Of a DNA stretch of 64,000 nucleotides, positions 1 through 64,000 are shown piece after piece. The notes beneath the pieces are model-generated. The model saw only the letters and a list, made by a program, of their open reading frames with translations. It was not told the origin of the DNA and ran no database searches. Both the position numbers and the translations under genes were made by a program. Source of the stretch: Verrucomicrobiaceae bacterium (GTDB taxonomy: Bacteria > Verrucomicrobiota > Verrucomicrobiia > Verrucomicrobiales > Verrucomicrobiaceae); the NCBI GenBank assembly GCA_947458455.1, contig CANGYJ010000001.1, positions 186,001 to 250,000 on the forward strand, written 5' to 3'. Numbering within the stretch: position 1 is the stretch's first letter; each line of letters begins with the position of its first letter.

Positions 1-108
1 ATCGAGAAACTCGAAGCCTCCCCCATTTCCCTCATGCCCGAAGGCATGACCGCGGGCATGAGCGACGCCGATTTGAAGGACTTCTTCGCGTATCTCATGC
101 GGAAGTGA
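1..108 (+). CDS. C-terminal tail of a cytochrome-c-like heme-binding protein (partial)
   Basis: The frame is open from the first base and gives 35 residues ending in TGA at 106-108; the 5' part lies outside the window. The tail contains SLMPEGMTAGM followed by DLKDFFAYL. Planctomycete/Verrucomicrobia-type cytochrome c domains often end this way, with a Met of the 'MPEGM' stretch as axial heme ligand and a last helix ending in 'FAYL'. The family call rests on this short end only, so it is moderate. The next gene lies on the other strand and converges with it. Confidence 0.5.
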   Translation: MEKLEASPISLMPEGMTAGMSDADLKDFFAYLMRK

Positions 109-186
109 CCAAGGAGAGGCACTCGCCAAGTGCCCCCACGCCATGCCGGGACTTGGCAAGTCCCGCTCCTTGAACGTCGCCGTTAC

Positions 187-1689
187 TCACTGCGCCCATT
201 CTTCCTCGAAGTAGCGAACGAGGGCTTGGTTGCTGAGGTGGTTGGTCTCGGTGGTGAGGCGGGCCATGTCGGGCGGAAAGCGGGGGAGTTGGGCGAGGGT
301 TTCTTCGTTGATGAAACGCAGGCCCTCCGGGAGAGAGGCGGGGGCGCTGAGTGGCTTGTGGGAGGCGAGGATGAAGCCCCATTCACCAAAGCTGGGCACG
401 AAGGTGTGATACGGCTCGGTGTGTAGACCGGAGGCTTGCAGGGTGGCATCGACACACCAAAAGGATTTTCGGGCGACGAAGGGCGAGGTGCTTTGCACGA
501 CGAGGGCGGCCTCCGGGCTCATGCTGCGGCGGAGTCGCTGGTAAAAGGTAGTGCTGTAGAGCTTGCCGAGGGAGAAATTCGACGGATCGGGGAAGTCGAT
601 GATGACGAAGTCGAAAGGACCTCTCTGCTCTCCGAGCCAGATGAAGGCATCGGCGTTCTCGACCTTGACACGGGGACTGGTGAGGGCGTTTTGATTGTGC
701 GAGGTGAGCAGTTCGTTGGTGGCAAACAGCCGCGTCATGGCTGGATCGAGATCGACGAGCGTGACGCTTTCAATGCGCGGGTAGCGCAGCACCTCGCGGG
801 CGGCCAGGCCATCGCCTCCGCCGAGGATGAGGCCGTTTTTGGCGTTCGGAAGTCGCGAGAGGCCGGGGTGCACGAGGGCTTCGTGGTAGCGATATTCGTC
901 CTTCGTGCTGAATTGCAGGTTGCTGTTGAGGTAGAGGCGCAACTCGTGCTTCGACGCGGTGAGCACGATGCGCTGGTAGGGCGTGGATTCGGCGTAGATG
1001 ACGGCGTCGGGAAAGGCGGCGATCTCGCCCCAACGGGTGATTTTTTCGCCAGAGAACATGCCGACGATCAAAATGGCCGAGACGAGGCCGCCAGTAAGCC
1101 ACAGGCCGGTTTTCTTCGGCAACTCATGCCGCAGCATGCGCAGGGTGAGGAGGCCAACGGCGGCATTGATGAGCCCAAAGAGGAAGGCGGATCTCACGAG
1201 GCCCAGATGGGGCATCAAGACGAGCGGGAACAGCAGCGAGGCGAGCAGGGCACCGATGTAATCGAAGCTAAAAACATTCGAGACGAGGTCTTTGAAGGCG
1301 AAGCGCCCCTCCAGCACGCGGAGCAGCAGCGGGATTTCGAGACCGACGAGCGCCCCGATAAGGAAGACGATGCTGTAGAGTGGGATGCGGAAAGAGATGC
1401 TCCAGCCAAACAGCAGAAACAGCAGCGCTGCGGAACATCCGCCGAGCAAGGCGATCATGAATTCCACGCGGATGAAGGTGGCGATGAGGTTCCCGGTGAA
1501 GAAGCGGGAGAACCACGAGCCCACGCCCATGGCGAAAAGATACACGCCGATGACCGTGGAAAACTGCGTCACCGAATCTCCGAGTAGGTAACTGGCGAGC
1601 GTGCCGGCGATGAGCTCATAGACCAGCCCACACGTCGCGATGGCGAAGACGGAGAGCAGGAGGAGCCAGGGCTTTGGCGGTGAAGACAT
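187..1689 (-). CDS. Membrane-anchored spermidine-synthase-like methyltransferase-fold protein
   Basis: 500 aa. The first ~215 residues are a run of hydrophobic helices (start MSSPPKPWLLL, then LVYELIAGTLASYLLGD). The C-terminal half is a polyamine-synthase Rossmann fold: GGGDG at about 290-294 binds the nucleoside substrate, the acidic VDLDP follows at about 312-316, and IDFPDPSN at about 364-371 sits where the catalytic Asp loop lies. It resembles membrane SpeE-like proteins whose true substrate is often unknown. I chose the ATG at 1689; an upstream frame extension to 1776 would overlap the start of the divergent gene and lacks hydrophobic character. No polyamine gene is adjacent. Confidence 0.8.
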   Translation of the reverse strand: MSSPPKPWLLLLSVFAIATCGLVYELIAGTLASYLLGDSVTQFSTVIGVYLFAMGVGSWFSRFFTGNLIATFIRVEFMIALLGGCSAALLFLLFGWSISFRIPLYSIVFLIGALVGLEIPLLLRVLEGRFAFKDLVSNVFSFDYIGALLASLLFPLVLMPHLGLVRSAFLFGLINAAVGLLTLRMLRHELPKKTGLWLTGGLVSAILIVGMFSGEKITRWGEIAAFPDAVIYAESTPYQRIVLTASKHELRLYLNSNLQFSTKDEYRYHEALVHPGLSRLPNAKNGLILGGGDGLAAREVLRYPRIESVTLVDLDPAMTRLFATNELLTSHNQNALTSPRVKVENADAFIWLGEQRGPFDFVIIDFPDPSNFSLGKLYSTTFYQRLRRSMSPEAALVVQSTSPFVARKSFWCVDATLQASGLHTEPYHTFVPSFGEWGFILASHKPLSAPASLPEGLRFINEETLAQLPRFPPDMARLTTETNHLSNQALVRYFEEEWAQ

Positions 1690-1710
1690 GAGGGAGGACG
1701 AAAGCGCGGA

Positions 1711-1743
1711 TTCGGCATTCGTCATTCGGGTTTCGTCATTTGC
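1711..1743. repeat. TTCGTCATTCG-type intergenic words
   Basis: The 85 bp divergent spacer holds repeated words (CATTCGTCATTCG, TTTCGTCATTTG). The same words recur in the cdsA-dxr spacer at 17311-17350. They look like a dispersed intergenic repeat. The spacer must also hold promoters for both flanking genes, but I cannot single them out. Confidence 0.45.
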
Positions 1744-1774
1744 TGACCTGGGGTGGCTGGCTAGTGATCTAGCC

Positions 1775-2461
1775 ATGTGCGTTCCAGACGAGCATCTTTC
1801 CTCCCGCCGTGTTTTGAAATCGCGTGATCAAGCGTGGGCCAAGGCTTTGGCGGGCTTCTGTGTGCGTCTCGGGCTGCCGCCGAATGTGATTTCGATCTTC
1901 AGCATGGTGTTTGCCGCCGGCGCTTGGTGGATCTTCATGCATGCAGGGGACCAGACCGGGCCGTGGATCATCGCCTCGTGGCTCGGTGCCATTGCCTGCA
2001 TGCAGATGCGGCTCGTGTGCAATCTGCTCGATGGCATGGTGGCGGTGGAAGGCGGGAAAGGCTCGCCCGCTGGAGTGATTTACAACGATGCACCCGACCG
2101 GCTGGCGGATGTGCTGATCTTGGTCGGTGCGGGTTACAGCGGGGTGGGGGAGCCGGGCGTGGTGAAGCTCTTCGACATGATCCCGCTGGGCTGGTGCGCT
2201 GCCTGCACGGCGATGGGCACGGCTTATGTGCGCACTTTGGGGGCGGCGTTGACGGGAACGCATGATTTTCGTGGCCCTATGGCGAAGCAGCATCGCATGG
2301 CGGTTCTCACAGTCGGCTCGCTCATCGAGCTGGGCCAGCATCTGGTTCAAATGGAACGCTGGGGAATTAAGCTGGCGCTGACGGTGATTTTTCTCGGCGG
2401 CCTGCTCACCTGCTGGCGGCGCCTGGTCGTGATGAATGCCACATTGATGAAAAAAGAATGA
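1775..2461 (+). CDS. CDP-alcohol phosphatidyltransferase family protein
   Basis: 228 aa integral membrane protein. It carries the family's metal-binding signature: LLDGMVAVEGG, then PAGVIYND, then APDRLAD, which supplies the spaced aspartates (DG...D..D...D) that bind the CDP-alcohol. Such enzymes transfer a phosphatidyl or similar group from a CDP-alcohol in the inner membrane; the acceptor cannot be told from sequence. ATG 1775 was chosen because the upstream in-frame residues (from 1640) lie inside the divergent gene and are not family-like. Hydrophobic helices follow the motif to the C-terminus. Confidence 0.85.
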   Translation: MCVPDEHLSSRRVLKSRDQAWAKALAGFCVRLGLPPNVISIFSMVFAAGAWWIFMHAGDQTGPWIIASWLGAIACMQMRLVCNLLDGMVAVEGGKGSPAGVIYNDAPDRLADVLILVGAGYSGVGEPGVVKLFDMIPLGWCAACTAMGTAYVRTLGAALTGTHDFRGPMAKQHRMAVLTVGSLIELGQHLVQMERWGIKLALTVIFLGGLLTCWRRLVVMNATLMKKE

Positions 2462-2516
2462 AATAAAATGGCGGCGAATGCATCTTAGCGAAGCGCGAAC
2501 GCGCCACATCCATCCC

Positions 2517-2945
2517 ATGAAAAAGATTGTCACCCTCCTCCTCGCCGCTCTCACCGCCTCCGCTCTTGCGAGCGATTTCCCGAAGGGCAGCCCAGCCTTC
2601 AAAACCAGCGCCACCGAGGCCATCGCCGCTGGCAAAGCCGAAGGCAAGCCGGTCATCCTCGTCTTCTCGGCCTCTTGGTGCCCACCTTGCCAGATGATGA
2701 AAAAGGAAGTCTATCCCAGCCAGCAAGTGAAGGGCTATCACGACCAGTTCATTTGGGCCTATCTGGACGTGGATGAAGACTCCAATAGCAAAGCGGCGAC
2801 CAAGGCGGGTGTGAACGGCATCCCCCACATCCAGATCCTGAGCCCCGAGGGCAAGGAAGTGGCGAAGCAGGTGGGCAGCTCTGCTCCGGAGGATTTTGCC
2901 AAGAAACTCAAAGGCGTGCTTGCCAAGACCAAGAAGGCGGAGTGA
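2517..2945 (+). CDS. Secreted thioredoxin-like protein (WCPPC)
   Basis: 142 aa. It starts with a signal peptide (MKKIVTLLLAALTASALAS), followed by a thioredoxin fold with redox motif SASWCPPCQMM and the cis-Pro region GIPHIQIL. It is likely a periplasmic or exported thiol-disulfide protein. The Lys-rich C-terminus is typical. ATG 2517 is preferred over an upstream in-frame ATG (2478) because it places the signal peptide at the N-terminus. A DsbD-type reductant donor gene lies 1.4 kb downstream on the same strand and could recharge it; that link is inference. Confidence 0.85.
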   Translation: MKKIVTLLLAALTASALASDFPKGSPAFKTSATEAIAAGKAEGKPVILVFSASWCPPCQMMKKEVYPSQQVKGYHDQFIWAYLDVDEDSNSKAATKAGVNGIPHIQILSPEGKEVAKQVGSSAPEDFAKKLKGVLAKTKKAE

Positions 2946-2976
2946 TCTCCGTTTAGAGCATCGATTTTATCGTGAG

Positions 2977-3004
2977 GAGGTCAGGGTGGTCCCACCTTGA
3001 CCTC
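2977..3004 (+). terminator. Stem-loop after the thioredoxin-like gene
   Basis: GAGGTCAGGGTGG (2977-2989) pairs with CCACCTTGACCTC (2992-3004), with one mismatch and a 2-nt gap. It lies 31 bp after the stop codon. Only a weak pyrimidine tract (TTCTC) follows, so it may be a weak terminator or an mRNA 3' stabiliser. Confidence 0.45.
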
Positions 3005-3057
3005 TTCTCGTATCCACCGATCTCCACGCCCCTCTCCACGCCCCTCTCCAACCGACC

Positions 3058-3942
3058 ATGAAACGCCGTTCCTTCCTCGCCGCTGCCGCTTCCGTTCTTG
3101 CTGTCACGCGTCTCGATGCCCAAAACATCGCCAAAGCCGCCGCTGATCCCGCCTACAAGATCAAGAACCATGGCATCAAGCACACGCTGATGGGCTGGTG
3201 CTGGAAGCCGATGGATACGCTGGAACTGGCCAAACATGCGAAGGAGATCGGCCTGGTCGGCATTGAGGGCATTGATTCAAAATTCTACCCGGAGGTGAAA
3301 AAGCTGGGCTTGGACATCTCCCTCGTCGGCAGCCACGGCTTTGCCAAAGGTCCCTGCAATCCCGCCTTCCATGACGAGGTGGTCACGAAGCTCACCGAAT
3401 CGATCAATCTCGCCGCTGATGTGGGCTGCAAAAAAGTCATCACCTTCACCGGCATGAAATTCGACGGCATGGATCGTGACAAGGCCATCGACGCCTGCCT
3501 CAGCACCTGGAAGGAAGTGCTGCCCCTGGCGGAGAAAAAGGGCGTCACGCTTGTTTTGGAGCATCTGAACTCCCGCGACAGTTCCCACCCGATGAAAGGC
3601 CATCCGGGTTACTTCGGCGATGACGTCGATTTCTGCGTCGATCTGATCAAAAACATCGGCAGTCCGCACTTCAAGCTGCTCTTCGACATCTACCATGTGA
3701 GCATCATGAATGGCGACATCATCCGCCGCCTGCGCCAGCATGCCGAATACATCGGTCACCTGCACACGGCGGGCAATCCGGGCCGCTGCGAACTCGACGA
3801 GCATCAGGAGATCAATTATCCCGCCGTCATGCAGGCGGTGTTGGAGATCGGCTATCACGACTTCGTCGCGCATGAATTCATCCCCACCTGGGACGATCCC
3901 ATCCTCGCCCTCCGCCATGCGGCGATGGTGTGTGATGTGTGA
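3058..3942 (+). CDS. Exported sugar isomerase/epimerase-like TIM barrel (hydroxypyruvate isomerase-like)
   Basis: 294 aa. The N-terminus MKRRSFLAAAASVLAV looks like a Tat or Sec signal. The body fits the xylose-isomerase-like TIM barrel (Hyi/IolE group): LVLEHLNSRDSSHPMKGH holds the first metal Glu, LLFDIYHVSIMNGD the Asp/His pair, and FVAHEFIPTWDDP the last Glu. Typical members interconvert hydroxypyruvate and tartronate semialdehyde or related sugars; exported copies are common in this phylum and their substrates are unknown. The length matches the family plus signal. Confidence 0.8.
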   Translation: MKRRSFLAAAASVLAVTRLDAQNIAKAAADPAYKIKNHGIKHTLMGWCWKPMDTLELAKHAKEIGLVGIEGIDSKFYPEVKKLGLDISLVGSHGFAKGPCNPAFHDEVVTKLTESINLAADVGCKKVITFTGMKFDGMDRDKAIDACLSTWKEVLPLAEKKGVTLVLEHLNSRDSSHPMKGHPGYFGDDVDFCVDLIKNIGSPHFKLLFDIYHVSIMNGDIIRRLRQHAEYIGHLHTAGNPGRCELDEHQEINYPAVMQAVLEIGYHDFVAHEFIPTWDDPILALRHAAMVCDV

Positions 3943-3957
3943 GGCTTAATGAATTTA

Positions 3958-4012
3958 GAACGGGTTTTCCAACCCGTTCGGCTCGGGGAATGAACAGGTT
4001 AAAAACCTGTTC
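3958..4012. repeat. Pair of related REP-like hairpins
   Basis: Two perfect stem-loops sit in 55 bp: arms GAACGGGTT (3958-3966) and AACCCGTTC (3971-3979) with a 4-nt loop, then arms GAACAGGTT (3992-4000) and AACCTGTTC (4004-4012) with a 3-nt loop. The stems differ by one base pair with the matching change in both arms, so pairing is kept. They resemble the GAACC...GGTTC hairpins of the array at 39.2-40.3 kb. Confidence 0.7.
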
Positions 4013-4060
4013 CACTTTCTTCGATCTTGAAGGCGAGCCTGTTCCGTGGAGAGTCGCGGC

Positions 4061-4300
4061 ATGGACACTCTCCCCAAGATCTATGATAAACAGCCCGTCG
4101 CCCTCGAACTTCCTGCCGGAGACCACTGGTGGTGCGCCTGCGGTTTGAGCGGGCATCAGCCGAGCTGTGATGGTTCTCACAAAGGCACCGGCCTGGGGCC
4201 GAAGAAGTTCACGCTCAGCGAGCCGAAGAAGGTTTGGCTGTGCAATTGCAAGCAGTCCAAGAACCCGCCCTTCTGCGACGGTTCGCACAAAGCGCTCTGA
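4061..4300 (+). CDS. Double CDGSH iron-sulfur protein
   Basis: 79 aa. It contains two CDGSH iron-sulfur motifs: CACGLSGHQPSCDGSH and CNCKQSKNPPFCDGSH. Each supplies the three Cys and one His that ligate a labile 2Fe-2S cluster. Two motifs in one short chain is the arrangement of the CISD3-like bacterial group, which acts as a soluble electron carrier or cluster-transfer protein. ATG 4061 places the first motif about 20 residues in; the alternative ATG at 4046 adds only five residues. It stands just upstream of dsbD, which also handles electron flow. Confidence 0.9.
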   Translation: MDTLPKIYDKQPVALELPAGDHWWCACGLSGHQPSCDGSHKGTGLGPKKFTLSEPKKVWLCNCKQSKNPPFCDGSHKAL

Positions 4301-4360
4301 GGCCGGAGTGATTCGCAGGAATAATTCGCCTTCGGCGTTCTCCTACGCTCAACCATCCCC

Positions 4361-6181
4361 ATGACCTTGCTCCGCCTGACCCTCGCCTCCTTGCTCGCTT
4401 TTGCTGGCCTGGCCTTTTCGCAAAATTTCGGCCTCACCGTGCCGGGAGAGAAAAAAGAAAGCGTTTCGGTGTCGCTGGTGAGCGAGCTGAAGGCGGTGGC
4501 GCCGGAGAAACCTTTCCGCGTGGCGGTGAGGCTCGTGCATGAGCCGCACTTTCATACCTACGGCAAGGTCATCGCCAAAGGCGTGACGGGCAAGCCGACC
4601 AAACTCGTGTGGACACTGCCGGAGGGCTGGACCGCCGAGGACATGGAGTGGCCGGCGACGACCTCGTTTGAGTCCTTCGGCGTCAAAGCGGATGGCTATG
4701 AAGGCACGGTGCATCTTCCCGCCAAGATCACGCCCCCTGTCAATGTCGCGGTCGGAGGCAATGTGAGTCTCCAGGTGAAGGTGGACGGCCTCGTGTGTGA
4801 TGACAAAAGCTGCCTTCCATTCAAAAAAGATACCTCGCTGAGTGTTGCCATCGCCGCGACAGCGCAGGCGGATGAGGCGGTGAAGGAGGTGTTTCCTGCT
4901 TTGCCTGCTGCGGAGGCTCCAACGGTCGAAAAGGCCACCGTGAAGGTCGAAACGGATGAGCCGCCGACCTTTCTGTTCTTGATGCTCTCGGCCTTCATCG
5001 GCGGTTTGATCCTCAACATCATGCCCTGCGTGTTTCCGGTGCTTGGCATCAAGGTGGTCAGCATTGTGCAGCAGGCTGGCGAGGACCGGAAGCAGGTGGT
5101 GATGCACGGGCTGATCTACACGCTGGGCATCTTGTTCTCGTTTTGGGTGCTCGGCGGCCTCGTGGTGGCTCTCGGCAAGGCCTGGGGTTTCCAGCTTCAA
5201 TCGGCGGGCTTTAATTTCAGTCTCGCGGCTTTCTTCCTGATCTTCGGCCTGAACATGGCGGGCGTGTTTGAGATCGGTGTCTCCGCTGTGGGCGTGGGGC
5301 AGAATCTTCAAACGAAGCACGGCCTCGGCGGCTCGTTCTTCTCCGGTCTGCTCGCCACGGTGGTTTCCACGCCATGCTCCGCGCCGTTCCTCGGCACGGC
5401 GCTTGGTTTCGCGGTGAAATTGCCCGCTGCGGAGGCGATGCTGCTCTTCAGCCTCATCGGCCTCGGTCTAGCGAGTCCCTTCCTTCTGCTCTCCGCCTTT
5501 CCTTCGCTGGTGAAATTGCTGCCGCGTCCGGGAGCGTGGATGGAGAGCTTCAAGCAAGGCATGTCGTTTCTGCTTTTCGGCACCGTCGTTTACATGCTGT
5601 GGGTGCTCACCGCGATGGTGGAAGGTCTGCCGCTGCTGTGGGTCATGCTGGCGCTGGTGCTTATTGCCATGGCCTGCTGGGTTTATGGTCGCTGGTCACT
5701 CCCACACAAGCCCGCTGGCACACGCGTGAAGGCGGTCATCGTTTCACTTGCGCTGATGACAGGCGGTGTGGTGCTCGGCTGGCCACCGAAGATGGAGAAG
5801 CAAGGTCACGGCGGGGTGATTCATGAGTTTGGCCTCGACTGGCAGCCCTGGAGCGAGGCGAAGGTGAAGGAACTGCTCGCGGCCGGAAAGCCGGTGTACA
5901 TCGACTACACGGCCAAATGGTGCCTCACCTGCCAGGTGAACAAGCGGGTGTATTCCAATGCCCCTTTGCAGGAGCTCTTCAAAAAGCATGAGGTGGTGAC
6001 GATGCGTGCCGATTTCACCAATGAAGAGCCTGAAATTAAAAAGTCCTTCGAAGCGCTCGGCAAAGGCGCGGTGCCGGTGAATGTGCTGCACATTCCAGGC
6101 AAGCCAGAGCCGGTACTCCTGCCGGAATTGCTCTCGGTCGATAACATGACTTCGGCTCTCAACCAGATTCCTGCCCGCTGA
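4361..6181 (+). CDS. dsbD: Thiol:disulfide interchange protein DsbD
   Basis: 606 aa. A signal peptide (MTLLRLTLASLLAFAGLAFS) is followed by a periplasmic domain with a Cys pair (VCDDKSC, about residue 147), a multi-helix membrane domain with the two redox Cys (IMPCVFPVLG about 223; STPCSAPFLG about 339), and a C-terminal thioredoxin domain with KWCLTC at about 519-524. This is the standard three-module relay that moves electrons from cytoplasmic thioredoxin to periplasmic targets. Its stop codon overlaps the next start by one base (TGATG), so the following gene is probably translated together with it. Confidence 0.93.
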   Translation: MTLLRLTLASLLAFAGLAFSQNFGLTVPGEKKESVSVSLVSELKAVAPEKPFRVAVRLVHEPHFHTYGKVIAKGVTGKPTKLVWTLPEGWTAEDMEWPATTSFESFGVKADGYEGTVHLPAKITPPVNVAVGGNVSLQVKVDGLVCDDKSCLPFKKDTSLSVAIAATAQADEAVKEVFPALPAAEAPTVEKATVKVETDEPPTFLFLMLSAFIGGLILNIMPCVFPVLGIKVVSIVQQAGEDRKQVVMHGLIYTLGILFSFWVLGGLVVALGKAWGFQLQSAGFNFSLAAFFLIFGLNMAGVFEIGVSAVGVGQNLQTKHGLGGSFFSGLLATVVSTPCSAPFLGTALGFAVKLPAAEAMLLFSLIGLGLASPFLLLSAFPSLVKLLPRPGAWMESFKQGMSFLLFGTVVYMLWVLTAMVEGLPLLWVMLALVLIAMACWVYGRWSLPHKPAGTRVKAVIVSLALMTGGVVLGWPPKMEKQGHGGVIHEFGLDWQPWSEAKVKELLAAGKPVYIDYTAKWCLTCQVNKRVYSNAPLQELFKKHEVVTMRADFTNEEPEIKKSFEALGKGAVPVNVLHIPGKPEPVLLPELLSVDNMTSALNQIPAR

Positions 6182-6801
6182 TGCGTCGTCGCAGTGCCAT
6201 CTTCGCTTCGCTTTTTGCCGTCTTTGCTTTCGGCGAGGAGGCCCCGCGAAAGCGTGAGACGCTCCTGATGCTGCCAGAGCCTTTTGCCTTGAGAAATGCG
6301 CTCTCAATCGTGCCTGTGGGTGCTAAGCAAACGGTGCTCACCCCGGCTCGTGAGAAGGTGGGCACGCCTGGAAGCATCGAAGCCTATCCAGTGGAAGATT
6401 TTGCCACGCTGGGCCTGAGCGCAGAAACCTTCGCGAAACGGGCTGCGGCTGCGGCGGACAAGCGCCTCGCCACCCTGAAGCCTGACATCATTCGCGATGA
6501 GCAGGGGCGCGTGCTCTACGCCGTCTATCGAGGCGAGTCGGAGCAGTTCGCCTCGCTGTTAGTGGCTCCATCTTTGACAAAGCTGTTTGAGCCAATGTTG
6601 GGCAAGGAGCTGTGGGCGGCCCTGCCGGATCGTCATGCGCTATATATCTTCCCGGCGCAGTCCGCCATGCTGGAGGAGTTCAGCCCGGATCTCGCCAGCC
6701 GTTATATGGAGGAGCCTTTTGCGGCGAGCGGAGAGATCTTCTCGCTGAAGTCTGGTGAGGAGCCGAGAGTCATCGCCTCTTTTGCGGGTGAGCCGCGGTG
6801 A
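6181..6801 (+). CDS. Hypothetical exported protein coupled to dsbD
   Basis: 206 aa, not recognised. It has a short hydrophobic N-terminus (SAIFASLFAVFAFGEE) that fits a signal peptide, then a soluble region with no Cys and no motif I can name. It holds segments such as RVLYAVYRGESEQFASLLVAP and a late stretch ALYIFPAQSAMLEEFSPDL. It begins on the last base of the dsbD stop codon, so it is co-transcribed and likely exported. Confidence 0.75.
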   Translation: MRRRSAIFASLFAVFAFGEEAPRKRETLLMLPEPFALRNALSIVPVGAKQTVLTPAREKVGTPGSIEAYPVEDFATLGLSAETFAKRAAAAADKRLATLKPDIIRDEQGRVLYAVYRGESEQFASLLVAPSLTKLFEPMLGKELWAALPDRHALYIFPAQSAMLEEFSPDLASRYMEEPFAASGEIFSLKSGEEPRVIASFAGEPR

Positions 6802-6839
6802 GCATCGTGAGGGTTGACGCCATCGCCGCTTTTTGAACA

Positions 6840-8420
6840 ATGGACGTCATGAGTGAAGATGTTGTCGTTAAATTGCCTGCCAGCGCGGAGGTCTCGTGGT
6901 TTTCGAGATTGGATGCCTGGCTGGATGCGAGGTCGCAGGAGCTGCGGCTGACGCGTTTTATGCTGCTGAGGTTCACCGGGTTGGTGTGGTTCGTGGCGTT
7001 CCTTTCGGCGGCGCAGCAATTCATTCCGTTGATCGGGCATAATGGGCTGCTGCCAGCCGATTTGATGGTGAAACGGGTGCTGGAGCGTTTTGAGGGCCCG
7101 TGGGCGGTGTTTTGGGAGGCTCCGTCGATTTTCTGGTTTCATTGCAGCGACACGGTGATCCAGGTGGTGACCTGGGCAGGCGTGGTGATCTCGTTTTTGG
7201 TGCTCTGCGGGTATGCCAATGCGATCATGATGTTCGTGCTGTGGGCATTGTATCTGTCCCTGCTGCCCATCGGGCAGGAATGGCTGTCGTATGGCTGGGA
7301 TATTCAAATCCTCGAAACGGGCTTTCTAGGCATGATGCTGTGCCCGCTGCTCGATCCGCGACCGTTTCCCAAACGGGCACCGCCGGTGCTCATCATCTGG
7401 CTGTATCGCTGGCTGATCTTTCGCATCATGCTTGGTGCGGGACTGATCAAATGGCGGGGCGATACCTGCTGGCGGGATCTCACCGCGCTTTACTACCACT
7501 ACGAAACGCAGCCGGTGCCGAATCCGCTGAGCTCTTTCCTTCATGCGATGCCGAAGTGGTTTCATCATGCGGGTGTGGCCTGGAATCACATCGTGGAGCT
7601 TATCGTTCCATGGTTTGGTTTTATCGGAAGATGGCCGCGGCATATCGCCGGGTTCCTGATGACGAGCTTTATGGTGATCCTCATCGTGAGCGGGAATCTT
7701 TCCTTCCTGAACTGGCTCACCATCATTCCGGCGCTTGCCTGCTTTGATGACGCGTTCTGGCGCCGGGTGCTGCCCAAATTCATCGTGAAAGCCGCTGATC
7801 GGTCTGCGGAAGGTGCATCCAAGACGCCGGTGAGCCACTGGATGACCTCGCTGCTTTACGCGGGCGTGGTGGCGTGGCTGAGCATCGGACCGGTGAAGAA
7901 TCTGATCTCCTCCGAGCAGGCCATGAACACCTCCTTTGACCGCCTGCACCTCGTGAACACCTACGGCGCCTTTGGCACGGTGGACCGCGAGCGCTTCGAA
8001 CTCGTCTTCCAGGGCACGAACAGCCAAGTGGCCGATCTCATGGCCGACTGGCAGGACTACGAATTCAAAGCGAAACCGACTGATCCGATGCGTCGCCCAG
8101 TCATCATCTCGCCGTATCATTATCGTCTCGATTGGGCCGCGTGGTATCCCTGGCATCGCGTGCCGGGCCGCAACGAATGGGTGCCGAATTTCCTGTGGAA
8201 GCTCCTGCACAACGATCCCGGCACGCTGAGCCTGCTAGAGCGAAATCCTTTTCCGAATGCCCCGCCGAAATTCGTCCGCGTGCTCGTCTATCGCTACCGC
8301 TTTGCCTCGGAAGGCCCAGCCTGGTGGACGCGTGAACGCGAGGGCACGCACATCTATCCCTTATCGAAGGACAGCCCGCAGCTTCAACGCGTGGTGAGGG
8401 ATGCTGGGTGGCTGAGGTGA
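6840..8420 (+). CDS. Lipase maturation factor family (LMF1-like) membrane protein
   Basis: 526 aa polytopic membrane protein. Landmarks of the LMF1 family are present in order: a first membrane helix after LRLTRFMLLRF, GHNGLLPA, the block GAGLIKWRGDTCWRDLTAL with YYHYETQPVPNPLS, FVAFLS and a long C-terminal soluble part (FGTVDRERFELVFQGT, WAAWYPWHRVP). In animals LMF1 helps secreted lipases fold in the ER; the role in bacteria is not known. An alternative ATG three codons in (6849) is possible. The neighbouring redox and exported genes suggest a cell-envelope role, but that is inference. Confidence 0.85.
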   Translation: MDVMSEDVVVKLPASAEVSWFSRLDAWLDARSQELRLTRFMLLRFTGLVWFVAFLSAAQQFIPLIGHNGLLPADLMVKRVLERFEGPWAVFWEAPSIFWFHCSDTVIQVVTWAGVVISFLVLCGYANAIMMFVLWALYLSLLPIGQEWLSYGWDIQILETGFLGMMLCPLLDPRPFPKRAPPVLIIWLYRWLIFRIMLGAGLIKWRGDTCWRDLTALYYHYETQPVPNPLSSFLHAMPKWFHHAGVAWNHIVELIVPWFGFIGRWPRHIAGFLMTSFMVILIVSGNLSFLNWLTIIPALACFDDAFWRRVLPKFIVKAADRSAEGASKTPVSHWMTSLLYAGVVAWLSIGPVKNLISSEQAMNTSFDRLHLVNTYGAFGTVDRERFELVFQGTNSQVADLMADWQDYEFKAKPTDPMRRPVIISPYHYRLDWAAWYPWHRVPGRNEWVPNFLWKLLHNDPGTLSLLERNPFPNAPPKFVRVLVYRYRFASEGPAWWTREREGTHIYPLSKDSPQLQRVVRDAGWLR

Positions 8421-8461
8421 CTACCGCCAGCAGGTAAAAAAAGGCCGTGACCTGATGAGGA

Positions 8462-8953
8462 TCAGGGAAGTTCCCCCACTGATTTCAAGATCAAGTTCCG
8501 CAACGCCCCGCTGATCCAGAATTCCGCCTCTTTCTCCAGTCGGTCCAGCAGCGGCGCGACAGCGGGAATGAGACCGCGTTCCTTCGCATCGCGGAGAATG
8601 CCCAGTAGGCCGGTGGTTCGCAGGCCCAGCGCGGTGGCGGCGGCTCGGCCTGCCAGTTCATCCATGAGCACGGCATCCGCTTTTCTTTCGACAGCCAGGG
8701 ATAGTGCCGCCACCTCACCGGCCTGAAGGCGTGAAGAGGTGGTGAGCGCGGGCAGTAGAGCTTGTGGCGCGGCTTTCTCGATGAAGTCAGGAAAGTTCAA
8801 ACCTTGAAACCGGGCATCCACTTGGGCCAGACGCTGAAACTCCACCACCACCATCGTCGGGGACAAGACACGGCCATACATCTGCCGCAGCAGGTCTGCC
8901 AGCCCGATGAGGCAGAGATTGAGGACGACAGAAGTGTCCGTGACGACGATCAC
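8462..8953 (-). CDS. PIN-domain toxin-like protein (DUF3368 family)
   Basis: 163 aa. The start MIVVTDTSVVLNL carries the first PIN acidic residue; KADAVLMDELAGR and ALGLRTTGLLGIL supply later conserved residues of the DUF3368 group. PIN proteins are metal-dependent RNases and usually act as toxins. The GTG start at 8953 overlaps the stop of the upstream small gene (GTGA), the classic antitoxin-toxin coupling. Function in this host is inferred from family and layout. Confidence 0.85.
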   Translation of the reverse strand: MIVVTDTSVVLNLCLIGLADLLRQMYGRVLSPTMVVVEFQRLAQVDARFQGLNFPDFIEKAAPQALLPALTTSSRLQAGEVAALSLAVERKADAVLMDELAGRAAATALGLRTTGLLGILRDAKERGLIPAVAPLLDRLEKEAEFWISGALRNLILKSVGELP

Positions 8954-9189
8954 AGGCTGCGCAGAGCGCGGATGGTTTCGAGATCCTGCTCCCAGCGTTC
9001 CTCATCATAAGAGGGGATACGGCGGGTGTGGAGTGCCTGATCAAAGGTGTGACGTTCCAGACCAGCCATACGGGCGGCCACCCCGCGGGAGACATGCCCG
9101 GCGGCGTAGGCGCCGCAGGCGAGGTCTAGCAGGATTTCGGACTCACCCATCTCGGTGAGCACCGGATCGTCAGGAAGCGTGATGGTCAT
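8950..9189 (-). CDS. UPF0175-family antitoxin
   Basis: 79 aa from MTITLPDDP. The block ILLDLACGAYAAGHVSRGVAARMAGL is a helix-turn-helix-like segment typical of UPF0175 proteins, which pair with DUF3368 PIN toxins; RIPSYDEERWEQDL is the usual acidic C-terminal toxin-binding region. It probably binds its own promoter and neutralises the toxin. ATG 9189 fits the family start; a longer frame to 9222 adds an unlikely leader. Confidence 0.85.
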   Translation of the reverse strand: MTITLPDDPVLTEMGESEILLDLACGAYAAGHVSRGVAARMAGLERHTFDQALHTRRIPSYDEERWEQDLETIRALRSL

Positions 9190-9248
9190 GGCGGAGAATA
9201 TGGGAAAAGCAGGTGGAGGCAAGAAAGCGTCTCAAAGGAATGAGTGCG

Positions 9249-10424
9249 TCACAGCCTCAGAAAAGCCTTCTGTTTGTGCAGCCACCAGCAGATCAGCCAG
9301 AGAACGAAGAGAACGCCGCAGCGGTCGATGACAGGTTCCCATCCGGCGGGGAAGGCGGTGGCGGGGAGGTGCTTGTGGAGGTTGTCCTTGATCCAGCCGG
9401 CGCAGAGGCTGTGCAGCACATAGATCGTGATGCTGTTCATGCCGACGACGACCAGCGGGAAGACGAGCCGCCGCCAGCCGGCGATTTCGACGAGCGAGTA
9501 AAAGCCGGTGAGCAGGAGGAGCACCCAGCCACCGCTTTGAATGGCCCACGTCGGCGTCCAGATGCGCTTCACCGAGGGCAGCGCGACGAGATCGAGCACG
9601 GTGCCGAGGAAGATCAAAAGGACGCCGGCGATGAATAGGCGCACGGCTTTGCTTTTCGTATCCAAAGGACTGCGCATGAGGAAATCGCCGGTGAGTGCTC
9701 CGCCAAGCATGGTGGCGACAGCGGGGACGAAATTGAGCGTCTGATAGCCGCCGGCATTGTACATAAAGGGCTGGGCCTGTGGCAGGAGGTTGAGGAACCA
9801 GCGATCAAAGTGCGCGGCGGCATTGAAGTGAATGCTCCAGTGCCCGAACCAGCCGGTGAGAATGCCTTCCGGTGGTACTTTGATGCCTTGAATCGAGGCA
9901 CACTGCTCCGGCGTGGGCAGCGGATGCATGGCGAAGAAGGCGGTGTAGCCCACGAGGATGGCGATGATGGCTGCCGTCATGTATTCCCAGCCGAGGCGGG
10001 CGATGAGAAAGAGGAAGACGTAGCCGAGGCCGATCTGCGCAAGGACATTGGTGAAGATCCAAGCCGTCTGCTTGTCCGCCGCTCGCGTGCTGAGCACGAC
10101 GGCGAGGAGGATGAGTAGCACGGCGCGTGTGAAAGCATGCCACGTCATGCCCAGAAAACCCTGCCCGGCCTCGCGACGCTTCGCACAGGAGAGCGGGACG
10201 GCGATGCCGACCATGAACATGAAGCTCGGCTGGATGAGATCCCACAGCGAGCAGCCCTGCCAGGCCTTGTGTTCGAATTGCGGCCGGATGGTTTCCCAAA
10301 ACGAACCCGGATTCGCCTCGGCCATCTGCACGATGCCAAAACCGGACGAGGCCATCAAAAGCATGATGAAGCCGCGAAAAGCATCGAGGGAGAGAAGTCG
10401 GGATGAAGGCTGGTTGGAGCTCAT
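9249..10424 (-). CDS. DUF5009 / heparan-alpha-glucosaminide acetyltransferase-like membrane protein
   Basis: 391 aa with about ten hydrophobic helices. The start RLLSLDAFRGFIMLLM is the family hallmark; WQGCSLWDLIQPSFMFMVG follows, then several helices including IWTPTWAIQSGGWVLLLL. Members move acyl groups across the membrane or acetylate glucosamine; bacterial copies often lie with amino-sugar genes, but none is present here. It follows the DCC pseudogene by 32 bp on the same strand and may share its transcript. Confidence 0.8.
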   Translation of the reverse strand: MSSNQPSSRLLSLDAFRGFIMLLMASSGFGIVQMAEANPGSFWETIRPQFEHKAWQGCSLWDLIQPSFMFMVGIAVPLSCAKRREAGQGFLGMTWHAFTRAVLLILLAVVLSTRAADKQTAWIFTNVLAQIGLGYVFLFLIARLGWEYMTAAIIAILVGYTAFFAMHPLPTPEQCASIQGIKVPPEGILTGWFGHWSIHFNAAAHFDRWFLNLLPQAQPFMYNAGGYQTLNFVPAVATMLGGALTGDFLMRSPLDTKSKAVRLFIAGVLLIFLGTVLDLVALPSVKRIWTPTWAIQSGGWVLLLLTGFYSLVEIAGWRRLVFPLVVVGMNSITIYVLHSLCAGWIKDNLHKHLPATAFPAGWEPVIDRCGVLFVLWLICWWLHKQKAFLRL

Positions 10425-10456
10425 GCGCCCGAAGGAACGCTCGATACGGCTTGAGG

Positions 10457-10882
10457 CTATCGGTGCACGGGTGAGAACTCGCAGCTCGTCTCATCCGGCA
10501 CGGGGAGAAGCGCTTCATCACCTCGCAAATGGAGCAGCGAGGACAGCGTGAGGCGATTGGCGGAGATGAGGTAAATGATCTTTTTGGCGATAGACTGCAT
10601 CGCGGGGCTGGCGAGGCGTGACGACCATTCACGGAAGTTGTGGAGAGCCCACAGGCACATTACCCAGGCACCCGCACCTTGCCAGAGATGGCCTTCATCG
10701 CTGAGGACGACGATTTCTTGATCCGCGTGGAGTTGATCGATCATCGGGCAGCGTTGCCTGGCCTGTGGCGAATCTTAGGGAATGAATTCGAGCCGCACAT
10801 AAGCGGGCTGCCCTGACAGCCATCGACGCACGCTGCTGCAGAGGCCGCAGCGGGCGTCGTAGAAGAGGGTGAGAGTGGTCAT
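10457..10882 (-). pseudogene. DCC-family thiol-disulfide oxidoreductase (DUF393) with in-frame TAA
   Basis: From ATG 10882 the frame reads MTTLTLFYDARCGLCSSVRR, with the CxxC of the DCC family, then LEFIP and a TAA at 10775-10777 (codon 36). The same frame continues without another stop to 10457: DSPQARQRCP, then EIVVLSDEGHLWQGAGAW and a normal family C-terminus, 142 codons in all. Family members usually have an aromatic residue there (FxPYDSP), so a TAT or TAC to TAA change explains it. The start overlaps the stop of the upstream membrane-protein gene (ATGA). It may be a true nonsense mutation or a base-call error. Confidence 0.8.
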
Positions 10883-11337
10883 GGGTTATTGGATGTAGGG
10901 TGAGATTCCAAACGGCATCGCGCATAAGCGGCGATGGAACCCGTCACACCGGTGAGGAGCAGTTCGAAGAGCATGACTTCCATGAAGTCGAAGCTGGCGT
11001 TGAAAGCCAAGACCGTCCCCAAGTGGATGATCGTGAAGGCAAAGGCGGATGCTAGGCCTGCCACCCATGCGGTGGCAGGTTTGCGAAGAAGCGAAGCGTC
11101 TGAAACGATCAAATCGACGGGGAGAAAGATCAGCAGCCAAACAGCTGCGATCACGATGCCTGAAGCGATGGCATAGATTCCCAGAACCCACGCTGCTGAC
11201 ACGATATGTGCAGAGCGAAATGCTGAGGTGAAAGCAGCGTAGATGGCACAGACGATCCACAAGGTCAGATTGCAAGCGACCCAACCGATGCCCATCGCGA
11301 TGGACGAGAGCTTTGCTTTTCGAAGGAGCATATTCAC
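10879..11337 (-). CDS. Hypothetical four-helix membrane protein
   Basis: 152 aa, not recognised. Four hydrophobic segments are visible: IAMGIGWVACNLTLWIVCAIY, VLGIYAIASGIVIAAVWLLIF, AWVAGLASAFAFTIIHLGTV and VMLFELLLTGVTGSIAAY. Its start overlaps the stop of the upstream gene and its own stop overlaps the DCC start, both by four bases, so three genes are translationally chained. The context suggests a membrane redox or lipid role. Confidence 0.7.
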   Translation of the reverse strand: MNMLLRKAKLSSIAMGIGWVACNLTLWIVCAIYAAFTSAFRSAHIVSAAWVLGIYAIASGIVIAAVWLLIFLPVDLIVSDASLLRKPATAWVAGLASAFAFTIIHLGTVLAFNASFDFMEVMLFELLLTGVTGSIAAYARCRLESHPTSNNP

Positions 11338-11750
11338 AGTGTGTCGAGGGCGTTGGCTGGACGGGGCATGCGCATCATCGGAGGCACGGGCGGAGGCATG
11401 GCGGCGAGGTGGGCACGCTTCCGCATGCGGGTGAAGAGGTAGAGGTTGAAGAAGTGCATGCCGCCCAGGGCGAGCAGCACGATGCCCATTTTCGAGCTGA
11501 GCAGCTCAAACACACCTTGCGCACCGAGTATCTCCTCGGTGGTCTTCAGGTAGAGCGACACGAAGCCGATGTTCACGAGGTAAAAGCCGACGACGAGGAG
11601 GTGATTGACGCTATCGGCGAGGTCAGTGTCGCCGTGGAAGCATTCGACGAGGAACACGCGGCCGTTTTGGTGCAGCGTGCGGGCCACCCACACGGTCATG
11701 CTGACCGCGAGGGTGAGGTAGAGGGCATAGGTGAGGACGGTTTCGTTCAT
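11334..11750 (-). CDS. Hypothetical three-helix membrane protein
   Basis: 138 aa. Start MNETVLTYALYL gives an N-terminal helix; VNHLLVVGFYLVNIGFVSLYL and KMGIVLLALGGMHFFNLYLF are two more. A Met/Pro-rich tail (MPPPVPPMMRMPRP) ends the chain. It lies 28 bp after the desaturase and overlaps the next gene by four bases. Small membrane proteins of this kind often accompany DCC-family proteins, but I cannot assign a function. Confidence 0.7.
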   Translation of the reverse strand: MNETVLTYALYLTLAVSMTVWVARTLHQNGRVFLVECFHGDTDLADSVNHLLVVGFYLVNIGFVSLYLKTTEEILGAQGVFELLSSKMGIVLLALGGMHFFNLYLFTRMRKRAHLAAMPPPVPPMMRMPRPANALDTL

Positions 11751-11778
11751 GGTGTAGTGGTGGTTTGGGTTAAAGACC

Positions 11779-12723
11779 TCACAAGAGGTCAAAGTGAGCG
11801 CTGAGTCGGCGAGCGGGTCGCGGGTGGGGAAGGGGGATGCGCTCGGGCCTTGGTGGGAGGTTTTCTGGAAGGCGCACGTTCCAGGCAAGACCGACGCGGG
11901 TGAGGAGAGCGATGAACCACCAGCCGGGATCATGCTGGCCGTGGCGAAGGCCAAGGCAGGCGGACTTTGGATAGGCGTGATGGTTGTTGTGCCAGCACTC
12001 GCCTATGGTGAGCAGGCCGATGCGAGGGAGGTTGTAACCTTGCAAGGCATGGCCTTCGAGATGCGAATCGCGGTGGCCGAGGTTGTGAGCGAGGTGCCCG
12101 ATGAGCCAGTGACCGGTTAGCGAGGTCACGATGCGCACGCTGATACCCCACACGATCCACGGCCAGCCGCCGAAATAGTTCAGCACGAGGGCGAGCGGGA
12201 TCTGCTGGAGCATCCAGGTGCGTTGCAGGAAGCGGTAAAAGGGATCGCTGGCCACTTCCGGCTCGAATTCGAGTCGTGGCGGATTTTCGAGGCGCATCTT
12301 CTCATGCAGATTCCACCAGGCATCCTGCCAGAAGCCCGTTTGATGGATGAAGAAGGGATGGCAGCGCCCGTGGCGCTGCGCCCAATCGCGGATCTCATGC
12401 AGGTAGATCATGCCAAACGGTCCACCCATGCCGACGAGCGTGCCGAGATAGACGAGGAGCCTTTCGAGCCACTTTGGGCATTCAAAGCTGCGGTGGATGA
12501 GCAATCGGTGAAGCCTCACGGTGTGCCCGAGGCACAGCGTGAGCACGGCGGAGAGCAAAACGGGCGACTGACCGAAGGTGAACGCACCACCGATGACCGC
12601 GACGAGAAGGTGGCCGAAGAACCAAAGAGACTTCACCGGGCTCCACACCACCTTTCCTTGCTCAGGATTCGTGAACTCCGACATGGCATGCATGCGGCGG
12701 ACTTCGGTGGGGTGAGTTTTCAT
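11779..12723 (-). CDS. Acyl-CoA/fatty-acid desaturase
   Basis: 314 aa integral membrane di-iron enzyme that inserts double bonds in acyl chains. Histidine boxes seen: HRLLIHRSF (box 1), RDWAQRHGRCHPFF (box 2, with Cys where many family members have the middle His), and HNNHHAYP (box 3). HLAHNLGHRDSH supplies a further conserved His cluster. Membrane helices lie before box 1 and between boxes 2 and 3. It is 55 bp downstream of a GbsR-type regulator on the same strand, which probably controls it. Confidence 0.9.
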   Translation of the reverse strand: MKTHPTEVRRMHAMSEFTNPEQGKVVWSPVKSLWFFGHLLVAVIGGAFTFGQSPVLLSAVLTLCLGHTVRLHRLLIHRSFECPKWLERLLVYLGTLVGMGGPFGMIYLHEIRDWAQRHGRCHPFFIHQTGFWQDAWWNLHEKMRLENPPRLEFEPEVASDPFYRFLQRTWMLQQIPLALVLNYFGGWPWIVWGISVRIVTSLTGHWLIGHLAHNLGHRDSHLEGHALQGYNLPRIGLLTIGECWHNNHHAYPKSACLGLRHGQHDPGWWFIALLTRVGLAWNVRLPENLPPRPERIPLPHPRPARRLSAHFDLL

Positions 12724-12778
12724 GGTGAATACTTCAAAAATTTCAGGAAATAAAGAAACATTGGTTCAAAAAAAGGGA

Positions 12779-13303
12779 TCAGCCGAGCAGTTTCATGGCC
12801 CACTGGAGGGCGGAGGCGTGCTTCATGCTGGAGATGGTGTCGGAGACTTTGATGCCGAACTCGACGAATTCCTGTAGCTCCTTCATCTGATGGTAAAACT
12901 CACGTCCAGGAGCGCTGGACTCGGTTTTCGTGCGTTCGGCACAGGATTTCAGCACTTCGAGGGCGGGCATGATCTCGCGGCGTTTACGCTCGCGGGCGAT
13001 GGTGACGACCATCTTCCACACGTCCTTCTCGGCTTGGAAAAACTCCTTCCGCTCGCCTTTGCGATGGATGATCTGGATGAGACCCCAGCCGACGAGTTCG
13101 CGGAGGTTGGTATTGGCATTGCCGCGGCTGATTTGGAGCTTTTCCATGATCTCATCCGTGTACATCGGCTCGGGGGCCGTCATGAGCAGAGCGTGGATCT
13201 GCGCCATGGTGCGATTGATGCCCCAGTGGCTGCCGAGAGCCCCCCACTGCGCCACGAAGTCATCGCGGGCGGCTTCCCATTCGGATGGAGGATTGGCTGG
13301 CAT
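12779..13303 (-). CDS. GbsR/MarR-type winged-helix transcriptional regulator
   Basis: 174 aa from MPANPPSEWEAARDDF. The winged helix-turn-helix is visible as HALLMTAPEPMYTDEIMEKL then ISRGNANTNLRELVGWGLI and a wing HRKGERKEFF. A C-terminal helical region probably dimerises. ATG 13303 is preferred; the frame extends to a GTG at 13327. Relatives control betaine or membrane genes; here the adjacent desaturase is the obvious target. An 11-bp palindrome, ACTAG-A-CTAGT (13345-13355), lies about 40 bp upstream of the start and could be an operator, though such a short site may be chance. Confidence 0.85.
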   Translation of the reverse strand: MPANPPSEWEAARDDFVAQWGALGSHWGINRTMAQIHALLMTAPEPMYTDEIMEKLQISRGNANTNLRELVGWGLIQIIHRKGERKEFFQAEKDVWKMVVTIARERKRREIMPALEVLKSCAERTKTESSAPGREFYHQMKELQEFVEFGIKVSDTISSMKHASALQWAMKLLG

Positions 13304-13350
13304 TTTTTCAGATAATTCTGAAAGCACGAAGACGCAAGCGGAGAACTAGA

Positions 13351-15147
13351 CTAGTCCTTCTTTGCTTCGGCAGGGGCGGGAGCACGGTTGCGATCGGAGT
13401 AAAAGACCATGGGCATGGTGAGGCTTTCTTTGGAGCCCATAGGGATGGCGATGAGCGGGTGAATGACCTTGAAGGGAAACTCTGGAGATGGGCTGAAGTC
13501 CTTCTCAAAGGCCAGCATCGGCCCGCGGACGATTAGATCCCGCCACTCGCCGTAGGGTCCGGTGAAGACATCGGAGAAGCGTTCTCCCTTCGCGGAGACG
13601 GGCGTCATGACAAAGCCTGCGAGACGTACCTTGCGATCTGCGGCGGCTTTTTGAAACGTGGCGAAATCCTCTCGCTGCACGGGCAGGGCGGCGCAGGGCA
13701 CATCGGCATACCAGGCGACGAAAGCTGGGGCGTCAGACATGAGGAATTCATCGGCTTCGACGAGTTCCCGAAGGATGGCCGCACGCTCCGGGATGAAGGG
13801 CGGCCAGTGCGGCTGCATGCGGCTGCCTAAGGTGAGACCGAATTTGAGATAGACCGGCAGGTTCACTAGCATCGGTAGCGCCGTGATGCCGAGAGCCACA
13901 GCAGCGCTGCCCCATTGGGCCCAAAAAGTGCGGTCATTGTGCAGGCGACTCCACATGACCACGAGCATCGCCGCACCGAAGAGGCTCATTGCTGGAGTGA
14001 GCACGAGGTAGAGGGCATTATCATCCACGAGCTCCTCCGGCAGGCCTACCAGCCCCATGCCGATGAGCACACAGCCAAAAATGAGCGCCAGCGTCCAGCG
14101 AGCACTCGCGGCATCCACCCGGCGAAAGGGGTGCATGAGGGAAGGAAAGAAAAACAGGGCTACGACACTGTAACCGAGGTAGCCAAAGAGGTTGGAGAGC
14201 TGGTCCTGCCAGCTCAGACCCACGCGGCGCAGGAGATCATCGAGCACCAGACTTGTGATGCCGGGGCTCAGATCCCGCTGGATGAGATCAGGATTCATTG
14301 AGGCGAGCTGAGCCTGAAAGAGGGCCTTGGCAGCACCGAGTGGGTCTCCGCAAAGTTGCATCTGCCACCAGCCCCAGCCGAAGAGTGCGGCGAAGGGAAT
14401 CACCGCGACCAAAAAGGCTCCCACACGGCCTCCTGGGAGAAAGAATGCGACGCCAAGGATGAGGCCGAGGATCAGCCAGACGGCCAGCCAGTGCGTGAGC
14501 ATCATCGCGGCGCACACCACCCCCAGCCCAGCGAGCACGGGGCCTATCGCTTGGTCTTCCGCAGCTCTCGCGGCAGCAGCAGCTAGAAGGCGGAAGGCTA
14601 GGGCGAACTCCAGCGTGAGCAGGGCCTTTGAGGAGCCGCTCACCGCCATGTCCCAGCCAGGCATGCAAACGAGCAGTGCGATGGCTGCGATGGCGGCCAC
14701 CTTTTCATCGAAGAGCCGCCTGGCCGCGCCGTGCGTAAAGTAGATCGTCAGCAGCCAGCAGACGACACCGAAGGCGGCCATGAGCCGATCGAAGAAATAG
14801 ATCGGGCTACCGCCTCTATAGGGGGCGTATTCGCCCAGAGGCTGAAAAATACGAAAAGCCGCTGCCAGCAGCATGGGTTGCAGCGGCGGCTGCGTGGTCT
14901 CCGGCATCGCCAGCGGGGAAGGGGATTTTTCCGCGTTTTCCATCTGCGCCCAGGCATAGGGTTGCACGACTTTCGTCTGCCAGGAAAACGTTCGCGCAAC
15001 CTGCCGGGCAAGCTGCGCCTGATGCATGCCTTCCACGCTGCTGAGGCCGCGAAAGGTCACAAACACATGGATGAAGGCTAGCGCTACCGCCGCAAAGTAG
15101 AAGGCAAGCCGCAGGGCGGCTCCGGGAGAGGAGGGTTGGGAACTCAT
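13351..15147 (-). CDS. Membrane glycosyltransferase-like protein (GT39/PMT-type topology)
   Basis: 598 aa with about eleven membrane helices. The first helix (LAFYFAAVALAFIHVFVTF) is followed by a periplasmic loop with an acidic residue (RGLSSVEGMHQAQLARQVAR) that fits the catalytic loop of lipid-linked sugar transferases (ArnT/PMT type), then DRLMAAFGVVCWLL and many helices. The C-terminal part (EADEFLMSDAPAFVAWYADV) is soluble. The donor and acceptor are unknown. ATG 15147 (MSSQPSS) is preferred over 15162. Confidence 0.65.
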   Translation of the reverse strand: MSSQPSSPGAALRLAFYFAAVALAFIHVFVTFRGLSSVEGMHQAQLARQVARTFSWQTKVVQPYAWAQMENAEKSPSPLAMPETTQPPLQPMLLAAAFRIFQPLGEYAPYRGGSPIYFFDRLMAAFGVVCWLLTIYFTHGAARRLFDEKVAAIAAIALLVCMPGWDMAVSGSSKALLTLEFALAFRLLAAAAARAAEDQAIGPVLAGLGVVCAAMMLTHWLAVWLILGLILGVAFFLPGGRVGAFLVAVIPFAALFGWGWWQMQLCGDPLGAAKALFQAQLASMNPDLIQRDLSPGITSLVLDDLLRRVGLSWQDQLSNLFGYLGYSVVALFFFPSLMHPFRRVDAASARWTLALIFGCVLIGMGLVGLPEELVDDNALYLVLTPAMSLFGAAMLVVMWSRLHNDRTFWAQWGSAAVALGITALPMLVNLPVYLKFGLTLGSRMQPHWPPFIPERAAILRELVEADEFLMSDAPAFVAWYADVPCAALPVQREDFATFQKAAADRKVRLAGFVMTPVSAKGERFSDVFTGPYGEWRDLIVRGPMLAFEKDFSPSPEFPFKVIHPLIAIPMGSKESLTMPMVFYSDRNRAPAPAEAKKD

Positions 15148-15199
15148 GGCATCGAATTTCACTCGCGAAGCTGTTTTTGCCAGCGGAGAAGCGCTCAGC

Positions 15200-15814
15200 T
15201 CACATGTCCTTGGTGATGACCACGTCTTTGCCCACGAAGAATGCCAGCACCGTACCGCCGATCACCCACGCGAAAAAGTGATCCGCCACTTTCACGATGA
15301 CATCACGGCCGGGATGCTCGAACCAGATCCACATTGGTAGCTCGCAAACCAGACCGGCAAAGAGTCCTGCTGCTGCCACAAAGACGATTCGCGCAGGATA
15401 CGCCAGCATCGCAGGGACCAGCATGCCAGCGATCAGAGTGGCGCAAAGCAAGTTGCGGAGGAAAGAGACGAACAAATTGCCGCTCATGCTCATCACCCGC
15501 CGCCCCGGACGCACTACTGCATAGACGAAAGGGCCGTTCTCGTGGGCCTTTTGATGGTCTGCCGCCGCTTGTTTGCTCTCCTCGGGCGTGGCGTGCTTCG
15601 ATGGGCGTGGCCTCGCAGGCATCACATAAATCCCCGCCCCACTGCTGGCCTGCGTATGCGAATTCGTCATCGAAGGAGAAAGGATTTCCGCCATCGCTCG
15701 CTCATCGCGGAACTGCCGCCACGAACTCTCGTGCCAGCCCAGCGCCGTCAAAGAAAGGGCTTCCCATGCAAACACCGCCATCGCCGTCAAAATCACTCCA
15801 AGAACAAATTTCAT
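15200..15814 (-). CDS. Hypothetical membrane protein
   Basis: 204 aa, not recognised. The N-terminus MKFVLGVILTAMAVFAWEALS is a membrane anchor; a polar loop follows (residues about 45-95), then FLRNLLCATLIAGMLVPAML, FVAAAGLFAGLVCELPMWIW and FAWVIGGTVLAFFVG as three further helices. ATG 15814 was chosen because the N-terminal extension to 15964 runs into the Cys-rich gene remnant. It lies 52 bp upstream of the glycosyltransferase on the same strand, so one transcript is likely. Confidence 0.65.
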   Translation of the reverse strand: MKFVLGVILTAMAVFAWEALSLTALGWHESSWRQFRDERAMAEILSPSMTNSHTQASSGAGIYVMPARPRPSKHATPEESKQAAADHQKAHENGPFVYAVVRPGRRVMSMSGNLFVSFLRNLLCATLIAGMLVPAMLAYPARIVFVAAAGLFAGLVCELPMWIWFEHPGRDVIVKVADHFFAWVIGGTVLAFFVGKDVVITKDM

Positions 15815-15902
15815 GTCACTGGCCTTAGACCTGAACCTAAGAACCCGCAAGGCACGATGAGCCTGGGAAGAAATCTCACCACAGCGCGGCGGCTCCACAC
15901 GC

Positions 15903-16137
15903 TCAAACTTCCGCTGGATGGCAGAGACGGCATTGGCGGCAGAGATCGCACACGGCCTTTGCATCCGTGTGGCAGCGCTCGCAGCTCAGGCAGAGGGCAC
16001 AGATGCGCTGACGGCGGGCAGCAGCCGCCCCGCAGACATGCCGGGCACTGCTCGGGCAGGGCGGCGGCCTCAGCGCGGGCACGGAGGCAGCCACGGGTCG
16101 GCTGCCGGAATCGGGGGAAAGGGGACGTTTGGCTCAT
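15903..16137 (-). pseudogene. Cys-rich zinc-ribbon-like protein, apparently broken by small indels
   Basis: No single frame explains this stretch, but three overlapping frames together give one sensible protein. From ATG 16137: MSQTSPFP; after one extra C in a C-run the next frame reads PIPAADPWLPPCPR; then ALPEQCPAC in the first frame; then ICALCLSCERCHTDAKAV, CDLC and CRLCHPAEV ending at 15903. Together they give six CxxC pairs. Three small indels would restore it. I infer a decayed or mis-assembled metal-binding protein; the frame choice is mine and not proven. Confidence 0.4.
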
Positions 16138-16347
16138 GAATGGCGCGGGAACTCCCCGCAGAGACCTTTTCCCAATTGGCGGGCGATTATGACAATAAAT
16201 CTGGAGAAAGTTTTGTCACCAATCGCCGGAGAATGGTTCCGCCGGGCGTTCGAGGCACTCGACGGCCTTCTCCGCGCCGCAATATCACATTGCCCAACTC
16301 GCGGCCATGCGCTCATAATGCCCCGCCCTCTCCTCCCGCCAGCCCGC

Positions 16348-17253
16348 ATGTCCGAATCTGCCGCCGTAGCCACGCCGCCGACGCCTCCCAGCAGGCGCCG
16401 CGTCTTCGCCTCCCGGTTGATCAGCACCCTGGTGCTGTGGGCGGTCATCATGACCGCTTTTCAATACAAGAGCGAGTGGCTGGTCGTCGCCATTACGGGG
16501 CTCTTTGGCATCGCCGGAGCACTCGAATACTACCGCCTCCTCCGCAGTGACCCGCAGGCACGCTCGTTCAATCTCCTCGGCTGCGTCATCTGCCTCGTTT
16601 ACTGGGTCTCCGTCAGCGTCTTCCTCAGCCAAAACCGTGCGGCGGACCTCATGTGGCTCGATCTTGCTGCGCTCACTGCCAGCGTGCATGGCAGCTTCCT
16701 CCTCTGCTACCGCCACCAGCTTGAGGGCGTGCTCACGCTCCAGCGCATCTTCAATACCGTCTTTGGCGTCGTCTATACCGTCATCTTCTTCGGCTTCATG
16801 GTGAAGCTCATCTACTTCTACCCTGGCGAGCCGATGAAGGGCAGCTTTCTCATGCTCTTTCTCATCATGGTGACGAAATTCAGCGACATGGGCGCTTATC
16901 TCGTTGGCGTGTGTTTCGGGAAGCACAAAATGATCCCTCATATCAGCCCTGCGAAATCCTGGGAAGGCTTCTTTGGCTCCTTCCTCGGCTCCTTCGGTGC
17001 CGCCGCCCTTATGCTCGCCTGGATTCCTGATAAGCTCGCCCCGCTCGGCTGGCTTCACGGCATGATCCTCGCCCCCATTCTCTGCGCCACCGCCGTCACT
17101 GGAGATCTCGCCGAGTCCGTCCTCAAGCGCTGCGTCGCCATCAAAGACAGCGGCCACAAGCTCCCCGGCATCGGCGGCATTCTCGACCTCACCGATAGCC
17201 TCCTCTTCACCGCTCCTGTGTTTTATTTCTATCTGAGTGCGATATGGCGGTGA
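16348..17253 (+). CDS. cdsA: Phosphatidate cytidylyltransferase
   Basis: 301 aa membrane enzyme that makes CDP-diacylglycerol from phosphatidate and CTP, the entry point for phospholipids. The signature is present near the C-terminus: ESVLKRCVAIKDSGHKLPG followed by IGGILDLTDS, in place of the common HGGVLDR form. About seven helices precede it. ATG 16348 (MSESAAV) was chosen; the frame is open further upstream but the extra residues look non-coding and lie in the divergent spacer. dxr follows on the same strand, an arrangement seen in many bacteria. Confidence 0.9.
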   Translation: MSESAAVATPPTPPSRRRVFASRLISTLVLWAVIMTAFQYKSEWLVVAITGLFGIAGALEYYRLLRSDPQARSFNLLGCVICLVYWVSVSVFLSQNRAADLMWLDLAALTASVHGSFLLCYRHQLEGVLTLQRIFNTVFGVVYTVIFFGFMVKLIYFYPGEPMKGSFLMLFLIMVTKFSDMGAYLVGVCFGKHKMIPHISPAKSWEGFFGSFLGSFGAAALMLAWIPDKLAPLGWLHGMILAPILCATAVTGDLAESVLKRCVAIKDSGHKLPGIGGILDLTDSLLFTAPVFYFYLSAIWR

Positions 17254-17440
17254 AAAATGACGAAACCAGAATGAGGAATGATGAATCAAGTTCTAATGCC
17301 TAACCTGAGGCTCATTCCTGGGGCTTCGTCATTCATTCGTCATTCGCCATTGATACGCTTCGCTTCCCGCCGGGCTCCTTTCAGTCGTCTGTCTCGCTTC
17401 GCTCGGCTCTGATTTCGTCATTCCTTTAGCCATCCCCCGC
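17254..17440. repeat. cdsA-dxr spacer with inverted TTCGTCATTC words
   Basis: The 187 bp spacer holds AATGACGAAACC near 17257-17268 and, inverted, GGCTTCGTCATTC near 17321-17333, followed by CATTCGTCATTCG. The words match those at 1711-1743. The arms could fold into a large imperfect stem-loop. No small ORF stands out. Confidence 0.5.
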
Positions 17441-18583
17441 ATGCCCGCCAAACGCGTCATCCTACTCGGCTCCACCGGTTCCATTGGCACCAGCGCCCTC
17501 AAAGTGGCCCGTGATCTCCCCGAGCGCATGCAGATCGTCGGCCTCGCCGCGAACAGCAGCGCCGATGTCCTCGTCCAGCAGGCCTTGGAGACCGGCGTGA
17601 AGCACGTCGCCCTCACCGATCCCGCCGCAGCGGCCAAAGCGAAGGTGCAGCTCCCGGACGGCGTCGCCCTTCACACCGGCACCCACGGCCTCATCGACCT
17701 CATCAACGAATGCGAAGCCGATATGGTGCTCGTGGCTATCGTCGGCACCGCCGGCCTCGCCCCGGCTCTCGCCGCCATTGAGCGTGGCATGCACCTCGCC
17801 GTCGCCAGCAAGGAAATCCTCGTCATGGCCGGCGAAGCCGTCACCGAGGCTGCGAAACGGAAAAACGTGAATTTGCTGCCCGTGGACAGCGAGCACAACG
17901 CCATCTTCCAATGCCTCGAAGGCCACCGTCACAGCGAGATCCGCCGCATTTTGCTCACCGCCAGCGGCGGCCCCTTCCGCCAGCTCCCCGCCGATCAATT
18001 GCCCGCCGTAACCGTCGCCCAAGCCTTGAAGCATCCCACCTGGACCATGGGCCGGAAAATCACCATCGACAGCGCCACGCTCTTCAACAAAGGCCTGGAG
18101 ATGATCGAGGCCAAATGGCTCTTCGACGTGCCCATGGACAAGATCGAGGTCGTCGTCCATCCGCAAAGCATCGTCCACAGCATGGTCGAGTTCGCTGACA
18201 ACAGCGTCATCGCCCAGCTCAGCCATAGCGACATGTGCTTCCCCATCCAATACGCCGTCACTTGGCCGGACCGCGTCTCGAACAACTTGAAGCCGCTCGA
18301 CTTCGCCAAGCTCGCCGCCCTCCACTTCGAAGCCCCGCGAGTCGATGATTTCCCCGCACTCAATCTCGCCCGCCATGCCGGCACCATCGGCGGCACCCTC
18401 CCCGCCGTTCTCAACGCCGCCAACGAAGTCGCCGTCGAAGCCTTCTTGAACGGTAAACTGACCTTCCCTGGCATCTGGCACACCGTCGAACGCGTCATGA
18501 CCGCCCATCATGTCATCTCCCATCCCACCCTCGAAGCCCTCATCGAGGCCGATTCCTGGGCGCGGCGAGAAGCAAGTATCTGA
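17441..18583 (+). CDS. dxr: 1-deoxy-D-xylulose 5-phosphate reductoisomerase
   Basis: 380 aa. It catalyses the NADPH-dependent second step of the non-mevalonate isoprenoid pathway. NADPH loop GSTGSIG lies at residues 10-16; SKEILVMAGE, PVDSEHNAIFQCL (metal-binding Asp and Glu) and TASGGPFR are the conserved catalytic blocks; ATLFNKGLEMIEAKWLF and VHPQSIVHSMVEF complete the active site. Length is normal. ATG 17441 directly precedes PAKRVILLG. Confidence 0.97.
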   Translation: MPAKRVILLGSTGSIGTSALKVARDLPERMQIVGLAANSSADVLVQQALETGVKHVALTDPAAAAKAKVQLPDGVALHTGTHGLIDLINECEADMVLVAIVGTAGLAPALAAIERGMHLAVASKEILVMAGEAVTEAAKRKNVNLLPVDSEHNAIFQCLEGHRHSEIRRILLTASGGPFRQLPADQLPAVTVAQALKHPTWTMGRKITIDSATLFNKGLEMIEAKWLFDVPMDKIEVVVHPQSIVHSMVEFADNSVIAQLSHSDMCFPIQYAVTWPDRVSNNLKPLDFAKLAALHFEAPRVDDFPALNLARHAGTIGGTLPAVLNAANEVAVEAFLNGKLTFPGIWHTVERVMTAHHVISHPTLEALIEADSWARREASI

Positions 18584-18922
18584 GGCTACCCCGCCTTTCA
18601 CACCCATAGCACGCTGAACCTTCCAAGTGCTTGCTGCAGAGGGGCCGAGGAGCAGGGGCGCAGCGATGAAAACAGAAGGAAGCCTTTGCTTCCTCTGCCT
18701 CTTTGCTTCTCTGCGGCAATGACGAGTTTGAGAAATGCAGGCTGCTCATCCTAGAAACGGGAATGAACAGCCGCAAAAGAACTCAAAGACCGCAAAATCA
18801 AAACCGGGATATCGACTCCCTCTCTTTGCATTCTTTGTGTTCTTTCGCGGCGATTGCTATCATGGGATTTAGGCTAACAAGGTGGCCGAATCCGAGCCAT
18901 TCTCCTGCCAAAAGCCAAGTTC
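18584..18922. repeat. dxr-kinase spacer with a long imperfect palindrome
   Basis: No gene is visible in these 339 bp. An inverted repeat is present: 18772-18789 pairs with 18832-18849 over 18 nt with two mismatches, made of CAAAGA / TCTTTG words and CGC ends. A smaller stem (AGGAAGC and GCTTCCT) lies near 18685. The arms resemble the CTCTGTG-type palindrome at 55.05 kb. Confidence 0.6.
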
Positions 18923-19819
18923 TCAGACACACCCATCAAGATACTCGGCGAGCGCTTCACGGGCGCTGGCGGGGCGGTCGGCTGGGTTTCGAGCCATCAG
19001 GTGGTCAATCCAGGTGCCGAGGGGGCCGGGAAGGGGCTGGACGCGATGCTGCAGATGGGCCGTGATGACCTGTGGGGCGAGTTCGCCTTCAAAGGCGGTC
19101 CGGCCGGTGAGGGCAAAGTAGAAGACGCAGCCGAGGGCGTAGAGATCCGTGCGTTCATCGAGCCTGCCGCCTTCGAAGCATTCGGGCGCCATGGTATGAA
19201 CGGAACCGCGCAGTTGGTGGGTTTCCACAGGCAAAGATTGCGCATTGCCCAGATCACCGATCACAAACTCGGCGGAGCTCGGCGCCCTCCCGAATAAGTT
19301 CCAGAAGTTCTCCCACAGATTCAGGGAGGCCCACAGATTGGGTTTCTGAGATAATCTGAGGGCATCCCTGAATCTGTGGGAACTTACTCCCTGCCCCACA
19401 GTCAAGTCGTCATGGTTTCCGGTGCTCGGCGGTAAACCTGAAACAACCGCCGAGGTTCGCCGAGGTCCGCAGAGGAAGATGTTTTCCGGTTTGAGGTCCA
19501 GATGGAGAAAACCGGCCTCATGGATCGCGGCGAGGCCGCTGAGGCTTTGGCGGACGAGCCTATCGAAGTCCGCGGCATCGAGCCGGTCGAGCTTTTCCAT
19601 GTGGGTGCCCTCGATCCACTCCATCACCATTTCCTCCGCGTTGCATTCGAGCACTCGAACCACCTGCGGATGCTGGATCGAGACAATCTTCGCTGGCCCT
19701 CCCGGCTTCTTCACGACCACGATGGCTCCCGTTTCCCGATCCCGCGCACGCCACACCTCACCCTGCGAGGAGCGGGAGAGGCATTCGAGGATGTCGTGGG
19801 GCATGGTTGAGGCTGCCAT
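18923..19819 (-). CDS. Serine/threonine protein kinase with an in-frame insert
   Basis: 298 aa, kinase domain only, no membrane helix. The Lys pair is VVVKK (37-38), the catalytic loop HLDLKPEN (106-113), the metal loop GDLG (188-191) and APE at 211-213. Catalytic and metal loops are normally about 15-20 residues apart; here they are about 75 apart. The extra ~65 residues (about 117-182) include sequence translated from an intergenic-type palindrome (19305-19385). Whether the kinase still folds is open. The Gly-rich loop is reduced to SRSSQGEVW. Confidence 0.8.
   Translation of the reverse strand: MAASTMPHDILECLSRSSQGEVWRARDRETGAIVVVKKPGGPAKIVSIQHPQVVRVLECNAEEMVMEWIEGTHMEKLDRLDAADFDRLVRQSLSGLAAIHEAGFLHLDLKPENIFLCGPRRTSAVVSGLPPSTGNHDDLTVGQGVSSHRFRDALRLSQKPNLWASLNLWENFWNLFGRAPSSAEFVIGDLGNAQSLPVETHQLRGSVHTMAPECFEGGRLDERTDLYALGCVFYFALTGRTAFEGELAPQVITAHLQHRVQPLPGPLGTWIDHLMARNPADRPASAREALAEYLDGCV
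19305..19385. repeat. Palindromic element inside the kinase gene
   Basis: The left arm 19305-19327 pairs with the right arm 19365-19385; 16 bases match perfectly (CCCACAGATTCAGGGA and its complement) and the pairing extends with a 2-nt bulge. The loop carries a second copy of CCCACAGATT. It lies within the kinase frame and keeps it open. A short CCGCCGAGGTTCGCCGAGG tract, also intergenic in style, lies next to it. Confidence 0.75.
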
Positions 19820-19882
19820 GATGACTCAGGATGACAATTCCGAAAACAATCTGCCTGATTGTTTCGTTTGTGGCAGCCACTC

Positions 19883-20491
19883 ATGAAACTTCATCTCGCT
19901 CTTCTCACTGCCGTTTCTCTTGCTGCCCCTCTTCACGCGGAGGGTTGGAAGCCGGAGGATGGCTTCATCTCGCTCTTCAGTGGCACGGACCTTTCCGGCT
20001 GGTGCTTCCGTGAGAAGACGAAGAAAGAGAACCCGAATCCCGGGGCCATTCTGGCGAAGCATGATGGCAAAACCGAAGCGGCGGATGCGGGGCGCTACAT
20101 CGTGAAGGATGGCGTGATCGCGGTGACTTTCCCGACGGAGACAGACAAGCTCACCGGGCAGATTTACACGGTGGCGGAGTTCCCGAAGAACTTTGTGCTG
20201 AAGCTGGAATTCCGTGCTTCGGTGAATGCGGACAGCGGCATCTTCATCCGCAAGCCGCAACTCCAGTGCCGTGATTACCTGATGGCCGGTCCTTATACCA
20301 AGCTGAAGCAATACAAGGCGCAGGAGTGGAACCAGATCGAGGTGACGGTGAAGGACAACGTGGCGGTCTGCACCTGCAACGGCGAGGTGCTGGATGCGGC
20401 CCTGGCTCTCCCCGCCACCGGCCCCATCGGACTCGAGGGCGATCGCGGCGTGATGGAATACCGTCACATCCAGCTCAAGGAGCTGCCGTGA
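19883..20491 (+). CDS. Secreted DUF1080 (3-keto-disaccharide hydrolase-like) protein
   Basis: 202 aa. A signal peptide (MKLHLALLTAVSLAAPLHA) is followed by the DUF1080 start GWKPEDGFISLFSGTDLSGW, a concanavalin-like beta-sandwich. NADSGIFIRKPQL and QEWNQIEVTVKDN are typical later strands. Some relatives cleave 3-keto-sugars; the family is strongly expanded in Verrucomicrobia and Planctomycetes. ATG 19883 gives a clean signal peptide and is preferred to 19859. Confidence 0.9.
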   Translation: MKLHLALLTAVSLAAPLHAEGWKPEDGFISLFSGTDLSGWCFREKTKKENPNPGAILAKHDGKTEAADAGRYIVKDGVIAVTFPTETDKLTGQIYTVAEFPKNFVLKLEFRASVNADSGIFIRKPQLQCRDYLMAGPYTKLKQYKAQEWNQIEVTVKDNVAVCTCNGEVLDAALALPATGPIGLEGDRGVMEYRHIQLKELP

Positions 20492-20570
20492 TCGTTCAGG
20501 CGTGATTTGAGCAAAACTCGCTCAATTTGGTGAATCGCCAGGGCACGGGATCTGCGTATGGTCCAGCAGC

Positions 20571-21842
20571 ATGAGCATCGCGATCCCCCACGTTTATGAT
20601 TCTCCCGTCTTCCGCATGGCCTGCCAGCAATTCGATCTGGTGGCCGATCTTCTCGATATTCCGGACTCGGCGCGTGACCGGCTGAAATTTCCTAAGCGCA
20701 GCGTGACGGTGTCGATGCCGGTGAGGCGTGATGATGGCAGCGTGACGACCTTCATGGGCTACCGCGTGCAGCACCATCTCACGCTGGGGCCGACCAAAGG
20801 TGGCATTCGTTTTCATCCCGATGTGACGCTGGGTGAGGTGGCGGCGCTGGCGATGTGGATGAGCTGGAAGTGTGCTCTGACCGGTCTGCCCTACGGCGGG
20901 GCGAAGGGCGGCGTGTGTGTGAATCCGCGTGAGCTTTCTACCACGGAGCTGGAGCGGCTCACCCGCCGCTACACGCAGGAGCTGATCCCTTTCATCGGTC
21001 CGCAGATTGATATTCCTGCACCGGACATGGGCACGAACGAGCAGACGATGGCGTGGATCATGGATACCTACTCGCTGCAAAGCGGCCACTGCGTGCCGGC
21101 GGTGGTCACGGGCAAGCCGGTGGGCCTCGGCGGCTCGTTGGGGCGTCGCGAGGCGACGGGGCGTGGTGTGGCGTATCTGGTTTCACGAGCCATGGACACG
21201 CTCGGCATTGCCGCGAGCGGCGCGACGGCGGTGGTGCAAGGCTACGGGAACGTGGGCAGCATCGCGGCGAGCACGATGGCCCGGCAAGGCATCAAGATCC
21301 TCGCGGTGAGCGATGCTTATGGCGGTCTCTACAACGCAAAGGGCATCGATCTTCAAAAGCTGGACGAGCATGTGGCGAAGACACGCAGCGTGGCGGGCTT
21401 CGATGGAGCCGAAGCGATCAGCAACGAGCAGCTTTTGCTGATTCCGTGTGATGTGCTGGTGCCTGCGGCGCTCGAACGGCAGATCACGGCGGAGAACGCG
21501 GCGAAGATCCAATGCCGCATCCTCGCGGAAGGTGCCAACGGCCCCACGACGCCGGAGGCGGATGCGATCATCGCCCAACGCCCGGAGATTTTTCTCATTC
21601 CAGACATCCTCTGCAATGCCGGTGGCGTGGTGGTGAGCTACTTCGAATGGGTGCAGGACCTCCAGAGCTTCTTCTGGGATGAGGGCGAGGTGATGAGCAA
21701 GCTCTACCGCATCCTGGAGCAGTCCTTTGTGCAGACGGTGAACTTTGCCAAAAAGCGCGGCGTGGGCATGCGCCTCTCGGCGCTGAGCCTGGGCATCCAG
21801 CGGGTTCATGAGGCCAAGCAGATGCGCGGCTTGTTTCCGTGA
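20571..21842 (+). CDS. Glutamate dehydrogenase (Glu/Leu/Phe/Val dehydrogenase family)
   Basis: 423 aa. The catalytic Lys block GLPYGGAKGGV lies at 105-115 (Lys112); TLGPTKGGIRFHPDV and IDIPAPDMGTNEQTMAW are family hallmarks; the Rossmann loop GYGNVGS binds NAD(P). It interconverts glutamate and 2-oxoglutarate plus ammonia. The length and the PAPDMGT form fit the NAD-type short-chain group (RocG/GudB-like), though coenzyme preference is not certain from sequence. Confidence 0.93.
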   Translation: MSIAIPHVYDSPVFRMACQQFDLVADLLDIPDSARDRLKFPKRSVTVSMPVRRDDGSVTTFMGYRVQHHLTLGPTKGGIRFHPDVTLGEVAALAMWMSWKCALTGLPYGGAKGGVCVNPRELSTTELERLTRRYTQELIPFIGPQIDIPAPDMGTNEQTMAWIMDTYSLQSGHCVPAVVTGKPVGLGGSLGRREATGRGVAYLVSRAMDTLGIAASGATAVVQGYGNVGSIAASTMARQGIKILAVSDAYGGLYNAKGIDLQKLDEHVAKTRSVAGFDGAEAISNEQLLLIPCDVLVPAALERQITAENAAKIQCRILAEGANGPTTPEADAIIAQRPEIFLIPDILCNAGGVVVSYFEWVQDLQSFFWDEGEVMSKLYRILEQSFVQTVNFAKKRGVGMRLSALSLGIQRVHEAKQMRGLFP

Positions 21843-21847
21843 GGTGA

Positions 21848-23410
21848 TCAACCTTCCATGATGTAGCTGGTGGCCAGTTTCTGGAAGCGGTCGATTTCGT
21901 GGGAGGTTTTTGCTTCATCCCATTCGAGCTCCGAGGCGAGCAGTTGCCCCACGCGAGGCGCGGCGGACATGCAGGCCTGCGCATCGAAGAGCAGGCTGCG
22001 GCTGCGTCTTGCCAGTACATCGCCTATCGTGCGTGCCATTTCATGGCGAGCATGGAAAATGACCTCCGCGCAGGTGAGGTCGAGCCTCGGATGCACTTTG
22101 CCGCACCACTCGGGTTCACGTTTCATGAGGTCGCGAATCTCCGCCGCATCGCTGCCATAAACGGCAAGCGGATCAGTGGCTGGAAGAAGGGTGTCGGAGC
22201 CATGAATGCGAAGTTCATGCGTCATGCATCGCTTCGCGCCGATGCCGCCGATCAACTCCGCGTGATCGATCACATCCTCGGCCATGCGGCGGTAGGTCGT
22301 CCATTTGCCGCCGGTGATGGTGATGAGGCCGGAATCGGAGACGAGAATGGTGTGATCCCGCGACAATGCGGCGGTGCTTCCTGCTTCCTTAGAGGCCACG
22401 AGCGGTCGCAGGCCCGCGAACATGCTCAGCACGTCACACGACCTCGGATCACGTGTGAGGTAGCGTGCGGCATGCGTCATGAGAAATTCGATTTCATCTG
22501 GCAGTGGTCGCGGTTCGAGTAAAGTATGATGCACCGGTGTGTCGGTGGTGCCGATGACGACACGGCCATGCCAGGGCACGGCGAAAAGCACGCGTCCATC
22601 ATCGGTCTTTGGAATCATGATGGCGGAGTCCGAGGGCATGAACTCGCGTGGAAGCACGAGATGCATGCCCTGACTGGGCGAGACGATGTTGGTCGCTAGA
22701 GCTTCGTCCATGCGCCGCACGTCATCGACGAAGACGCCTGTGGCATTGATGATGCAACGAGCGCGGATTTCATACTGAGCGCCGCTTTCCACGCACTCGG
22801 CGAGGAGGCCGGTGACGTGACCTTTTTCTTTCATCAAGCCTGAGCAGCGTGTGTGATTGAGAAGCACGCCACCATGATTCACGGCGGTGCGTGCGAGATG
22901 GATGGCGAGACGCGCATCATCAAACTGACCATCATGATACACGATGCCTCCATCCAGGCCCTGCGTCTCCAAAGTAGGCAGGCTCTCGATGATCTCCTCA
23001 CGCGTGAGATACCGCGAAGGCTGCAAGCCGAGCTGGCCTGCCAGCGCATCATACATTTTCAAACCGATGCCGTAGAAGGGACCTTCCCACCAATGATAGC
23101 TCGGGATGATGAAGGGAAGGCTATGCACGAGATGCGGCGCATTGCGCACCAGCAGTCCACGCTCGCGCAGCGCCTCAAGCACGAGAGAGACATTGCCTTG
23201 CTTTAAATAACGCACGCCGCCGTGAACGAGCTTAGTGCTCCGGCTGGAGGTGCCTTTGGCAAAATCAGACTGCTCCACGAGAACTACAGAGTGGCCACGG
23301 GAGGCGGCATCCACCGCCGAGCCGAGGCCAGTGGCTCCGCCGCCGATGATGGCCACGTCAAAAGGGCCGTTTTGGGCTTTCAGCCGGGAAAAGAGGGTTT
23401 CGCGGTTCAT
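21848..23410 (-). CDS. glpD: Aerobic glycerol-3-phosphate dehydrogenase
   Basis: 520 aa flavoprotein that oxidises glycerol 3-phosphate to dihydroxyacetone phosphate and feeds electrons to quinones at the membrane. FAD loop IIGGGATGLGSAVDAASRG at 21-39; GTSSRSTKLVHGGVRYL is the conserved GlpD block; GKWTTYRRMAEDVID marks the end of the FAD domain before the C-terminal helical domain. ATG 23410 (MNRETLF) is preferred over 23455. It ends 5 bp from the convergent glutamate dehydrogenase. Confidence 0.95.
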   Translation of the reverse strand: MNRETLFSRLKAQNGPFDVAIIGGGATGLGSAVDAASRGHSVVLVEQSDFAKGTSSRSTKLVHGGVRYLKQGNVSLVLEALRERGLLVRNAPHLVHSLPFIIPSYHWWEGPFYGIGLKMYDALAGQLGLQPSRYLTREEIIESLPTLETQGLDGGIVYHDGQFDDARLAIHLARTAVNHGGVLLNHTRCSGLMKEKGHVTGLLAECVESGAQYEIRARCIINATGVFVDDVRRMDEALATNIVSPSQGMHLVLPREFMPSDSAIMIPKTDDGRVLFAVPWHGRVVIGTTDTPVHHTLLEPRPLPDEIEFLMTHAARYLTRDPRSCDVLSMFAGLRPLVASKEAGSTAALSRDHTILVSDSGLITITGGKWTTYRRMAEDVIDHAELIGGIGAKRCMTHELRIHGSDTLLPATDPLAVYGSDAAEIRDLMKREPEWCGKVHPRLDLTCAEVIFHARHEMARTIGDVLARRSRSLLFDAQACMSAAPRVGQLLASELEWDEAKTSHEIDRFQKLATSYIMEG

Positions 23411-23485
23411 TTGAGGGGAGTTTAGGCCAGTTTGCGCCAGTCTGTCACCGTTCAAAACGAGGTGGTGAAGGTTCGGAAACTCTCC

Positions 23486-23513
23486 TTGACGCTCTTTCAG
23501 GGGGTTTTAATCT
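23486..23513 (+). promoter_or_regulatory. Possible promoter of the mreB operon
   Basis: TTGACG (23486-23491) and TAATCT (23508-23513) are 16 bp apart in the 235 bp spacer between glpD and mreB. The -35 box is close to consensus, the -10 box is weak. The rest of the spacer is AT-rich and has no gene. Confidence 0.25.
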
Positions 23514-23645
23514 CCGATGGCCTGAATTCAGTATGCGCCTTGGCTTTTTGTGATTCTTAAAAAAACTGTAAAAAGCTGTTAACCAAAGGCCTTTCAGATC
23601 TGCGACTTTTCCTCACCCTTTTTATCATTCCCAATTTATCTCCCA

Positions 23646-24677
23646 ATGTTCGGCAAACTTTTTGGATTCGTAGCTAACGACATCGGCATCGATCTCGGCA
23701 CAGCAAACACTCTCGTCTATGTAAAAGATCACGGCATCGTCCTCCGCGAACCCTCCGTTGTGGCGGTGAAAACCGGCACCAACGAAGTGGTGGCGGTCGG
23801 TGATGATGCTAAACGTATGCTTGGCCGTACGCCTGGCGGCATCACCGCCATTCGTCCCCTCAAAGATGGCGTCATCGCGGACTTTCGCGTCACGGAGGCC
23901 ATGCTGCGTCACTTTATCCGCAAGGTTCAAGGTGGACGCCGTCCCATGCGTGGGCCGCGTGTCGTCGTCGCCGTACCTTCCGGCATCACGGAAGTGGAAA
24001 AGCGTGCGGTCAAAGAAAGCGCTGAGCAGGCAGGTGCTCGCGAAGTGTATCTGATTGAAGAACCGATGGCTGCGGCGATCGGCGTTGGGCTTCCAGTGCA
24101 GGAAGCAGCAGGTAATATGATCGTCGATATTGGTGGCGGCACGACTGAGGTGGCCATCATCTCACTCTCCGGCATTGTTTATAGTCGCAGCGTTCGCGTG
24201 GCAGGTGATGAGCTTGATGAGGCCATCATCAATTACATGAAGCGTGCCTACAATCTTATGATTGGTGAGCGCACCGCAGAAGAGATCAAGCTGCGCATCG
24301 GTTCTGCCTTCCCATTGGGCAAAGAGACCACGATGGAAGTGAAAGGCCGCGATATGGTGGCCGGCCTGCCGAAGACGATCACGATCACAAGCCAAGAAGT
24401 GCGTGAAGCGATGCTCGAGCCGCTTAATGCGATCATCGATGCAGTGCGCACGACCTTGGAACGCTGCCCGCCGGAGCTTTCTGCCGACCTCGTGGACCGT
24501 GGCATCATGCTCGCCGGTGGCGGTGCCTTGCTGCGCGGTCTTGATAAACTGCTTCAGGAAGAAACAGCGCTGCCGGTGCATGTGGCGGAAGATCCGCTCA
24601 GTGCCGTGGGTGAGGGCGCGGGCCGCGTGCTCAATGAGCTGGAATTCCTCCGCAAGGTCAGCACAACGGAGGTTTAA
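23646..24677 (+). CDS. mreB: Rod shape-determining protein MreB
   Basis: 343 aa bacterial actin. Phosphate 1 loop [14 protein letters not shown] is at the start, the conserved [12 protein letters not shown] follows, phosphate 2 loop is [13 protein letters not shown], and the adenosine block is [16 protein letters not shown]. It polymerises under the membrane and guides side-wall peptidoglycan synthesis. It is the first gene of the mreB-mreC-mreD-mrdA cluster. Confidence 0.98.
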
Positions 24678-24756
24678 TCCGTAGGCCGCGTGACGCGGCG
24701 GTTGTCATCGCATCGCGAGGACAAATCTGAAGTGTTGCGCCAATTCCAACCAGGCC

Positions 24757-25611
24757 ATGAAGAAACTCAACCTCATCGCGCTCCTGATCTTCCTCGCAGG
24801 GCTCGTGTCCATCTTCACGCTGGACACGCCCACGACGCGTGAGATCCAGGGAAAAGTGCTGGGCCTTTTCTCGCCCTTCATTCATTCGAGTGCAGCTATT
24901 GAGCAGGCAGCCTATAATGTGCTGGCCCCACCGCTCGATCCGAAAGCGGTCAAGCGAGACAATGATGACCTCCGCGTGCAGGTCGAGCGGTTGCGCATCA
25001 TCCAGCAGAAGTATAACCAGATCATCGAGGAGAACTCCAAGCTGCGCCAGCTCATCGAGTTCAAGCAGTCATCACCCTTTAAAATGACGGCCGCCAAGGT
25101 GATCCGCCGCAATGCGAGCACTTGGTGGAATAGCCTCATCATCGACAAAGGTTCACTCGATGGCATTGGCACCGATAGCCCCGTGATCACTTCCGTGGGG
25201 CTTGTGGGAAAGACATCCACGCTGGCACCACACATGGCGAAGGTGATTCTGCTCACCGATGAGCTCTGCCGTGTCTCTGCACGTATCGAGAGCACTCTCG
25301 AGCAAGGAATTCTCTCTGGTGAACGTGCCGCACTCGACATCAAACCGGACCTGCGTCTTCGCTTTCTGAGTTTGAATGCTGTCATCAATGCCGGAGCCAG
25401 CGTGTACTCAACGGGCGAAGGCGGCGTCTTCCCCAAAGATCTTCTGCTCGGCCGTGTGAAGCGTTTTGAGAACAAGGAGATCACGGGTGAGTCCATCATC
25501 GAGCCGGCGGTGGATTTCTCCACCATCGATCATGTCTTCGTGATTGAGATGCAAAGCGTGGTCACTCCTGAAGTGCCAGCGGCGATTCCGGTTAACACCA
25601 TCAAGCCCTAA
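24757..25611 (+). CDS. mreC: Rod shape-determining protein MreC
   Basis: 284 aa. An N-terminal membrane helix (LNLIALLIFLAGLVSIFTL) is followed by a coiled coil (about 60-105, VKRDNDDLRVQVERLRIIQQ) and the periplasmic beta-barrel domain with WWNSLIIDKGSLDGI, TDSPVITSVGLVGKTS and VYSTGEGGVFPKDLLLG. MreC links MreB to PBP2 in the elongasome. The spacer after mreB is 79 bp and that to mreD 6 bp. Confidence 0.95.
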   Translation: MKKLNLIALLIFLAGLVSIFTLDTPTTREIQGKVLGLFSPFIHSSAAIEQAAYNVLAPPLDPKAVKRDNDDLRVQVERLRIIQQKYNQIIEENSKLRQLIEFKQSSPFKMTAAKVIRRNASTWWNSLIIDKGSLDGIGTDSPVITSVGLVGKTSTLAPHMAKVILLTDELCRVSARIESTLEQGILSGERAALDIKPDLRLRFLSLNAVINAGASVYSTGEGGVFPKDLLLGRVKRFENKEITGESIIEPAVDFSTIDHVFVIEMQSVVTPEVPAAIPVNTIKP

Positions 25612-25617
25612 ACCGAC

Positions 25618-26229
25618 ATGCTGTTTCACCCGATCGTCTTCATCCTGCTATTACTGAGCTTTTTAGTTCAGGAGTTCATCCCCGGATTGGAGATCGCTCA
25701 GTTCGCCACGCTTTTCCTGCCAGCGGTGTTTTTCTTCGCTGCATCCGTGGCAGTTCCTTTTTCCGTGATGCTAGTCCTCGCCTTCTGCACGGGCTTCCTC
25801 TGGGATGCGCGGCATCTGCCTGGCGTGAGTGAGGCGATGAGCGGTGGATTGGATGTCTTTGGTGAGGATAGCGGCGCGGAGTTCTCCTCCTCGATGGCGC
25901 TGCCGTTCGGGCTCTCCATCGCCATCTTCGGCATGCTTGGCACCTTGATGCAGGGCATTCGTCCTTTGTTTAAACGCGGACGCCTAGAACTGCCTGTGCT
26001 CATGGTAGGTGCGGTGACTTTTTCGTGGCTGCTCTTGCAATACATCGTCATGACCTTTCTACGCGGCAGCTTGGAGTTCCAACCCATGGTTTGGACAAAG
26101 ATGGTCACCGATACCATGCTCGCGATGCTCGCCGCACCGCTCATTTTTCTGCTGCTCTATTCGCTCGCCCGCCTGTCGAGCTATGAGATCAAATACGAAG
26201 GCCTGAGGTATCGCTTCGATGGTCGTTAA
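25618..26229 (+). CDS. mreD: Rod shape-determining protein MreD-like membrane protein
   Basis: 203 aa with about five hydrophobic helices, starting LFHPIVFILLLLSFLVQEF. MreD sequences are poorly conserved, so the call rests on topology, length and position between mreC and mrdA. Helix VAVPFSVMLVLAFCTGFLWD fits the family's conserved second half. It overlaps the next gene by 11 bp. Confidence 0.8.
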   Translation: MLFHPIVFILLLLSFLVQEFIPGLEIAQFATLFLPAVFFFAASVAVPFSVMLVLAFCTGFLWDARHLPGVSEAMSGGLDVFGEDSGAEFSSSMALPFGLSIAIFGMLGTLMQGIRPLFKRGRLELPVLMVGAVTFSWLLLQYIVMTFLRGSLEFQPMVWTKMVTDTMLAMLAAPLIFLLLYSLARLSSYEIKYEGLRYRFDGR

Positions 26230-28510
26230 ATACCAATTCCGCCTCTATCTCTTTGCGCTCGCCGTGCTCGGTGGGTTTGCGGTGCTATCCTATCGTCTGT
26301 GGTCGCTCCAGATCATGAAGAAGGAGGAGTATGCGAAAATGATTCCGGGCGCCAAAGAGGAACGCGCCCGCATTCCAGGCCCTCGCGGTGAGATCAAGGA
26401 CCGCAATGGCATCACTCTGGCGGCGAATAAGGCCACCTTCGAAGTACGTGTTAATTTGGCGGAGGTGGTGGATGAATACAAACGCCTTAATAGCGGCACG
26501 ACGCCCAAGCGCGTCTTCATGAAGCCCGATAGCAACAAGATCACTCGCGAGGTGCAGGAGACGGACATCGTTACCATTTTTGGCGAGATCATTGAGCCGC
26601 ATCTCCAGCGCCTCGGCGTGGAGCGAAAATATGCCACTGAGGTGGATCGCGAGGCAGAGAGTGAGGGGATGCGCATTCATTATCGCACCTTTGGCGCTGC
26701 TGTGCCATGGGTGTATCGGGATAACCTCACTTTCGCCGAGTTCAGCCAGATCGCTGAGCATAATCTCGGCTTGCCAGGCGTTAGCGTGGATGAGCGTGCC
26801 TCGCGTGTGTATCCGAAGGGTTCGCTGGCTTGCCATATTCTCGGTTATGTGAGCCTTCCTGATGACCAGCGGTCCTCGGCCGAAGACCGCAAAGGCTGGA
26901 ACTACTTCGTCCCGGATGAATACGGCGTGGCGGGCGTGGAAAAGAGCTTTGATGATCACCTTCGCGGCAAGCCAGGCGTGCGAACGATGCAAAAAGATCG
27001 CCGAGGGCGCATGGTAGGTGAAAAGAGCTACGAACCACCTCACAAAGGCAACGACGTCTATTTAACACTCGATGCTCGTATGCAGGTGGTGGCTGAAAAA
27101 GCTTTACGCGATGCCAAAGTAGGCCGCGGAGCTGTGGCGCTCATCGAAGTGAGTAGTGGCGAGGTCTTTGCCCTCGCTTCCGTGCCCTCCTACGATCCCA
27201 ACAAATTCATCCCCAGCATCAGTCAGGCCGATTGGGATGCCCTGAACGAAAATAAAACCAATCCGCTGATGAATCGTGCTGTTCGTGGTTTCACACCAGG
27301 CTCCACCTTTAAAATCCCGATCTCCTTTGCCGGCTGCCTCGCGGGTATCCAGATGAATGCCTACAACTGCTCCGGCTCCGTTACCTATGGCACGAACAGC
27401 ATGCAGTGCTGGATTCAGCGCCAGAGCGGGGGTTCCCACGGCACGCTACGCCTCAGCGATGCCATCATGAAGTCCTGTAACTGCTTCTTCTACAAATACG
27501 GCAATGACGCCAAGATCAGCCGCATCACCGAGATAGGTCGTATGCTTGGCGTCGGAGAAAAGACCGGCATCGAGCTCGATGATGAAAGCGGCGGCATCTT
27601 GCCGAATCCCGAATGGCTGCGTGCCAATAGCCCAAACGAGCGCTGGAGCGATGGTTACACCGCGAACGTCTCCATCGGCCAGGGCAGCGTGCTAGCCACA
27701 CCGCTGCAAATGGCCTCCGTCACCGCCACCGTCGCCAATGGCGGTAATTCGTGGAAGCCGCATCTCTTGAAGCGTGTCATGGATGGTGACAAAGCCGTCC
27801 TTGAAAATCAGCCCAGCATTCGTGCTGACCTCTCAACGAAGGTGAAGCCCGTCGAGATCGAGGTGATTCGCAAAGGCATGTGGAAAGTCGTCAACGACCC
27901 CGGAGGCACTGGCAAGTCCGCCCGCATTCCAGGCATCGAAGTGGCTGGAAAGACCGGCACCGCCCAAAACTGGCGTCGCGATGAGCGCAACGTGAAGGTC
28001 GATGACAATCACACCTGGTTCATCAGTTTCGCGCCCTATGAAAATCCGCGTTTCGCTTGTGCGGTGCTCGTGCAAAACGGCAAATCCGGTGGTGTCTGTG
28101 CCGCGCCGGTAGCTCGTCGTGTGCTGGAGCAGTGCCTCGCTCTCGACAACGGCAGCTTCCAGCTCGCTGTCGATCCCATGCCGCCTGCGGAAGGCCATTT
28201 CCGTCACATTTCCTCAGTCGAATACGCCGATGCAGCAGTGCCAGTGGCACCCGGCACGGATGACGACGGCGACACAGGCGCGGGTGCGCCCGTTCGCGAG
28301 GCGAGCGATGAACCGTCCCCGCGCAAAAGCGCCCGGCCCAACATCAACCGCCAATCCGGTTCGTCCAGATCCGGTGCCGCCAGCTCCAGCCAGAATGTTC
28401 CCAAAGCCGTGCCAGTGAGCCGGCCTGGAATCTTCAGCCGGGGAGGCGCATCTCAACCTCAACCCGCTCCTTCCGGGGGCGGCCTCTTCCGCAGGCTCTT
28501 CAATCGTTGA
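26219..28510 (+). CDS. mrdA: Penicillin-binding protein 2 (elongation transpeptidase)
   Basis: 763 aa class B PBP. One N-terminal membrane helix (LYLFALAVLGGFAVLSYRLW), a dimerisation domain with RIPGPRGEIKDRNG, and the transpeptidase domain: nucleophile S362 in GSTFK, S419-C-N421, and K578-T-G. It cross-links peptidoglycan during side-wall growth. The last ~115 residues (from about DAAVPVAPGTDDD) are Pro/Ser/Arg-rich and probably disordered, making the protein longer than the usual ~630 aa. No rodA follows; rng does. Confidence 0.95.
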   Translation: MVVKYQFRLYLFALAVLGGFAVLSYRLWSLQIMKKEEYAKMIPGAKEERARIPGPRGEIKDRNGITLAANKATFEVRVNLAEVVDEYKRLNSGTTPKRVFMKPDSNKITREVQETDIVTIFGEIIEPHLQRLGVERKYATEVDREAESEGMRIHYRTFGAAVPWVYRDNLTFAEFSQIAEHNLGLPGVSVDERASRVYPKGSLACHILGYVSLPDDQRSSAEDRKGWNYFVPDEYGVAGVEKSFDDHLRGKPGVRTMQKDRRGRMVGEKSYEPPHKGNDVYLTLDARMQVVAEKALRDAKVGRGAVALIEVSSGEVFALASVPSYDPNKFIPSISQADWDALNENKTNPLMNRAVRGFTPGSTFKIPISFAGCLAGIQMNAYNCSGSVTYGTNSMQCWIQRQSGGSHGTLRLSDAIMKSCNCFFYKYGNDAKISRITEIGRMLGVGEKTGIELDDESGGILPNPEWLRANSPNERWSDGYTANVSIGQGSVLATPLQMASVTATVANGGNSWKPHLLKRVMDGDKAVLENQPSIRADLSTKVKPVEIEVIRKGMWKVVNDPGGTGKSARIPGIEVAGKTGTAQNWRRDERNVKVDDNHTWFISFAPYENPRFACAVLVQNGKSGGVCAAPVARRVLEQCLALDNGSFQLAVDPMPPAEGHFRHISSVEYADAAVPVAPGTDDDGDTGAGAPVREASDEPSPRKSARPNINRQSGSSRSGAASSSQNVPKAVPVSRPGIFSRGGASQPQPAPSGGGLFRRLFNR

Positions 28511-28555
28511 AGTTCACCCGCTCCTTTCTTCCAACCGCCCTCCCTATAACCAACC

Positions 28556-30139
28556 ATGGCCCTTACTTTCATTCAGCGCATCCGCGAGCTATTCACCGGC
28601 AAAAAAGACATCAAGACCGGCGTCCGCCTCGTCATTAACTGCGAAAAACTCGAGAACCGCGTCGCTCTGCTCGACTCCGGCGTCGTCGAGGAATACAACA
28701 TCGAACGCGTCGGCACCTCCAGTATCATTAACAGCGTCTTCAAAGGCCGCATCCGCAACATCGAGCAGGGCCTCAAGGCCATGTTCATCGACATCGGCCT
28801 TGATAAGAACGCCTTCCTCCATTTCTGGGATGCCATCCCAGCCGCCCTCGAAGGCATGGAGGAGGTGAACCGCCGTGGTGCGAAAAAGAAGAAGCGCATC
28901 GACAGCAAGGACATCCCCAGCCTCTACCCCGTCGGTTCCGAAATCATGGTGCAGGTCACCAAAGGCCCCGTAGGCAACAAAGGTCCGCGAGTCACCACCA
29001 ATATCTCGCTGGCAGGCCGCCTGCTCGTTTTGATGCCGCTGAACGACACCTGCGGTATCTCGCGGAAGATTGAAGATCCGAAGGAGCGTGCACGCCTGCG
29101 TAAAATCCTCGAAGACATCGACCTCCCCGAAGGCATGGGCGTCATTCTGCGCACCGAGGCCATGGGCAAACGTGCCCGCCACATCATCCGAGACCTGAAC
29201 ATCCTCATCGAGCAATGGAATGACACCGTCGCTGTGCGTGACAACCAGCCAGCGCCGGTTTGCTGCCTTCAGGAGCCTGATCTCATTGAGCGCACCGTTC
29301 GTGACTTCCTCACTGAGGACATCGACGAGGTCGCATGCGATGATCCCGCCACCGTAGAGCGCATGCAAAAGCTCGCAGTACAAATATCCAAGCGTGCCAA
29401 ACGCCGCATCAACCTCTACCAAGGCCAGACCGCCCTCTTCGAGCATTACGGCATTCAGAAGCAGATCGACAACGCCTTCTACCGTCAGGTGTGGCTCCCA
29501 TGTGGCGGCTACATTGTCATTGATCAAACCGAAGCCCTCGTGGCCATCGACGTGAATACTGGCCGCAACAAAGGCCAGAAGGATCAGGACAAGCTCCTCA
29601 CCGAAACCAATCTCGAAGCCGCAGCCGAAGTGGCCCGCCAGCTCCGCCTTCGCAACATGGGCGGCCTCATTGTCGTCGATTTCATCGACATGAAACACCG
29701 CAAGGATCAGCAGGCCGTTTACAAGGCCATGCTGCAGCATCTGAAGCGTGACAAAGCCAAGACGCAGGTCACCCAGATCAGTCCCTTCGGCCTCATGGAG
29801 ATGACCCGCCAGCGCCTCAACGAATCGCTTGGCACCACGCTTTACGAACCCTGCCCGTATTGCAAAGGCCATGGCCAGGTCAAAACGCCCATCACCATGT
29901 CCGTCGAGCTTCAGCGCCGCCTCAGCGCCGTGCTCGGTCGCATGCCTGAGGCTGACCGCGGCATTCTCGTGGTCGTGCATCCCGATGTCATGCAGCGCCT
30001 CAAGACCGAGGACGGCGAGCACCTGGTGGCTTTGGAGCGCAAATACGGCGCCCGCCTCACTTTCCGCACGGATCCCTCCTTCCATCGCGAGCACTTCACC
30101 CTCGCGAACGCCCAGAACGGCGAGGAGATCAAAAACTGA
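28556..30139 (+). CDS. rng: Ribonuclease G/E family endoribonuclease
   Basis: 527 aa. An S1 RNA-binding domain lies near the start (SIINSVFKGRIRNIEQGLKA), then the RNase-H-like and DNase-I-like subdomains with metal-site blocks VAIDVNTGRNKG and IVVDFIDMKHRKDQQ, and the zinc-link EPCPYCKGHG at about 430-438. It trims rRNA and decays mRNA. The short length without a long C-terminal tail favours RNase G over RNase E. It lies 45 bp after mrdA; an mre-rng link is also known in proteobacteria. Confidence 0.93.
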   Translation: MALTFIQRIRELFTGKKDIKTGVRLVINCEKLENRVALLDSGVVEEYNIERVGTSSIINSVFKGRIRNIEQGLKAMFIDIGLDKNAFLHFWDAIPAALEGMEEVNRRGAKKKKRIDSKDIPSLYPVGSEIMVQVTKGPVGNKGPRVTTNISLAGRLLVLMPLNDTCGISRKIEDPKERARLRKILEDIDLPEGMGVILRTEAMGKRARHIIRDLNILIEQWNDTVAVRDNQPAPVCCLQEPDLIERTVRDFLTEDIDEVACDDPATVERMQKLAVQISKRAKRRINLYQGQTALFEHYGIQKQIDNAFYRQVWLPCGGYIVIDQTEALVAIDVNTGRNKGQKDQDKLLTETNLEAAAEVARQLRLRNMGGLIVVDFIDMKHRKDQQAVYKAMLQHLKRDKAKTQVTQISPFGLMEMTRQRLNESLGTTLYEPCPYCKGHGQVKTPITMSVELQRRLSAVLGRMPEADRGILVVVHPDVMQRLKTEDGEHLVALERKYGARLTFRTDPSFHREHFTLANAQNGEEIKN

Positions 30140-30140
30140 G

Positions 30141-30163
30141 GAGCCACGGACGGTCGGTGGCTC
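30141..30163. terminator. Stem-loop between convergent rng and esterase genes
   Basis: GAGCCAC (30141-30147) pairs with GTGGCTC (30157-30163), directly after the rng stop codon and reaching the last codons of the convergent esterase gene. There is no real T-run, so efficiency is doubtful; it could serve both strands. Confidence 0.35.
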
Positions 30164-31058
30164 ACTTCTTCAGCTTCTCTACAATGAAGCCCAAGAGGTC
30201 CGGCCACCGCATGGGCCCGTAATCGTTGTTATAGTTGACCTCGTGCTCGATGCCTGCGGATTTGAGCCTTTCCGAAATGCCCGCCCCGTGGTTTCCGCTA
30301 TGCGGCGGGTCTTTGTAGGGCTGACCGAGGTTCGGCGGGTTGTCGTAAAAAAGCAGCACAGGCGGGTCATCAGCACTCGCCAGCGCATGGGGCGAGAATT
30401 TCTCGATCCAAGGAAGGAGCGAATCTCGCTTCGCCATGAACTCATCCATGCTCGGCAGGCCGAAGGCATGGTTGCCATAGGCGGTGTTGGGAATCCACGC
30501 CTGCATCTGCGCCGGATCGAGCGTCGTTGGCGGCACAAGGGCCATCACGCAGCGCAATCGTGTGGACTCGCGAGCTACCGGGTCCGTATTTTTCACATTC
30601 GCCATGTCCGGTGAGAAGGCCAGCCAAAGCGCCGTGAAGCCGCCTGCTGATCCGCCGCAGCCGCCGATGCGTTCTTTGTCGATGCGCCACTCGTCAGCTT
30701 TGCTCCGCACAAACTGCAAGGCCCTCGCTGCATCATCGAGACAGGCTTTCACCGGTGGATCGATCTTCGCTGCCTGCGCATCCTGGATCAGTCGATAGTT
30801 GATCGAGGCCACTGAAATGCCGTTTTCGAGACACTTGGCGAGGAAATCTGGATTTGCTTTGTCCCCCGTCATCCACCCGCCGCCATGGATGAAGAACAGC
30901 AGCGGTGTTTTCGCCTGCTCCGGCTCGGCTTGCCAGAAATCCAGCACCTGCTTCGGATGCGGACCGTATGGCACGTCGCGGTAGGTGGGTGCGACAGCCT
31001 GCGAGAATCCTGAAGCGGCGAAGGACGCAAACAAGAGGAAATAGCTCAGGCGGAACAT
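30162..31058 (-). CDS. Secreted alpha/beta hydrolase (esterase/lipase-like)
   Basis: 298 aa. A signal peptide (FRLSYFLLFASFAASGFSQA) is followed by the oxyanion block HGGGW (58-62), the nucleophile elbow GGSAG with Ser137, and a late ADDPPVLLFYD segment that fits the catalytic Asp strand; SGNHGAG near the end supplies a likely His. This is the BD-FAE / carboxylesterase-like group, often acting on plant or algal esters. Substrate is not known. Confidence 0.88.
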   Translation of the reverse strand: MFRLSYFLLFASFAASGFSQAVAPTYRDVPYGPHPKQVLDFWQAEPEQAKTPLLFFIHGGGWMTGDKANPDFLAKCLENGISVASINYRLIQDAQAAKIDPPVKACLDDAARALQFVRSKADEWRIDKERIGGCGGSAGGFTALWLAFSPDMANVKNTDPVARESTRLRCVMALVPPTTLDPAQMQAWIPNTAYGNHAFGLPSMDEFMAKRDSLLPWIEKFSPHALASADDPPVLLFYDNPPNLGQPYKDPPHSGNHGAGISERLKSAGIEHEVNYNNDYGPMRWPDLLGFIVEKLKK

Positions 31059-31132
31059 GCGCTAGCGTCATGCGTCAGCGTCTGATGAGGGTCAATCATC
31101 CAAGTGAGGCGAAATAGCTAGCGACACGAGCT

Positions 31133-33247
31133 TCACTTCGCCGCCGTCGTGGGTGCCGCCGCCTTCACGCTCACGCGGATCGGTTGGGAGATGAGGATTT
31201 CGACGGTGTCGGTCGGATTCGCGGTGGTGGTGACGGCCTTCATTTTGTTCGTCGCGGCGGTCATGGCGGCTTCCGCCTGCTTCTTTTTGATGGGATCAGT
31301 GGCGGCGGCAGTGACCTCTTGAGCGGCTTTCTTTTGCTCGGCTTCCGCCAAAGGCACGGCGGCGGGGTTGTAGCGGTATTTGCAGATGCCGAGGCTCTGC
31401 AAAGCGAAGGTGTAATCACCTGGAGCGATCTTCAATTCAGCGAGGTTGAGCGCCAACTCATGCGTGGCGGCCTTCAGTGGGATGTCGAACTCCTTGATGG
31501 CGCTGAAGCCTTCTCCATAGGCTTTCACTTTGATGGAGGTGCCGTTGAATTCGTTTCTCCAGGTCAGGTTGAGTGGGATTTTCAGTGTCGCGCCCGCTTT
31601 GGCCTCGAAGACCTTGTTTTCGGCCAGCGTGATCGATAGTGGCGCTTGCTCAGAATCGGTCACGGAGACGGGAACGTCGGCCATGAGGCGTGGAGCAGGG
31701 ATTTCGCCCTTCGCGTCCTTCACCGGCCATTCCATGCTCGCCACACGTGCCGGACGCACGATCTCTTTGCCTCCGATGACAGCTTTGCCGGTGATTTTGG
31801 CGAGCGAAAAGCCACGCGGGGCCTTTTCATCGGCAGTGAGGATGAGGTGACCATAGGTCTTGCCTTTGCCGATCTTCAATCCGGCCGCGCTGATTCCCAG
31901 CGGCAGGCCTTCCACGCTGATCTCGATCTCGCCCTCGAAGCCATCGCGGCGCTGCACGGCCACTTCAAAGGCACGCGATTCGCCTTGGCGGAGTGCCATC
32001 GGCTTAGAAAGCGAAGCGCGGTCGCCATTGCGCAGCGTCATGTGAACGGCCCAGGCGGCGAGAGCGAAGTCTGGCGAAGCTGGGCGAACAATGAGGCGGT
32101 AGATGTTCTGCGGAGCGCTGCGGGTGCCGCCAAAGAGATCGCGCACTTGGATTCGGTAGGCACCGTCTTCTTTGACTTCAAATTTGCCGAGCACGTCCGG
32201 CGAACCGGCATCGTAAGGCGGACCGTCGTAGCTGTAGCCATTGCTGGTGACCTTCATTGGCGGGGCGATGTCGTAGAGCTCGGCCACATCGTTGAATTTA
32301 CCGTCCTTCGCCTGCTGCACGAGCACGAAGGGATCGGTGTTGAGCCCGAGACGCTCGCTGGCGACCTCCACCCACCACGCTTCGCCTTTTTTGGCGGTGA
32401 ACTCATACGTATCGACATCCGCCGCCGGGAAAAATGCGCCCGCGATATCGCAGGGCAGCGTGATTTTGTTTTGTGGTTCGGTTTCCTTCGTTGGAGCCGT
32501 GGCTCCCAATCCCACAGGCGGCCATGACATGGCGCTGACGGTTTGCGTCTGCGGTTGCGGCTCGGCGGGGCCTTTTTGCAAAGCAAGGCGGTAGAAGTGC
32601 CGCTCGCCGCCTTGGTAGGTGAGATCACTCACTTTGATGACGAACGTGCCATCGGCAGGCGGCGTGAAGTCGATCATGCCGCCCGTGCGGTTCACCTTGA
32701 GGTCCGCGCCTTTGCCATCGGCCAGGATCAGCACGGGCGTGAGACGCGAGTCGATGCCGACCGCCGCGCAGTCGATGGATACCGCCTGGCCCTGCACGCC
32801 TTGAAAGGAATAGAAGTCCACGGCACGCTTCGTCATCGTCGAATTGCAGATGGTGCCCACCGGGAGTGCGAGAGCGGTTTCGAGCGTGTTGTTGGCTTTC
32901 GTGCGCACGACTTCGGGCAGCTTATTGACCGAAAAAGCCCGCACGGAAGATACGCCGAGCCTCGACATCACCCGCGCATCATAAACACCCACCGCCGCAT
33001 CCGTCGCGATGCTCACGCTGAATTTGTTCACCGCACCTGCGACCGGCTTCGCGGTGATTTTCGGCGTTGAGAAGGTTAGTTCGGTGACCTCCTCGATGTT
33101 TTCGCCGGAGATCATCACCTCGACGTTTTGCCCCGCCTGACCGCCCATAGGCATCAAAGTGAGCAAACGAGGCAAAGGCAATGTGACCTGTTGGGCGAGC
33201 GCAGACGCGGAAAAGAGGGCAAAGAGACAAAAGAGACGCGGAGACAT
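31133..33247 (-). CDS. Large secreted protein with IPT-like and pre-peptidase-type domains
   Basis: 704 aa. A signal peptide (SPRLFCLFALFSASALAQ) is followed by an IPT-like sandwich (GGQAGQNVEVMISGENIEEV) and at least two pre-peptidase C-terminal-like beta domains (VDFYSFQGVQGQAVSIDC; DVDTYEFTAKKGEAWWVEV). The C-terminus holds an Ala/Lys-rich helix (KKKQAEAAMTAATNKMKAV). No protease or hydrolase catalytic domain is present. Similar proteins are common in Planctomycetes and Verrucomicrobia and probably act at the cell surface. ATG 33247 gives the signal peptide; 33286 is less likely. Confidence 0.75.
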   Translation of the reverse strand: MSPRLFCLFALFSASALAQQVTLPLPRLLTLMPMGGQAGQNVEVMISGENIEEVTELTFSTPKITAKPVAGAVNKFSVSIATDAAVGVYDARVMSRLGVSSVRAFSVNKLPEVVRTKANNTLETALALPVGTICNSTMTKRAVDFYSFQGVQGQAVSIDCAAVGIDSRLTPVLILADGKGADLKVNRTGGMIDFTPPADGTFVIKVSDLTYQGGERHFYRLALQKGPAEPQPQTQTVSAMSWPPVGLGATAPTKETEPQNKITLPCDIAGAFFPAADVDTYEFTAKKGEAWWVEVASERLGLNTDPFVLVQQAKDGKFNDVAELYDIAPPMKVTSNGYSYDGPPYDAGSPDVLGKFEVKEDGAYRIQVRDLFGGTRSAPQNIYRLIVRPASPDFALAAWAVHMTLRNGDRASLSKPMALRQGESRAFEVAVQRRDGFEGEIEISVEGLPLGISAAGLKIGKGKTYGHLILTADEKAPRGFSLAKITGKAVIGGKEIVRPARVASMEWPVKDAKGEIPAPRLMADVPVSVTDSEQAPLSITLAENKVFEAKAGATLKIPLNLTWRNEFNGTSIKVKAYGEGFSAIKEFDIPLKAATHELALNLAELKIAPGDYTFALQSLGICKYRYNPAAVPLAEAEQKKAAQEVTAAATDPIKKKQAEAAMTAATNKMKAVTTTANPTDTVEILISQPIRVSVKAAAPTTAAK

Positions 33248-33643
33248 AACTCCAGACCTACGTTCGTAAAAACCCGTTCTGTGCATGGTGCCTCAGCATT
33301 CTTCTCCAGATTCCCGGGTCACTAAAACCCTGCTTATGTAGCAGGGCGTGTGCCTCTCGAGCTCCAAAAATGAGAGCGGTATAAATATGGCGTTTCTCAA
33401 AATCGATTAGCAGAACGTCGCTTTTTCCGCAGAAATAATTTTTTCGTCGTGGAACCCTCGGAAATGCGATGGGAAACGATTTCTTGCCCCCATTGGTGGG
33501 ATTTTTTTCTGGTCAAAGCACAACATCTTGTGCAACATAGCCGTCACGGCACGAACATATAGTATTTATAGACTTCGCTGCTTACTCTCTCGTTTTAACC
33601 GTTTCTCCACTTATTCACACCCCCAAACCCAGCATTTAAGTTC
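33248..33643 (+). promoter_or_regulatory. nrdB upstream region (396 bp, no gene)
   Basis: No ORF of note is present. The half next to nrdB is AT-rich, unlike most spacers here, and contains the probable NrdR boxes listed separately. It therefore probably holds the nrd promoter; exact -35 and -10 boxes are not clear. Confidence 0.55.
33518..33565 (+). promoter_or_regulatory. Probable NrdR box pair upstream of nrdB
   Basis: Box 1, GCACAACATCTTGTGC (33518-33533), has 6-bp arms forming a perfect inverted repeat and matches the NrdR consensus (ACACWATATATWGTGT) at 12 of 16 positions. Box 2, CACGAACATATAGTAT (33550-33565), matches at 10 of 16, mainly in its right half. The start-to-start distance is 32 bp, about three helical turns, as is usual for NrdR pairs. 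They lie about 80 bp before nrdB. Confidence 0.6.
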
Positions 33644-34726
33644 ATGGAAAAGACATACAAGATTGGCAACCGTGAGTTTCCTCTCGATCACGATAAAGCC
33701 GAGGCCGCTTTCGCCGACAAGAAGGTCATCAATGGTCGCAAAAGCATGACCTTTAACCTTCTCCCGCTGAAGTATCAGTGGGCTTATGATCTCTATCGCG
33801 TCATGAAGGCCAACCATTGGGAGCCTGAGGACATCCAGATGCAAAAAGACGTGGAGCAGTGGCGCTCCAACGAGATCACGCAGAACGAGCGTTGGATCAT
33901 CATGATGGGCATCGGTTACTTCTCCGCCGCCGAAGGCATCGTGGGGGATAACATTCAACACGTCGTCCGTGAACTGGTGACCGCCCCGGAGCTGAAACTC
34001 GTGCTTGGCCGTCATGCCCATGAGGAAAACATTCACGCCGACTCCTTGCTCTACATGATTTCCTCCCTCGGGATCAATCCGCACGAATGCGAGGCCATGT
34101 TTGAGCAGATCCCGACGATTGTGGCAAAGAACGAATTCGTCACCCGCATCTCCCGGAACATGCGCCGCGACATCGACCTCTCGAAGCTCGAAAACAAGCA
34201 GCTCCTCGCCAAGAACATCTTCATGTTCGGCCAATGCATGGAGGGCACCCAGTTCTACGGCCTCTTCGGCATGGTGCTCAGCCTCTACCGCCAGAACAAG
34301 TTCCCCGGCATCGGGCAGATGTTCCGCTACACCCTCCGGGATGAGTCGAACCACATCGAAGTCTTCCGCAATTTGTTCATGGACCTCATCGAGGAGAATC
34401 CCGACCTGTGGACCAGCGAATTTCGCGAGGAACTCGTCAATATCATGCGCGAAGCCGTCGCTCTGGAAAAGAACTTCATCCGCGACTGCCTGCCCGTGAA
34501 TGCCGTGGGCCTCAGCTCGACCGAATTCGAGCAGTACATCGAATTCATCGCTGACCGCCGCCTGGCTGGCTGCGGTCTGCCCGCCCTCAGCCCCGGCGTC
34601 ACCAATCCGCTCCCCTGGCTGGCGGAGATGATGGACGTCCGCAAGGAACAAAATTTCTTCGAAGGTAAGGTCACCGATTACCAAAAGGCCTCCGCGCTCG
34701 TCCAGTCCTCCGACGACGATTTGTAA
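33644..34726 (+). CDS. nrdB: Ribonucleotide reductase small subunit, subclass Ic-like
   Basis: 360 aa ferritin-like radical subunit of class I RNR. Metal ligands are visible: E97 (SAAEGIV), E128 and H131 (ENIH), E200 (CMEGTQ), E234 and H237 (DESNH). The tyrosyl-radical position, four residues after H131, is Leu135 rather than Tyr. The ligand spacing matches Chlamydia trachomatis NrdB (E89, E120, H123, F127, E193, E227, H230) with a constant shift of 8 then 7. This suggests a Mn/Fe, Tyr-free subclass Ic enzyme. nrdA follows 137 bp downstream. Confidence 0.95.
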   Translation: MEKTYKIGNREFPLDHDKAEAAFADKKVINGRKSMTFNLLPLKYQWAYDLYRVMKANHWEPEDIQMQKDVEQWRSNEITQNERWIIMMGIGYFSAAEGIVGDNIQHVVRELVTAPELKLVLGRHAHEENIHADSLLYMISSLGINPHECEAMFEQIPTIVAKNEFVTRISRNMRRDIDLSKLENKQLLAKNIFMFGQCMEGTQFYGLFGMVLSLYRQNKFPGIGQMFRYTLRDESNHIEVFRNLFMDLIEENPDLWTSEFREELVNIMREAVALEKNFIRDCLPVNAVGLSSTEFEQYIEFIADRRLAGCGLPALSPGVTNPLPWLAEMMDVRKEQNFFEGKVTDYQKASALVQSSDDDL

Positions 34727-34863
34727 CCCCTTTTTGTGAACAACCTGACCAACAAGAAAGAATAACTTTCGCTGGAGTAAGACGCACCCGTTTCGCATCC
34801 TCCCGGTCCCCGATTTTCCCCGCTCCCTCAACGTCAAACCAACAGCCCACTCCTCCTCCCGCC

Positions 34864-37800
34864 ATGATCGCCTCCCTGCTGCAAGAGGACAAAGTCCTCA
34901 AGAAAGTCACCCAGACGCCGAAAGACCAGAAGCCCGCTTTCAAGTGGAGTGCCTTGTCTGTCGCCAGTTCCATCGGGGAGACTCTTCCCGCGTCCATCAA
35001 GGTCAACGTCGGCGGTGCCGAGCGTGATTTCGACGCCGAGGAAATTGCAGACACCGTCGGCAGCGCCCTGGCGGATCTCTTTCTCGCCCGTCAAAAGGAA
35101 GGGGACATCTACACCGAGCACAATCAGCAGCTCGTGCAGAAGATCTCGCGGGCGGTCACGGAGGAAATTTATCAGCGCACGGCCCAGCTTGCCGAAGGGA
35201 GCGGCAAATCGGCCAACCTGAACGCCAAGGACATCTATCACTGCATCGAGCGGGCACTCATCCATCACAACGCCCACGACGTCGCCCGTACCCTCGCCGA
35301 AAAGCGCAAGCGTGCCTCCGCCTACGATCCCTTCGCCGATTCCACCCCTCAGCCGCTCATCGTGAATACCAAAGTCATCCGCCGCAGCGGCCAGCTCGTG
35401 CCGTGGAACCACAACAAGATCGAGATCGCCGTCCGCAAGGCCTTCCTCTCCATGGAGCTCGATTCCTCCCCCGCCGTTCAGGTCGCCGAGACCGTCAGCC
35501 GCGCCATCGCCGAGGAAAATAAGCAGTTCATCCACATCGAAGACGTGCAAAACCTCGTCGAGGAAGAGCTCATGAAGCAGGGCTTCTTCAAAGTAGCCCG
35601 CGCCTACATCCAGTACCGAGCTCTCCGCACCAACATGCGCGAGGATGATGAGCAGCAGGCCGCTGTGGCCAATGAAATCGAGAGCCAGGATCAGCAGGCC
35701 CTCATCCTCGTGAAGACCGCCGACGGCACTTCCTTCCTCTGGGACGGGGCCGATCTGAAGAAGCGCATCGATTTCGCCATGCTTGGCCTCGATTTGTGCC
35801 TCACCCGTGCCGAGATCGAGATGGAGCTCCGCCGCTCGCTCAATACCGACATCACGCTCGAGCATCTCAAGCAGACCATCACGCTCAATGCCAAGACGCT
35901 GATGCAACGGGACGCCGACTTCACGAAGTTCGCCGCCCGCATCCTGCTCAGCTACATCTATGAGGAAGTCCTCGGCTGGGACATCGTCCGCGATGGCATT
36001 GAGGCCCTCCGTGACTTCCACCGCCGCAGCTTCCGCCGCAACCTCGCCCGTGGTGTCGAGATCGACCGCTACAATCCCCGCCTGCTTCAGTTCGATCTCG
36101 ACAAGCTCGCCGACGCCCTTGATCCCGCCGCTGATCTCGATTTCGACTTCCTCGGCATTCAGACCCTCTACGACCGCTACCTCATCGTCGATAAGAAGGT
36201 CAAGCCCGCCAAGCGCCTCGAAACGCCCCAGCTCTTCTGGATGCGTGTGGCCATGGGTCTCAATGTCGGTGAACGCGATGGCAATCCCGAGGACAAGATC
36301 ATCTCCATCTACAAGCTCTACAAAGGCCGCCGCTTCTGCTCCAGCACGCCCACGCTCTTCAACAGCGGCACCCTGCACAGCCAGCTCTCCTCCTGCTACC
36401 TCTACAAGGTGGATGACAGCATCGAGTCCATCATGATCCGCGGCATCGCCGAAAATGCCTTCCTCTCCAAATGGGCCGGCGGTCTCGGTGGTTCGTGGAC
36501 CAGCGTCCGTGGCACCGGCGGTTACATCAAAGGCACCAATGGCGAATCCCAGGGCGTCATTCCTTTCCTCAAGCTCCACAATGATCAGCTCATCGCCGTC
36601 AATCAGGGCGGGAAGCGCCGTGGCTCCGGCTGCGCCTACCTCGAAGTCTGGCACAACGACATCGAGGACTTCCTCCAGCTCCGCATCAATACTGGCGACG
36701 AGCGCCGCCGCACGCACGACCTCAACACCGCCAACTGGATTCCGGATCTCTTCATGAAGCGCCTGGAGGCCCGTGAAAACTGGACCCTCTTCCGTGCCAA
36801 CGAAGTCTCCGATCTCCACGATCTCTACGGCTCCGCCTTTGAAAAGCGCTACGCCGAATACGAGGTCATCGCCAAGACGGGCAAGATCTTCTCCAAAGAA
36901 ATCCCCGCCGTCGATCTCTGGAAGCTCATGCTCAAGGCCATCTTCGAGACCGGCCATCCTTGGATCACTTTCAAAGATCCCTGCAACGTTCGCAGCCCGC
37001 AGGACCACGTCGGCGTCATCCACAGCTCCAATCTCTGCACCGAGATCACGCTCAATACCTCCGCCGACGAAACCGCCGTCTGCAATCTCGGCTCCGTCCT
37101 CATCGACAACCATCTCGATGACGCCGGTAACATCGACCACGCCAAGCTCCGCGAGACCATCCGCAGCGCCGTCCGTGCTCTCGACAACGTCATCGACATC
37201 AATTTCTACCCCACCGAGGCCGCCAAGACCTCCAACACCCGCCACCGCCCCATCGGCCTCGGCGTCATGGGCTTGCAGTACGCCCTCTACCGCAAAGGCA
37301 TCTCGTTTGCTTCGAAGGAAGCCGTCGATTTCAACGACGAGATGATGGAAGCCATTGCCTACTACGCCTACGAAGCCTCCAGTGATCTCGCCGCCGAGCG
37401 TGGTCAGTATTCCAGCTACAAAGGCAGCAAGTGGGATCGCGGTCTCATGCCGCAGGACACCCTCGATCTTCTCGCCAAAGAACGCGGCCAGGAAGTCGAT
37501 GTCCCTCGCGGCGGCAAGATGGATTGGTCCGCCCTCCGTGCGAAGATCGCCAAGCAAGGCATGCGCAATAGCAACGTCCTCGCCATCGCCCCGACGGCCA
37601 CCATCTCGAACATCATGGGCTCCAGCCCCTGCATCGAGCCCCTGCTCAGCAACATGCTCGTGAAGGCCAATCTCTCCGGCGACTTCATGCTCCTCAATCC
37701 CTTCCTCATTCGCGACCTTAAAAAACGCGGCCTGTGGACCGCTGACATCCAGAACAAGCTCAAGTACATGGACGGTGAGATCGAAGCCATTGAGGAAATC

Positions 37801-38169
37801 CCCGTGGACCTCAAGCGCCGCTACGCCACCGCCTTCAGCATTGACTGGGCCTGGGTCGTCGATGCCGCCGCCCGCCGTCAGAAGTGGATCGATCAAAGCC
37901 AGAGCGTGAACCTCTTCTTCGGCAGCACCGAGATGAGCACCCTCAGCCACATGTATCGTGGAGCCTGGCGCAAAGGCCTCAAAACGACCTATTACCTCCG
38001 CACCCGGAGCGCCTCGAACATCGAGAAGAGCACCGCCGAATTCCAAAAGGAAATCAGCAGCACCGTCATCAACGGAGCCATCGGTGCCAAACGCTACACG
38101 GCGGAAGAAGTGCAGGCTTGCTCCATCGAAGCCATGCGCAATGGCGGGACGTGCGAGGCGTGTCAGTGA
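34864..38169 (+). CDS. nrdA: Ribonucleotide reductase large subunit with three ATP-cone-like regions
   Basis: 1101 aa catalytic subunit that reduces ribonucleoside diphosphates. N-terminal region: a degenerate cone (about 45-150), a clear ATP-cone (about 170-260, VIRRSGQLVPWNHNKIEIAV) and a third cone-like segment (about 280-370, VKTADGTSFLWDGADLKKRI). The barrel carries FCSSTPTLFNSG, SNLCTEITLN with the thiyl Cys region, and PTATISNIMGSSP. The C-terminal CEACQ holds the redox Cys pair. The protein is longer than the usual 750-850 aa because of the cones. Confidence 0.96.
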   Translation: MIASLLQEDKVLKKVTQTPKDQKPAFKWSALSVASSIGETLPASIKVNVGGAERDFDAEEIADTVGSALADLFLARQKEGDIYTEHNQQLVQKISRAVTEEIYQRTAQLAEGSGKSANLNAKDIYHCIERALIHHNAHDVARTLAEKRKRASAYDPFADSTPQPLIVNTKVIRRSGQLVPWNHNKIEIAVRKAFLSMELDSSPAVQVAETVSRAIAEENKQFIHIEDVQNLVEEELMKQGFFKVARAYIQYRALRTNMREDDEQQAAVANEIESQDQQALILVKTADGTSFLWDGADLKKRIDFAMLGLDLCLTRAEIEMELRRSLNTDITLEHLKQTITLNAKTLMQRDADFTKFAARILLSYIYEEVLGWDIVRDGIEALRDFHRRSFRRNLARGVEIDRYNPRLLQFDLDKLADALDPAADLDFDFLGIQTLYDRYLIVDKKVKPAKRLETPQLFWMRVAMGLNVGERDGNPEDKIISIYKLYKGRRFCSSTPTLFNSGTLHSQLSSCYLYKVDDSIESIMIRGIAENAFLSKWAGGLGGSWTSVRGTGGYIKGTNGESQGVIPFLKLHNDQLIAVNQGGKRRGSGCAYLEVWHNDIEDFLQLRINTGDERRRTHDLNTANWIPDLFMKRLEARENWTLFRANEVSDLHDLYGSAFEKRYAEYEVIAKTGKIFSKEIPAVDLWKLMLKAIFETGHPWITFKDPCNVRSPQDHVGVIHSSNLCTEITLNTSADETAVCNLGSVLIDNHLDDAGNIDHAKLRETIRSAVRALDNVIDINFYPTEAAKTSNTRHRPIGLGVMGLQYALYRKGISFASKEAVDFNDEMMEAIAYYAYEASSDLAAERGQYSSYKGSKWDRGLMPQDTLDLLAKERGQEVDVPRGGKMDWSALRAKIAKQGMRNSNVLAIAPTATISNIMGSSPCIEPLLSNMLVKANLSGDFMLLNPFLIRDLKKRGLWTADIQNKLKYMDGEIEAIEEIPVDLKRRYATAFSIDWAWVVDAAARRQKWIDQSQSVNLFFGSTEMSTLSHMYRGAWRKGLKTTYYLRTRSASNIEKSTAEFQKEISSTVINGAIGAKRYTAEEVQACSIEAMRNGGTCEACQ

Positions 38170-38211
38170 CGTGTTCTAGAAGTAGATTGTCTAGGTCAAC
38201 CGTTTCAACAA

Positions 38212-38625
38212 ATGAGTGAGGAATCCGTGATTGAGATAGCTCGCAAGGCTCAAGAGCGCCTGCGACAGTTGCGAGTTAACGAGGCAAGCATTTCGGGAGC
38301 TATGCAGCAGCAGATTGCTGAAGCCCGAAGGCTTGCGGGAATGCAACATGCTTTAGACAATCCTAGGGTTGTTCGACTTCAAGCCGAAATTGCTGAATTA
38401 CGGTCTGAGTTACAAAAGCAGGCAAATACGCTGAGTTTAGAGAGGGCTGGCAACCAGAGACTAACTCAACAGGCAACCGAGCTTTCTGACTCCATAGCAC
38501 AGCTGCAGCAGAAGGAAGAATTGGCTTTCTTGTTGGGTAGAGTCTCACCGGATGCACATGATGCCTTGTTCACCGATGCCGTATTTAGGGAGAAATTCTT
38601 TTGCCGATATACGACGTTCAACTGA
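38212..38625 (+). pseudogene. Coiled-coil 5' part of a broken nucleotide-cyclase gene
   Basis: 137 aa. Almost wholly helical: VIEIARKAQERLRQLRVNE, then RLQAEIAELRSELQKQANTL with heptads to about residue 105, then LAFLLGRVSPDAHDALFTDA. The frame runs out (FREKFFCRYTTFN) just where the overlapping next frame begins a cyclase domain. The region is visibly AT-richer than its neighbours, a sign of transfer. I read it as the N-terminal half of one protein separated from its catalytic domain by a small indel; it could still make a free coiled-coil protein. Confidence 0.6.
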
Positions 38626-39211
38626 GTTGATGCTGAAAGCGCGTAAACCTCAACTGTTTGCCAAGTTTATAAGCGAAACGTGCTCGGAATTAGAGAGCAT
38701 AATAAAACTCTCCCACGGGGTATTTGATAAGTTTACTGGGGATGGAGTGCTCGCGTTTTTTCCCGATTTTTACAGTGGCCCAGACGCAGGCCTATTGGCT
38801 CTTGATGCAGCTCAGCGTTGCCAGGAAGCGTTCTCTGAGTGCTACAAACAACACAGACGATCATTCGCCACTGTTATGACTGATGTTGGTTTGGGAATCG
38901 GCATCGATTACGGCCCCGTTCATTTGCTTAGAGTTGCGGGAGGAATAACTGTTGTTGGAAGCCCTGTGGTGTACGCGTGCCGTCTATCAGGCGCTCCGGC
39001 AGGACATGTTTATGTAAACCAACCTGCATTCGAGGTTATGTTCGATAAACATGGTAGCTATTGCTACGCATCGAAGTCTAGTTTGGACATCAAACATGAG
39101 GGGAATATTCTGTGTTACGATGTGAAACTCGGTAAGACTCGATTCAATGCAGCGAAACCTGAATGGCAACAGGCTCACGAAGTCAGCAATAATTCGGGCG
39201 AATTAGAGTAG
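38552..39211 (+). pseudogene. Class III nucleotide cyclase domain, out of frame with its N-terminal part
   Basis: 219 aa as read from ATG 38552. SFADIRRSTELM carries the first metal Asp (D19) and FDKFTGDGVLAFFPDF the second (D64). VGLGIGIDYGPV and TVVGSPVVYACRLSG follow; the usual Asn of the VNxAxR block is replaced, while the Arg is kept. The first beta strand before ADIR is missing, so the domain looks truncated. Homologous standalone cyclases include the Pycsar defence enzymes; no membrane or other effector gene is adjacent. Identity as a cyclase is firm, activity is doubtful. Confidence 0.65.
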
Positions 39212-39231
39212 TCGGTTTCGACTCTTGCCAG

Positions 39232-40300
39232 AGCCCAACGGGCTTGCGTCATGCAGCCCCGTAATGACGAGCTCCAGCGCGTGCTCTCCGGGGGGGCTCT
39301 CATTCACGACACGATCCCCGCCTTGGAGCGAACCTCATCGGGGTTTCGTCATCCGAACGGCAGCGTGACCTCGCCCTGCTCCTGACGGGACCGCGTTGCG
39401 GTCCGAGACCAGGAAGGGGAGGCGGCATCTGATTCCCAAGGGAGCCTCGCTGAGGCTCGGCACCCTTGGGCTCCACGTCGGAACCGCGTTGCGGTTCGAT
39501 TGAGCCTCATCGTGTTGATCGACACGACAGGCCATCTCAAGCCCAACGGGCTTGCGTCATGCAGCCCCGGAGTGCCGAGCGATAGCGAGCGCTCTCCGGG
39601 GTCCTCGCATGCGCCCAATGATCCCCGCAACCGGGCGAACCCCACCGGGGTTCCGTCATCCGAACGGCCGCGTGGACTCGCCTCGCGCCTGACGGGACCG
39701 CGTGGCGGTCCGAGACCGGGAAGGGGAGGCGGCATCTCATTCCCAAGGGAGCCTCGCTAAGGCTCGGCACCCTTGGGCTATAAGCCTGAACCGCGTTGCG
39801 GTTCAATGAGCCGAATCGCGTGGATCGACACGACCGGCCATCCCAAGCCCAACGGGCTTGCGTCATGCAGCCCCGGAGTGCCGAGCGATAGCGAGCGTTC
39901 TCCGGGGACCCCGCATCCACCCCACGATCCCCGCCTTGGAGTGAACCCCACCGTGGTTCCGTCATTCGAACGGACGCGTGACCTCGCGCCGAGCCTGACG
40001 GGACCGCGTGGCGGTCCGCAGACCGGGCAGGGGAGGCGGCATCTGATTCCCAAGGGAGCCTCGCTGAGGCTCGGCACCCTTGGGCTGCATGACGGAACCG
40101 CGTGGCGGTTCGATGAGCCTCATCGCGTTGATCGACACGACAGGCCATCTCAAGCCCAACGGGCTTGCGTCATGCAGCCCCGGAGTGCCGAGCGCCAGCG
40201 AGTGCTCTCCGGGGACCTCGCATCCACCCCACGATCCCCGCCTTGTTGCGAACCCCACCGGGGTTCCGTCACTCGAACGATCGCGCGACCTCGATCCACT
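39232..40300. repeat. Tandem array of ~307 bp units rich in 7+3+7 hairpins
   Basis: Units begin at 39232, 39540, 39846 and 40153 (steps of 308, 306, 307 bp); the fourth is cut short near 40300. Each unit carries several 17-nt hairpins with 7-bp stems and 3-nt loops: CAAGCCC/GGGCTTG, GAACCCC/GGGGTTC, GGACCGC/GCGGTCC, GAACCGC/GCGGTTC, plus a longer nested stem CCCAAGGG/CCCTTGGG enclosing GAGCCTC/GAGGCTC-like arms and a CCCCGGAG/CTCCGGGG stem. Loops vary (GTT or GTG) while stems are kept. Open frames here exist because the period is near a multiple of three. No gene is supported. Confidence 0.85.
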
Positions 40301-40384
40301 CCGACGGATGCCTGTTTTCGGCAGAATGATTTTCAGAAACCCAATCATTCTGCCATCCATCATTTTGCCTTCGCTGAGTTGTCC

Positions 40385-40425
40385 CAAAAACAAAAGCCCC
40401 ATGAGACGGGCGTCCCATGGGGCTT
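40385..40425 (-). terminator. Rho-independent terminator of mdh
   Basis: On the minus strand AAGCCCCATGGGACG pairs with CGTCTCATGGGGCTT, with one mismatch and a 2-nt gap, followed by TTGTTTTTGG. It begins 19 bp after the mdh stop codon and is the clearest intrinsic terminator in the window. Confidence 0.85.
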
Positions 40426-40443
40426 GGAAGGTGCTTTCGAGGA

Positions 40444-41427
40444 TTACAGCATCTCGGCCACAAAGCCGCGCTCATCGACGAGTTCTTTGTTCGTGGCGGC
40501 GATCTTCGACTTGGCGAAGTCGTCCATTTCGTAGCCGGTGATGACTTCGTAGCTGCCGGGCGTGGTGGTGCGCACGGGCATGCCAGCCCAGACGTTCGGA
40601 TCAAAGCCGTAGAGGCCTTCGCTCTTCACGGCGATGCTGTGAATGGCTCCGGGGGTGACGAGCGAGCGGACGTGATCGACGAGCGCATTGGCGGCGGAGG
40701 CGGCGGAGGAGGCTCCACGGGCGGCGATGATGGCAGCGCCACGCTTGCCGACGGTTTCGCAGAAGGGGCCTTCGAGCCAGGCTTTGTCGTTGATGACTTC
40801 CGAGGCCGGTTTGCCGCCGATGGTGGCGTGGGCAAAGGAGGGGAACATGGTGGGGCTGTGGTTGCCGTAGATGAAGATGTCCTTCACCTCGGTGAGGTCC
40901 ACGCCGGCTTTTTGGGCGAGCTGGGTCTGGGCACGGTTTTGATCGAGGCGCACCATGGCGGTGAAGCGATCGGGCGTGAGGCGCTTGGCCTGGGAGGCGG
41001 CGATCATGCAGTTCGTGTTCGCTGGATTACCGACGACGGCGACGCGGGCGTCATCGGCCGCGACGGCGTCGATGATTTGGCCTTGGCCGATGAAGATTTT
41101 GCCGTTGTCCTTGAGCAAATCCGCACGCTCCATGCCGGGGCCACGCGGCTTGGCACCGACGAGCAGGCACCAGTTGGCGTCTTTGAAGCCGATGGCAGGA
41201 TCGCTGGTCTGCACGATGCCTTTGAGGAGAGGGAAGGCGCAGTCATCGAGTTCCATGGCGACACCGGCGAGGGCCTGGAGTGGCTTTTCAAAGGGGGCCT
41301 CGATGAGCTGGAGGATGACGGGCTGATCCGGGCCAAACATCGCGCCGGAGGCGATGCGGAAGAGGAGGGCGTAACCGATTTGACCGGCGGCGCCGGTGAC
41401 TGCGACTTTGATGGGGGCTTTCGACAT
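40444..41427 (-). CDS. mdh: Malate dehydrogenase
   Basis: 327 aa. NAD loop [19 protein letters not shown] lies at the start; [14 protein letters not shown] carries the substrate Arg/Asp region and [15 protein letters not shown] the catalytic His. The form [15 protein letters not shown] is that of the cytosolic-type MDH group found in many bacteria. It interconverts malate and oxaloacetate in the TCA cycle. ATG 41427 ([10 protein letters not shown]) is preferred over the longer frame start 41478. Confidence 0.96.
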
Positions 41428-41554
41428 GATGAATGGGGATAGGACCACAGCCCTTCGCGGGGAAGTGAGAAGTTTCAAGCGTCACGTTTGCCCGTTTCCA
41501 GCGAAGGCGGGGCCGATCTTGACTGGATGGCGGATGGGCGGCGCAGCCACGGGG

Positions 41555-43945
41555 CTAATCGAGCTCGAGCATGAGGATCTGGAAGAGGTCGTGATGGCGA
41601 TCCGTCCAGACTCGGGGCGTGATTTTGGCTTCGAGTTCGAGTTCCTCCTCATCGGGTGGGACGGGTGGGGTGGCGGCGAGGAAGGTGGCGTTGTTGGTGA
41701 GCAGGACGTAATCGGTGCTGTCGTGATCGCCCCCATCGCTTTCGGTGGTGATGCGGATCGTTTGGTAGCCTACCTCGGCGGCGGTCTTTTCGATGAGTGG
41801 GACGAGGCGGAGGTAGCTGTTGGTGCAATGCACGGCGATGATGCCATCGGGCTTCAGGTGCTTCTTGTAGATCTCGAAGGCCTCGCGGGTGAGGAGGTGA
41901 GCGGGCACGGAATCGCCGCTGAAGGCATCGAGGAGCAGCGCATCGAAGTTTTGCGGCGTGGAAAGCTCTCGCTCGAGGGCAAGGCGAGCATCGCTGACGA
42001 CGATCTCGAGTTTCGCCCCACGCTTTTGGAGGTCGGGCAGGTAGGTGAAGTATTTCTGGGCTAGGCGTGGCACGTCCGGGTTGATGTCGTAGAAGCGGTA
42101 GGTGTGCCCACTTTTGCCGTAGCAGGCCACGGTGCCGGCCCCCATGCCGACGACGCCGACGCGTGCGCCGGTGGCATTTTTGAGGCTATCGAGGGCCAGA
42201 CCGATGCCGGTGTCATGGCCGTAGTAGCTGGTGGGATCGCTGCGATACTGGAGAGCGAGGTTTTGCTGGCCGTGAATGATGCCGCCGTTGCTGAGTTCAC
42301 GCTGGTGGTCATCGGGATCTTCGGGGGACCATTCGGTGACGGCGAGGGTGCCGTAGAAGTTGCGGACCATCTCGATCTTTCCCTCGGTATCTTTGGCTCC
42401 GAGGTTTTTCATGACGAGGAAGCCGACGGTGCCGAGGATGGTGAGGAGCAAAAAGGAGGCACGATGCAGGTTTCGGCCGCCATTTCTGAGGAAGAGGATG
42501 ATGAGCACGGTAGCGACCATGAGCAGAAGGATGGCGGGGAAGGTGGCCCACGCATCGCGGGTGGATTCCGGCATGGCTTTGACGGTCTCGGCAAGGCTGG
42601 CCATGGCGGGGCGGATGTCCGCCATGCCGACGAGTTTTTTGAGTTCCTGAAAGCCGTACAAGATGCCGAAACGGAGGGTGGTGGCGGCGGCGAGGAAGAT
42701 CAGCGTGGCGGCGCTGACGATGCCGACTTTCCCAGCCCGCCAGACGGCGAGCAGGAGTACAAGGCAGGCGAGCACAAAGACCGCGATGAGGCCGCCGGGC
42801 CATTCGGCATGGGTTTTGAAGAGCTGCGGGGCGGCGAGGCTGACAAAGAGGCCGCCGAGGGCTCCACCGGCGGACATGTGGAGGTAGAAGCTGGTGAGGT
42901 GTTTCGTGCTGGGCTTTAGGCGGGTGAGCTCGCCATGGCAGATCATGCAGCCGAGGAACATGGCCCCGAAGGCCCAGCCGAGTTCGAAAAGGAAATTCGG
43001 CATGAGGTCCCATTCCTCCGGCCACCAGCTTTTCTTTTCGAGCTGGTCCCAAGTGCAACACACGAAAAACAAGGGCAGGGCAGGGATGGCCCACAGGAAA
43101 GGAATCCGTGCATACCAGCGCTCATGCTCAAAGCAGATGATGAAGGTGAGCAGGTAAAGGCTGAGAGGCACCACCCACATGAAAGGGACGACGGCCACAT
43201 CCTGGCAGACGTGGTTCGTGGTGGCGAGGAGGAGGACGCTGGCGAGTGCGGGCAAAACCACCCACATCAGGCGGCGCAGCAGGCCAGGGGAGGACTCGTG
43301 CTCCGATGGCGCGGAGCTTTGCGCCTTCTGCGCGGGGGCGGCGGTCTGGTGATCATGCCAGACGACGCCGAGGCAAAGGGCGGCGCAGAGGACGAAGACG
43401 ACGGACCAGGCCTTCGCCAGCCATTCCACATCCCAGCGAGGCTCGAAAAAGAAGGGAAAGGTGAGCAGGGCGGCGAGGGAGCCGATGTTGGAGAGGGCGT
43501 AGAGACGCCAAGGATTGGCTCCGGCCGCCCCCCGAGTGAACCAAACCTGCACGAGCGGGCTCGTGCTGGAGAGAACGAAGTAGGGCAGGCCTACGGAGGC
43601 CAGCAGCAGGAGCAAAATGCGGCTGCCGGGGTCTTCGGAGCCGACCGGCTTCCAGCTTTCATTGGGGATGATCGGCAGGAAATAAAGCGCCGCGAGCAGC
43701 AGGCTGGCATGCAGGACAGCCTGGACCTTTCGTGGCAGCTTTCCGAGGGCGTGGGCGTAAGCGTAGCCCAAAAACAGCAGGAGCTGAAAAAACAGCATGC
43801 AAGTCGTCCAGACCCCCGGGCTGCCGCCGAACCAGGGAAGGATGAATTTGCTGATCACCGGCTGCACTTGGAAGAGCAAAAAGGCGCTCAGCAGGGTGAG
43901 CAGGCTCAAGACGAGAATGTAAATCGGCTGGGCGGGGCGGGGCAT
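41555..43945 (-). CDS. Multi-helix membrane protein with a spermidine-synthase-like domain
   Basis: 796 aa. The N-terminal ~530 residues hold about 13-14 helices, from IYILVLSLLTLLSAFLLFQV and GGSPGVWTTCMLFFQLLLFL. The C-terminal ~250 residues are a synthase-type Rossmann fold: GVVGMGAGTVACYGKSGH, then YDINPDVPRLAQ and LLLDAFSGDSVPAHLLT. The classic GGGDG loop is GMGAG here, so polyamine synthesis is uncertain. It is a second member of the broad SpeE-like membrane group in the window. ATG 43945 fits the first helix; 44023 is less likely. Confidence 0.75.
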   Translation of the reverse strand: MPRPAQPIYILVLSLLTLLSAFLLFQVQPVISKFILPWFGGSPGVWTTCMLFFQLLLFLGYAYAHALGKLPRKVQAVLHASLLLAALYFLPIIPNESWKPVGSEDPGSRILLLLLASVGLPYFVLSSTSPLVQVWFTRGAAGANPWRLYALSNIGSLAALLTFPFFFEPRWDVEWLAKAWSVVFVLCAALCLGVVWHDHQTAAPAQKAQSSAPSEHESSPGLLRRLMWVVLPALASVLLLATTNHVCQDVAVVPFMWVVPLSLYLLTFIICFEHERWYARIPFLWAIPALPLFFVCCTWDQLEKKSWWPEEWDLMPNFLFELGWAFGAMFLGCMICHGELTRLKPSTKHLTSFYLHMSAGGALGGLFVSLAAPQLFKTHAEWPGGLIAVFVLACLVLLLAVWRAGKVGIVSAATLIFLAAATTLRFGILYGFQELKKLVGMADIRPAMASLAETVKAMPESTRDAWATFPAILLLMVATVLIILFLRNGGRNLHRASFLLLTILGTVGFLVMKNLGAKDTEGKIEMVRNFYGTLAVTEWSPEDPDDHQRELSNGGIIHGQQNLALQYRSDPTSYYGHDTGIGLALDSLKNATGARVGVVGMGAGTVACYGKSGHTYRFYDINPDVPRLAQKYFTYLPDLQKRGAKLEIVVSDARLALERELSTPQNFDALLLDAFSGDSVPAHLLTREAFEIYKKHLKPDGIIAVHCTNSYLRLVPLIEKTAAEVGYQTIRITTESDGGDHDSTDYVLLTNNATFLAATPPVPPDEEELELEAKITPRVWTDRHHDLFQILMLELD

Positions 43946-44123
43946 GAGAGGAATTCCGAGGCTGTCACAAGGTGATCTCGAAGGGAAGGGAGAAGTTTCA
44001 GCAGAAGCGTGGCGAACCCTCAACCATCAACAATTCACTTTTCAGGCTGGATTTGGGTCTTGCCGCAATTCCAAAACAGTGTGACAATTATGGCATTTGT
44101 TATTTCAAAGACATCTAAACTTA

Positions 44124-44495
44124 ATGAAGAACCCCTTCCGCCCCTTCTTCCCCCCCCCGCTGGCACGCCACCGGGGGAGCTTTAGCCAGGAGATGCAGGA
44201 AATCCTCGCCAAGCAGCAGGTCATCACCGCGCCCGTCACCACACCCATTTTCGAAGCACGCGGCTGTGATGAGTGCCACGGCACCGGTTACGCAGGCCGC
44301 GTCGCCCTCATGGAGCTCTGCGAGATGAACAGCGAACTGCGAGATCTCATTGAAGAAGCCGCCTCCATGAGCGCCATGCGTGCTGCTGCCTTCAAAAACG
44401 GCTTCCGCTCCCTTTATCAAGAAGGTCTCGCTCAGGTCCTCAACGGCGCCACCTCGCTCGAAGAGATCAAGTGCCTCAGCTACACCGCCATGTGA
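44124..44495 (+). pseudogene. 3' remnant of a GspE/PilB-type secretion ATPase
   Basis: 123 aa from ATG 44124. From about residue 45 the chain matches the very end of type II secretion / type IV pilus ATPases: EARGCDECHGTGYAGRVALM, then GFRSLYQEGLAQVLNGATSL and EEIKCLSYTAM. Only part of the usual Cys-rich motif is kept and the whole NTPase core with Walker boxes is missing; a full protein is about 560 aa. The first ~35 residues (FPPPLARHRGSF, from a C-rich tract) look unrelated. I read it as a deletion remnant. Confidence 0.7.
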
Positions 44496-44521
44496 TTTGA
44501 AACTCTCACCCATTGCCAACC

Positions 44522-45028
44522 ATGGAAATCCCCACCGCCATCATTCACATGAAGCCTACCTTCAGCTCTCACTGCGTGCTCATCATTGATGATGAGCCGG
44601 GCGTACTTGCCGTCAGCCGCGCCGTTTTGTCCTCGCAAGGCTTCGAAGTTGCTTGCGCCTCATCCGGCGAGCAGGCCGTCGAACTTCTCATTTACGCCAT
44701 CGAGCAAGGCCAACGATTTGCCGCCTGCATCCTCGATCTGACCATGCCCGGCGGGCTTTCCGGCTTTGATGTGCTCGAACAGCTTCATCAGATTGATCCC
44801 GACCTGCCCGTGATTGCCTGTAGCGGGTATTTCCGGGAAGACGCTCGCGAGCTTTGCCGTGGCATCGGCTTCTTCGATGTGCTGAGCAAGCCGCACACGC
44901 CTGATCTGCTCTGCATCACGGTGCGCCGCGCCATCGCCAAAGTCGTCGATGCACCCTTGGAGCATCACCATGGCGAGCCTGCCGATTTGCCGATGTATAA
45001 TGGCGCACACGCCTTCGCCACGGCCTGA
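44522..45028 (+). CDS. Response regulator (receiver domain only)
   Basis: 168 aa. A single receiver domain: acidic pocket IIDDEPGV (D23, D24), phospho-acceptor D72 in ILDLTMPGG, and conserved Lys in [10 protein letters not shown]. No output domain follows, only a short His/Glu tail (EHHHGEP). It lies 29 bp upstream of a hybrid histidine kinase on the same strand, its most likely partner. ATG 44522 was chosen over an ATT at 44513. Confidence 0.9.
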
Positions 45029-45057
45029 TTCATTCCTACCTCTGCGACACTTTTTGC

Positions 45058-47868
45058 ATGAAGTTCACCTTTCAGATCGCCAACCGCTTCACGATCCTCG
45101 GCATGTTTGCTGTGGTCATTGCAGCCATGGCGACGGCGGTAGCCTTTCTCTGGCAGGAGTATCTCACCATGCGCTACGCTCAGAGCAGCTACCTCGGTGC
45201 CGTCGCCATCGCTGGGCAGATGGAGCTCAACCGCCAGGTCATCAGTGATACGGAGCGCTCCGGTGGTGTGCGCCTCACCTGGGAAAACGAAACCCTGTTA
45301 CGCATGCGTCTCCAGACGGTCGATGTGGCTCCAGCCGTGCAGCAGCTCGGTCTTGAGGTCGAGATCGTCGCTCCTCGGGAGGCCAACGGCGTGCCGCCCA
45401 TCGTCAAATCCCCACCCATTTCCATCCTGCCAACCAGCGCCAAATGGGCGATGGAGGAGATCAGCCACGGCCAACTCGACAACCTCATCTATCGCGTCAT
45501 GGCCGGAACCAGCCTCGTCATGGTGGATACCAACGTCAGCCGGGAGCCGCATATCGAAACGAAGACCGCCTGGCTCATCGCCGGCACCCCGCTCTGCAAC
45601 AAGGATGGCCGTGTGTGCGGCGTCTTCCTGGCTCGCCAGCCGCTCTTGCAGTTCGGCCATCTCGTGCAGGCTAGCCGTCTCATCGTTCCTATTCTCGGAG
45701 CCTGCATTGGCCTGCTGCCCGCCATCATCGGCTTCTTCTTCGTCGGCCGCCGTATCACTCAGAAGACAGGGGAAATGGTGAGGGCCTTTCAATTCATGCG
45801 CACGGGCAATCTCGGCATCCGGCTCCCCGCAAAGGGCTTTGATGACCTCGACGAAGTGCAGGGTGAATTTAACAAGATGATCGAGCACCTCCACGAGGAG
45901 GATCACCGAAAGCACTCCATGCTCGCTGAGTTCGAAGGCGCACGTCGTTCCGCCGAAACGGCCACAGCCGCGAAGAGTGATTTTCTAGCGAACATGTCCC
46001 ACGAGATTCGCACGCCCATGAATGGCATCATCGGCACCACCTCGCTGCTCATTGAAATGGGCCTCGATCCTGAGCAGGAGGAGCTTGTGCGCATGATTCG
46101 CTCCTCTGGCGAATCTTTGCTGCATGTCATCAATGACATCCTCGACTTCTCGAAGCTCGAATCCGCCAAGATGGAGATCGAAAACATCCCCGTCGATGTC
46201 GAAAAGCTCATCTCCGAGACCATGGATGTCTTCTCCCACAAGGCCGCCGAGAAAAACCTCGAACTCAACGTCCACATCGATCCCGCGCTGCCGCGTAAGT
46301 TCATGGGCGACTTCCAACGCATCAAGCAGATCCTCGTTAACCTCGTCGGCAACGCCATCAAATTCACCGAGAAGGGCGAGATCCTCCTCCTCGTTCGCCA
46401 GATCAACCGCCCCGGTGAAGGTGGGGACCGCAACATGCTTCACTTCTCCGTGCGAGACACCGGCATCGGTATCCCCGCCGCAAAAGTCTGCATGCTCTTC
46501 CAGGCCTTCACCCAGGCCGATGCCACCACCACACGCAAATACGGCGGGACCGGGCTAGGCCTCGCCATCTCCAAAAAGATCATCCGCCTCATGAAAGGCG
46601 AGATTTCCGTCGTCAGCGAGGCTGGCAAAGGCTCCGACTTCTTCTTTGAACTGCCGCTCACCGTTGCCGCCGATGATGAAAATCGCGAAGAGGACATCGG
46701 CTGGATCGATATCGTCAAAAACCGCCCCATCGTTTTTTACAGCGCCCATCCCACCACCCAGCAGGTGCTCAATCAATGTGCCATGGGCTGGGGCATGAAG
46801 GTCTCCGTGCTCAAAGACCGCTCCCTCGACGAACTCGATCATGTGCTCGAAGAAACCGCCGTCTTCGTGCTCGATATCATGTGCATGAAACCGGAGGAAG
46901 CAGCCCCGCTCATGCGCGTGGCCGCTGGAAAAGGCGCCGCCATCATCACTTACCTGCCCATCACCCGCGCCAAGCTCGATAAAGCCAAATTTGCGCCACC
47001 ACCTGGCAGCCGCCACATCGGCCTCTCCAAGCCCATCAAACGCCGCGAGCTACTCCGCAGCATGGCGGAGCTCTTCCGCATGCCTCGCCGAGTCATCACC
47101 GCCCCCATCGGGGCTTCCTCACAGGGCCATCCTTCCGTCGCCAGTGCCGGTGGGCATCCCGCCATGCCTGCGGCCTCCATGGCTCCGCATGCCCAGCCAG
47201 CCATGATGCAGCATGGCATGCCGCAGATGATTCCCATCATGCCTCAGCAGCCCATGCAGCCAGCCGCTCAGGCGCACATGCTCTCCGTCATGCCTTCCGC
47301 CCAGCCTGTGCCCACCTTTGACCCGCAGATCATGGAGAAAGCCTCCATTGAGCATCCAGGCGCACGAGCCGCCTCGGGAGGTCACGATGCCCAAATCTCG
47401 AACGAAACCAACCGCGCCATTCAAAAAGCCGTGAAAGCCGATGGCGGGGATAGCTTCGCTGTCCTCCATCCCGCCCGCATCCTCCTCGTCGAAGACCAGC
47501 CGCTGAATCAAAAAATCGCCTGCATGCTCCTTCAGCGCCTCGGCTACGCCAAGATCGAGATCGCCAATAACGGCCAGGAAGCCGTCGAAATGGTCTCCCA
47601 GATGCCCTTCGACATCGTCTTCATGGATTTGCAGATGCCCGTCATGGGTGGCATTGATGCCACTCGCGCCATCCGCGGCAATTTCCAGCTCAAGAACCAG
47701 CCCGCCATCATCGCTATGACGGGTCATGCGCTCGTCGGCGTCAAAGAAGAGTGCCGTGAGGTCGGCATGAACGCCTTCCTCACCAAGCCCGTCAACCTCG
47801 ATGACTTCCGCCGCGTCATCCCGCCCGCCCTCGGCAAAGAGGCGGCTCAGATCGCCCTTTCACTCTGA
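45058..47868 (+). CDS. Hybrid sensor histidine kinase
   Basis: 936 aa. One N-terminal helix, a periplasmic sensor (about 35-200), a second helix ([20 protein letters not shown]), HAMP, then HisKA with H315 in [12 protein letters not shown], the ATPase domain ([20 protein letters not shown]), a degenerate receiver-like region and a C-terminal receiver with D857 in [14 protein letters not shown]. Between the last two lies a linker of about 60 residues rich in Met, Pro, His and Gln. The sensed signal is unknown. Confidence 0.93.
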
Positions 47869-47892
47869 CCGCCTCCACGGCATGAATCTGGC

Positions 47893-48249
47893 ATGATCGA
47901 ATGCCCGCACTGTGAATTCCCGCTCGACCCCGGCCGCGCCAGCACCTGCCCCAAGTGCGGTGAATCCGTGCTCGGTGCCGTCTCACGCGGGCTGCTGGAG
48001 GTCGATGTCGCCCACGCTGGCGAGACGTGGGATGTGGCCCGCGAAAAAATCGTCCAAGCCATGAACGAAGCGCTGCTCCACGGTCACAGCGGCCTCAAAA
48101 TCATCCATGGCTGGGGAGCCACCACGGGCCGGTCCGTGCTCTCCGGCCTCGCCGTCGCACTCCTGCGTGGTTTTGCCACGCGTTACGGCGGCCGCCTCTC
48201 CCCCGACCGTCAAAACCCCGGTGCCCACATTCTCTGGCTCAACCGCTGA
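47893..48249 (+). CDS. Zinc-ribbon plus Smr-like domain protein
   Basis: 118 aa. An N-terminal ribbon (CPHCEFPLDP, CPKCGES) is followed by a small Smr-like domain: LLEVDVAHAGETWDVA, then LKIIHGWGATTGRS, which matches the IHGxGxG loop of Smr proteins. Smr domains are nucleic-acid nucleases or ribosome-collision factors; the canonical DLHG start is altered to DVAHAG here. It may act on nucleic acid, but this is family inference. Confidence 0.7.
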   Translation: MIECPHCEFPLDPGRASTCPKCGESVLGAVSRGLLEVDVAHAGETWDVAREKIVQAMNEALLHGHSGLKIIHGWGATTGRSVLSGLAVALLRGFATRYGGRLSPDRQNPGAHILWLNR

Positions 48250-48354
48250 AACGATCGCTCCGCATTTTTTTACATCGTTTCGTGCATCTTGCTTTTGCAG
48301 CGGCGTTAAGGTTGACGCCCCCGCTGCCCCCGTTGACCAGTACCACCTGTCTTC

Positions 48355-49392
48355 ATGTCCGAATCCGCCACCCCACCCGCCATTCCCGCCGCCCCGGCTG
48401 CGCCGGTCAGTCCCAATCTCCCGGATAGCGATGCCATCGCTCAAGCCTCCTCCTGGGTGGCTCCGTTGCGCAAAGAGATCGCCCGAGTCCTCATCGGTCA
48501 GGCGGATCTCGTGGATCGCCTCCTCGTCGCCCTGCTGACGAATGGTCACGTCTTGCTCGAAGGCGTCCCCGGCCTCGCCAAGACGCTCGCCGTGCGAACC
48601 TTGGCGGGCACGTTGAATGCCAAATTTCAGCGCATCCAGTTCACGCCGGATCTTCTCCCTGCTGATGTCATCGGCACAATGGTTTACCACCCGAAGGATG
48701 GCACCTTCACCCCGCGTCTCGGCCCCATCTTCTCGAACCTCGTGCTCGCGGATGAAATCAACCGCGCCCCCGCTAAGGTGCAATCCGCCCTGCTCGAAGC
48801 CATGCAGGAACGCCAAGTCACCATCGGCGAGGTCACGCACAAGCTCGCGGATCCCTTCATGGTGCTCGCCACCCAGAACCCCATCGACCAAGAAGGCACC
48901 TACACGCTGCCAGAAGCCCAGCTCGACCGCTTTCTCTTCAAAGTGCGCGTCACCTATCCCACACCCGCTGAGGAGCGTCTCGTGCTCGATGCCATGGCCA
49001 CCTCCGCGCCAAAGCTTGATGTGAATGCCATCACGAACATCACCGATGTCATTGCCAGCCGGAAGATCGTCAATGGTCTCTACATGGATGAAAAAATCCG
49101 CGATTACATCGTCGCCATTATCCAGGCCTCCCGTTTCCCGGAGAACGTGGCTCCTCACCTCAAGCTCCTCATCCGCTGCGGAGCCTCCCCGCGTGGCACC
49201 ATCAATCTCGCCCTCGCCGCCAAGGCCCAGGCCTTCCTTCAGGGCCGCAACTACGTCACCCCGCAGGACATCAAAGACCTCGCCCCAGACATCCTCCGCC
49301 ATCGTATCCTTCTTAGCTACGAAGCCGAAGCCGAAGGCGTCACCTCCGAGGACGTCATCAAAACCCTCCTCGACAAGATTCCGGTGCCGTGA
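48355..49392 (+). CDS. MoxR-family AAA ATPase
   Basis: 345 aa. Walker A GVPGLAKTLAVR, Walker B LVLADEINRAPAKVQ, sensor block MVLATQNPIDQEGTY, arginine-finger region PEAQLDRFLFKV. MoxR ATPases act as chaperones for VWA-domain proteins. It begins the moxR-DUF58-BatA-BatB-BatD operon, although a toxin module lies between it and the DUF58 gene here. An Ala/Pro-rich N-terminus of about 35 residues precedes the domain. Confidence 0.95.
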   Translation: MSESATPPAIPAAPAAPVSPNLPDSDAIAQASSWVAPLRKEIARVLIGQADLVDRLLVALLTNGHVLLEGVPGLAKTLAVRTLAGTLNAKFQRIQFTPDLLPADVIGTMVYHPKDGTFTPRLGPIFSNLVLADEINRAPAKVQSALLEAMQERQVTIGEVTHKLADPFMVLATQNPIDQEGTYTLPEAQLDRFLFKVRVTYPTPAEERLVLDAMATSAPKLDVNAITNITDVIASRKIVNGLYMDEKIRDYIVAIIQASRFPENVAPHLKLLIRCGASPRGTINLALAAKAQAFLQGRNYVTPQDIKDLAPDILRHRILLSYEAEAEGVTSEDVIKTLLDKIPVP

Positions 49393-49448
49393 GGCTTGCC
49401 AGCATCGTCGCCCGGCGATATTCTCCACTCGCACAACACTCCAAACTT

Positions 49449-49634
49449 ATGAGCACCAGCACTGTCGATGCGAACGCCTTCCAGACCCAGACAGACGCCC
49501 AGCCTCGTCGCCATCGCGTCGATCCGAAATCCAAGGAGTTTGTCCATGAATTGATGCGCTGCTTCAATCAAGGCCGTCAAATCGCGATCGCCGAATACCA
49601 TGCCGCCCAGACGGCAGGACGCAAAGTCTCCTAA
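49449..49634 (+). CDS. Small protein upstream of a zeta-like toxin, possible antitoxin
   Basis: 61 aa, not recognised by motif. Start MSTSTVDANAFQ, a basic patch RRHRVDPKSKEFVHELM and a short helix NQGRQIAIAEYHAAQT. Its position 21 bp before a zeta-toxin-like kinase and its size fit an antitoxin. This is inference from context only. Confidence 0.55.
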   Translation: MSTSTVDANAFQTQTDAQPRRHRVDPKSKEFVHELMRCFNQGRQIAIAEYHAAQTAGRKVS

Positions 49635-49655
49635 GCCAGTTCAGAACTCATCGAG

Positions 49656-50354
49656 ATGCCAGCGCCGGAACTTTGGATCATCGCAGGCCCGAATGGCGCG
49701 GGCAAAACCACCGCCGTTCAGCGCGGCGGACTCTCCGAGAGCCTTGCGGCGGCCGAGTTCATCAATCCTGATGCCCTCACACTCGAGTGCCTCAAAGCCA
49801 TGGGTTACGGCTGGGAGGATGCTCCGCCCGATGTGCTTAAAACGACCTTCATTCGTGCGGCGGAAGACTCATCGGCCCGGCTGGAGAGAATCATCGAATC
49901 AGGCGGTAGCGCCGCAGTGAAGTCAGTTCTGAGTACCAAGAAGTATTGCGGACTCGTCGAGCGTGTCCGGGCGCTTGGAGGTGATTTCAATCTCGTCTAT
50001 GTCGCCCTGAATTCGCCGGTGCTCAGCGCCATGCGTGTCAGCAATCGAACCGTGCACGGCGGGCATGATGTGCCGCAGGATAAGCTCGAACCGCGCTGGC
50101 GTGCCTCGTTGAAGTTACTGCCCTGGTTCGCCTTCCATGCCACATCGTTTTACATCATCGACAACTCGGATTCCCGTCCTGGCGAGCCGGGTATCTTGCT
50201 CGTCAGCGGCTTTGAAAACGAGGTTTGCATCCACGGCGTTCCCTCCGCCTCCATGCGCCACATCGTGGCGGATTTCATCAATGCGTTCTCCCAGTTGAAC
50301 CACGGCGGCCACTGGCGTCTGGACATCGACACTGCCTACCATCCGCCCTCCTAA
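49656..50354 (+). CDS. Zeta-toxin-like P-loop kinase
   Basis: 232 aa. P-loop IIAGPNGAGKTT lies at residues 8-19 and INPD at 36-39 matches the acidic motif that follows it in zeta/COG4185 proteins. DFNLVYVALNSPVLSAMRV and NRTVHGGHDVPQDKLEPRW fit the later lid with substrate and phosphate residues. Zeta toxins phosphorylate UDP-N-acetylglucosamine precursors and block cell-wall synthesis; relatives may use other substrates. The stop codon directly abuts the DUF58 start with no gap. Confidence 0.8.
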   Translation: MPAPELWIIAGPNGAGKTTAVQRGGLSESLAAAEFINPDALTLECLKAMGYGWEDAPPDVLKTTFIRAAEDSSARLERIIESGGSAAVKSVLSTKKYCGLVERVRALGGDFNLVYVALNSPVLSAMRVSNRTVHGGHDVPQDKLEPRWRASLKLLPWFAFHATSFYIIDNSDSRPGEPGILLVSGFENEVCIHGVPSASMRHIVADFINAFSQLNHGGHWRLDIDTAYHPPS

Positions 50355-51272
50355 ATGCCCGCCGCCGCCACCAGTGACAATGACGCCCGTCTCACACGCA
50401 TCCTGAAGCGTGTGCGGCGCATCGAGCTGCTCACGCGTGGCATGGTGAAGGATATCCTTGGCGGGCAGTATCACTCCCGCTTCAAGGGGCAGGGGATCGA
50501 GTTCGATGACTTTCGCGAGTATCAGGCCGGCGATGACGTGCGCTTCCTCGATTGGAACGTCACCGCCCGCATGAACGAGCCATTCGTGCGCAAATACGTC
50601 GAAGAGCGTGAACTCACCGTCATGCTCTGCGTCGATGTCAGCGGCTCCGGGGATTACGGCAGCCATGAGGATACCAAACGTGAACGCGCCGCTGAGATCG
50701 CTGCGGTCTTTGCCTTCAGCGCCGTGCAAAATCAGGACAAAGTCGGCGTCATGCTCTTCTCGGATCAGGTCGAGGAGTATCTTCCGGCCCGCAAAGGGGC
50801 CTCGCACGCCCTGCGCATCCTTCGCGACATTTTGAACTGCCAGCCTGCTCACTCCGGCACGGACATCAAACCGGCGCTGGAGCTTGCTTTGGGGCGCATC
50901 GCCCATCGGGCACTCGTGGTGCTGGTTTCGGATCTCATCACGCCTTCGGATGCTTGGGAGAAAACTCTCCGCGCCGCCGCGGCGAAGCACGATGTGGTCG
51001 TGTCACATGTCACGGATCCTCGTGAACTCGAATTGCCCGATGTCGGCCGTGTGGTGCTGCAAGATCCCGAAACGGGCGAAGAAGTGCTCGTCAACACCTC
51101 CGATCCCCAAGTGCGTCAGCAGTATCAAGAGCGCATGAAAGCGCATCAGGACTACCTCACGCATTTACTGCGCCGCAGCGGCGTGGAGCGCATCGAAATC
51201 CGCACGGACGAGGATTATGTGCCCGCTTTGAAAGCCTATTTCCGTTCCCGCAAAAGGAGGAAACGCGGATGA
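50355..51272 (+). CDS. DUF58-domain protein of the moxR-bat operon
   Basis: 305 aa. Conserved DUF58 block FDDFREYQAGDDVRFLDWNV, then a VWA-like fold with MIDAS motif DVSGS. It probably works with MoxR as a client or adaptor in envelope stress tolerance. The start directly follows the toxin stop and the end overlaps the next start by four bases (ATGA). Confidence 0.93.
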   Translation: MPAAATSDNDARLTRILKRVRRIELLTRGMVKDILGGQYHSRFKGQGIEFDDFREYQAGDDVRFLDWNVTARMNEPFVRKYVEERELTVMLCVDVSGSGDYGSHEDTKRERAAEIAAVFAFSAVQNQDKVGVMLFSDQVEEYLPARKGASHALRILRDILNCQPAHSGTDIKPALELALGRIAHRALVVLVSDLITPSDAWEKTLRAAAAKHDVVVSHVTDPRELELPDVGRVVLQDPETGEEVLVNTSDPQVRQQYQERMKAHQDYLTHLLRRSGVERIEIRTDEDYVPALKAYFRSRKRRKRG

Positions 51273-51847
51273 GACTCTCATGGTTCATCGCTGGCATTCT
51301 TTGCCAGGCATCCGCTGCCCTCGCTCAGCTCCCCGCCGCTCCCGGTCTGCCTCATCCGAAGCTGCCGGATGCTCGTGAAATCGCCTCGCCGCCTGCGTGG
51401 TGGGTGCCGTGGACCATCGGCCTGCTCATCCTCATCTTCCTCGGCCTGATCATCTGGCTGCTGCTGCGTCCCAAACCCGCCGCGCACATCCCCCCGCGCC
51501 AGCCGATCTCCTCCTGCCTGCGTGCTTTGAATGAACTGCGCACCCGCGTCTCCTTCGTGCCGCCTGCGGAAACGAGCCACCGCGTCTCGCAGATCCTGCG
51601 ACGCTACCTTGGCGAGCGTTACGCCGTGCCCGCCATCTCCCGCACCACCCCGGAAATCTTCAGCGGCCTCCGTCAATTCGAGCCCGGTGTGCCCATTCCG
51701 CGTGCCGAAGGCGTGTGGAAGGAGCGCTTCGCTCCCGTGGCCAAATGGTGTGATGACCTTTCCTTCATGCCCGTGCCCGCCACGACGGAGGCGGCGCTCG
51801 CCTTGATCGATCAAACCATCGCCAAAGTCGAGGAGGAACGCCTGTGA
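51269..51847 (+). CDS. DUF4381-like membrane protein of the bat operon
   Basis: 192 aa. A signal-like N-terminus (LSWFIAGILCQASAALA), then a Pro-rich stretch and one membrane helix (WTIGLLILIFLGLIIWLLL), then a soluble domain with SHRVSQILRRYLGERYAVPA. This matches the small membrane protein usually found between DUF58 and BatA. The GTG of BatA overlaps its stop codon (GTGA). Confidence 0.75.
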   Translation: MRLSWFIAGILCQASAALAQLPAAPGLPHPKLPDAREIASPPAWWVPWTIGLLILIFLGLIIWLLLRPKPAAHIPPRQPISSCLRALNELRTRVSFVPPAETSHRVSQILRRYLGERYAVPAISRTTPEIFSGLRQFEPGVPIPRAEGVWKERFAPVAKWCDDLSFMPVPATTEAALALIDQTIAKVEEERL

Positions 51848-52884
51848 TCGCCGCTCTATCCATTCCCGGCATCCCTGATTTTCAGTTTTCCCATCCCTGG
51901 TGGCTGCTGCTGCTCGTTTTGCTGCCCATTCTCCTCACCCTGCGTGGTGGACGTGCCTTACGGCCATCGATCAGTTTTCCCACCGTGGCTCTGCTTCGCG
52001 GCGTGGCCTCGCCGGCACGGGCCGGCTTTGGCTGGGTTTGGTTTAGCCTCGTGCTCGGCAGCATCCTCTTCGGTGCCTTCGCCCTTTCACGCCCGCAGAA
52101 GCTCCTCGCCACCGAGGAAGAGAAATCCGATGGCGTCTCCATCATGCTCACCTTCGATGTTTCGCTCTCCATGCTCATCGAGGACATGTACATCGGCGGA
52201 CAGCCTGTGAACCGCCTCACCGCCGCGAAGCGTGTCGTGGCCGATTTCATCAAAGGTCGCAAATCGGACCGCATCGGCATCGTCGCCTTCGCGGGCGAGA
52301 CCTACCTGCCATGTCCGCTCACGCTTGATCGCGATTGGCTCATCAACAATCTCGACCGCGTGCAAACTCAGCGTGTGAGCGATGGCACCGCCATCGGTTC
52401 CGGTCTCGCCTCCGCTGCCAATCGCCTCAACAAAGAGAAGACCAAAAGCAAGGTCATCATCCTGCTCACCGATGGTGCCAACAACTCCGGCCGCCTCTCT
52501 CCGCAGGATGCTGCCCGGCTCGGTGCCACGCTCGACATCAAAATCTACTCCATCGCCTTCGGCACGCCTGGCGTGCATGTCATCCCCGATCCTCGCCGTG
52601 GCACCTTCACTCCCGTGGGGCAGCAGTTGTTTGATGAGAAGACGCTCGAAGAAGTCGCCGCCATCGGCAACGGCCAGTTCTTCATGGCGCAGGATTTAAA
52701 CTCCCTCTCCGAAGTCTTCAGCACCATCGACAAGCTCGAAAAAACCAAGATTGAGAGGCGCAAGTTCACCGAGGTAGAAGAGCTCTTCCACTGGCCTCTC
52801 TACGCCGCTGGAGCCAGCCTCCTGCTCGCCCTCCTGCTCTCCGTCATCTTGCTCCAGACCGCCCCTGAGACGCTCCCAGCCTGA
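51844..52884 (+). CDS. batA: BatA-type VWA membrane protein
   Basis: 346 aa. Two N-terminal helices (WWLLLLVLLPILLTL and FGWVWFSLVLGSILFGAFAL), a VWA domain with MIDAS DVSLS and the T/D residues TDGANNSG, and a C-terminal helix (LYAAGASLLLALLLSVILL). Bat proteins form a membrane complex that aids survival of oxidative stress in Bacteroides and Leptospira-like systems. GTG start is fixed by overlap with the preceding stop. Confidence 0.9.
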   Translation: MIAALSIPGIPDFQFSHPWWLLLLVLLPILLTLRGGRALRPSISFPTVALLRGVASPARAGFGWVWFSLVLGSILFGAFALSRPQKLLATEEEKSDGVSIMLTFDVSLSMLIEDMYIGGQPVNRLTAAKRVVADFIKGRKSDRIGIVAFAGETYLPCPLTLDRDWLINNLDRVQTQRVSDGTAIGSGLASAANRLNKEKTKSKVIILLTDGANNSGRLSPQDAARLGATLDIKIYSIAFGTPGVHVIPDPRRGTFTPVGQQLFDEKTLEEVAAIGNGQFFMAQDLNSLSEVFSTIDKLEKTKIERRKFTEVEELFHWPLYAAGASLLLALLLSVILLQTAPETLPA

Positions 52885-52892
52885 TTCATCGC

Positions 52893-54980
52893 ATGCCGCA
52901 CATCCTGTTTGCTCACGAAAAGCTCCTCTGGCTCCTCCTCCTGGTGCCGCTGCTGCTGCTTTTCAAAGCGTGGCTCGATGCACGCTCCTCCAAAGCCGTG
53001 AGGGCCTTCACCGCGCCGCGCCTCCGCAGCCTCCTCGTCACCGGCATCTCCAAAGCCCTCTCCTGGACTATCTGGACGCTCTACCTCCTCGCCCTCGCCT
53101 TCCTCATCATCGCCGCCGCCAGGCCGCAGTGGGGGGCTGAGACCATCGACAGGCCGGATAAAGGCCGAAACATCTTCATCGCCCTCGATACCTCTCGCTC
53201 CATGCTCTCTCGCGATGTCGCCCCGGATCGCCTCACGCGGGCAAAGCTCGCCGCCCATGATCTCATCATGGAACTCAAAGGGGAGCGCATCGGCCTCCTC
53301 GCCTTCGCCGGGCGTGCTTACCTCCAGGCTCCGCTCACCACCGATCACAATGCCATCCTCGAGTCTCTCCAAGTCTTCGACCAGAACGTCATCGAATGGG
53401 GGGGGAGCAATCTAGCGGACCTGCTCGACGTCACCCTGCGGGCCATCAAGCCGCTCCCCAAGAGCAATTTCGTCCTCATCGTCTTCTCCGACGGCGGCGA
53501 TGCCGATGCCAGCCTCACCACTTGGATTCAAAAGCTCACCTCCGCGCAGGTTTCCGTCATCACCGTCGGCGTCGGCACGGAAGGCGGCACCCTCATTCCG
53601 GATCCCAATGTCCCGGGCGATTACATCCGCGATGAAAACAACAACGTCGTCCGCTCGAAGCTCGAAAAAGGCGTCCTGCAGCAGCTCGCCAGTGCTACCG
53701 GCGGCCGTTTCATCAAGCTCGGCACTCAGCCGCTCAGCCGCGATGCCATCGCTCCCATCATCGCCCGCCTCCGCGAGCAGGAAAACGCCACCCGAAGTCT
53801 CTCCAAACCTATTGAGCGTTTTGCGTGGCCGCTCAGCATCGCTATACTCTTCCTCATGATCGCCTGGATCCTCAGCTCTCTCCCGCGTCGCAAGCCACGG
53901 CCTTCGCTGGCCGCCGGTGTCCTCGCCACGCTCGTGCTCGGCAGTGTGAACGCCGAGGCCAGTTCCTTCGCCGCCTTCTTCCGTCAAAGCGGCCTCTCAC
54001 CGGAGCAGGCACACGAGGCTCTCGTGCAGAAGGATTATGAGAAGGCGCGGGATCTTTACACCAAGCTCCTCGAAAAGGCGGATTACAGCCCTGCCGCGCT
54101 CGCGGAACTGCGCTACGGCCTCGCCTTCGCCGAGCATCAGCTCACGGATTACGACGGCTCCGTGAGGAATTTCAGTGATGCGCTGCATGCCGATGACAAA
54201 GGCCTGCGCATCCGGGCGCATCGCGGCCTCGGTCACACACTTTACGACCAAGGTTCACGGGGCCTCGCTAAGCAGCCCAAGATCACCCTGCAACGCTGGA
54301 TGGATGCGCTCTCCCATTTCGATGCCGCGTTGCAACTCGATCCCAACAACAAAGAGCTTCGTGAGAACCGTCAGCACGTCGCCAACATGCTCACCGAGCT
54401 ACGCCAGGCCCTCGAAGCCATGGAAAAGCAGCAGCAGGGTCAAAAGGGGAAGAAAGGCCAGCAGGGCGAAAAAGGTCAAAAAGGACAGAAGGGTCAAAAA
54501 GGCGAAGAGGGTGAGGGCCAGGAAGGCGAAGAGGGTGAAGGCGAGGGCGAAAGCGGCGATGATAACGGCGCTGGCGATCCCAAACAAAAAGATCGAACCG
54601 GGGAGAAGAAAGGCGACGATGACGGCATCGGCGGCAAAGACGCGCAAAACCTACCCGAAGGCCGCATCCAGGCTGCTGGCGGCAAGAACGGCGAGAAAAA
54701 AGATCCCAAGGGCGAAGGCGGCCTCGCCGAGGAAAAAGAAGGCGAAGGCAAAAAGGGCGATAAGAAGGGGGAAGTCGCTTCCGACGGCGATGGCGATCAA
54801 GAAAAGAAGAACCAAGACCCAAACGGAAAAGACAAAGGCCCCCAGTATTACCGCCGCAATCCCAAGACCGGCTACACGCGTGGCGAAGCGGAGAATTTCA
54901 TCTCTCAATACATGGATGAAATCACCGGACCGATTCACAACACGCAGCGCCCTCCTCAGATCAACAAAAAGGACTGGTGA
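52893..54980 (+). CDS. batB: BatB-BatC fusion: VWA, TPR and Gly/Lys/Glu-rich tail
   Basis: 695 aa. Helices at about 10-28 and 57-76, VWA with MIDAS DTSRS at 99-103, a third helix near 310-330 (LSIAILFLMIAWILSSL), then TPR repeats (about 370-505, DYEKARDLYTKLLEKADYSP). From residue 516 glycine falls at every third position through 540 (GQK, GKK, GQQ, GEK...), a collagen-like tract, followed by Gly/Glu-rich and Lys-rich low complexity to about 650. BatB and BatC are separate genes in many species; here they are one chain. The final block holds RRNPKTGYTRGEAENFISQ. Confidence 0.88.
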   Translation: MPHILFAHEKLLWLLLLVPLLLLFKAWLDARSSKAVRAFTAPRLRSLLVTGISKALSWTIWTLYLLALAFLIIAAARPQWGAETIDRPDKGRNIFIALDTSRSMLSRDVAPDRLTRAKLAAHDLIMELKGERIGLLAFAGRAYLQAPLTTDHNAILESLQVFDQNVIEWGGSNLADLLDVTLRAIKPLPKSNFVLIVFSDGGDADASLTTWIQKLTSAQVSVITVGVGTEGGTLIPDPNVPGDYIRDENNNVVRSKLEKGVLQQLASATGGRFIKLGTQPLSRDAIAPIIARLREQENATRSLSKPIERFAWPLSIAILFLMIAWILSSLPRRKPRPSLAAGVLATLVLGSVNAEASSFAAFFRQSGLSPEQAHEALVQKDYEKARDLYTKLLEKADYSPAALAELRYGLAFAEHQLTDYDGSVRNFSDALHADDKGLRIRAHRGLGHTLYDQGSRGLAKQPKITLQRWMDALSHFDAALQLDPNNKELRENRQHVANMLTELRQALEAMEKQQQGQKGKKGQQGEKGQKGQKGQKGEEGEGQEGEEGEGEGESGDDNGAGDPKQKDRTGEKKGDDDGIGGKDAQNLPEGRIQAAGGKNGEKKDPKGEGGLAEEKEGEGKKGDKKGEVASDGDGDQEKKNQDPNGKDKGPQYYRRNPKTGYTRGEAENFISQYMDEITGPIHNTQRPPQINKKDW

Positions 54981-55047
54981 GCCGGAAAAAAACGAAAAAC
55001 TTAAAGATCAAAACCGCCCTCGAGTCTCTTGCATCCACTCTTCAAAA

Positions 55048-55117
55048 CTCTGTGCTTCTCTGTGCCCTCTGTGGTGAAACCTTCGTGCTACCACAGAGGG
55101 CACAGAGGAACACAGAG
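55048..55117. repeat. Long palindrome of CTCTGTG words in the bat operon
   Basis: The left arm 55048-55075 pairs with the right arm 55090-55117 over 28 nt with two mismatches; 18 of these are perfect (CTCTGTGCCCTCTGTGGT and its complement). The loop is 14 nt. It lies 67 bp after batB-C and 53 bp before batD. It could attenuate transcription or stabilise the upstream mRNA, and is a relative of the palindrome at 18.8 kb. Confidence 0.8.
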
Positions 55118-55170
55118 GTTTGCTAAGGAACTTCATCTTTGATTTTTTTATCCTTCATCTTTTCCCCCGA

Positions 55171-57711
55171 ATGCCTCTCCGCCTCCTCATCGCTCTCCTG
55201 CTGAGCTTCTCGCTCCCCGCTGCTGCCGCCACCGTGCGTGCCTATGTGCAGCCCGGCACGGCACAGACGAACCAAATCGTGAACTACGTCATCACGGTGC
55301 AGAACGGCCAGCTCCAGACGGTGCCTCAGCTCCGCCTCCCGGCGCAGATCGGCATGAGCTCCGCTCTCCAGCAATCGCAGAGCATCAACATGCAGGGTGG
55401 CCGCACCACCATCTCGCTGAACCTCTCCTGGCAGATCGCTGGCACCGAGCCGGGTGAGTACACCATCCCGCCGCAGGATCTTCTCATCGAAGGCGAGAGC
55501 GTGAAGACCAACGAGGTCAAATTCATCGTCACCGAAGCTCCCGCCAATCCGGCAGCACCACCCGGCGATGAACTCACCACGCCACTCTTTCAGATCGAGG
55601 TGGGCAAGACGGAGCTTTATAAGGGCGAGGTCGTCGCGTTGAATGCCAGCATCTACCTTCCACGCCGTGTGGTGCTGCGCCGCGTGGGCCTCATCAACGT
55701 CTCGAAGAACGATTTCGCCGTCACCCGCTTCCCGCAGAATGCCGATCAAAGTGAGACCGTTATCAATGGCGTCGGTTACAGCGTGTACACCTATCGCACC
55801 ACGCTTTCGCCGCTCCAGGCTGGCGAATTGAAGGTCGGCCCAGCCACCGTGGAACTCGTCTATGAGATCATCGATGACCGCCAGCGCATGCCTGGCATGC
55901 CGTTTGGAATGCCTTTCGGCATGGGCGGCGAGCAGCGGAAGCAGGACGTGCGTAGCCAAGAGGTGAAGGTAAAGGTTCTGCCACTGCCCACGGAAGGAAA
56001 GCCTGCCAGCTTCACCGGCGCCGTCGGGGATTTCAGCATCCAGGCCTCCGCCACACCCACTGAGCTAGCGGTGGGTGATCCGCTCGCCGTCGAACTCATC
56101 GTCGAAGGCATCGGCAATTTCGATGCGCTCAACGCCCCGGCCCTCACACAGCCCGAGGCCTGGCGTCCGTATCCGCCGCGACGTTACAACGTCGATGGCC
56201 CGCAGGACCCCAATCAAATGGCCGCCTTCTTGCCACCTGGCACCCCGCGTCGCGTCGGCTTCTCGCAGATCTTTGTGCCGGAAAAACAGCACCCGCAGCT
56301 CCCGCCTTTCGAGCTGACCTTCTTCAGCCCCACGCAGAAAAAATACATCACCGTGAACACCGCCCCCGTGGCGCTCAATGTGAAACCCGGCACTGCCCCC
56401 GCGGCTGAAAACGGCACCGGAGCCACCACCACCTCCATCGAGCCACCGAAGCCTCCCGTCGTGCTCCAACCGCGCCCGAACCTCAACGACATCCTCATTC
56501 GCGTGCCCGAGCAGCCCCGCTGGATTTCCGCCACGCAATCGAATGTCTCCATCCTTGCCAACAGCCGCTTCTGGGCCGCCCAGGGCATCCCGGTTCTCAT
56601 CCTTTCCTTCGCCACCATCGCCGCGTGGATGCGGAAGCGTCGTGAAAACCTCGTCAGCGGCCTACGCGGCGAACTCATGAAATTGTGGAGTGGTCTCGAA
56701 GAAAGCGGCCTCGATGATCGCACCTTCCTCCAACGCTGTGCTTGGTTCATTCAGCGGGCCCATGAAGGCAAGGACAGCCTCGATGAAGCCTCCCGCGAGG
56801 TCATGGCACGCTATGAAGCGCAAAACTTCACCGCCTCCTCCGCCACCCCGCTGAGCACCACCGAGCGCCGCACCATCCTCACGAAACTCCGCAGCCTCCT
56901 CCAAACCTCTGCGGCCCTTCTCGTGCTCGCCTTCACCACCGGCAGCCTGAATGCCGCCGAGGCCGATGAACCGGCCAAACTCTACCAGCAAGCCCGCGAG
57001 TCCCTCACGAAAGGCGAGTTCACCAAGGCGCAATACTCCGCCGAGCGCATTTTGAAGCTCAAAAACGCCCCGCTCAGCGCCGATGTCTTCACTCTCATCG
57101 GTCACACTCGTTTCAAGCAGGATGATTTGGGTCGCGCCGCCCTCTGGTATCAACGCGCCGCCCTCCTCGATCCCACCAATGCGGAGCTACGGCAAAACAT
57201 GCGCCTCCTCGATGATCGCCTCCGCTTCTTCACCCTCGCTCAGCCTTCGCCCGTGGCACAGTGGAGCCTCATGCTCAGCAAAAACATGTGGGTCATCCTC
57301 GCCGCCGCCGGTGGCTGGCTCATCGTGCTCGCACTCGCCTGGCGGGTGTGGATCGGCCGCGCCTTACCGCTGAATGGCACCCAGCGTCTCGGTGCCCTCC
57401 TCGCCGCCCTTTGGGGCATTTTGATCCTCGTTCCCGCCGTCACCTTTGCCGCCGTGCGGCCCGCTCCTGCCGAGCGTGTGCATGACATCGTCATCGTCAC
57501 CCAGCCCGAGGTCAGCCTCTACGCCGCCGCCACCGTCACCTCCGCCGCGAACCTTGACCTCCCGCCGGGCAGCCAGCTCCGCCTCCTCGAAAAACGCGGC
57601 GGCTGGAGCTACGTCGAAGTCCCCGTCTCCGCCGACGAGCCCACTCGCGGCTGGATCGATGCCTCCGTCGCGCAGCCCTTGTGGCCTTGGGATGAAGCGT
57701 TGTTGCCTTGA
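55171..57711 (+). CDS. batD: BatD-type protein fused to TPR and SH3-like domains
   Basis: 846 aa. A signal peptide (LRLLIALLLSFSLPAAAA), BatD beta domains (AYVQPGTAQTNQIVNYVITV; PGEYTIPPQDLLIEG), a helix near 465-485 (FWAAQGIPVLILSFATIAAW), then a second hydrophobic segment, TPR repeats (YQQARESLTKGEFTKAQYSA), two more helices and a C-terminal SH3-like domain (PEVSLYAAATVTSAANLDL; GWSYVEVPVSADEPTRGW). The last part is usually a separate BatE. ATG 55171 gives the signal peptide. Confidence 0.88.
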   Translation: MPLRLLIALLLSFSLPAAAATVRAYVQPGTAQTNQIVNYVITVQNGQLQTVPQLRLPAQIGMSSALQQSQSINMQGGRTTISLNLSWQIAGTEPGEYTIPPQDLLIEGESVKTNEVKFIVTEAPANPAAPPGDELTTPLFQIEVGKTELYKGEVVALNASIYLPRRVVLRRVGLINVSKNDFAVTRFPQNADQSETVINGVGYSVYTYRTTLSPLQAGELKVGPATVELVYEIIDDRQRMPGMPFGMPFGMGGEQRKQDVRSQEVKVKVLPLPTEGKPASFTGAVGDFSIQASATPTELAVGDPLAVELIVEGIGNFDALNAPALTQPEAWRPYPPRRYNVDGPQDPNQMAAFLPPGTPRRVGFSQIFVPEKQHPQLPPFELTFFSPTQKKYITVNTAPVALNVKPGTAPAAENGTGATTTSIEPPKPPVVLQPRPNLNDILIRVPEQPRWISATQSNVSILANSRFWAAQGIPVLILSFATIAAWMRKRRENLVSGLRGELMKLWSGLEESGLDDRTFLQRCAWFIQRAHEGKDSLDEASREVMARYEAQNFTASSATPLSTTERRTILTKLRSLLQTSAALLVLAFTTGSLNAAEADEPAKLYQQARESLTKGEFTKAQYSAERILKLKNAPLSADVFTLIGHTRFKQDDLGRAALWYQRAALLDPTNAELRQNMRLLDDRLRFFTLAQPSPVAQWSLMLSKNMWVILAAAGGWLIVLALAWRVWIGRALPLNGTQRLGALLAALWGILILVPAVTFAAVRPAPAERVHDIVIVTQPEVSLYAAATVTSAANLDLPPGSQLRLLEKRGGWSYVEVPVSADEPTRGWIDASVAQPLWPWDEALLP

Positions 57712-57743
57712 GCGAGGAAACGCGGAATCATCCTGCTCCCCCG

Positions 57744-58736
57744 ATGCCCTTCAAAGCCGACCACGCCCTCCAGCTCCTCGCCCGTGCCCGCGACCACGGA
57801 CGCCTCGGCCATGCCTACCTCATCACCGGCCCCAAAGAAGCACGGCATGAAGACTTCGCCGCCCGCGTGCTCGATCTCATGGTCGGTGAAAAGCACCACA
57901 CGCTTGAAGGCTGGGAAGGGCAGGGGGCCATCGTCCTGCGACCGCAGAGCAAATCCCGCCGCATCACCATTGGCGAAGATGGCGATGATCCCGGCACCAT
58001 TCGCTTCCTCGAAAAAATGATTCGCCGCACCGCCGCCCCGAACGGCTGGAAGCTCGGCATCATCGTCGATGCCGAGCGCATGAACGTGCAGGCCCAAAAC
58101 GCCTTCCTCAAAACCCTCGAAGAGCCACCGCCGAACACGCTGCTGCTCCTTTTGACCACCCAGCCCGAGCAGCTCCTGCCCACCATCCAGTCCCGAGTCA
58201 TTGAGGTCGGCCTCATGCCTCCCGCCGGAGCACGCACCTTCACCGAGCACGAAAGCAAGCTGCTCATGGTCCTCGAAAAAATGGCCGCCAAGAACGAAGG
58301 TGGCCTTTCCGGCGCTCTCGCCCTCAAAACCGACTTCGAAGCCATTTTGGAGGAACTTCACGACGACCTCAAAAAACGCCACGAAGCCGAGTTCGAACGC
58401 GAAACCGAGCACTACGGCAAAACCACCGATGGAAGCTGGCTCAAACAACGCGAAGAGCAGGTCGAAGCCGCCATTGAGGCCGATTACATCCAGCAGCGCA
58501 GCGCCCTGATGGACCTCCTCCTCTCCTGGTTTGGCGATGTCGCCCGCCATCAAGCCGGCGCCGAGCATCTCGACCTCCTCCGCCATCAAAAAGCCACCTC
58601 CGGCCTCGCCGCCAAATGGTCCCCCGCCGAGGTCACCAAACGCATCCGCATCCTCCGCCAGCTCGAAAGCCACCTCCACACCAACGTCAACGAAGGCCTG
58701 GCTCTTGAGGTGTGCTTCATTCAGGCCTTTGCGTGA
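57744..58736 (+). CDS. holB: DNA polymerase III delta'-like subunit
   Basis: 330 aa from ATG 57744. AAA+ fold of clamp-loader delta': GHAYLITGPKEARHEDF in place of a functional P-loop (delta' normally lacks it), then AERMNVQAQNAFLKTLEEPP and LLTTQPEQLLPTIQSRVI, both highly typical. It helps load the sliding clamp. A TTG at 57708 overlapping the batD stop (TTGA) could add 12 residues. It is the last gene of the run beginning at moxR. Confidence 0.88.
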   Translation: MPFKADHALQLLARARDHGRLGHAYLITGPKEARHEDFAARVLDLMVGEKHHTLEGWEGQGAIVLRPQSKSRRITIGEDGDDPGTIRFLEKMIRRTAAPNGWKLGIIVDAERMNVQAQNAFLKTLEEPPPNTLLLLLTTQPEQLLPTIQSRVIEVGLMPPAGARTFTEHESKLLMVLEKMAAKNEGGLSGALALKTDFEAILEELHDDLKKRHEAEFERETEHYGKTTDGSWLKQREEQVEAAIEADYIQQRSALMDLLLSWFGDVARHQAGAEHLDLLRHQKATSGLAAKWSPAEVTKRIRILRQLESHLHTNVNEGLALEVCFIQAFA

Positions 58737-59036
58737 GAGGGGAAGAATGGACGATGGTCGAAAAGTTGATGGTTGATGGTTGAAGTGGTTCTCATGGTGG
58801 TCGTCGCCTCATCCTTCAACAATCCCATGACCTTCAGCCTTCGAATTCAGTCGTTGGAGTCCAAGCCCGCAGGGAGCGAGCGATGCTTGATGACGGGAAC
58901 GCCCACACGCCGGTCGTTAGCAGGCATCCCAAGCGGACGAGGGCGTCCACGCTCCTCTTCTCCAAGTCTCGCGGCCTTGCCGCTCTCCCAGTCTTGCCAC
59001 CCTCCCCGTTCCCTGCTTCGATGAGAATTCCCCTGC
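58737..59036. other. Spacer without a gene before the defence-locus scar
   Basis: These 300 bp hold no supported gene. A GTTGATGGTTGATGG word near 58767-58781 recurs inverted (CAACCATCAAC) near 44020-44035. GGACGAGGGCGTCCACGC near 58937 is a GC-rich intergenic word with a GGACG/CGTCC stem. Confidence 0.5.
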
Positions 59037-59729
59037 ATGCCGACCATTTTCGACAACATCACGACTCCCTTCCTGGAGAACGACCAAGGCAATGGTCTTC
59101 GTGATGCTCTCAAACTCGCCATTCGAGGGGACTTCTGCGTGGGCTACTTAAATCTACGTGGCTGGCGCTCGATTGATGATGTCTTGGAGGGCTGGCCGCA
59201 GGCGGATTCCCCAACTTGTCGTCTGCTAGTGGGGATGACCATTTCGCCTGATGAAGAACTGCGTCTTCTCCTGGCTTCAGGCTCCGACCAAACACGCCTC
59301 GACAACGCGACGGTCGTGAAGCTAAAAAACCGCATGGCGGCCGACTTCAAGCTTCGCCAGAAGGTCACGGCTCAACTTTCTTTCTTCGTCTATCAGCTAT
59401 TCGCACCGCGCCTGGACACGAAAGACGCGGCCTTCCGTCCGTTGGTGGAGCGAGCGGCGCGGCTGGTGGGCACGAGCGGGGCCTATGACGAGCTGTTGAA
59501 GGAGGTCTTTGGCAAGAAGGCCACGCACCAGACGCACGGCCTGACGGACCCCGCCGCCCGCCAGACCACCCGCGCCGAGATCGACGCCCTCGTGGCGCAC
59601 CTCTACGACCTCACCGAGGACGAATTCACCCACATCCTCAGCACCTCCCCCCTCGTGGACGAGTCCGTGAAGTCCGAAACCCGGAACACCTACCGGGAGT
59701 TGCTGCGTTCGGGGAAACTGCCAGCTTGA
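59037..59729 (+). pseudogene. Chimeric remnant: helicase N-terminus joined to DNA-methylase C-terminus
   Basis: 230 aa. The first ~115 residues match the start of SNF2-type helicases with an N-terminal PLD-like domain: FDNITTPFLENDQGNGLRDAL, then FCVGYLNLRGWRSIDDVLEGW. From about residue 125 the chain matches the end of Eco57I/PglX-type DNA methylases: DAAFRPLVERAARLVGTSG, then AEIDALVAHLYDLTEDEF and THILSTSPLVDESVK. Both usually sit in one defence operon, so an internal deletion probably fused them. The frame stayed open, but neither catalytic core remains. Confidence 0.7.
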
Positions 59730-59756
59730 ATCGGCTGCCTTCAACCCATCACCGCC

Positions 59757-60572
59757 ATGAGCCAACAGATCACTCCCTTTGAAACCATCCGCCGCACCAA
59801 CCCTGCCGGGAACGAATTCTGGCCCAGCCGCGACTTCGCCAAGGTGCTCGGCTACGCGGATTACCGCAATTTCCAGGCCGTCATCGAGTCCGCCCGGACC
59901 GCCTGCTTCAACAGCGGGCAGCGGGTGGAGGACCATTTCGTTGAAGTCACCGAAATGGTCGAGATCGGCAGCGGAGCGCAGCGCCCGCTGAAGACCGTGA
60001 TGATGTCCCGGTACGCGTGCTACCTCGTCATCCAGAACGCCGATCCAGCCAAGGAAATCGTGGCTCAAGGGCAGACTTACTTCGCCATCCAGACCCGGCG
60101 GCAGGAACTCAGCGATGAGGAGATGGAAGAACAGCGCCGCCTGACCATCCGGGGTGAGTTGCGCCAGCACAACAGCAAGCTGGCCGATGCCGCGAAGGAT
60201 GCCGGAGTCATCGAATCGCGCGACTACGCCATCTTTCAAAACCACGGCTACATAGGCCTGTATGGCGGCTTGGGGGCGCAGGACATCCACCGCCGCAAAG
60301 GATTGAAGAAGAGCGAGCAAATCCTCGATCACATGGGCAGCACCGAGCTGGCCGCGAACCTCTTCCGCGCCACCCAGGCGGAGGACAAACTGCGCCGAGA
60401 GAAGATCACCGGCAAAGACAAGGCCAACCGCGCCCATCGTGAGGTCGGAGCCAAGGTGCGCCAGACCATCAAAGAACTCGGCGGTACCATGCCGGAGGCA
60501 CTGCCTGCCGTGGAAAGCATCAAGAAACTGGACTCCAAGGCCCGAAAGGCGCTCAAGAAGCCGAAGCCATGA
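59757..60572 (+). CDS. dinD: DinD-like (DNA-damage-inducible protein D)
   Basis: 271 aa. The start EFWPSRDFAKVLGYADYRNF is a BRO/antirepressor-like domain; GVIESRDYAIFQNHGYIGLY, then GLGAQDIHRRKGLKKSEQIL and DHMGSTELAANLFRATQAED are typical of DinD. DinD inhibits RecA filaments in Escherichia coli and often accompanies restriction systems elsewhere. It lies 27 bp after the helicase/methylase scar and looks intact, a survivor of the same island. Its stop overlaps an ATG (ATGA) of a broken frame. Confidence 0.9.
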   Translation: MSQQITPFETIRRTNPAGNEFWPSRDFAKVLGYADYRNFQAVIESARTACFNSGQRVEDHFVEVTEMVEIGSGAQRPLKTVMMSRYACYLVIQNADPAKEIVAQGQTYFAIQTRRQELSDEEMEEQRRLTIRGELRQHNSKLADAAKDAGVIESRDYAIFQNHGYIGLYGGLGAQDIHRRKGLKKSEQILDHMGSTELAANLFRATQAEDKLRREKITGKDKANRAHREVGAKVRQTIKELGGTMPEALPAVESIKKLDSKARKALKKPKP

Positions 60573-60599
60573 GCGGCCTGATCCCGGCACCCCAGCCCG

Positions 60600-60695
60600 G
60601 CGGACAAGCCTCAAGGAATTCATCACCAAGGGCTTCCTGCTGGATGACGAGCGGCTGAAGAATCCGCAGGCGGGGAACTACGAACCAAGAACTAT
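60600..60695 (+). pseudogene. RhuM-family fragment
   Basis: The frame just after dinD reads SLKEFITKGFLLDDERLKNP at about 60610-60669. This is the conserved block of RhuM virulence-family proteins (LREFITKGFVLDDERLK). It is cut off on both sides and followed by unrelated sequence (ending near the convergent hrpB). It supports the reading of 59-60.7 kb as the scar of a larger defence locus. Confidence 0.6.
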
Positions 60696-60738
60696 GAACC
60701 TGAAACAGGATGCAATTCTGTTCCACTTTCCTCAACTC

Positions 60739-63348
60739 TCACCGCCACTCGTGCTTCGGATACCTTCCGCGAAGCTGCGCTTTCACACCGGGATAGCCTT
60801 CTCGCCAAAAACGTCCGAGGTCACCCGTCGTCTGGATCGGTCGCTGGGCGGGTGAAAGCAGGTGAACGGTGACGCTGATGCGGCCGGCGGCGACTTTGGG
60901 GTTTTCGTTCACGTCGTACATGTGCTGGAGCACGGCGCTGACGCTGGGGGGCTGCTTCTCGTCATAGACGATGCGGGCGGTTTTGCCGTTCTTGAGGGCG
61001 TAGCGCTCGGGGGCGTATTTTTCGAGCATGTCACGCTGGGCGTGGCTGAGCCATTGGTGCAGCGCGGGGAAGACTTCGCGGTCTTTGAGGGCGCGGTAGG
61101 TGCTACAGCCGTGGCAGAGCTGCTCGATGATGAGATGGCGGTCTTCTTCGCTGATGGGCGGGATTTCGAGGTCGGGCATCCATTTGGAAAGGCAGTTCAC
61201 GCGGGTGATCCATTGCTCGACTTTTTCGTTCCAAAGCGGGAGTTCGAGTCGCCCCGCGATGACTTCGGCGGCGAGCAATGAGGCGGCTTGGGTTTCGTCG
61301 GGCTCGCCACGTTCTTTGCTGGCGAGGACGAGGCTGCGGAAGCGTGCCTCCTCCATGTTCATGACGCGGCGGTTCACGCTGTCGTAACGGGCGCTGCGAC
61401 CGGCCGTGCAGTCGGCGGGGAACATCTCGTGCAGCCACGACTCGTCGATGGCGGTGACGTTGTTGAGCTTCACCGTGAGCGCTTTGCCCTGCACTTCGAC
61501 GATCTCGGAAGCGACGAGCAAACGCGGCGCTTTGATGTGCGCTTCTTTGTCGAGATGGCCGGTGTAACCGCCGGCGAGTCGGTAAATGCGGCTGCCGGGG
61601 CTGGTTTCGACGCCGAGGTGGTCGCTGAACGCGGCGAGCAATGTTTTCGCGAGGGCTTCGGGTTCAGCAATTTGGTCGTTGATGCTCAATCCGGCTCGTT
61701 TGGCGAGCTGGAGGAACTGATCGGCGCTGCGGGCGGATTCACGCGAGGCCATGGCATGCACGCCGTAACGGGCGCAGGCATCGGGATCGAAGTTCATGGC
61801 CTCGGCACGCGTGAAAGCCCGCAACAGGGCCTGGAACTCACTGAGGTCGTCCTTCTCCCAAAACTCCTCGTTTTTGTGCGAGGCATTCTTTTGGCCAACG
61901 AGGAGAATATCTCGCCCTTGAGCCAAGGCGGCGCATAGAGCGGCCTCGCGCAAGCAGCCGAACTCGGCAGCGGCGAGCAGCATTCGGGCAAAACGCGGAT
62001 GCAGCGGAAATTTGGCCATCTGGCGGCCAAGCGAGGTGATGCGGCCGTGAGCGTCGGTGGCACCGAGGTCGTGGAGGAGGTCTTCGGCACGTTTGAGTGC
62101 GGCTGGGGCGGGGGCTTCGAACCATTCGAGGTCGGATTTCGACAGGAGAATGGGGACAGAAGAATTTTCTGATTCATTCTTTTGTCCCCATTCTTTTGTC
62201 GATGGATTGGAAAAGAGCACACGCAGCGCCAACAAAGCCTCGCTCAGGTCGAGGCGCTGCACTTCGGGGAGTTCGCATTCGGCGCGGAGGAGATGCTCGC
62301 GTTGGGTCCAGAGGCGCACGGCGATGCCGGGGCCGAGACGACCGGCGCGGCCGGCTCGCTGCTCGGCGGAGGCGCGGCTGGTTTTCTGCACGGTGAGCGT
62401 GTTGATGCCGCGACGGGCGTCGTAGTTGGCGATGCGGGCCGTGCCGCCGTCGATGACGGCTTTGACACCTTCGATGGTGAGGGAGGTTTCGGCGACGTTG
62501 GTGCTGACGATGATTTTGGGCTGCTCACCGGGTGTGACGGCGGCGTCTTGGTCCTGCGGCGTGAGTTCGCCATGCAGTGGCACGACGCGGCGACCTCGGG
62601 CAAAGGCGCGCCCTTGAATGGCGGCGATGGTTTTGCGGATTTCGTGGCCGCCGGGCATGAAGACGAGCATGTCGCCGCTGAAGCCAGGCGAGAGGGCGAG
62701 TTCTTCGCAGGCGCGGGCGGCTTGGTCCCACACGGGCTCGGGGTAGCCGTTTTTTTGCGGCACGGGGGCTTGATAGCGAATCTCGACCGGGAAGGTGCGG
62801 CCTTGGGACTCCAGCAGTTTGCTGGGCTGCATGAAATCGACGAGCGGACCCGGCACGAGCGTGGCGGACATGACAATGATCTTTAAATCGGGGCGGCGTG
62901 TGCGCTGGAGTCGGCTTGCGAAGGCGAGGACAAGGTCGCCGTCGAGATGACGCTCGTGGAATTCGTCGATGCAGATGCAGCCGACGCGGTCGAGCTGCGG
63001 GTCTTCGAGCAGCATGCGCAGCATGACGCCTTCGGTGACGTAGGTGAGCCTCGTTTCGCGGCTGGTGACGTTTTCAAAACGCACCTGATAGCCGACTTCA
63101 CCGCCAAGTTTGGCATTTCGCTCACGAGCGACCCGCTGGGCGAGCATGCGTGCGGCGATGCGGCGCGGCTGAAGCACGACGCAGCGTTTGCCTTCGGCCA
63201 TGAGGCCGGAGTCGAGCACGAACTGCGGGATCTGCGTGGATTTGCCGCTGCCAGTGGGCGCTTTGATGAGCAGATTCGGCGTCGCCGGATCGAGCAGGGC
63301 GGCGGTGAAGGTCTGGCGGAGTTCGAAGATCGGCAGCGGGGCGGACAT
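60739..63348 (-). CDS. hrpB: ATP-dependent helicase HrpB
   Basis: 869 aa DExH helicase. Walker A APTGSGKSTQIPQFVL at about 30-45, DExH box CIDEFHERH, motif III SATLVPG, motif VI EQRAGRAGRLGPG, HA2-type winged helix, and the HrpB C-terminal domain ending FWREGYPGVKAQLRGRYPKH. Family members are RNA-dependent ATPases of uncertain role. ATG 63348 (MSAPLPIFEL) gives the usual short leader; the frame to 63435 would overlap the divergent gene. Confidence 0.95.
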   Translation of the reverse strand: MSAPLPIFELRQTFTAALLDPATPNLLIKAPTGSGKSTQIPQFVLDSGLMAEGKRCVVLQPRRIAARMLAQRVARERNAKLGGEVGYQVRFENVTSRETRLTYVTEGVMLRMLLEDPQLDRVGCICIDEFHERHLDGDLVLAFASRLQRTRRPDLKIIVMSATLVPGPLVDFMQPSKLLESQGRTFPVEIRYQAPVPQKNGYPEPVWDQAARACEELALSPGFSGDMLVFMPGGHEIRKTIAAIQGRAFARGRRVVPLHGELTPQDQDAAVTPGEQPKIIVSTNVAETSLTIEGVKAVIDGGTARIANYDARRGINTLTVQKTSRASAEQRAGRAGRLGPGIAVRLWTQREHLLRAECELPEVQRLDLSEALLALRVLFSNPSTKEWGQKNESENSSVPILLSKSDLEWFEAPAPAALKRAEDLLHDLGATDAHGRITSLGRQMAKFPLHPRFARMLLAAAEFGCLREAALCAALAQGRDILLVGQKNASHKNEEFWEKDDLSEFQALLRAFTRAEAMNFDPDACARYGVHAMASRESARSADQFLQLAKRAGLSINDQIAEPEALAKTLLAAFSDHLGVETSPGSRIYRLAGGYTGHLDKEAHIKAPRLLVASEIVEVQGKALTVKLNNVTAIDESWLHEMFPADCTAGRSARYDSVNRRVMNMEEARFRSLVLASKERGEPDETQAASLLAAEVIAGRLELPLWNEKVEQWITRVNCLSKWMPDLEIPPISEEDRHLIIEQLCHGCSTYRALKDREVFPALHQWLSHAQRDMLEKYAPERYALKNGKTARIVYDEKQPPSVSAVLQHMYDVNENPKVAAGRISVTVHLLSPAQRPIQTTGDLGRFWREGYPGVKAQLRGRYPKHEWR

Positions 63349-63433
63349 GCGGGCGTTTCGTTGTCCAGCAACGCGGGGATGTCCACGAAGAAGGCGCTTG
63401 GCATTATAGAGGCTCCTGCGCCAGCATGCGCCC

Positions 63434-64000
63434 ATGCCGCTTCAGCTCGAACTCTGCACCTTTGATCCCGGAATCGCCGTCTCCTCGCCTGCGGCCTATG
63501 CTGCGGCCGTCGTCGAATGCGTGGAAACAGCCTGGGATGAGGGCGCGGATATCGTTTTGCTGCCGGAATTCATGTGGTTGGGCCTGGAGCCGCTGGTGGA
63601 GCCTTGCACGCTGAGACGCGTGGCGGAGGTGTTTTGGAGTGAAACGATGCCCACCCTGCAATCGCTGCTCCAGCGGCCCGGAAAGGCCGTGGTGCTGGGC
63701 ACCGCGCCATTTTGGGATGCGGAGCATGGCGAGCTACGAAACCGGGCACCGATCCTCGTCGAGGGTGTTTTGAGCTTTCAGGACAAGCTGCACCTCACCC
63801 CCTGGGAGAATGCTTTTGCGCCGGGGCGGGAGTTGCGTGTGTGGAAGTTCGGAGGGCTGAAGTTTGCCGTCATCATCTGCCTCGACATCGAGATCCCCGA
63901 GATCAGCGCCCGGCTGCGGGGTAGGGGAGTGGATGTCGTGCTCGTGCCGAGTGCCACGGAGACGATCCTCGGCGTGGAGCGGGTGGATCGCTGCGCCTCC
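63434..64000 (+). CDS. Carbon-nitrogen hydrolase (nitrilase superfamily), cut by window end
   Basis: 189 residues to the window edge, no stop reached. The catalytic triad is visible: E45 in LLPEFMW, K118 in FQDKLHLTPWE, C149 in IICLDIEIPE. Such enzymes hydrolyse nitriles, amides or carbamoyl groups; the substrate cannot be told. The fragment covers about two thirds of a typical domain. It diverges from hrpB over an 85 bp spacer. Confidence 0.9.
   Translation, partial: MPLQLELCTFDPGIAVSSPAAYAAAVVECVETAWDEGADIVLLPEFMWLGLEPLVEPCTLRRVAEVFWSETMPTLQSLLQRPGKAVVLGTAPFWDAEHGELRNRAPILVEGVLSFQDKLHLTPWENAFAPGRELRVWKFGGLKFAVIICLDIEIPEISARLRGRGVDVVLVPSATETILGVERVDRCAS

What the first reader, a model, noticed from the sequence alone, without database searches (positions are those of the whole stretch)
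39232..40300. Tandem ~307 bp units packed with 7+3+7 hairpins
Three and a half copies repeat with steps of 308, 306 and 307 bp. Each unit holds several 17-nt hairpins of the same design (7-bp stem, 3-nt loop) plus nested longer stems. Loops change (GTT/GTG) while stems pair, which suggests selection on structure. It is not CRISPR, not a known riboswitch and not credible coding sequence. It may be a structured RNA array, a REP-like mobile array or a recombination substrate. It sits beside an AT-richer, damaged cyclase gene, so the locus looks accessory.
Basis: partly seen in the sequence, partly recalled or inferred. Interest (0 to 1): 0.72.

Follow-up and report, generated by a model that had tools for sequence, protein, structure and literature searches.

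The report
Tandem two-hairpin DNA repeat, transposase-linked
The stretch is three and a half copies of a 307-base block of paired DNA hairpins, a repeat family scattered through many Prosthecobacter genomes; elsewhere in this genome the same hairpins sit beside a small single-strand-DNA transposase of a type for which no DNA target had been described.

Summary
Observation confirmed: 3.5 copies at 39232-40293, steps 308/306/307, packed with 7+3+7 hairpins. It is not a chance local duplication: a ~269-bp core recurs in 38 of 48 genomes of the genus (Prosthecobacter), this one included.

The building block is a two-hairpin module: [7+3+7 hairpin]-[10 nt, CGTCATGCAG]-[longer bulged hairpin]. Eleven of 20 pairs show compensatory changes (covariation score 0.311 vs 0.111 shuffled, 0/500).

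In this genome the same modules lie directly upstream of an intact Y1 (HuH) transposase gene, and beside all seven close orthologues. The protein has the DHVH / WQ / Y---Q--HH motifs of TnpA-Y1 subclass 1.2, listed as having no REP (Quentin 2018). More widely, 50 of 60 homologue loci carry AG-footed hairpins within 300 nt (shuffled: 3.6), many in the same 10-nt-linker arrangement with other sequences.

Best reading: a BIME-like tandem array of a REP family whose cognate enzyme is a subclass 1.2 TnpA. Recognition, cleavage and mobility are inferred, not shown. The site is old: 14 of 37 relatives have the element within 3 kb downstream of nrdA. An RNA role is untested.

The parts
39230..40293 (.). 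Whole tandem array, 3.5 units of about 307 bp (39232-39539, 39540-39845, 39846-40152, 40153-40293)
   Evidence: TRF and repeat finder
39230..39293 (+). Module A of unit 1, decayed (5 of 7 pairs in the 17-nt hairpin)
39538..39601 (+). Module A of unit 2: CAAGCCC-aac-GGGCTTG, linker CGTCATGCAG, long bulged hairpin
39844..39907 (+). Module A of unit 3
40151..40214 (+). Module A of unit 4 (partial unit)
39435..39497 (-). Module C of unit 1: long hairpin, linker (reads CGACGTGGAG), GAACCGC hairpin
39742..39804 (-). Module C of unit 2 (linker reads AGGCTTATAG, AG kept)
40049..40111 (-). Module C of unit 3: GAACCGC-cac-GCGGTTC, CGTCATGCAG, long bulged hairpin
39330..39404 (.). Inverted pair B of unit 1 (first hairpin decayed; second GGACCGC-gtt-GCGGTCC at 39388-39404)
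   Evidence: and sequence
39637..39711 (.). Inverted pair B of unit 2 (hairpins 39637-39653 and 39695-39711, CGTCA tags facing each other)
39943..40017 (.). Inverted pair B of unit 3 (39943-39959 with one mismatch; 40001-40017)
40250..40266 (+). First hairpin of pair B of unit 4; the array ends in the spacer after it
34864..38169 (+). nrdA (ribonucleotide reductase, named by eye), conserved upstream landmark of the array
   Evidence: ORF; synteny

Best explanation
A tandem, BIME-like array of a Prosthecobacter REP family. Its unit is an imperfect palindrome built of two-hairpin modules: a 17-nt hairpin, a fixed 10-nt linker ending in AG, and a longer bulged hairpin. The modules are most likely recognised as folded single strands by a small Y1 (HuH) transposase of subclass 1.2, whose gene stands elsewhere in the same genome (C16:1847-2308) beside the same modules. 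[quoted passage not shown] This would have spread the ~269-bp unit; tandem growth may be by the same enzyme, by slippage or by unequal recombination. Shown: the repeat family, the module, compensatory changes, association with the gene. Inferred: recognition, cleavage, mobility, the tandem step.
For: Dispersed copies in own genome and genus; 13-mer CGTCATGCAGCCC about 150 times in 48 genomes, its reversed control twice. Covariation 0.311 vs 0.111 shuffled, 11 of 20 pairs with double changes. Same modules directly upstream of a Y1 gene and beside 7 of 7 close orthologues; genomes with that orthologue have more 13-mers (median 8 vs 1, p 7e-5). Subclass 1.2 motifs kept across 29 homologues; model matches ISDra2 and IS608 TnpA, and TnpA-REP 4er8. 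AG-footed hairpins in 50 of 60 homologue loci, both sides in 32 (shuffles 3.6 and 0.06; distant DNA 13 and 1 of 116). The 10-nt linker recurs with unrelated stems, and module type follows the enzyme tree (7 changes vs 20 shuffled).
Against: No enzyme activity or excision was seen; no clean empty site was found. The copy number is low (8 of the 13-mer here). Five genomes without a found orthologue have five or more copies. The units of the array are only 84-88% alike, and nearer to G016's than to the own C16 copy, so the array is not fresh. Distant homologues (several Bacteroidota) lack such hairpins.
Confidence: 0.75

Rival explanations
1. The array is kept for a role in RNA: transcribed hairpins that terminate, stabilise or regulate the convergent neighbours (cyclase-like gene on +, mdh on -), with the transposase link a relic.
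For: Convergent intergenic place, strong folding, compensatory changes, all of which RNA would give too.
Against: No Rfam match. mdh has its own terminator-like hairpin at 40394-40425. The same modules stand beside transposase genes and in many unrelated places; mdh is not the neighbour in relatives.
Confidence: 0.1
2. The palindromes belong to another, unseen or lost enzyme, and their place beside the Y1 gene only reflects insertion in a tolerant spot.
For: Some genomes have many copies but no found close orthologue: G013, G037, G015, G016, G001.
Against: 7 of 7 close orthologues have them; different clades of the enzyme have their own hairpin types, and the three best Y1 genes of this genome are each flanked by different ones. 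Most of those genomes are fragmented drafts.
Confidence: 0.1
3. The elements mark or move accessory-gene cassettes inserted after nrdA, a little like attC sites in integrons.
For: Genes between nrdA and the element differ by species and are often AT-richer (NACHT, C5 methylase with a BsuBI/PstI-type enzyme, HNH). In G001 a partial element abuts a displaced nrdA 3' remnant.
Against: Many genomes have variable genes there without this element; the nrdA remnant of G038 comes without it; no cassette boundary was shown.
Confidence: 0.04

Closest known systems
REP/BIME with TnpA-REP (RAYT) REPtrons, class 2 of Quentin et al. 2018 (PMC6006769) and Corneloup et al. 2021 (PMC8266576)
   Same: Short tagged hairpins between genes, in inverted pairs and tandem clusters, beside a single-copy Y1 gene; long hairpins with a bulge; AG at the foot
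   Different: The enzyme is of subclass 1.2 (Y---Q--HH), not class 2 (Y---NP); foot GCAG, generally NNAG, not GT[AG]G; a second hairpin stands at a fixed 10 nt
TnpA-Y1 subclass 1.2 (Quentin et al. 2018)
   Same: DHVH, WQ, YI-NQ-EHH, about 150 aa, low copy number
   Different: Listed there as without REP and mostly in Cyanobacteria and Bacteroidetes; here flanked by hairpins, in PVC bacteria
CGTC-tagged REPs (Di Nocera et al. 2013, PMC3733652)
   Same: A CGTC tetranucleotide beside a palindrome; inverted pairs
   Different: Stem 7 and loop 3 instead of 8-9 and 4-5; first pairs not AT; CGTC is inside a linker and not kept in related families; those REPs had no associated transposase
IS200/IS605 elements (IS608, ISDra2)
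   Same: Fold and HuH-Y site of the enzyme; hairpin substrates
   Different: No multi-copy insertion sequence seen; repeats outnumber the gene; no mobile unit carrying the gene was shown

Membership tests
REP/BIME | Short palindromes, repeated, outside genes, in inverted pairs or clusters | tested here: met
REP/BIME | Conserved tetranucleotide 5' of the hairpin foot | tested here: met
   GCAG at the long hairpin; NNAG among homologues
REP/BIME | The tetranucleotide is GTAG or GTGG | tested here: not met
   GCAG in this family; GTAG occurs at another Y1 gene of this genome
REP/BIME | Neighbouring Y1 transposase gene flanked by the same palindromes | tested here: met
   the gene is elsewhere in the genome, not beside the window array
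REP/BIME | Cleavage of the folded single strand by the cognate enzyme | not testable with these tools
   needs purified protein
RAYT / TnpA-REP (class 2) | Y---NP motif around the catalytic tyrosine | tested here: not met
   YIANQEEHH
TnpA-Y1 subclass 1.2 | DH[IV]H, WQ and Y---Q--HH motifs, about 148 aa | tested here: met
   the authors' own profiles were not available
CGTC REP | CGTC at one end of the palindrome | tested here: met
CGTC REP | Stem 8-9 bp beginning with AT pairs, loop 4-5, CCA-like tail | tested here: not met
   7-bp stems, 3-nt loops
Known structured RNA (Rfam) | Match to a covariance model | tested here: not met
   none at E<=1
CRISPR | Short identical repeats with unique spacers | tested here: not met
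   307-bp units repeated throughout, spacers included
Integron attC array | attC core sites and a neighbouring IntI | not tested
   no IntI search was made

The most novel reading that the evidence does not exclude
Two-hairpin modules with a fixed 10-nt AG-ended linker are the general substrate of subclass 1.2 Y1 enzymes in PVC bacteria, a second kind of REPtron that arose on the IS200 side of the family, and at nrdA the elements take part in exchanging accessory genes.
Probability: 0.06. Interest if true: 0.82.

Novelty: new variant of a known kind. Interest (0 to 1): 0.55.

Why it matters
Subclass 1.2 was described without REPs or IS200-type end hairpins, so its DNA substrate was open. Here a candidate substrate with a clear architecture and many natural variants lies next to the gene in species after species, which makes the question directly testable in vitro. 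It suggests that REP-like systems also go with an enzyme of class 1, and it is a caution for the CGTC-REP question: a CGTC tag beside a hairpin can belong to a different, AG-footed composite.

Tried and rejected
Rfam (none). Phage records (no match). Reading the array as protein: units of 308, 306 and 307 break the frame between copies, so the long ORFs are not credible. CGTC-REP as the identity: attractive at first, dropped because stems and loops do not fit and CGTC is not kept in related families. Lineage-specific insertion next to mdh: suggested by the lack of tagged hairpins after mdh in relatives, overturned by synteny on the nrdA side. A duplicated nrdA end in G047 was a false lead: the alignment there stopped short of the gene's end (query 1-1054 of 1170).

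Full report
What is there. The array at 39232-40293 is real: TRF gives period 307, 3.5 copies, 86% matches, with steps 308, 306, 307. Thirteen perfect 7- or 8-bp hairpins with 3-nt loops lie in it, and a single unit folds far better than shuffles (z -4.5). Each unit reads A> B> <B <C: module A (17-nt hairpin, CGTCATGCAG, long bulged hairpin), an inverted pair of 17-nt hairpins with facing CGTCA tags, and module C, the inverted counterpart of A (pair I1). Among the three full copies, hairpins and linkers vary in 12-15% of columns, spacers in 27%. The unit lengths break the reading frame, so it is not coding.

Copies elsewhere. In its own genome (5.35 Mb, 28 contigs) the unit has one other substantial place, C16:2550-2909, plus a single module at C6:150814. 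Of 96 genomes searched (the window's own included) 39 have a match, all but one in the same genus; named records of close homologues are Prosthecobacter. Most full-length copies match query positions 1 to about 269, so the dispersed core is about 269 bp and the rest of the 307 is spacer. The 13-mer CGTCATGCAGCCC occurs 8 times in this genome and about 150 times in the 48 genomes of the genus; its reversed control occurs twice.

Selection on pairing. Forty modules picked by the linker (CGTCATGCAGCC), not by pairing, were aligned; many of their loci had, however, been fetched by similarity to the unit, and ten with odd lengths were left out. RNAalifold finds both hairpins, with 11 of 20 pairs changed on both sides. 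For that structure 97.5% of cells pair; the covariation score is 0.311 against 0.111 +/- 0.010 in shuffles and at most 0.095 when slid. The structure came from the same alignment and the rows are related, so the exact figures flatter it; the number of doubly changed pairs (11 vs 6.5, 0/500) is the safer measure.

The transposase. A 154-aa Y1_Tnp protein (E 2.8e-22) is encoded at C16:1847-2308, directly beside the C16 units. Seven genomes, this one included, carry it at 80-100% identity, and all seven have tagged hairpins next to it. In G029, G025 and G008 the C16 neighbourhood is shared (the large gene at L048:3634-7236, pyruvate-carboxylase-like by eye), so the locus is inherited in place. 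Genomes with this orthologue have more 13-mers (median 8 vs 1, p 7e-5; five or more copies in 7 of 7 against 5 of 41). The motifs DHVH, WQ, YIANQEEHH match subclass 1.2 of Quentin et al. 2018, listed there with 'REP: no'. The AlphaFold model (of the 94% identical L096 orthologue, pLDDT 89) best matches ISDra2 and IS608 TnpA; TnpA-REP 4er8 is rank 30.

Beyond the close orthologues. Forty named loci were fetched with the protein, from Verrucomicrobia, Planctomycetes, Bacteroidota and others. Hairpins with 7-8 bp stems flank most of the genes, usually inverted. AG-footed stems of 8 bp or more occur within 300 nt in 50 of 60 loci and on both sides in 32; first-order shuffles give 3.6 and 0.06, distant DNA of the same loci 13 and 1 of 116 segments. 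Near the genes AG is by far the commonest foot dinucleotide (63 of 118 perfect hairpins), against 15 of 43 far away, where some may be true copies (p 0.05, weak). Two-hairpin modules with a 10-nt linker recur with unrelated stems: AATCATTCAG, CATCATCCAG and the like outside the genus, CGCATCATAG in another Prosthecobacter clade; distances scanned from 4 to 20 peak at 10 (33 cases; next 11 cases at 17). Strict modules follow the transposase tree (7 changes vs 20 shuffled). Two other Y1 genes of this genome have other hairpins, with GTAG and TTAG feet. Several Bacteroidota and other distant loci lack such hairpins.

Place. The array lies downstream of nrdA. In 14 of 37 relatives the element lies within 3 kb downstream of nrdA, 13 in the same orientation; two rest on short hits, and some of the 37 contigs end too early to tell. 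A rough chance expectation is 0.08 genomes. So this site is old. G016 has a 306-bp tandem there too. The genes between nrdA and the element differ from species to species and are often AT-richer; the cyclase-like gene is found only here among them. The mdh side is not conserved.

Mechanism. Inferred from work on TnpA-REP and IS608: the enzyme binds the folded single strand, and the tetranucleotide 5' of the foot guides the cut; for REPs the last two bases AG are thought to select CT. The AG kept here fits. What the 17-nt hairpin and the 10-nt spacing do is open; a second subunit bound at a fixed distance is a guess.

Literature. Searches for Prosthecobacter repeats and for later REPtron work found no report of this system; the library holds only open-licence papers, so absence is no proof. 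Di Nocera et al. state that CGTC REPs lack a dedicated transposase; I do not claim to have found it, since these hairpins fail the other CGTC-REP features.

Noticed in passing
window 38169-39230; L178-L214: The 3' side of nrdA is a variable gene slot in Prosthecobacter: a cyclase-like gene here, elsewhere a NACHT protein, a C5 DNA methylase with a BsuBI/PstI-type enzyme, an HNH protein and a weak TIR match. Displaced nrdA 3' remnants in G001 (C54:24737-24836) and G038 (C166:1570-1739) hint at integration at the gene's end.
   Followed up: partly
window 38212-39211: Two overlapping ORFs look by eye like one class III cyclase gene split by a frameshift near 38600; Pfam gives no cyclase match to either part. 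It may be a sequencing error or real decay.
   Followed up: partly
own genome C5:70404-70838 and C2:454758-455180: Two more Y1 genes, each flanked by its own hairpin type (GTAG-CCGTGGGT.., TTAG-CCGGTGGT..).
   Followed up: partly
L054 5760-5910 (G016 C4, contig end): A 21-bp satellite (GGGGGCTCCCTCCACGCCACG, 7 copies) follows the 306-bp tandem and runs to the contig end.
   Followed up: no
window 54432-54546: Short tandem repeats of 18-27 bp, in a possible collagen-like reading.
   Followed up: no
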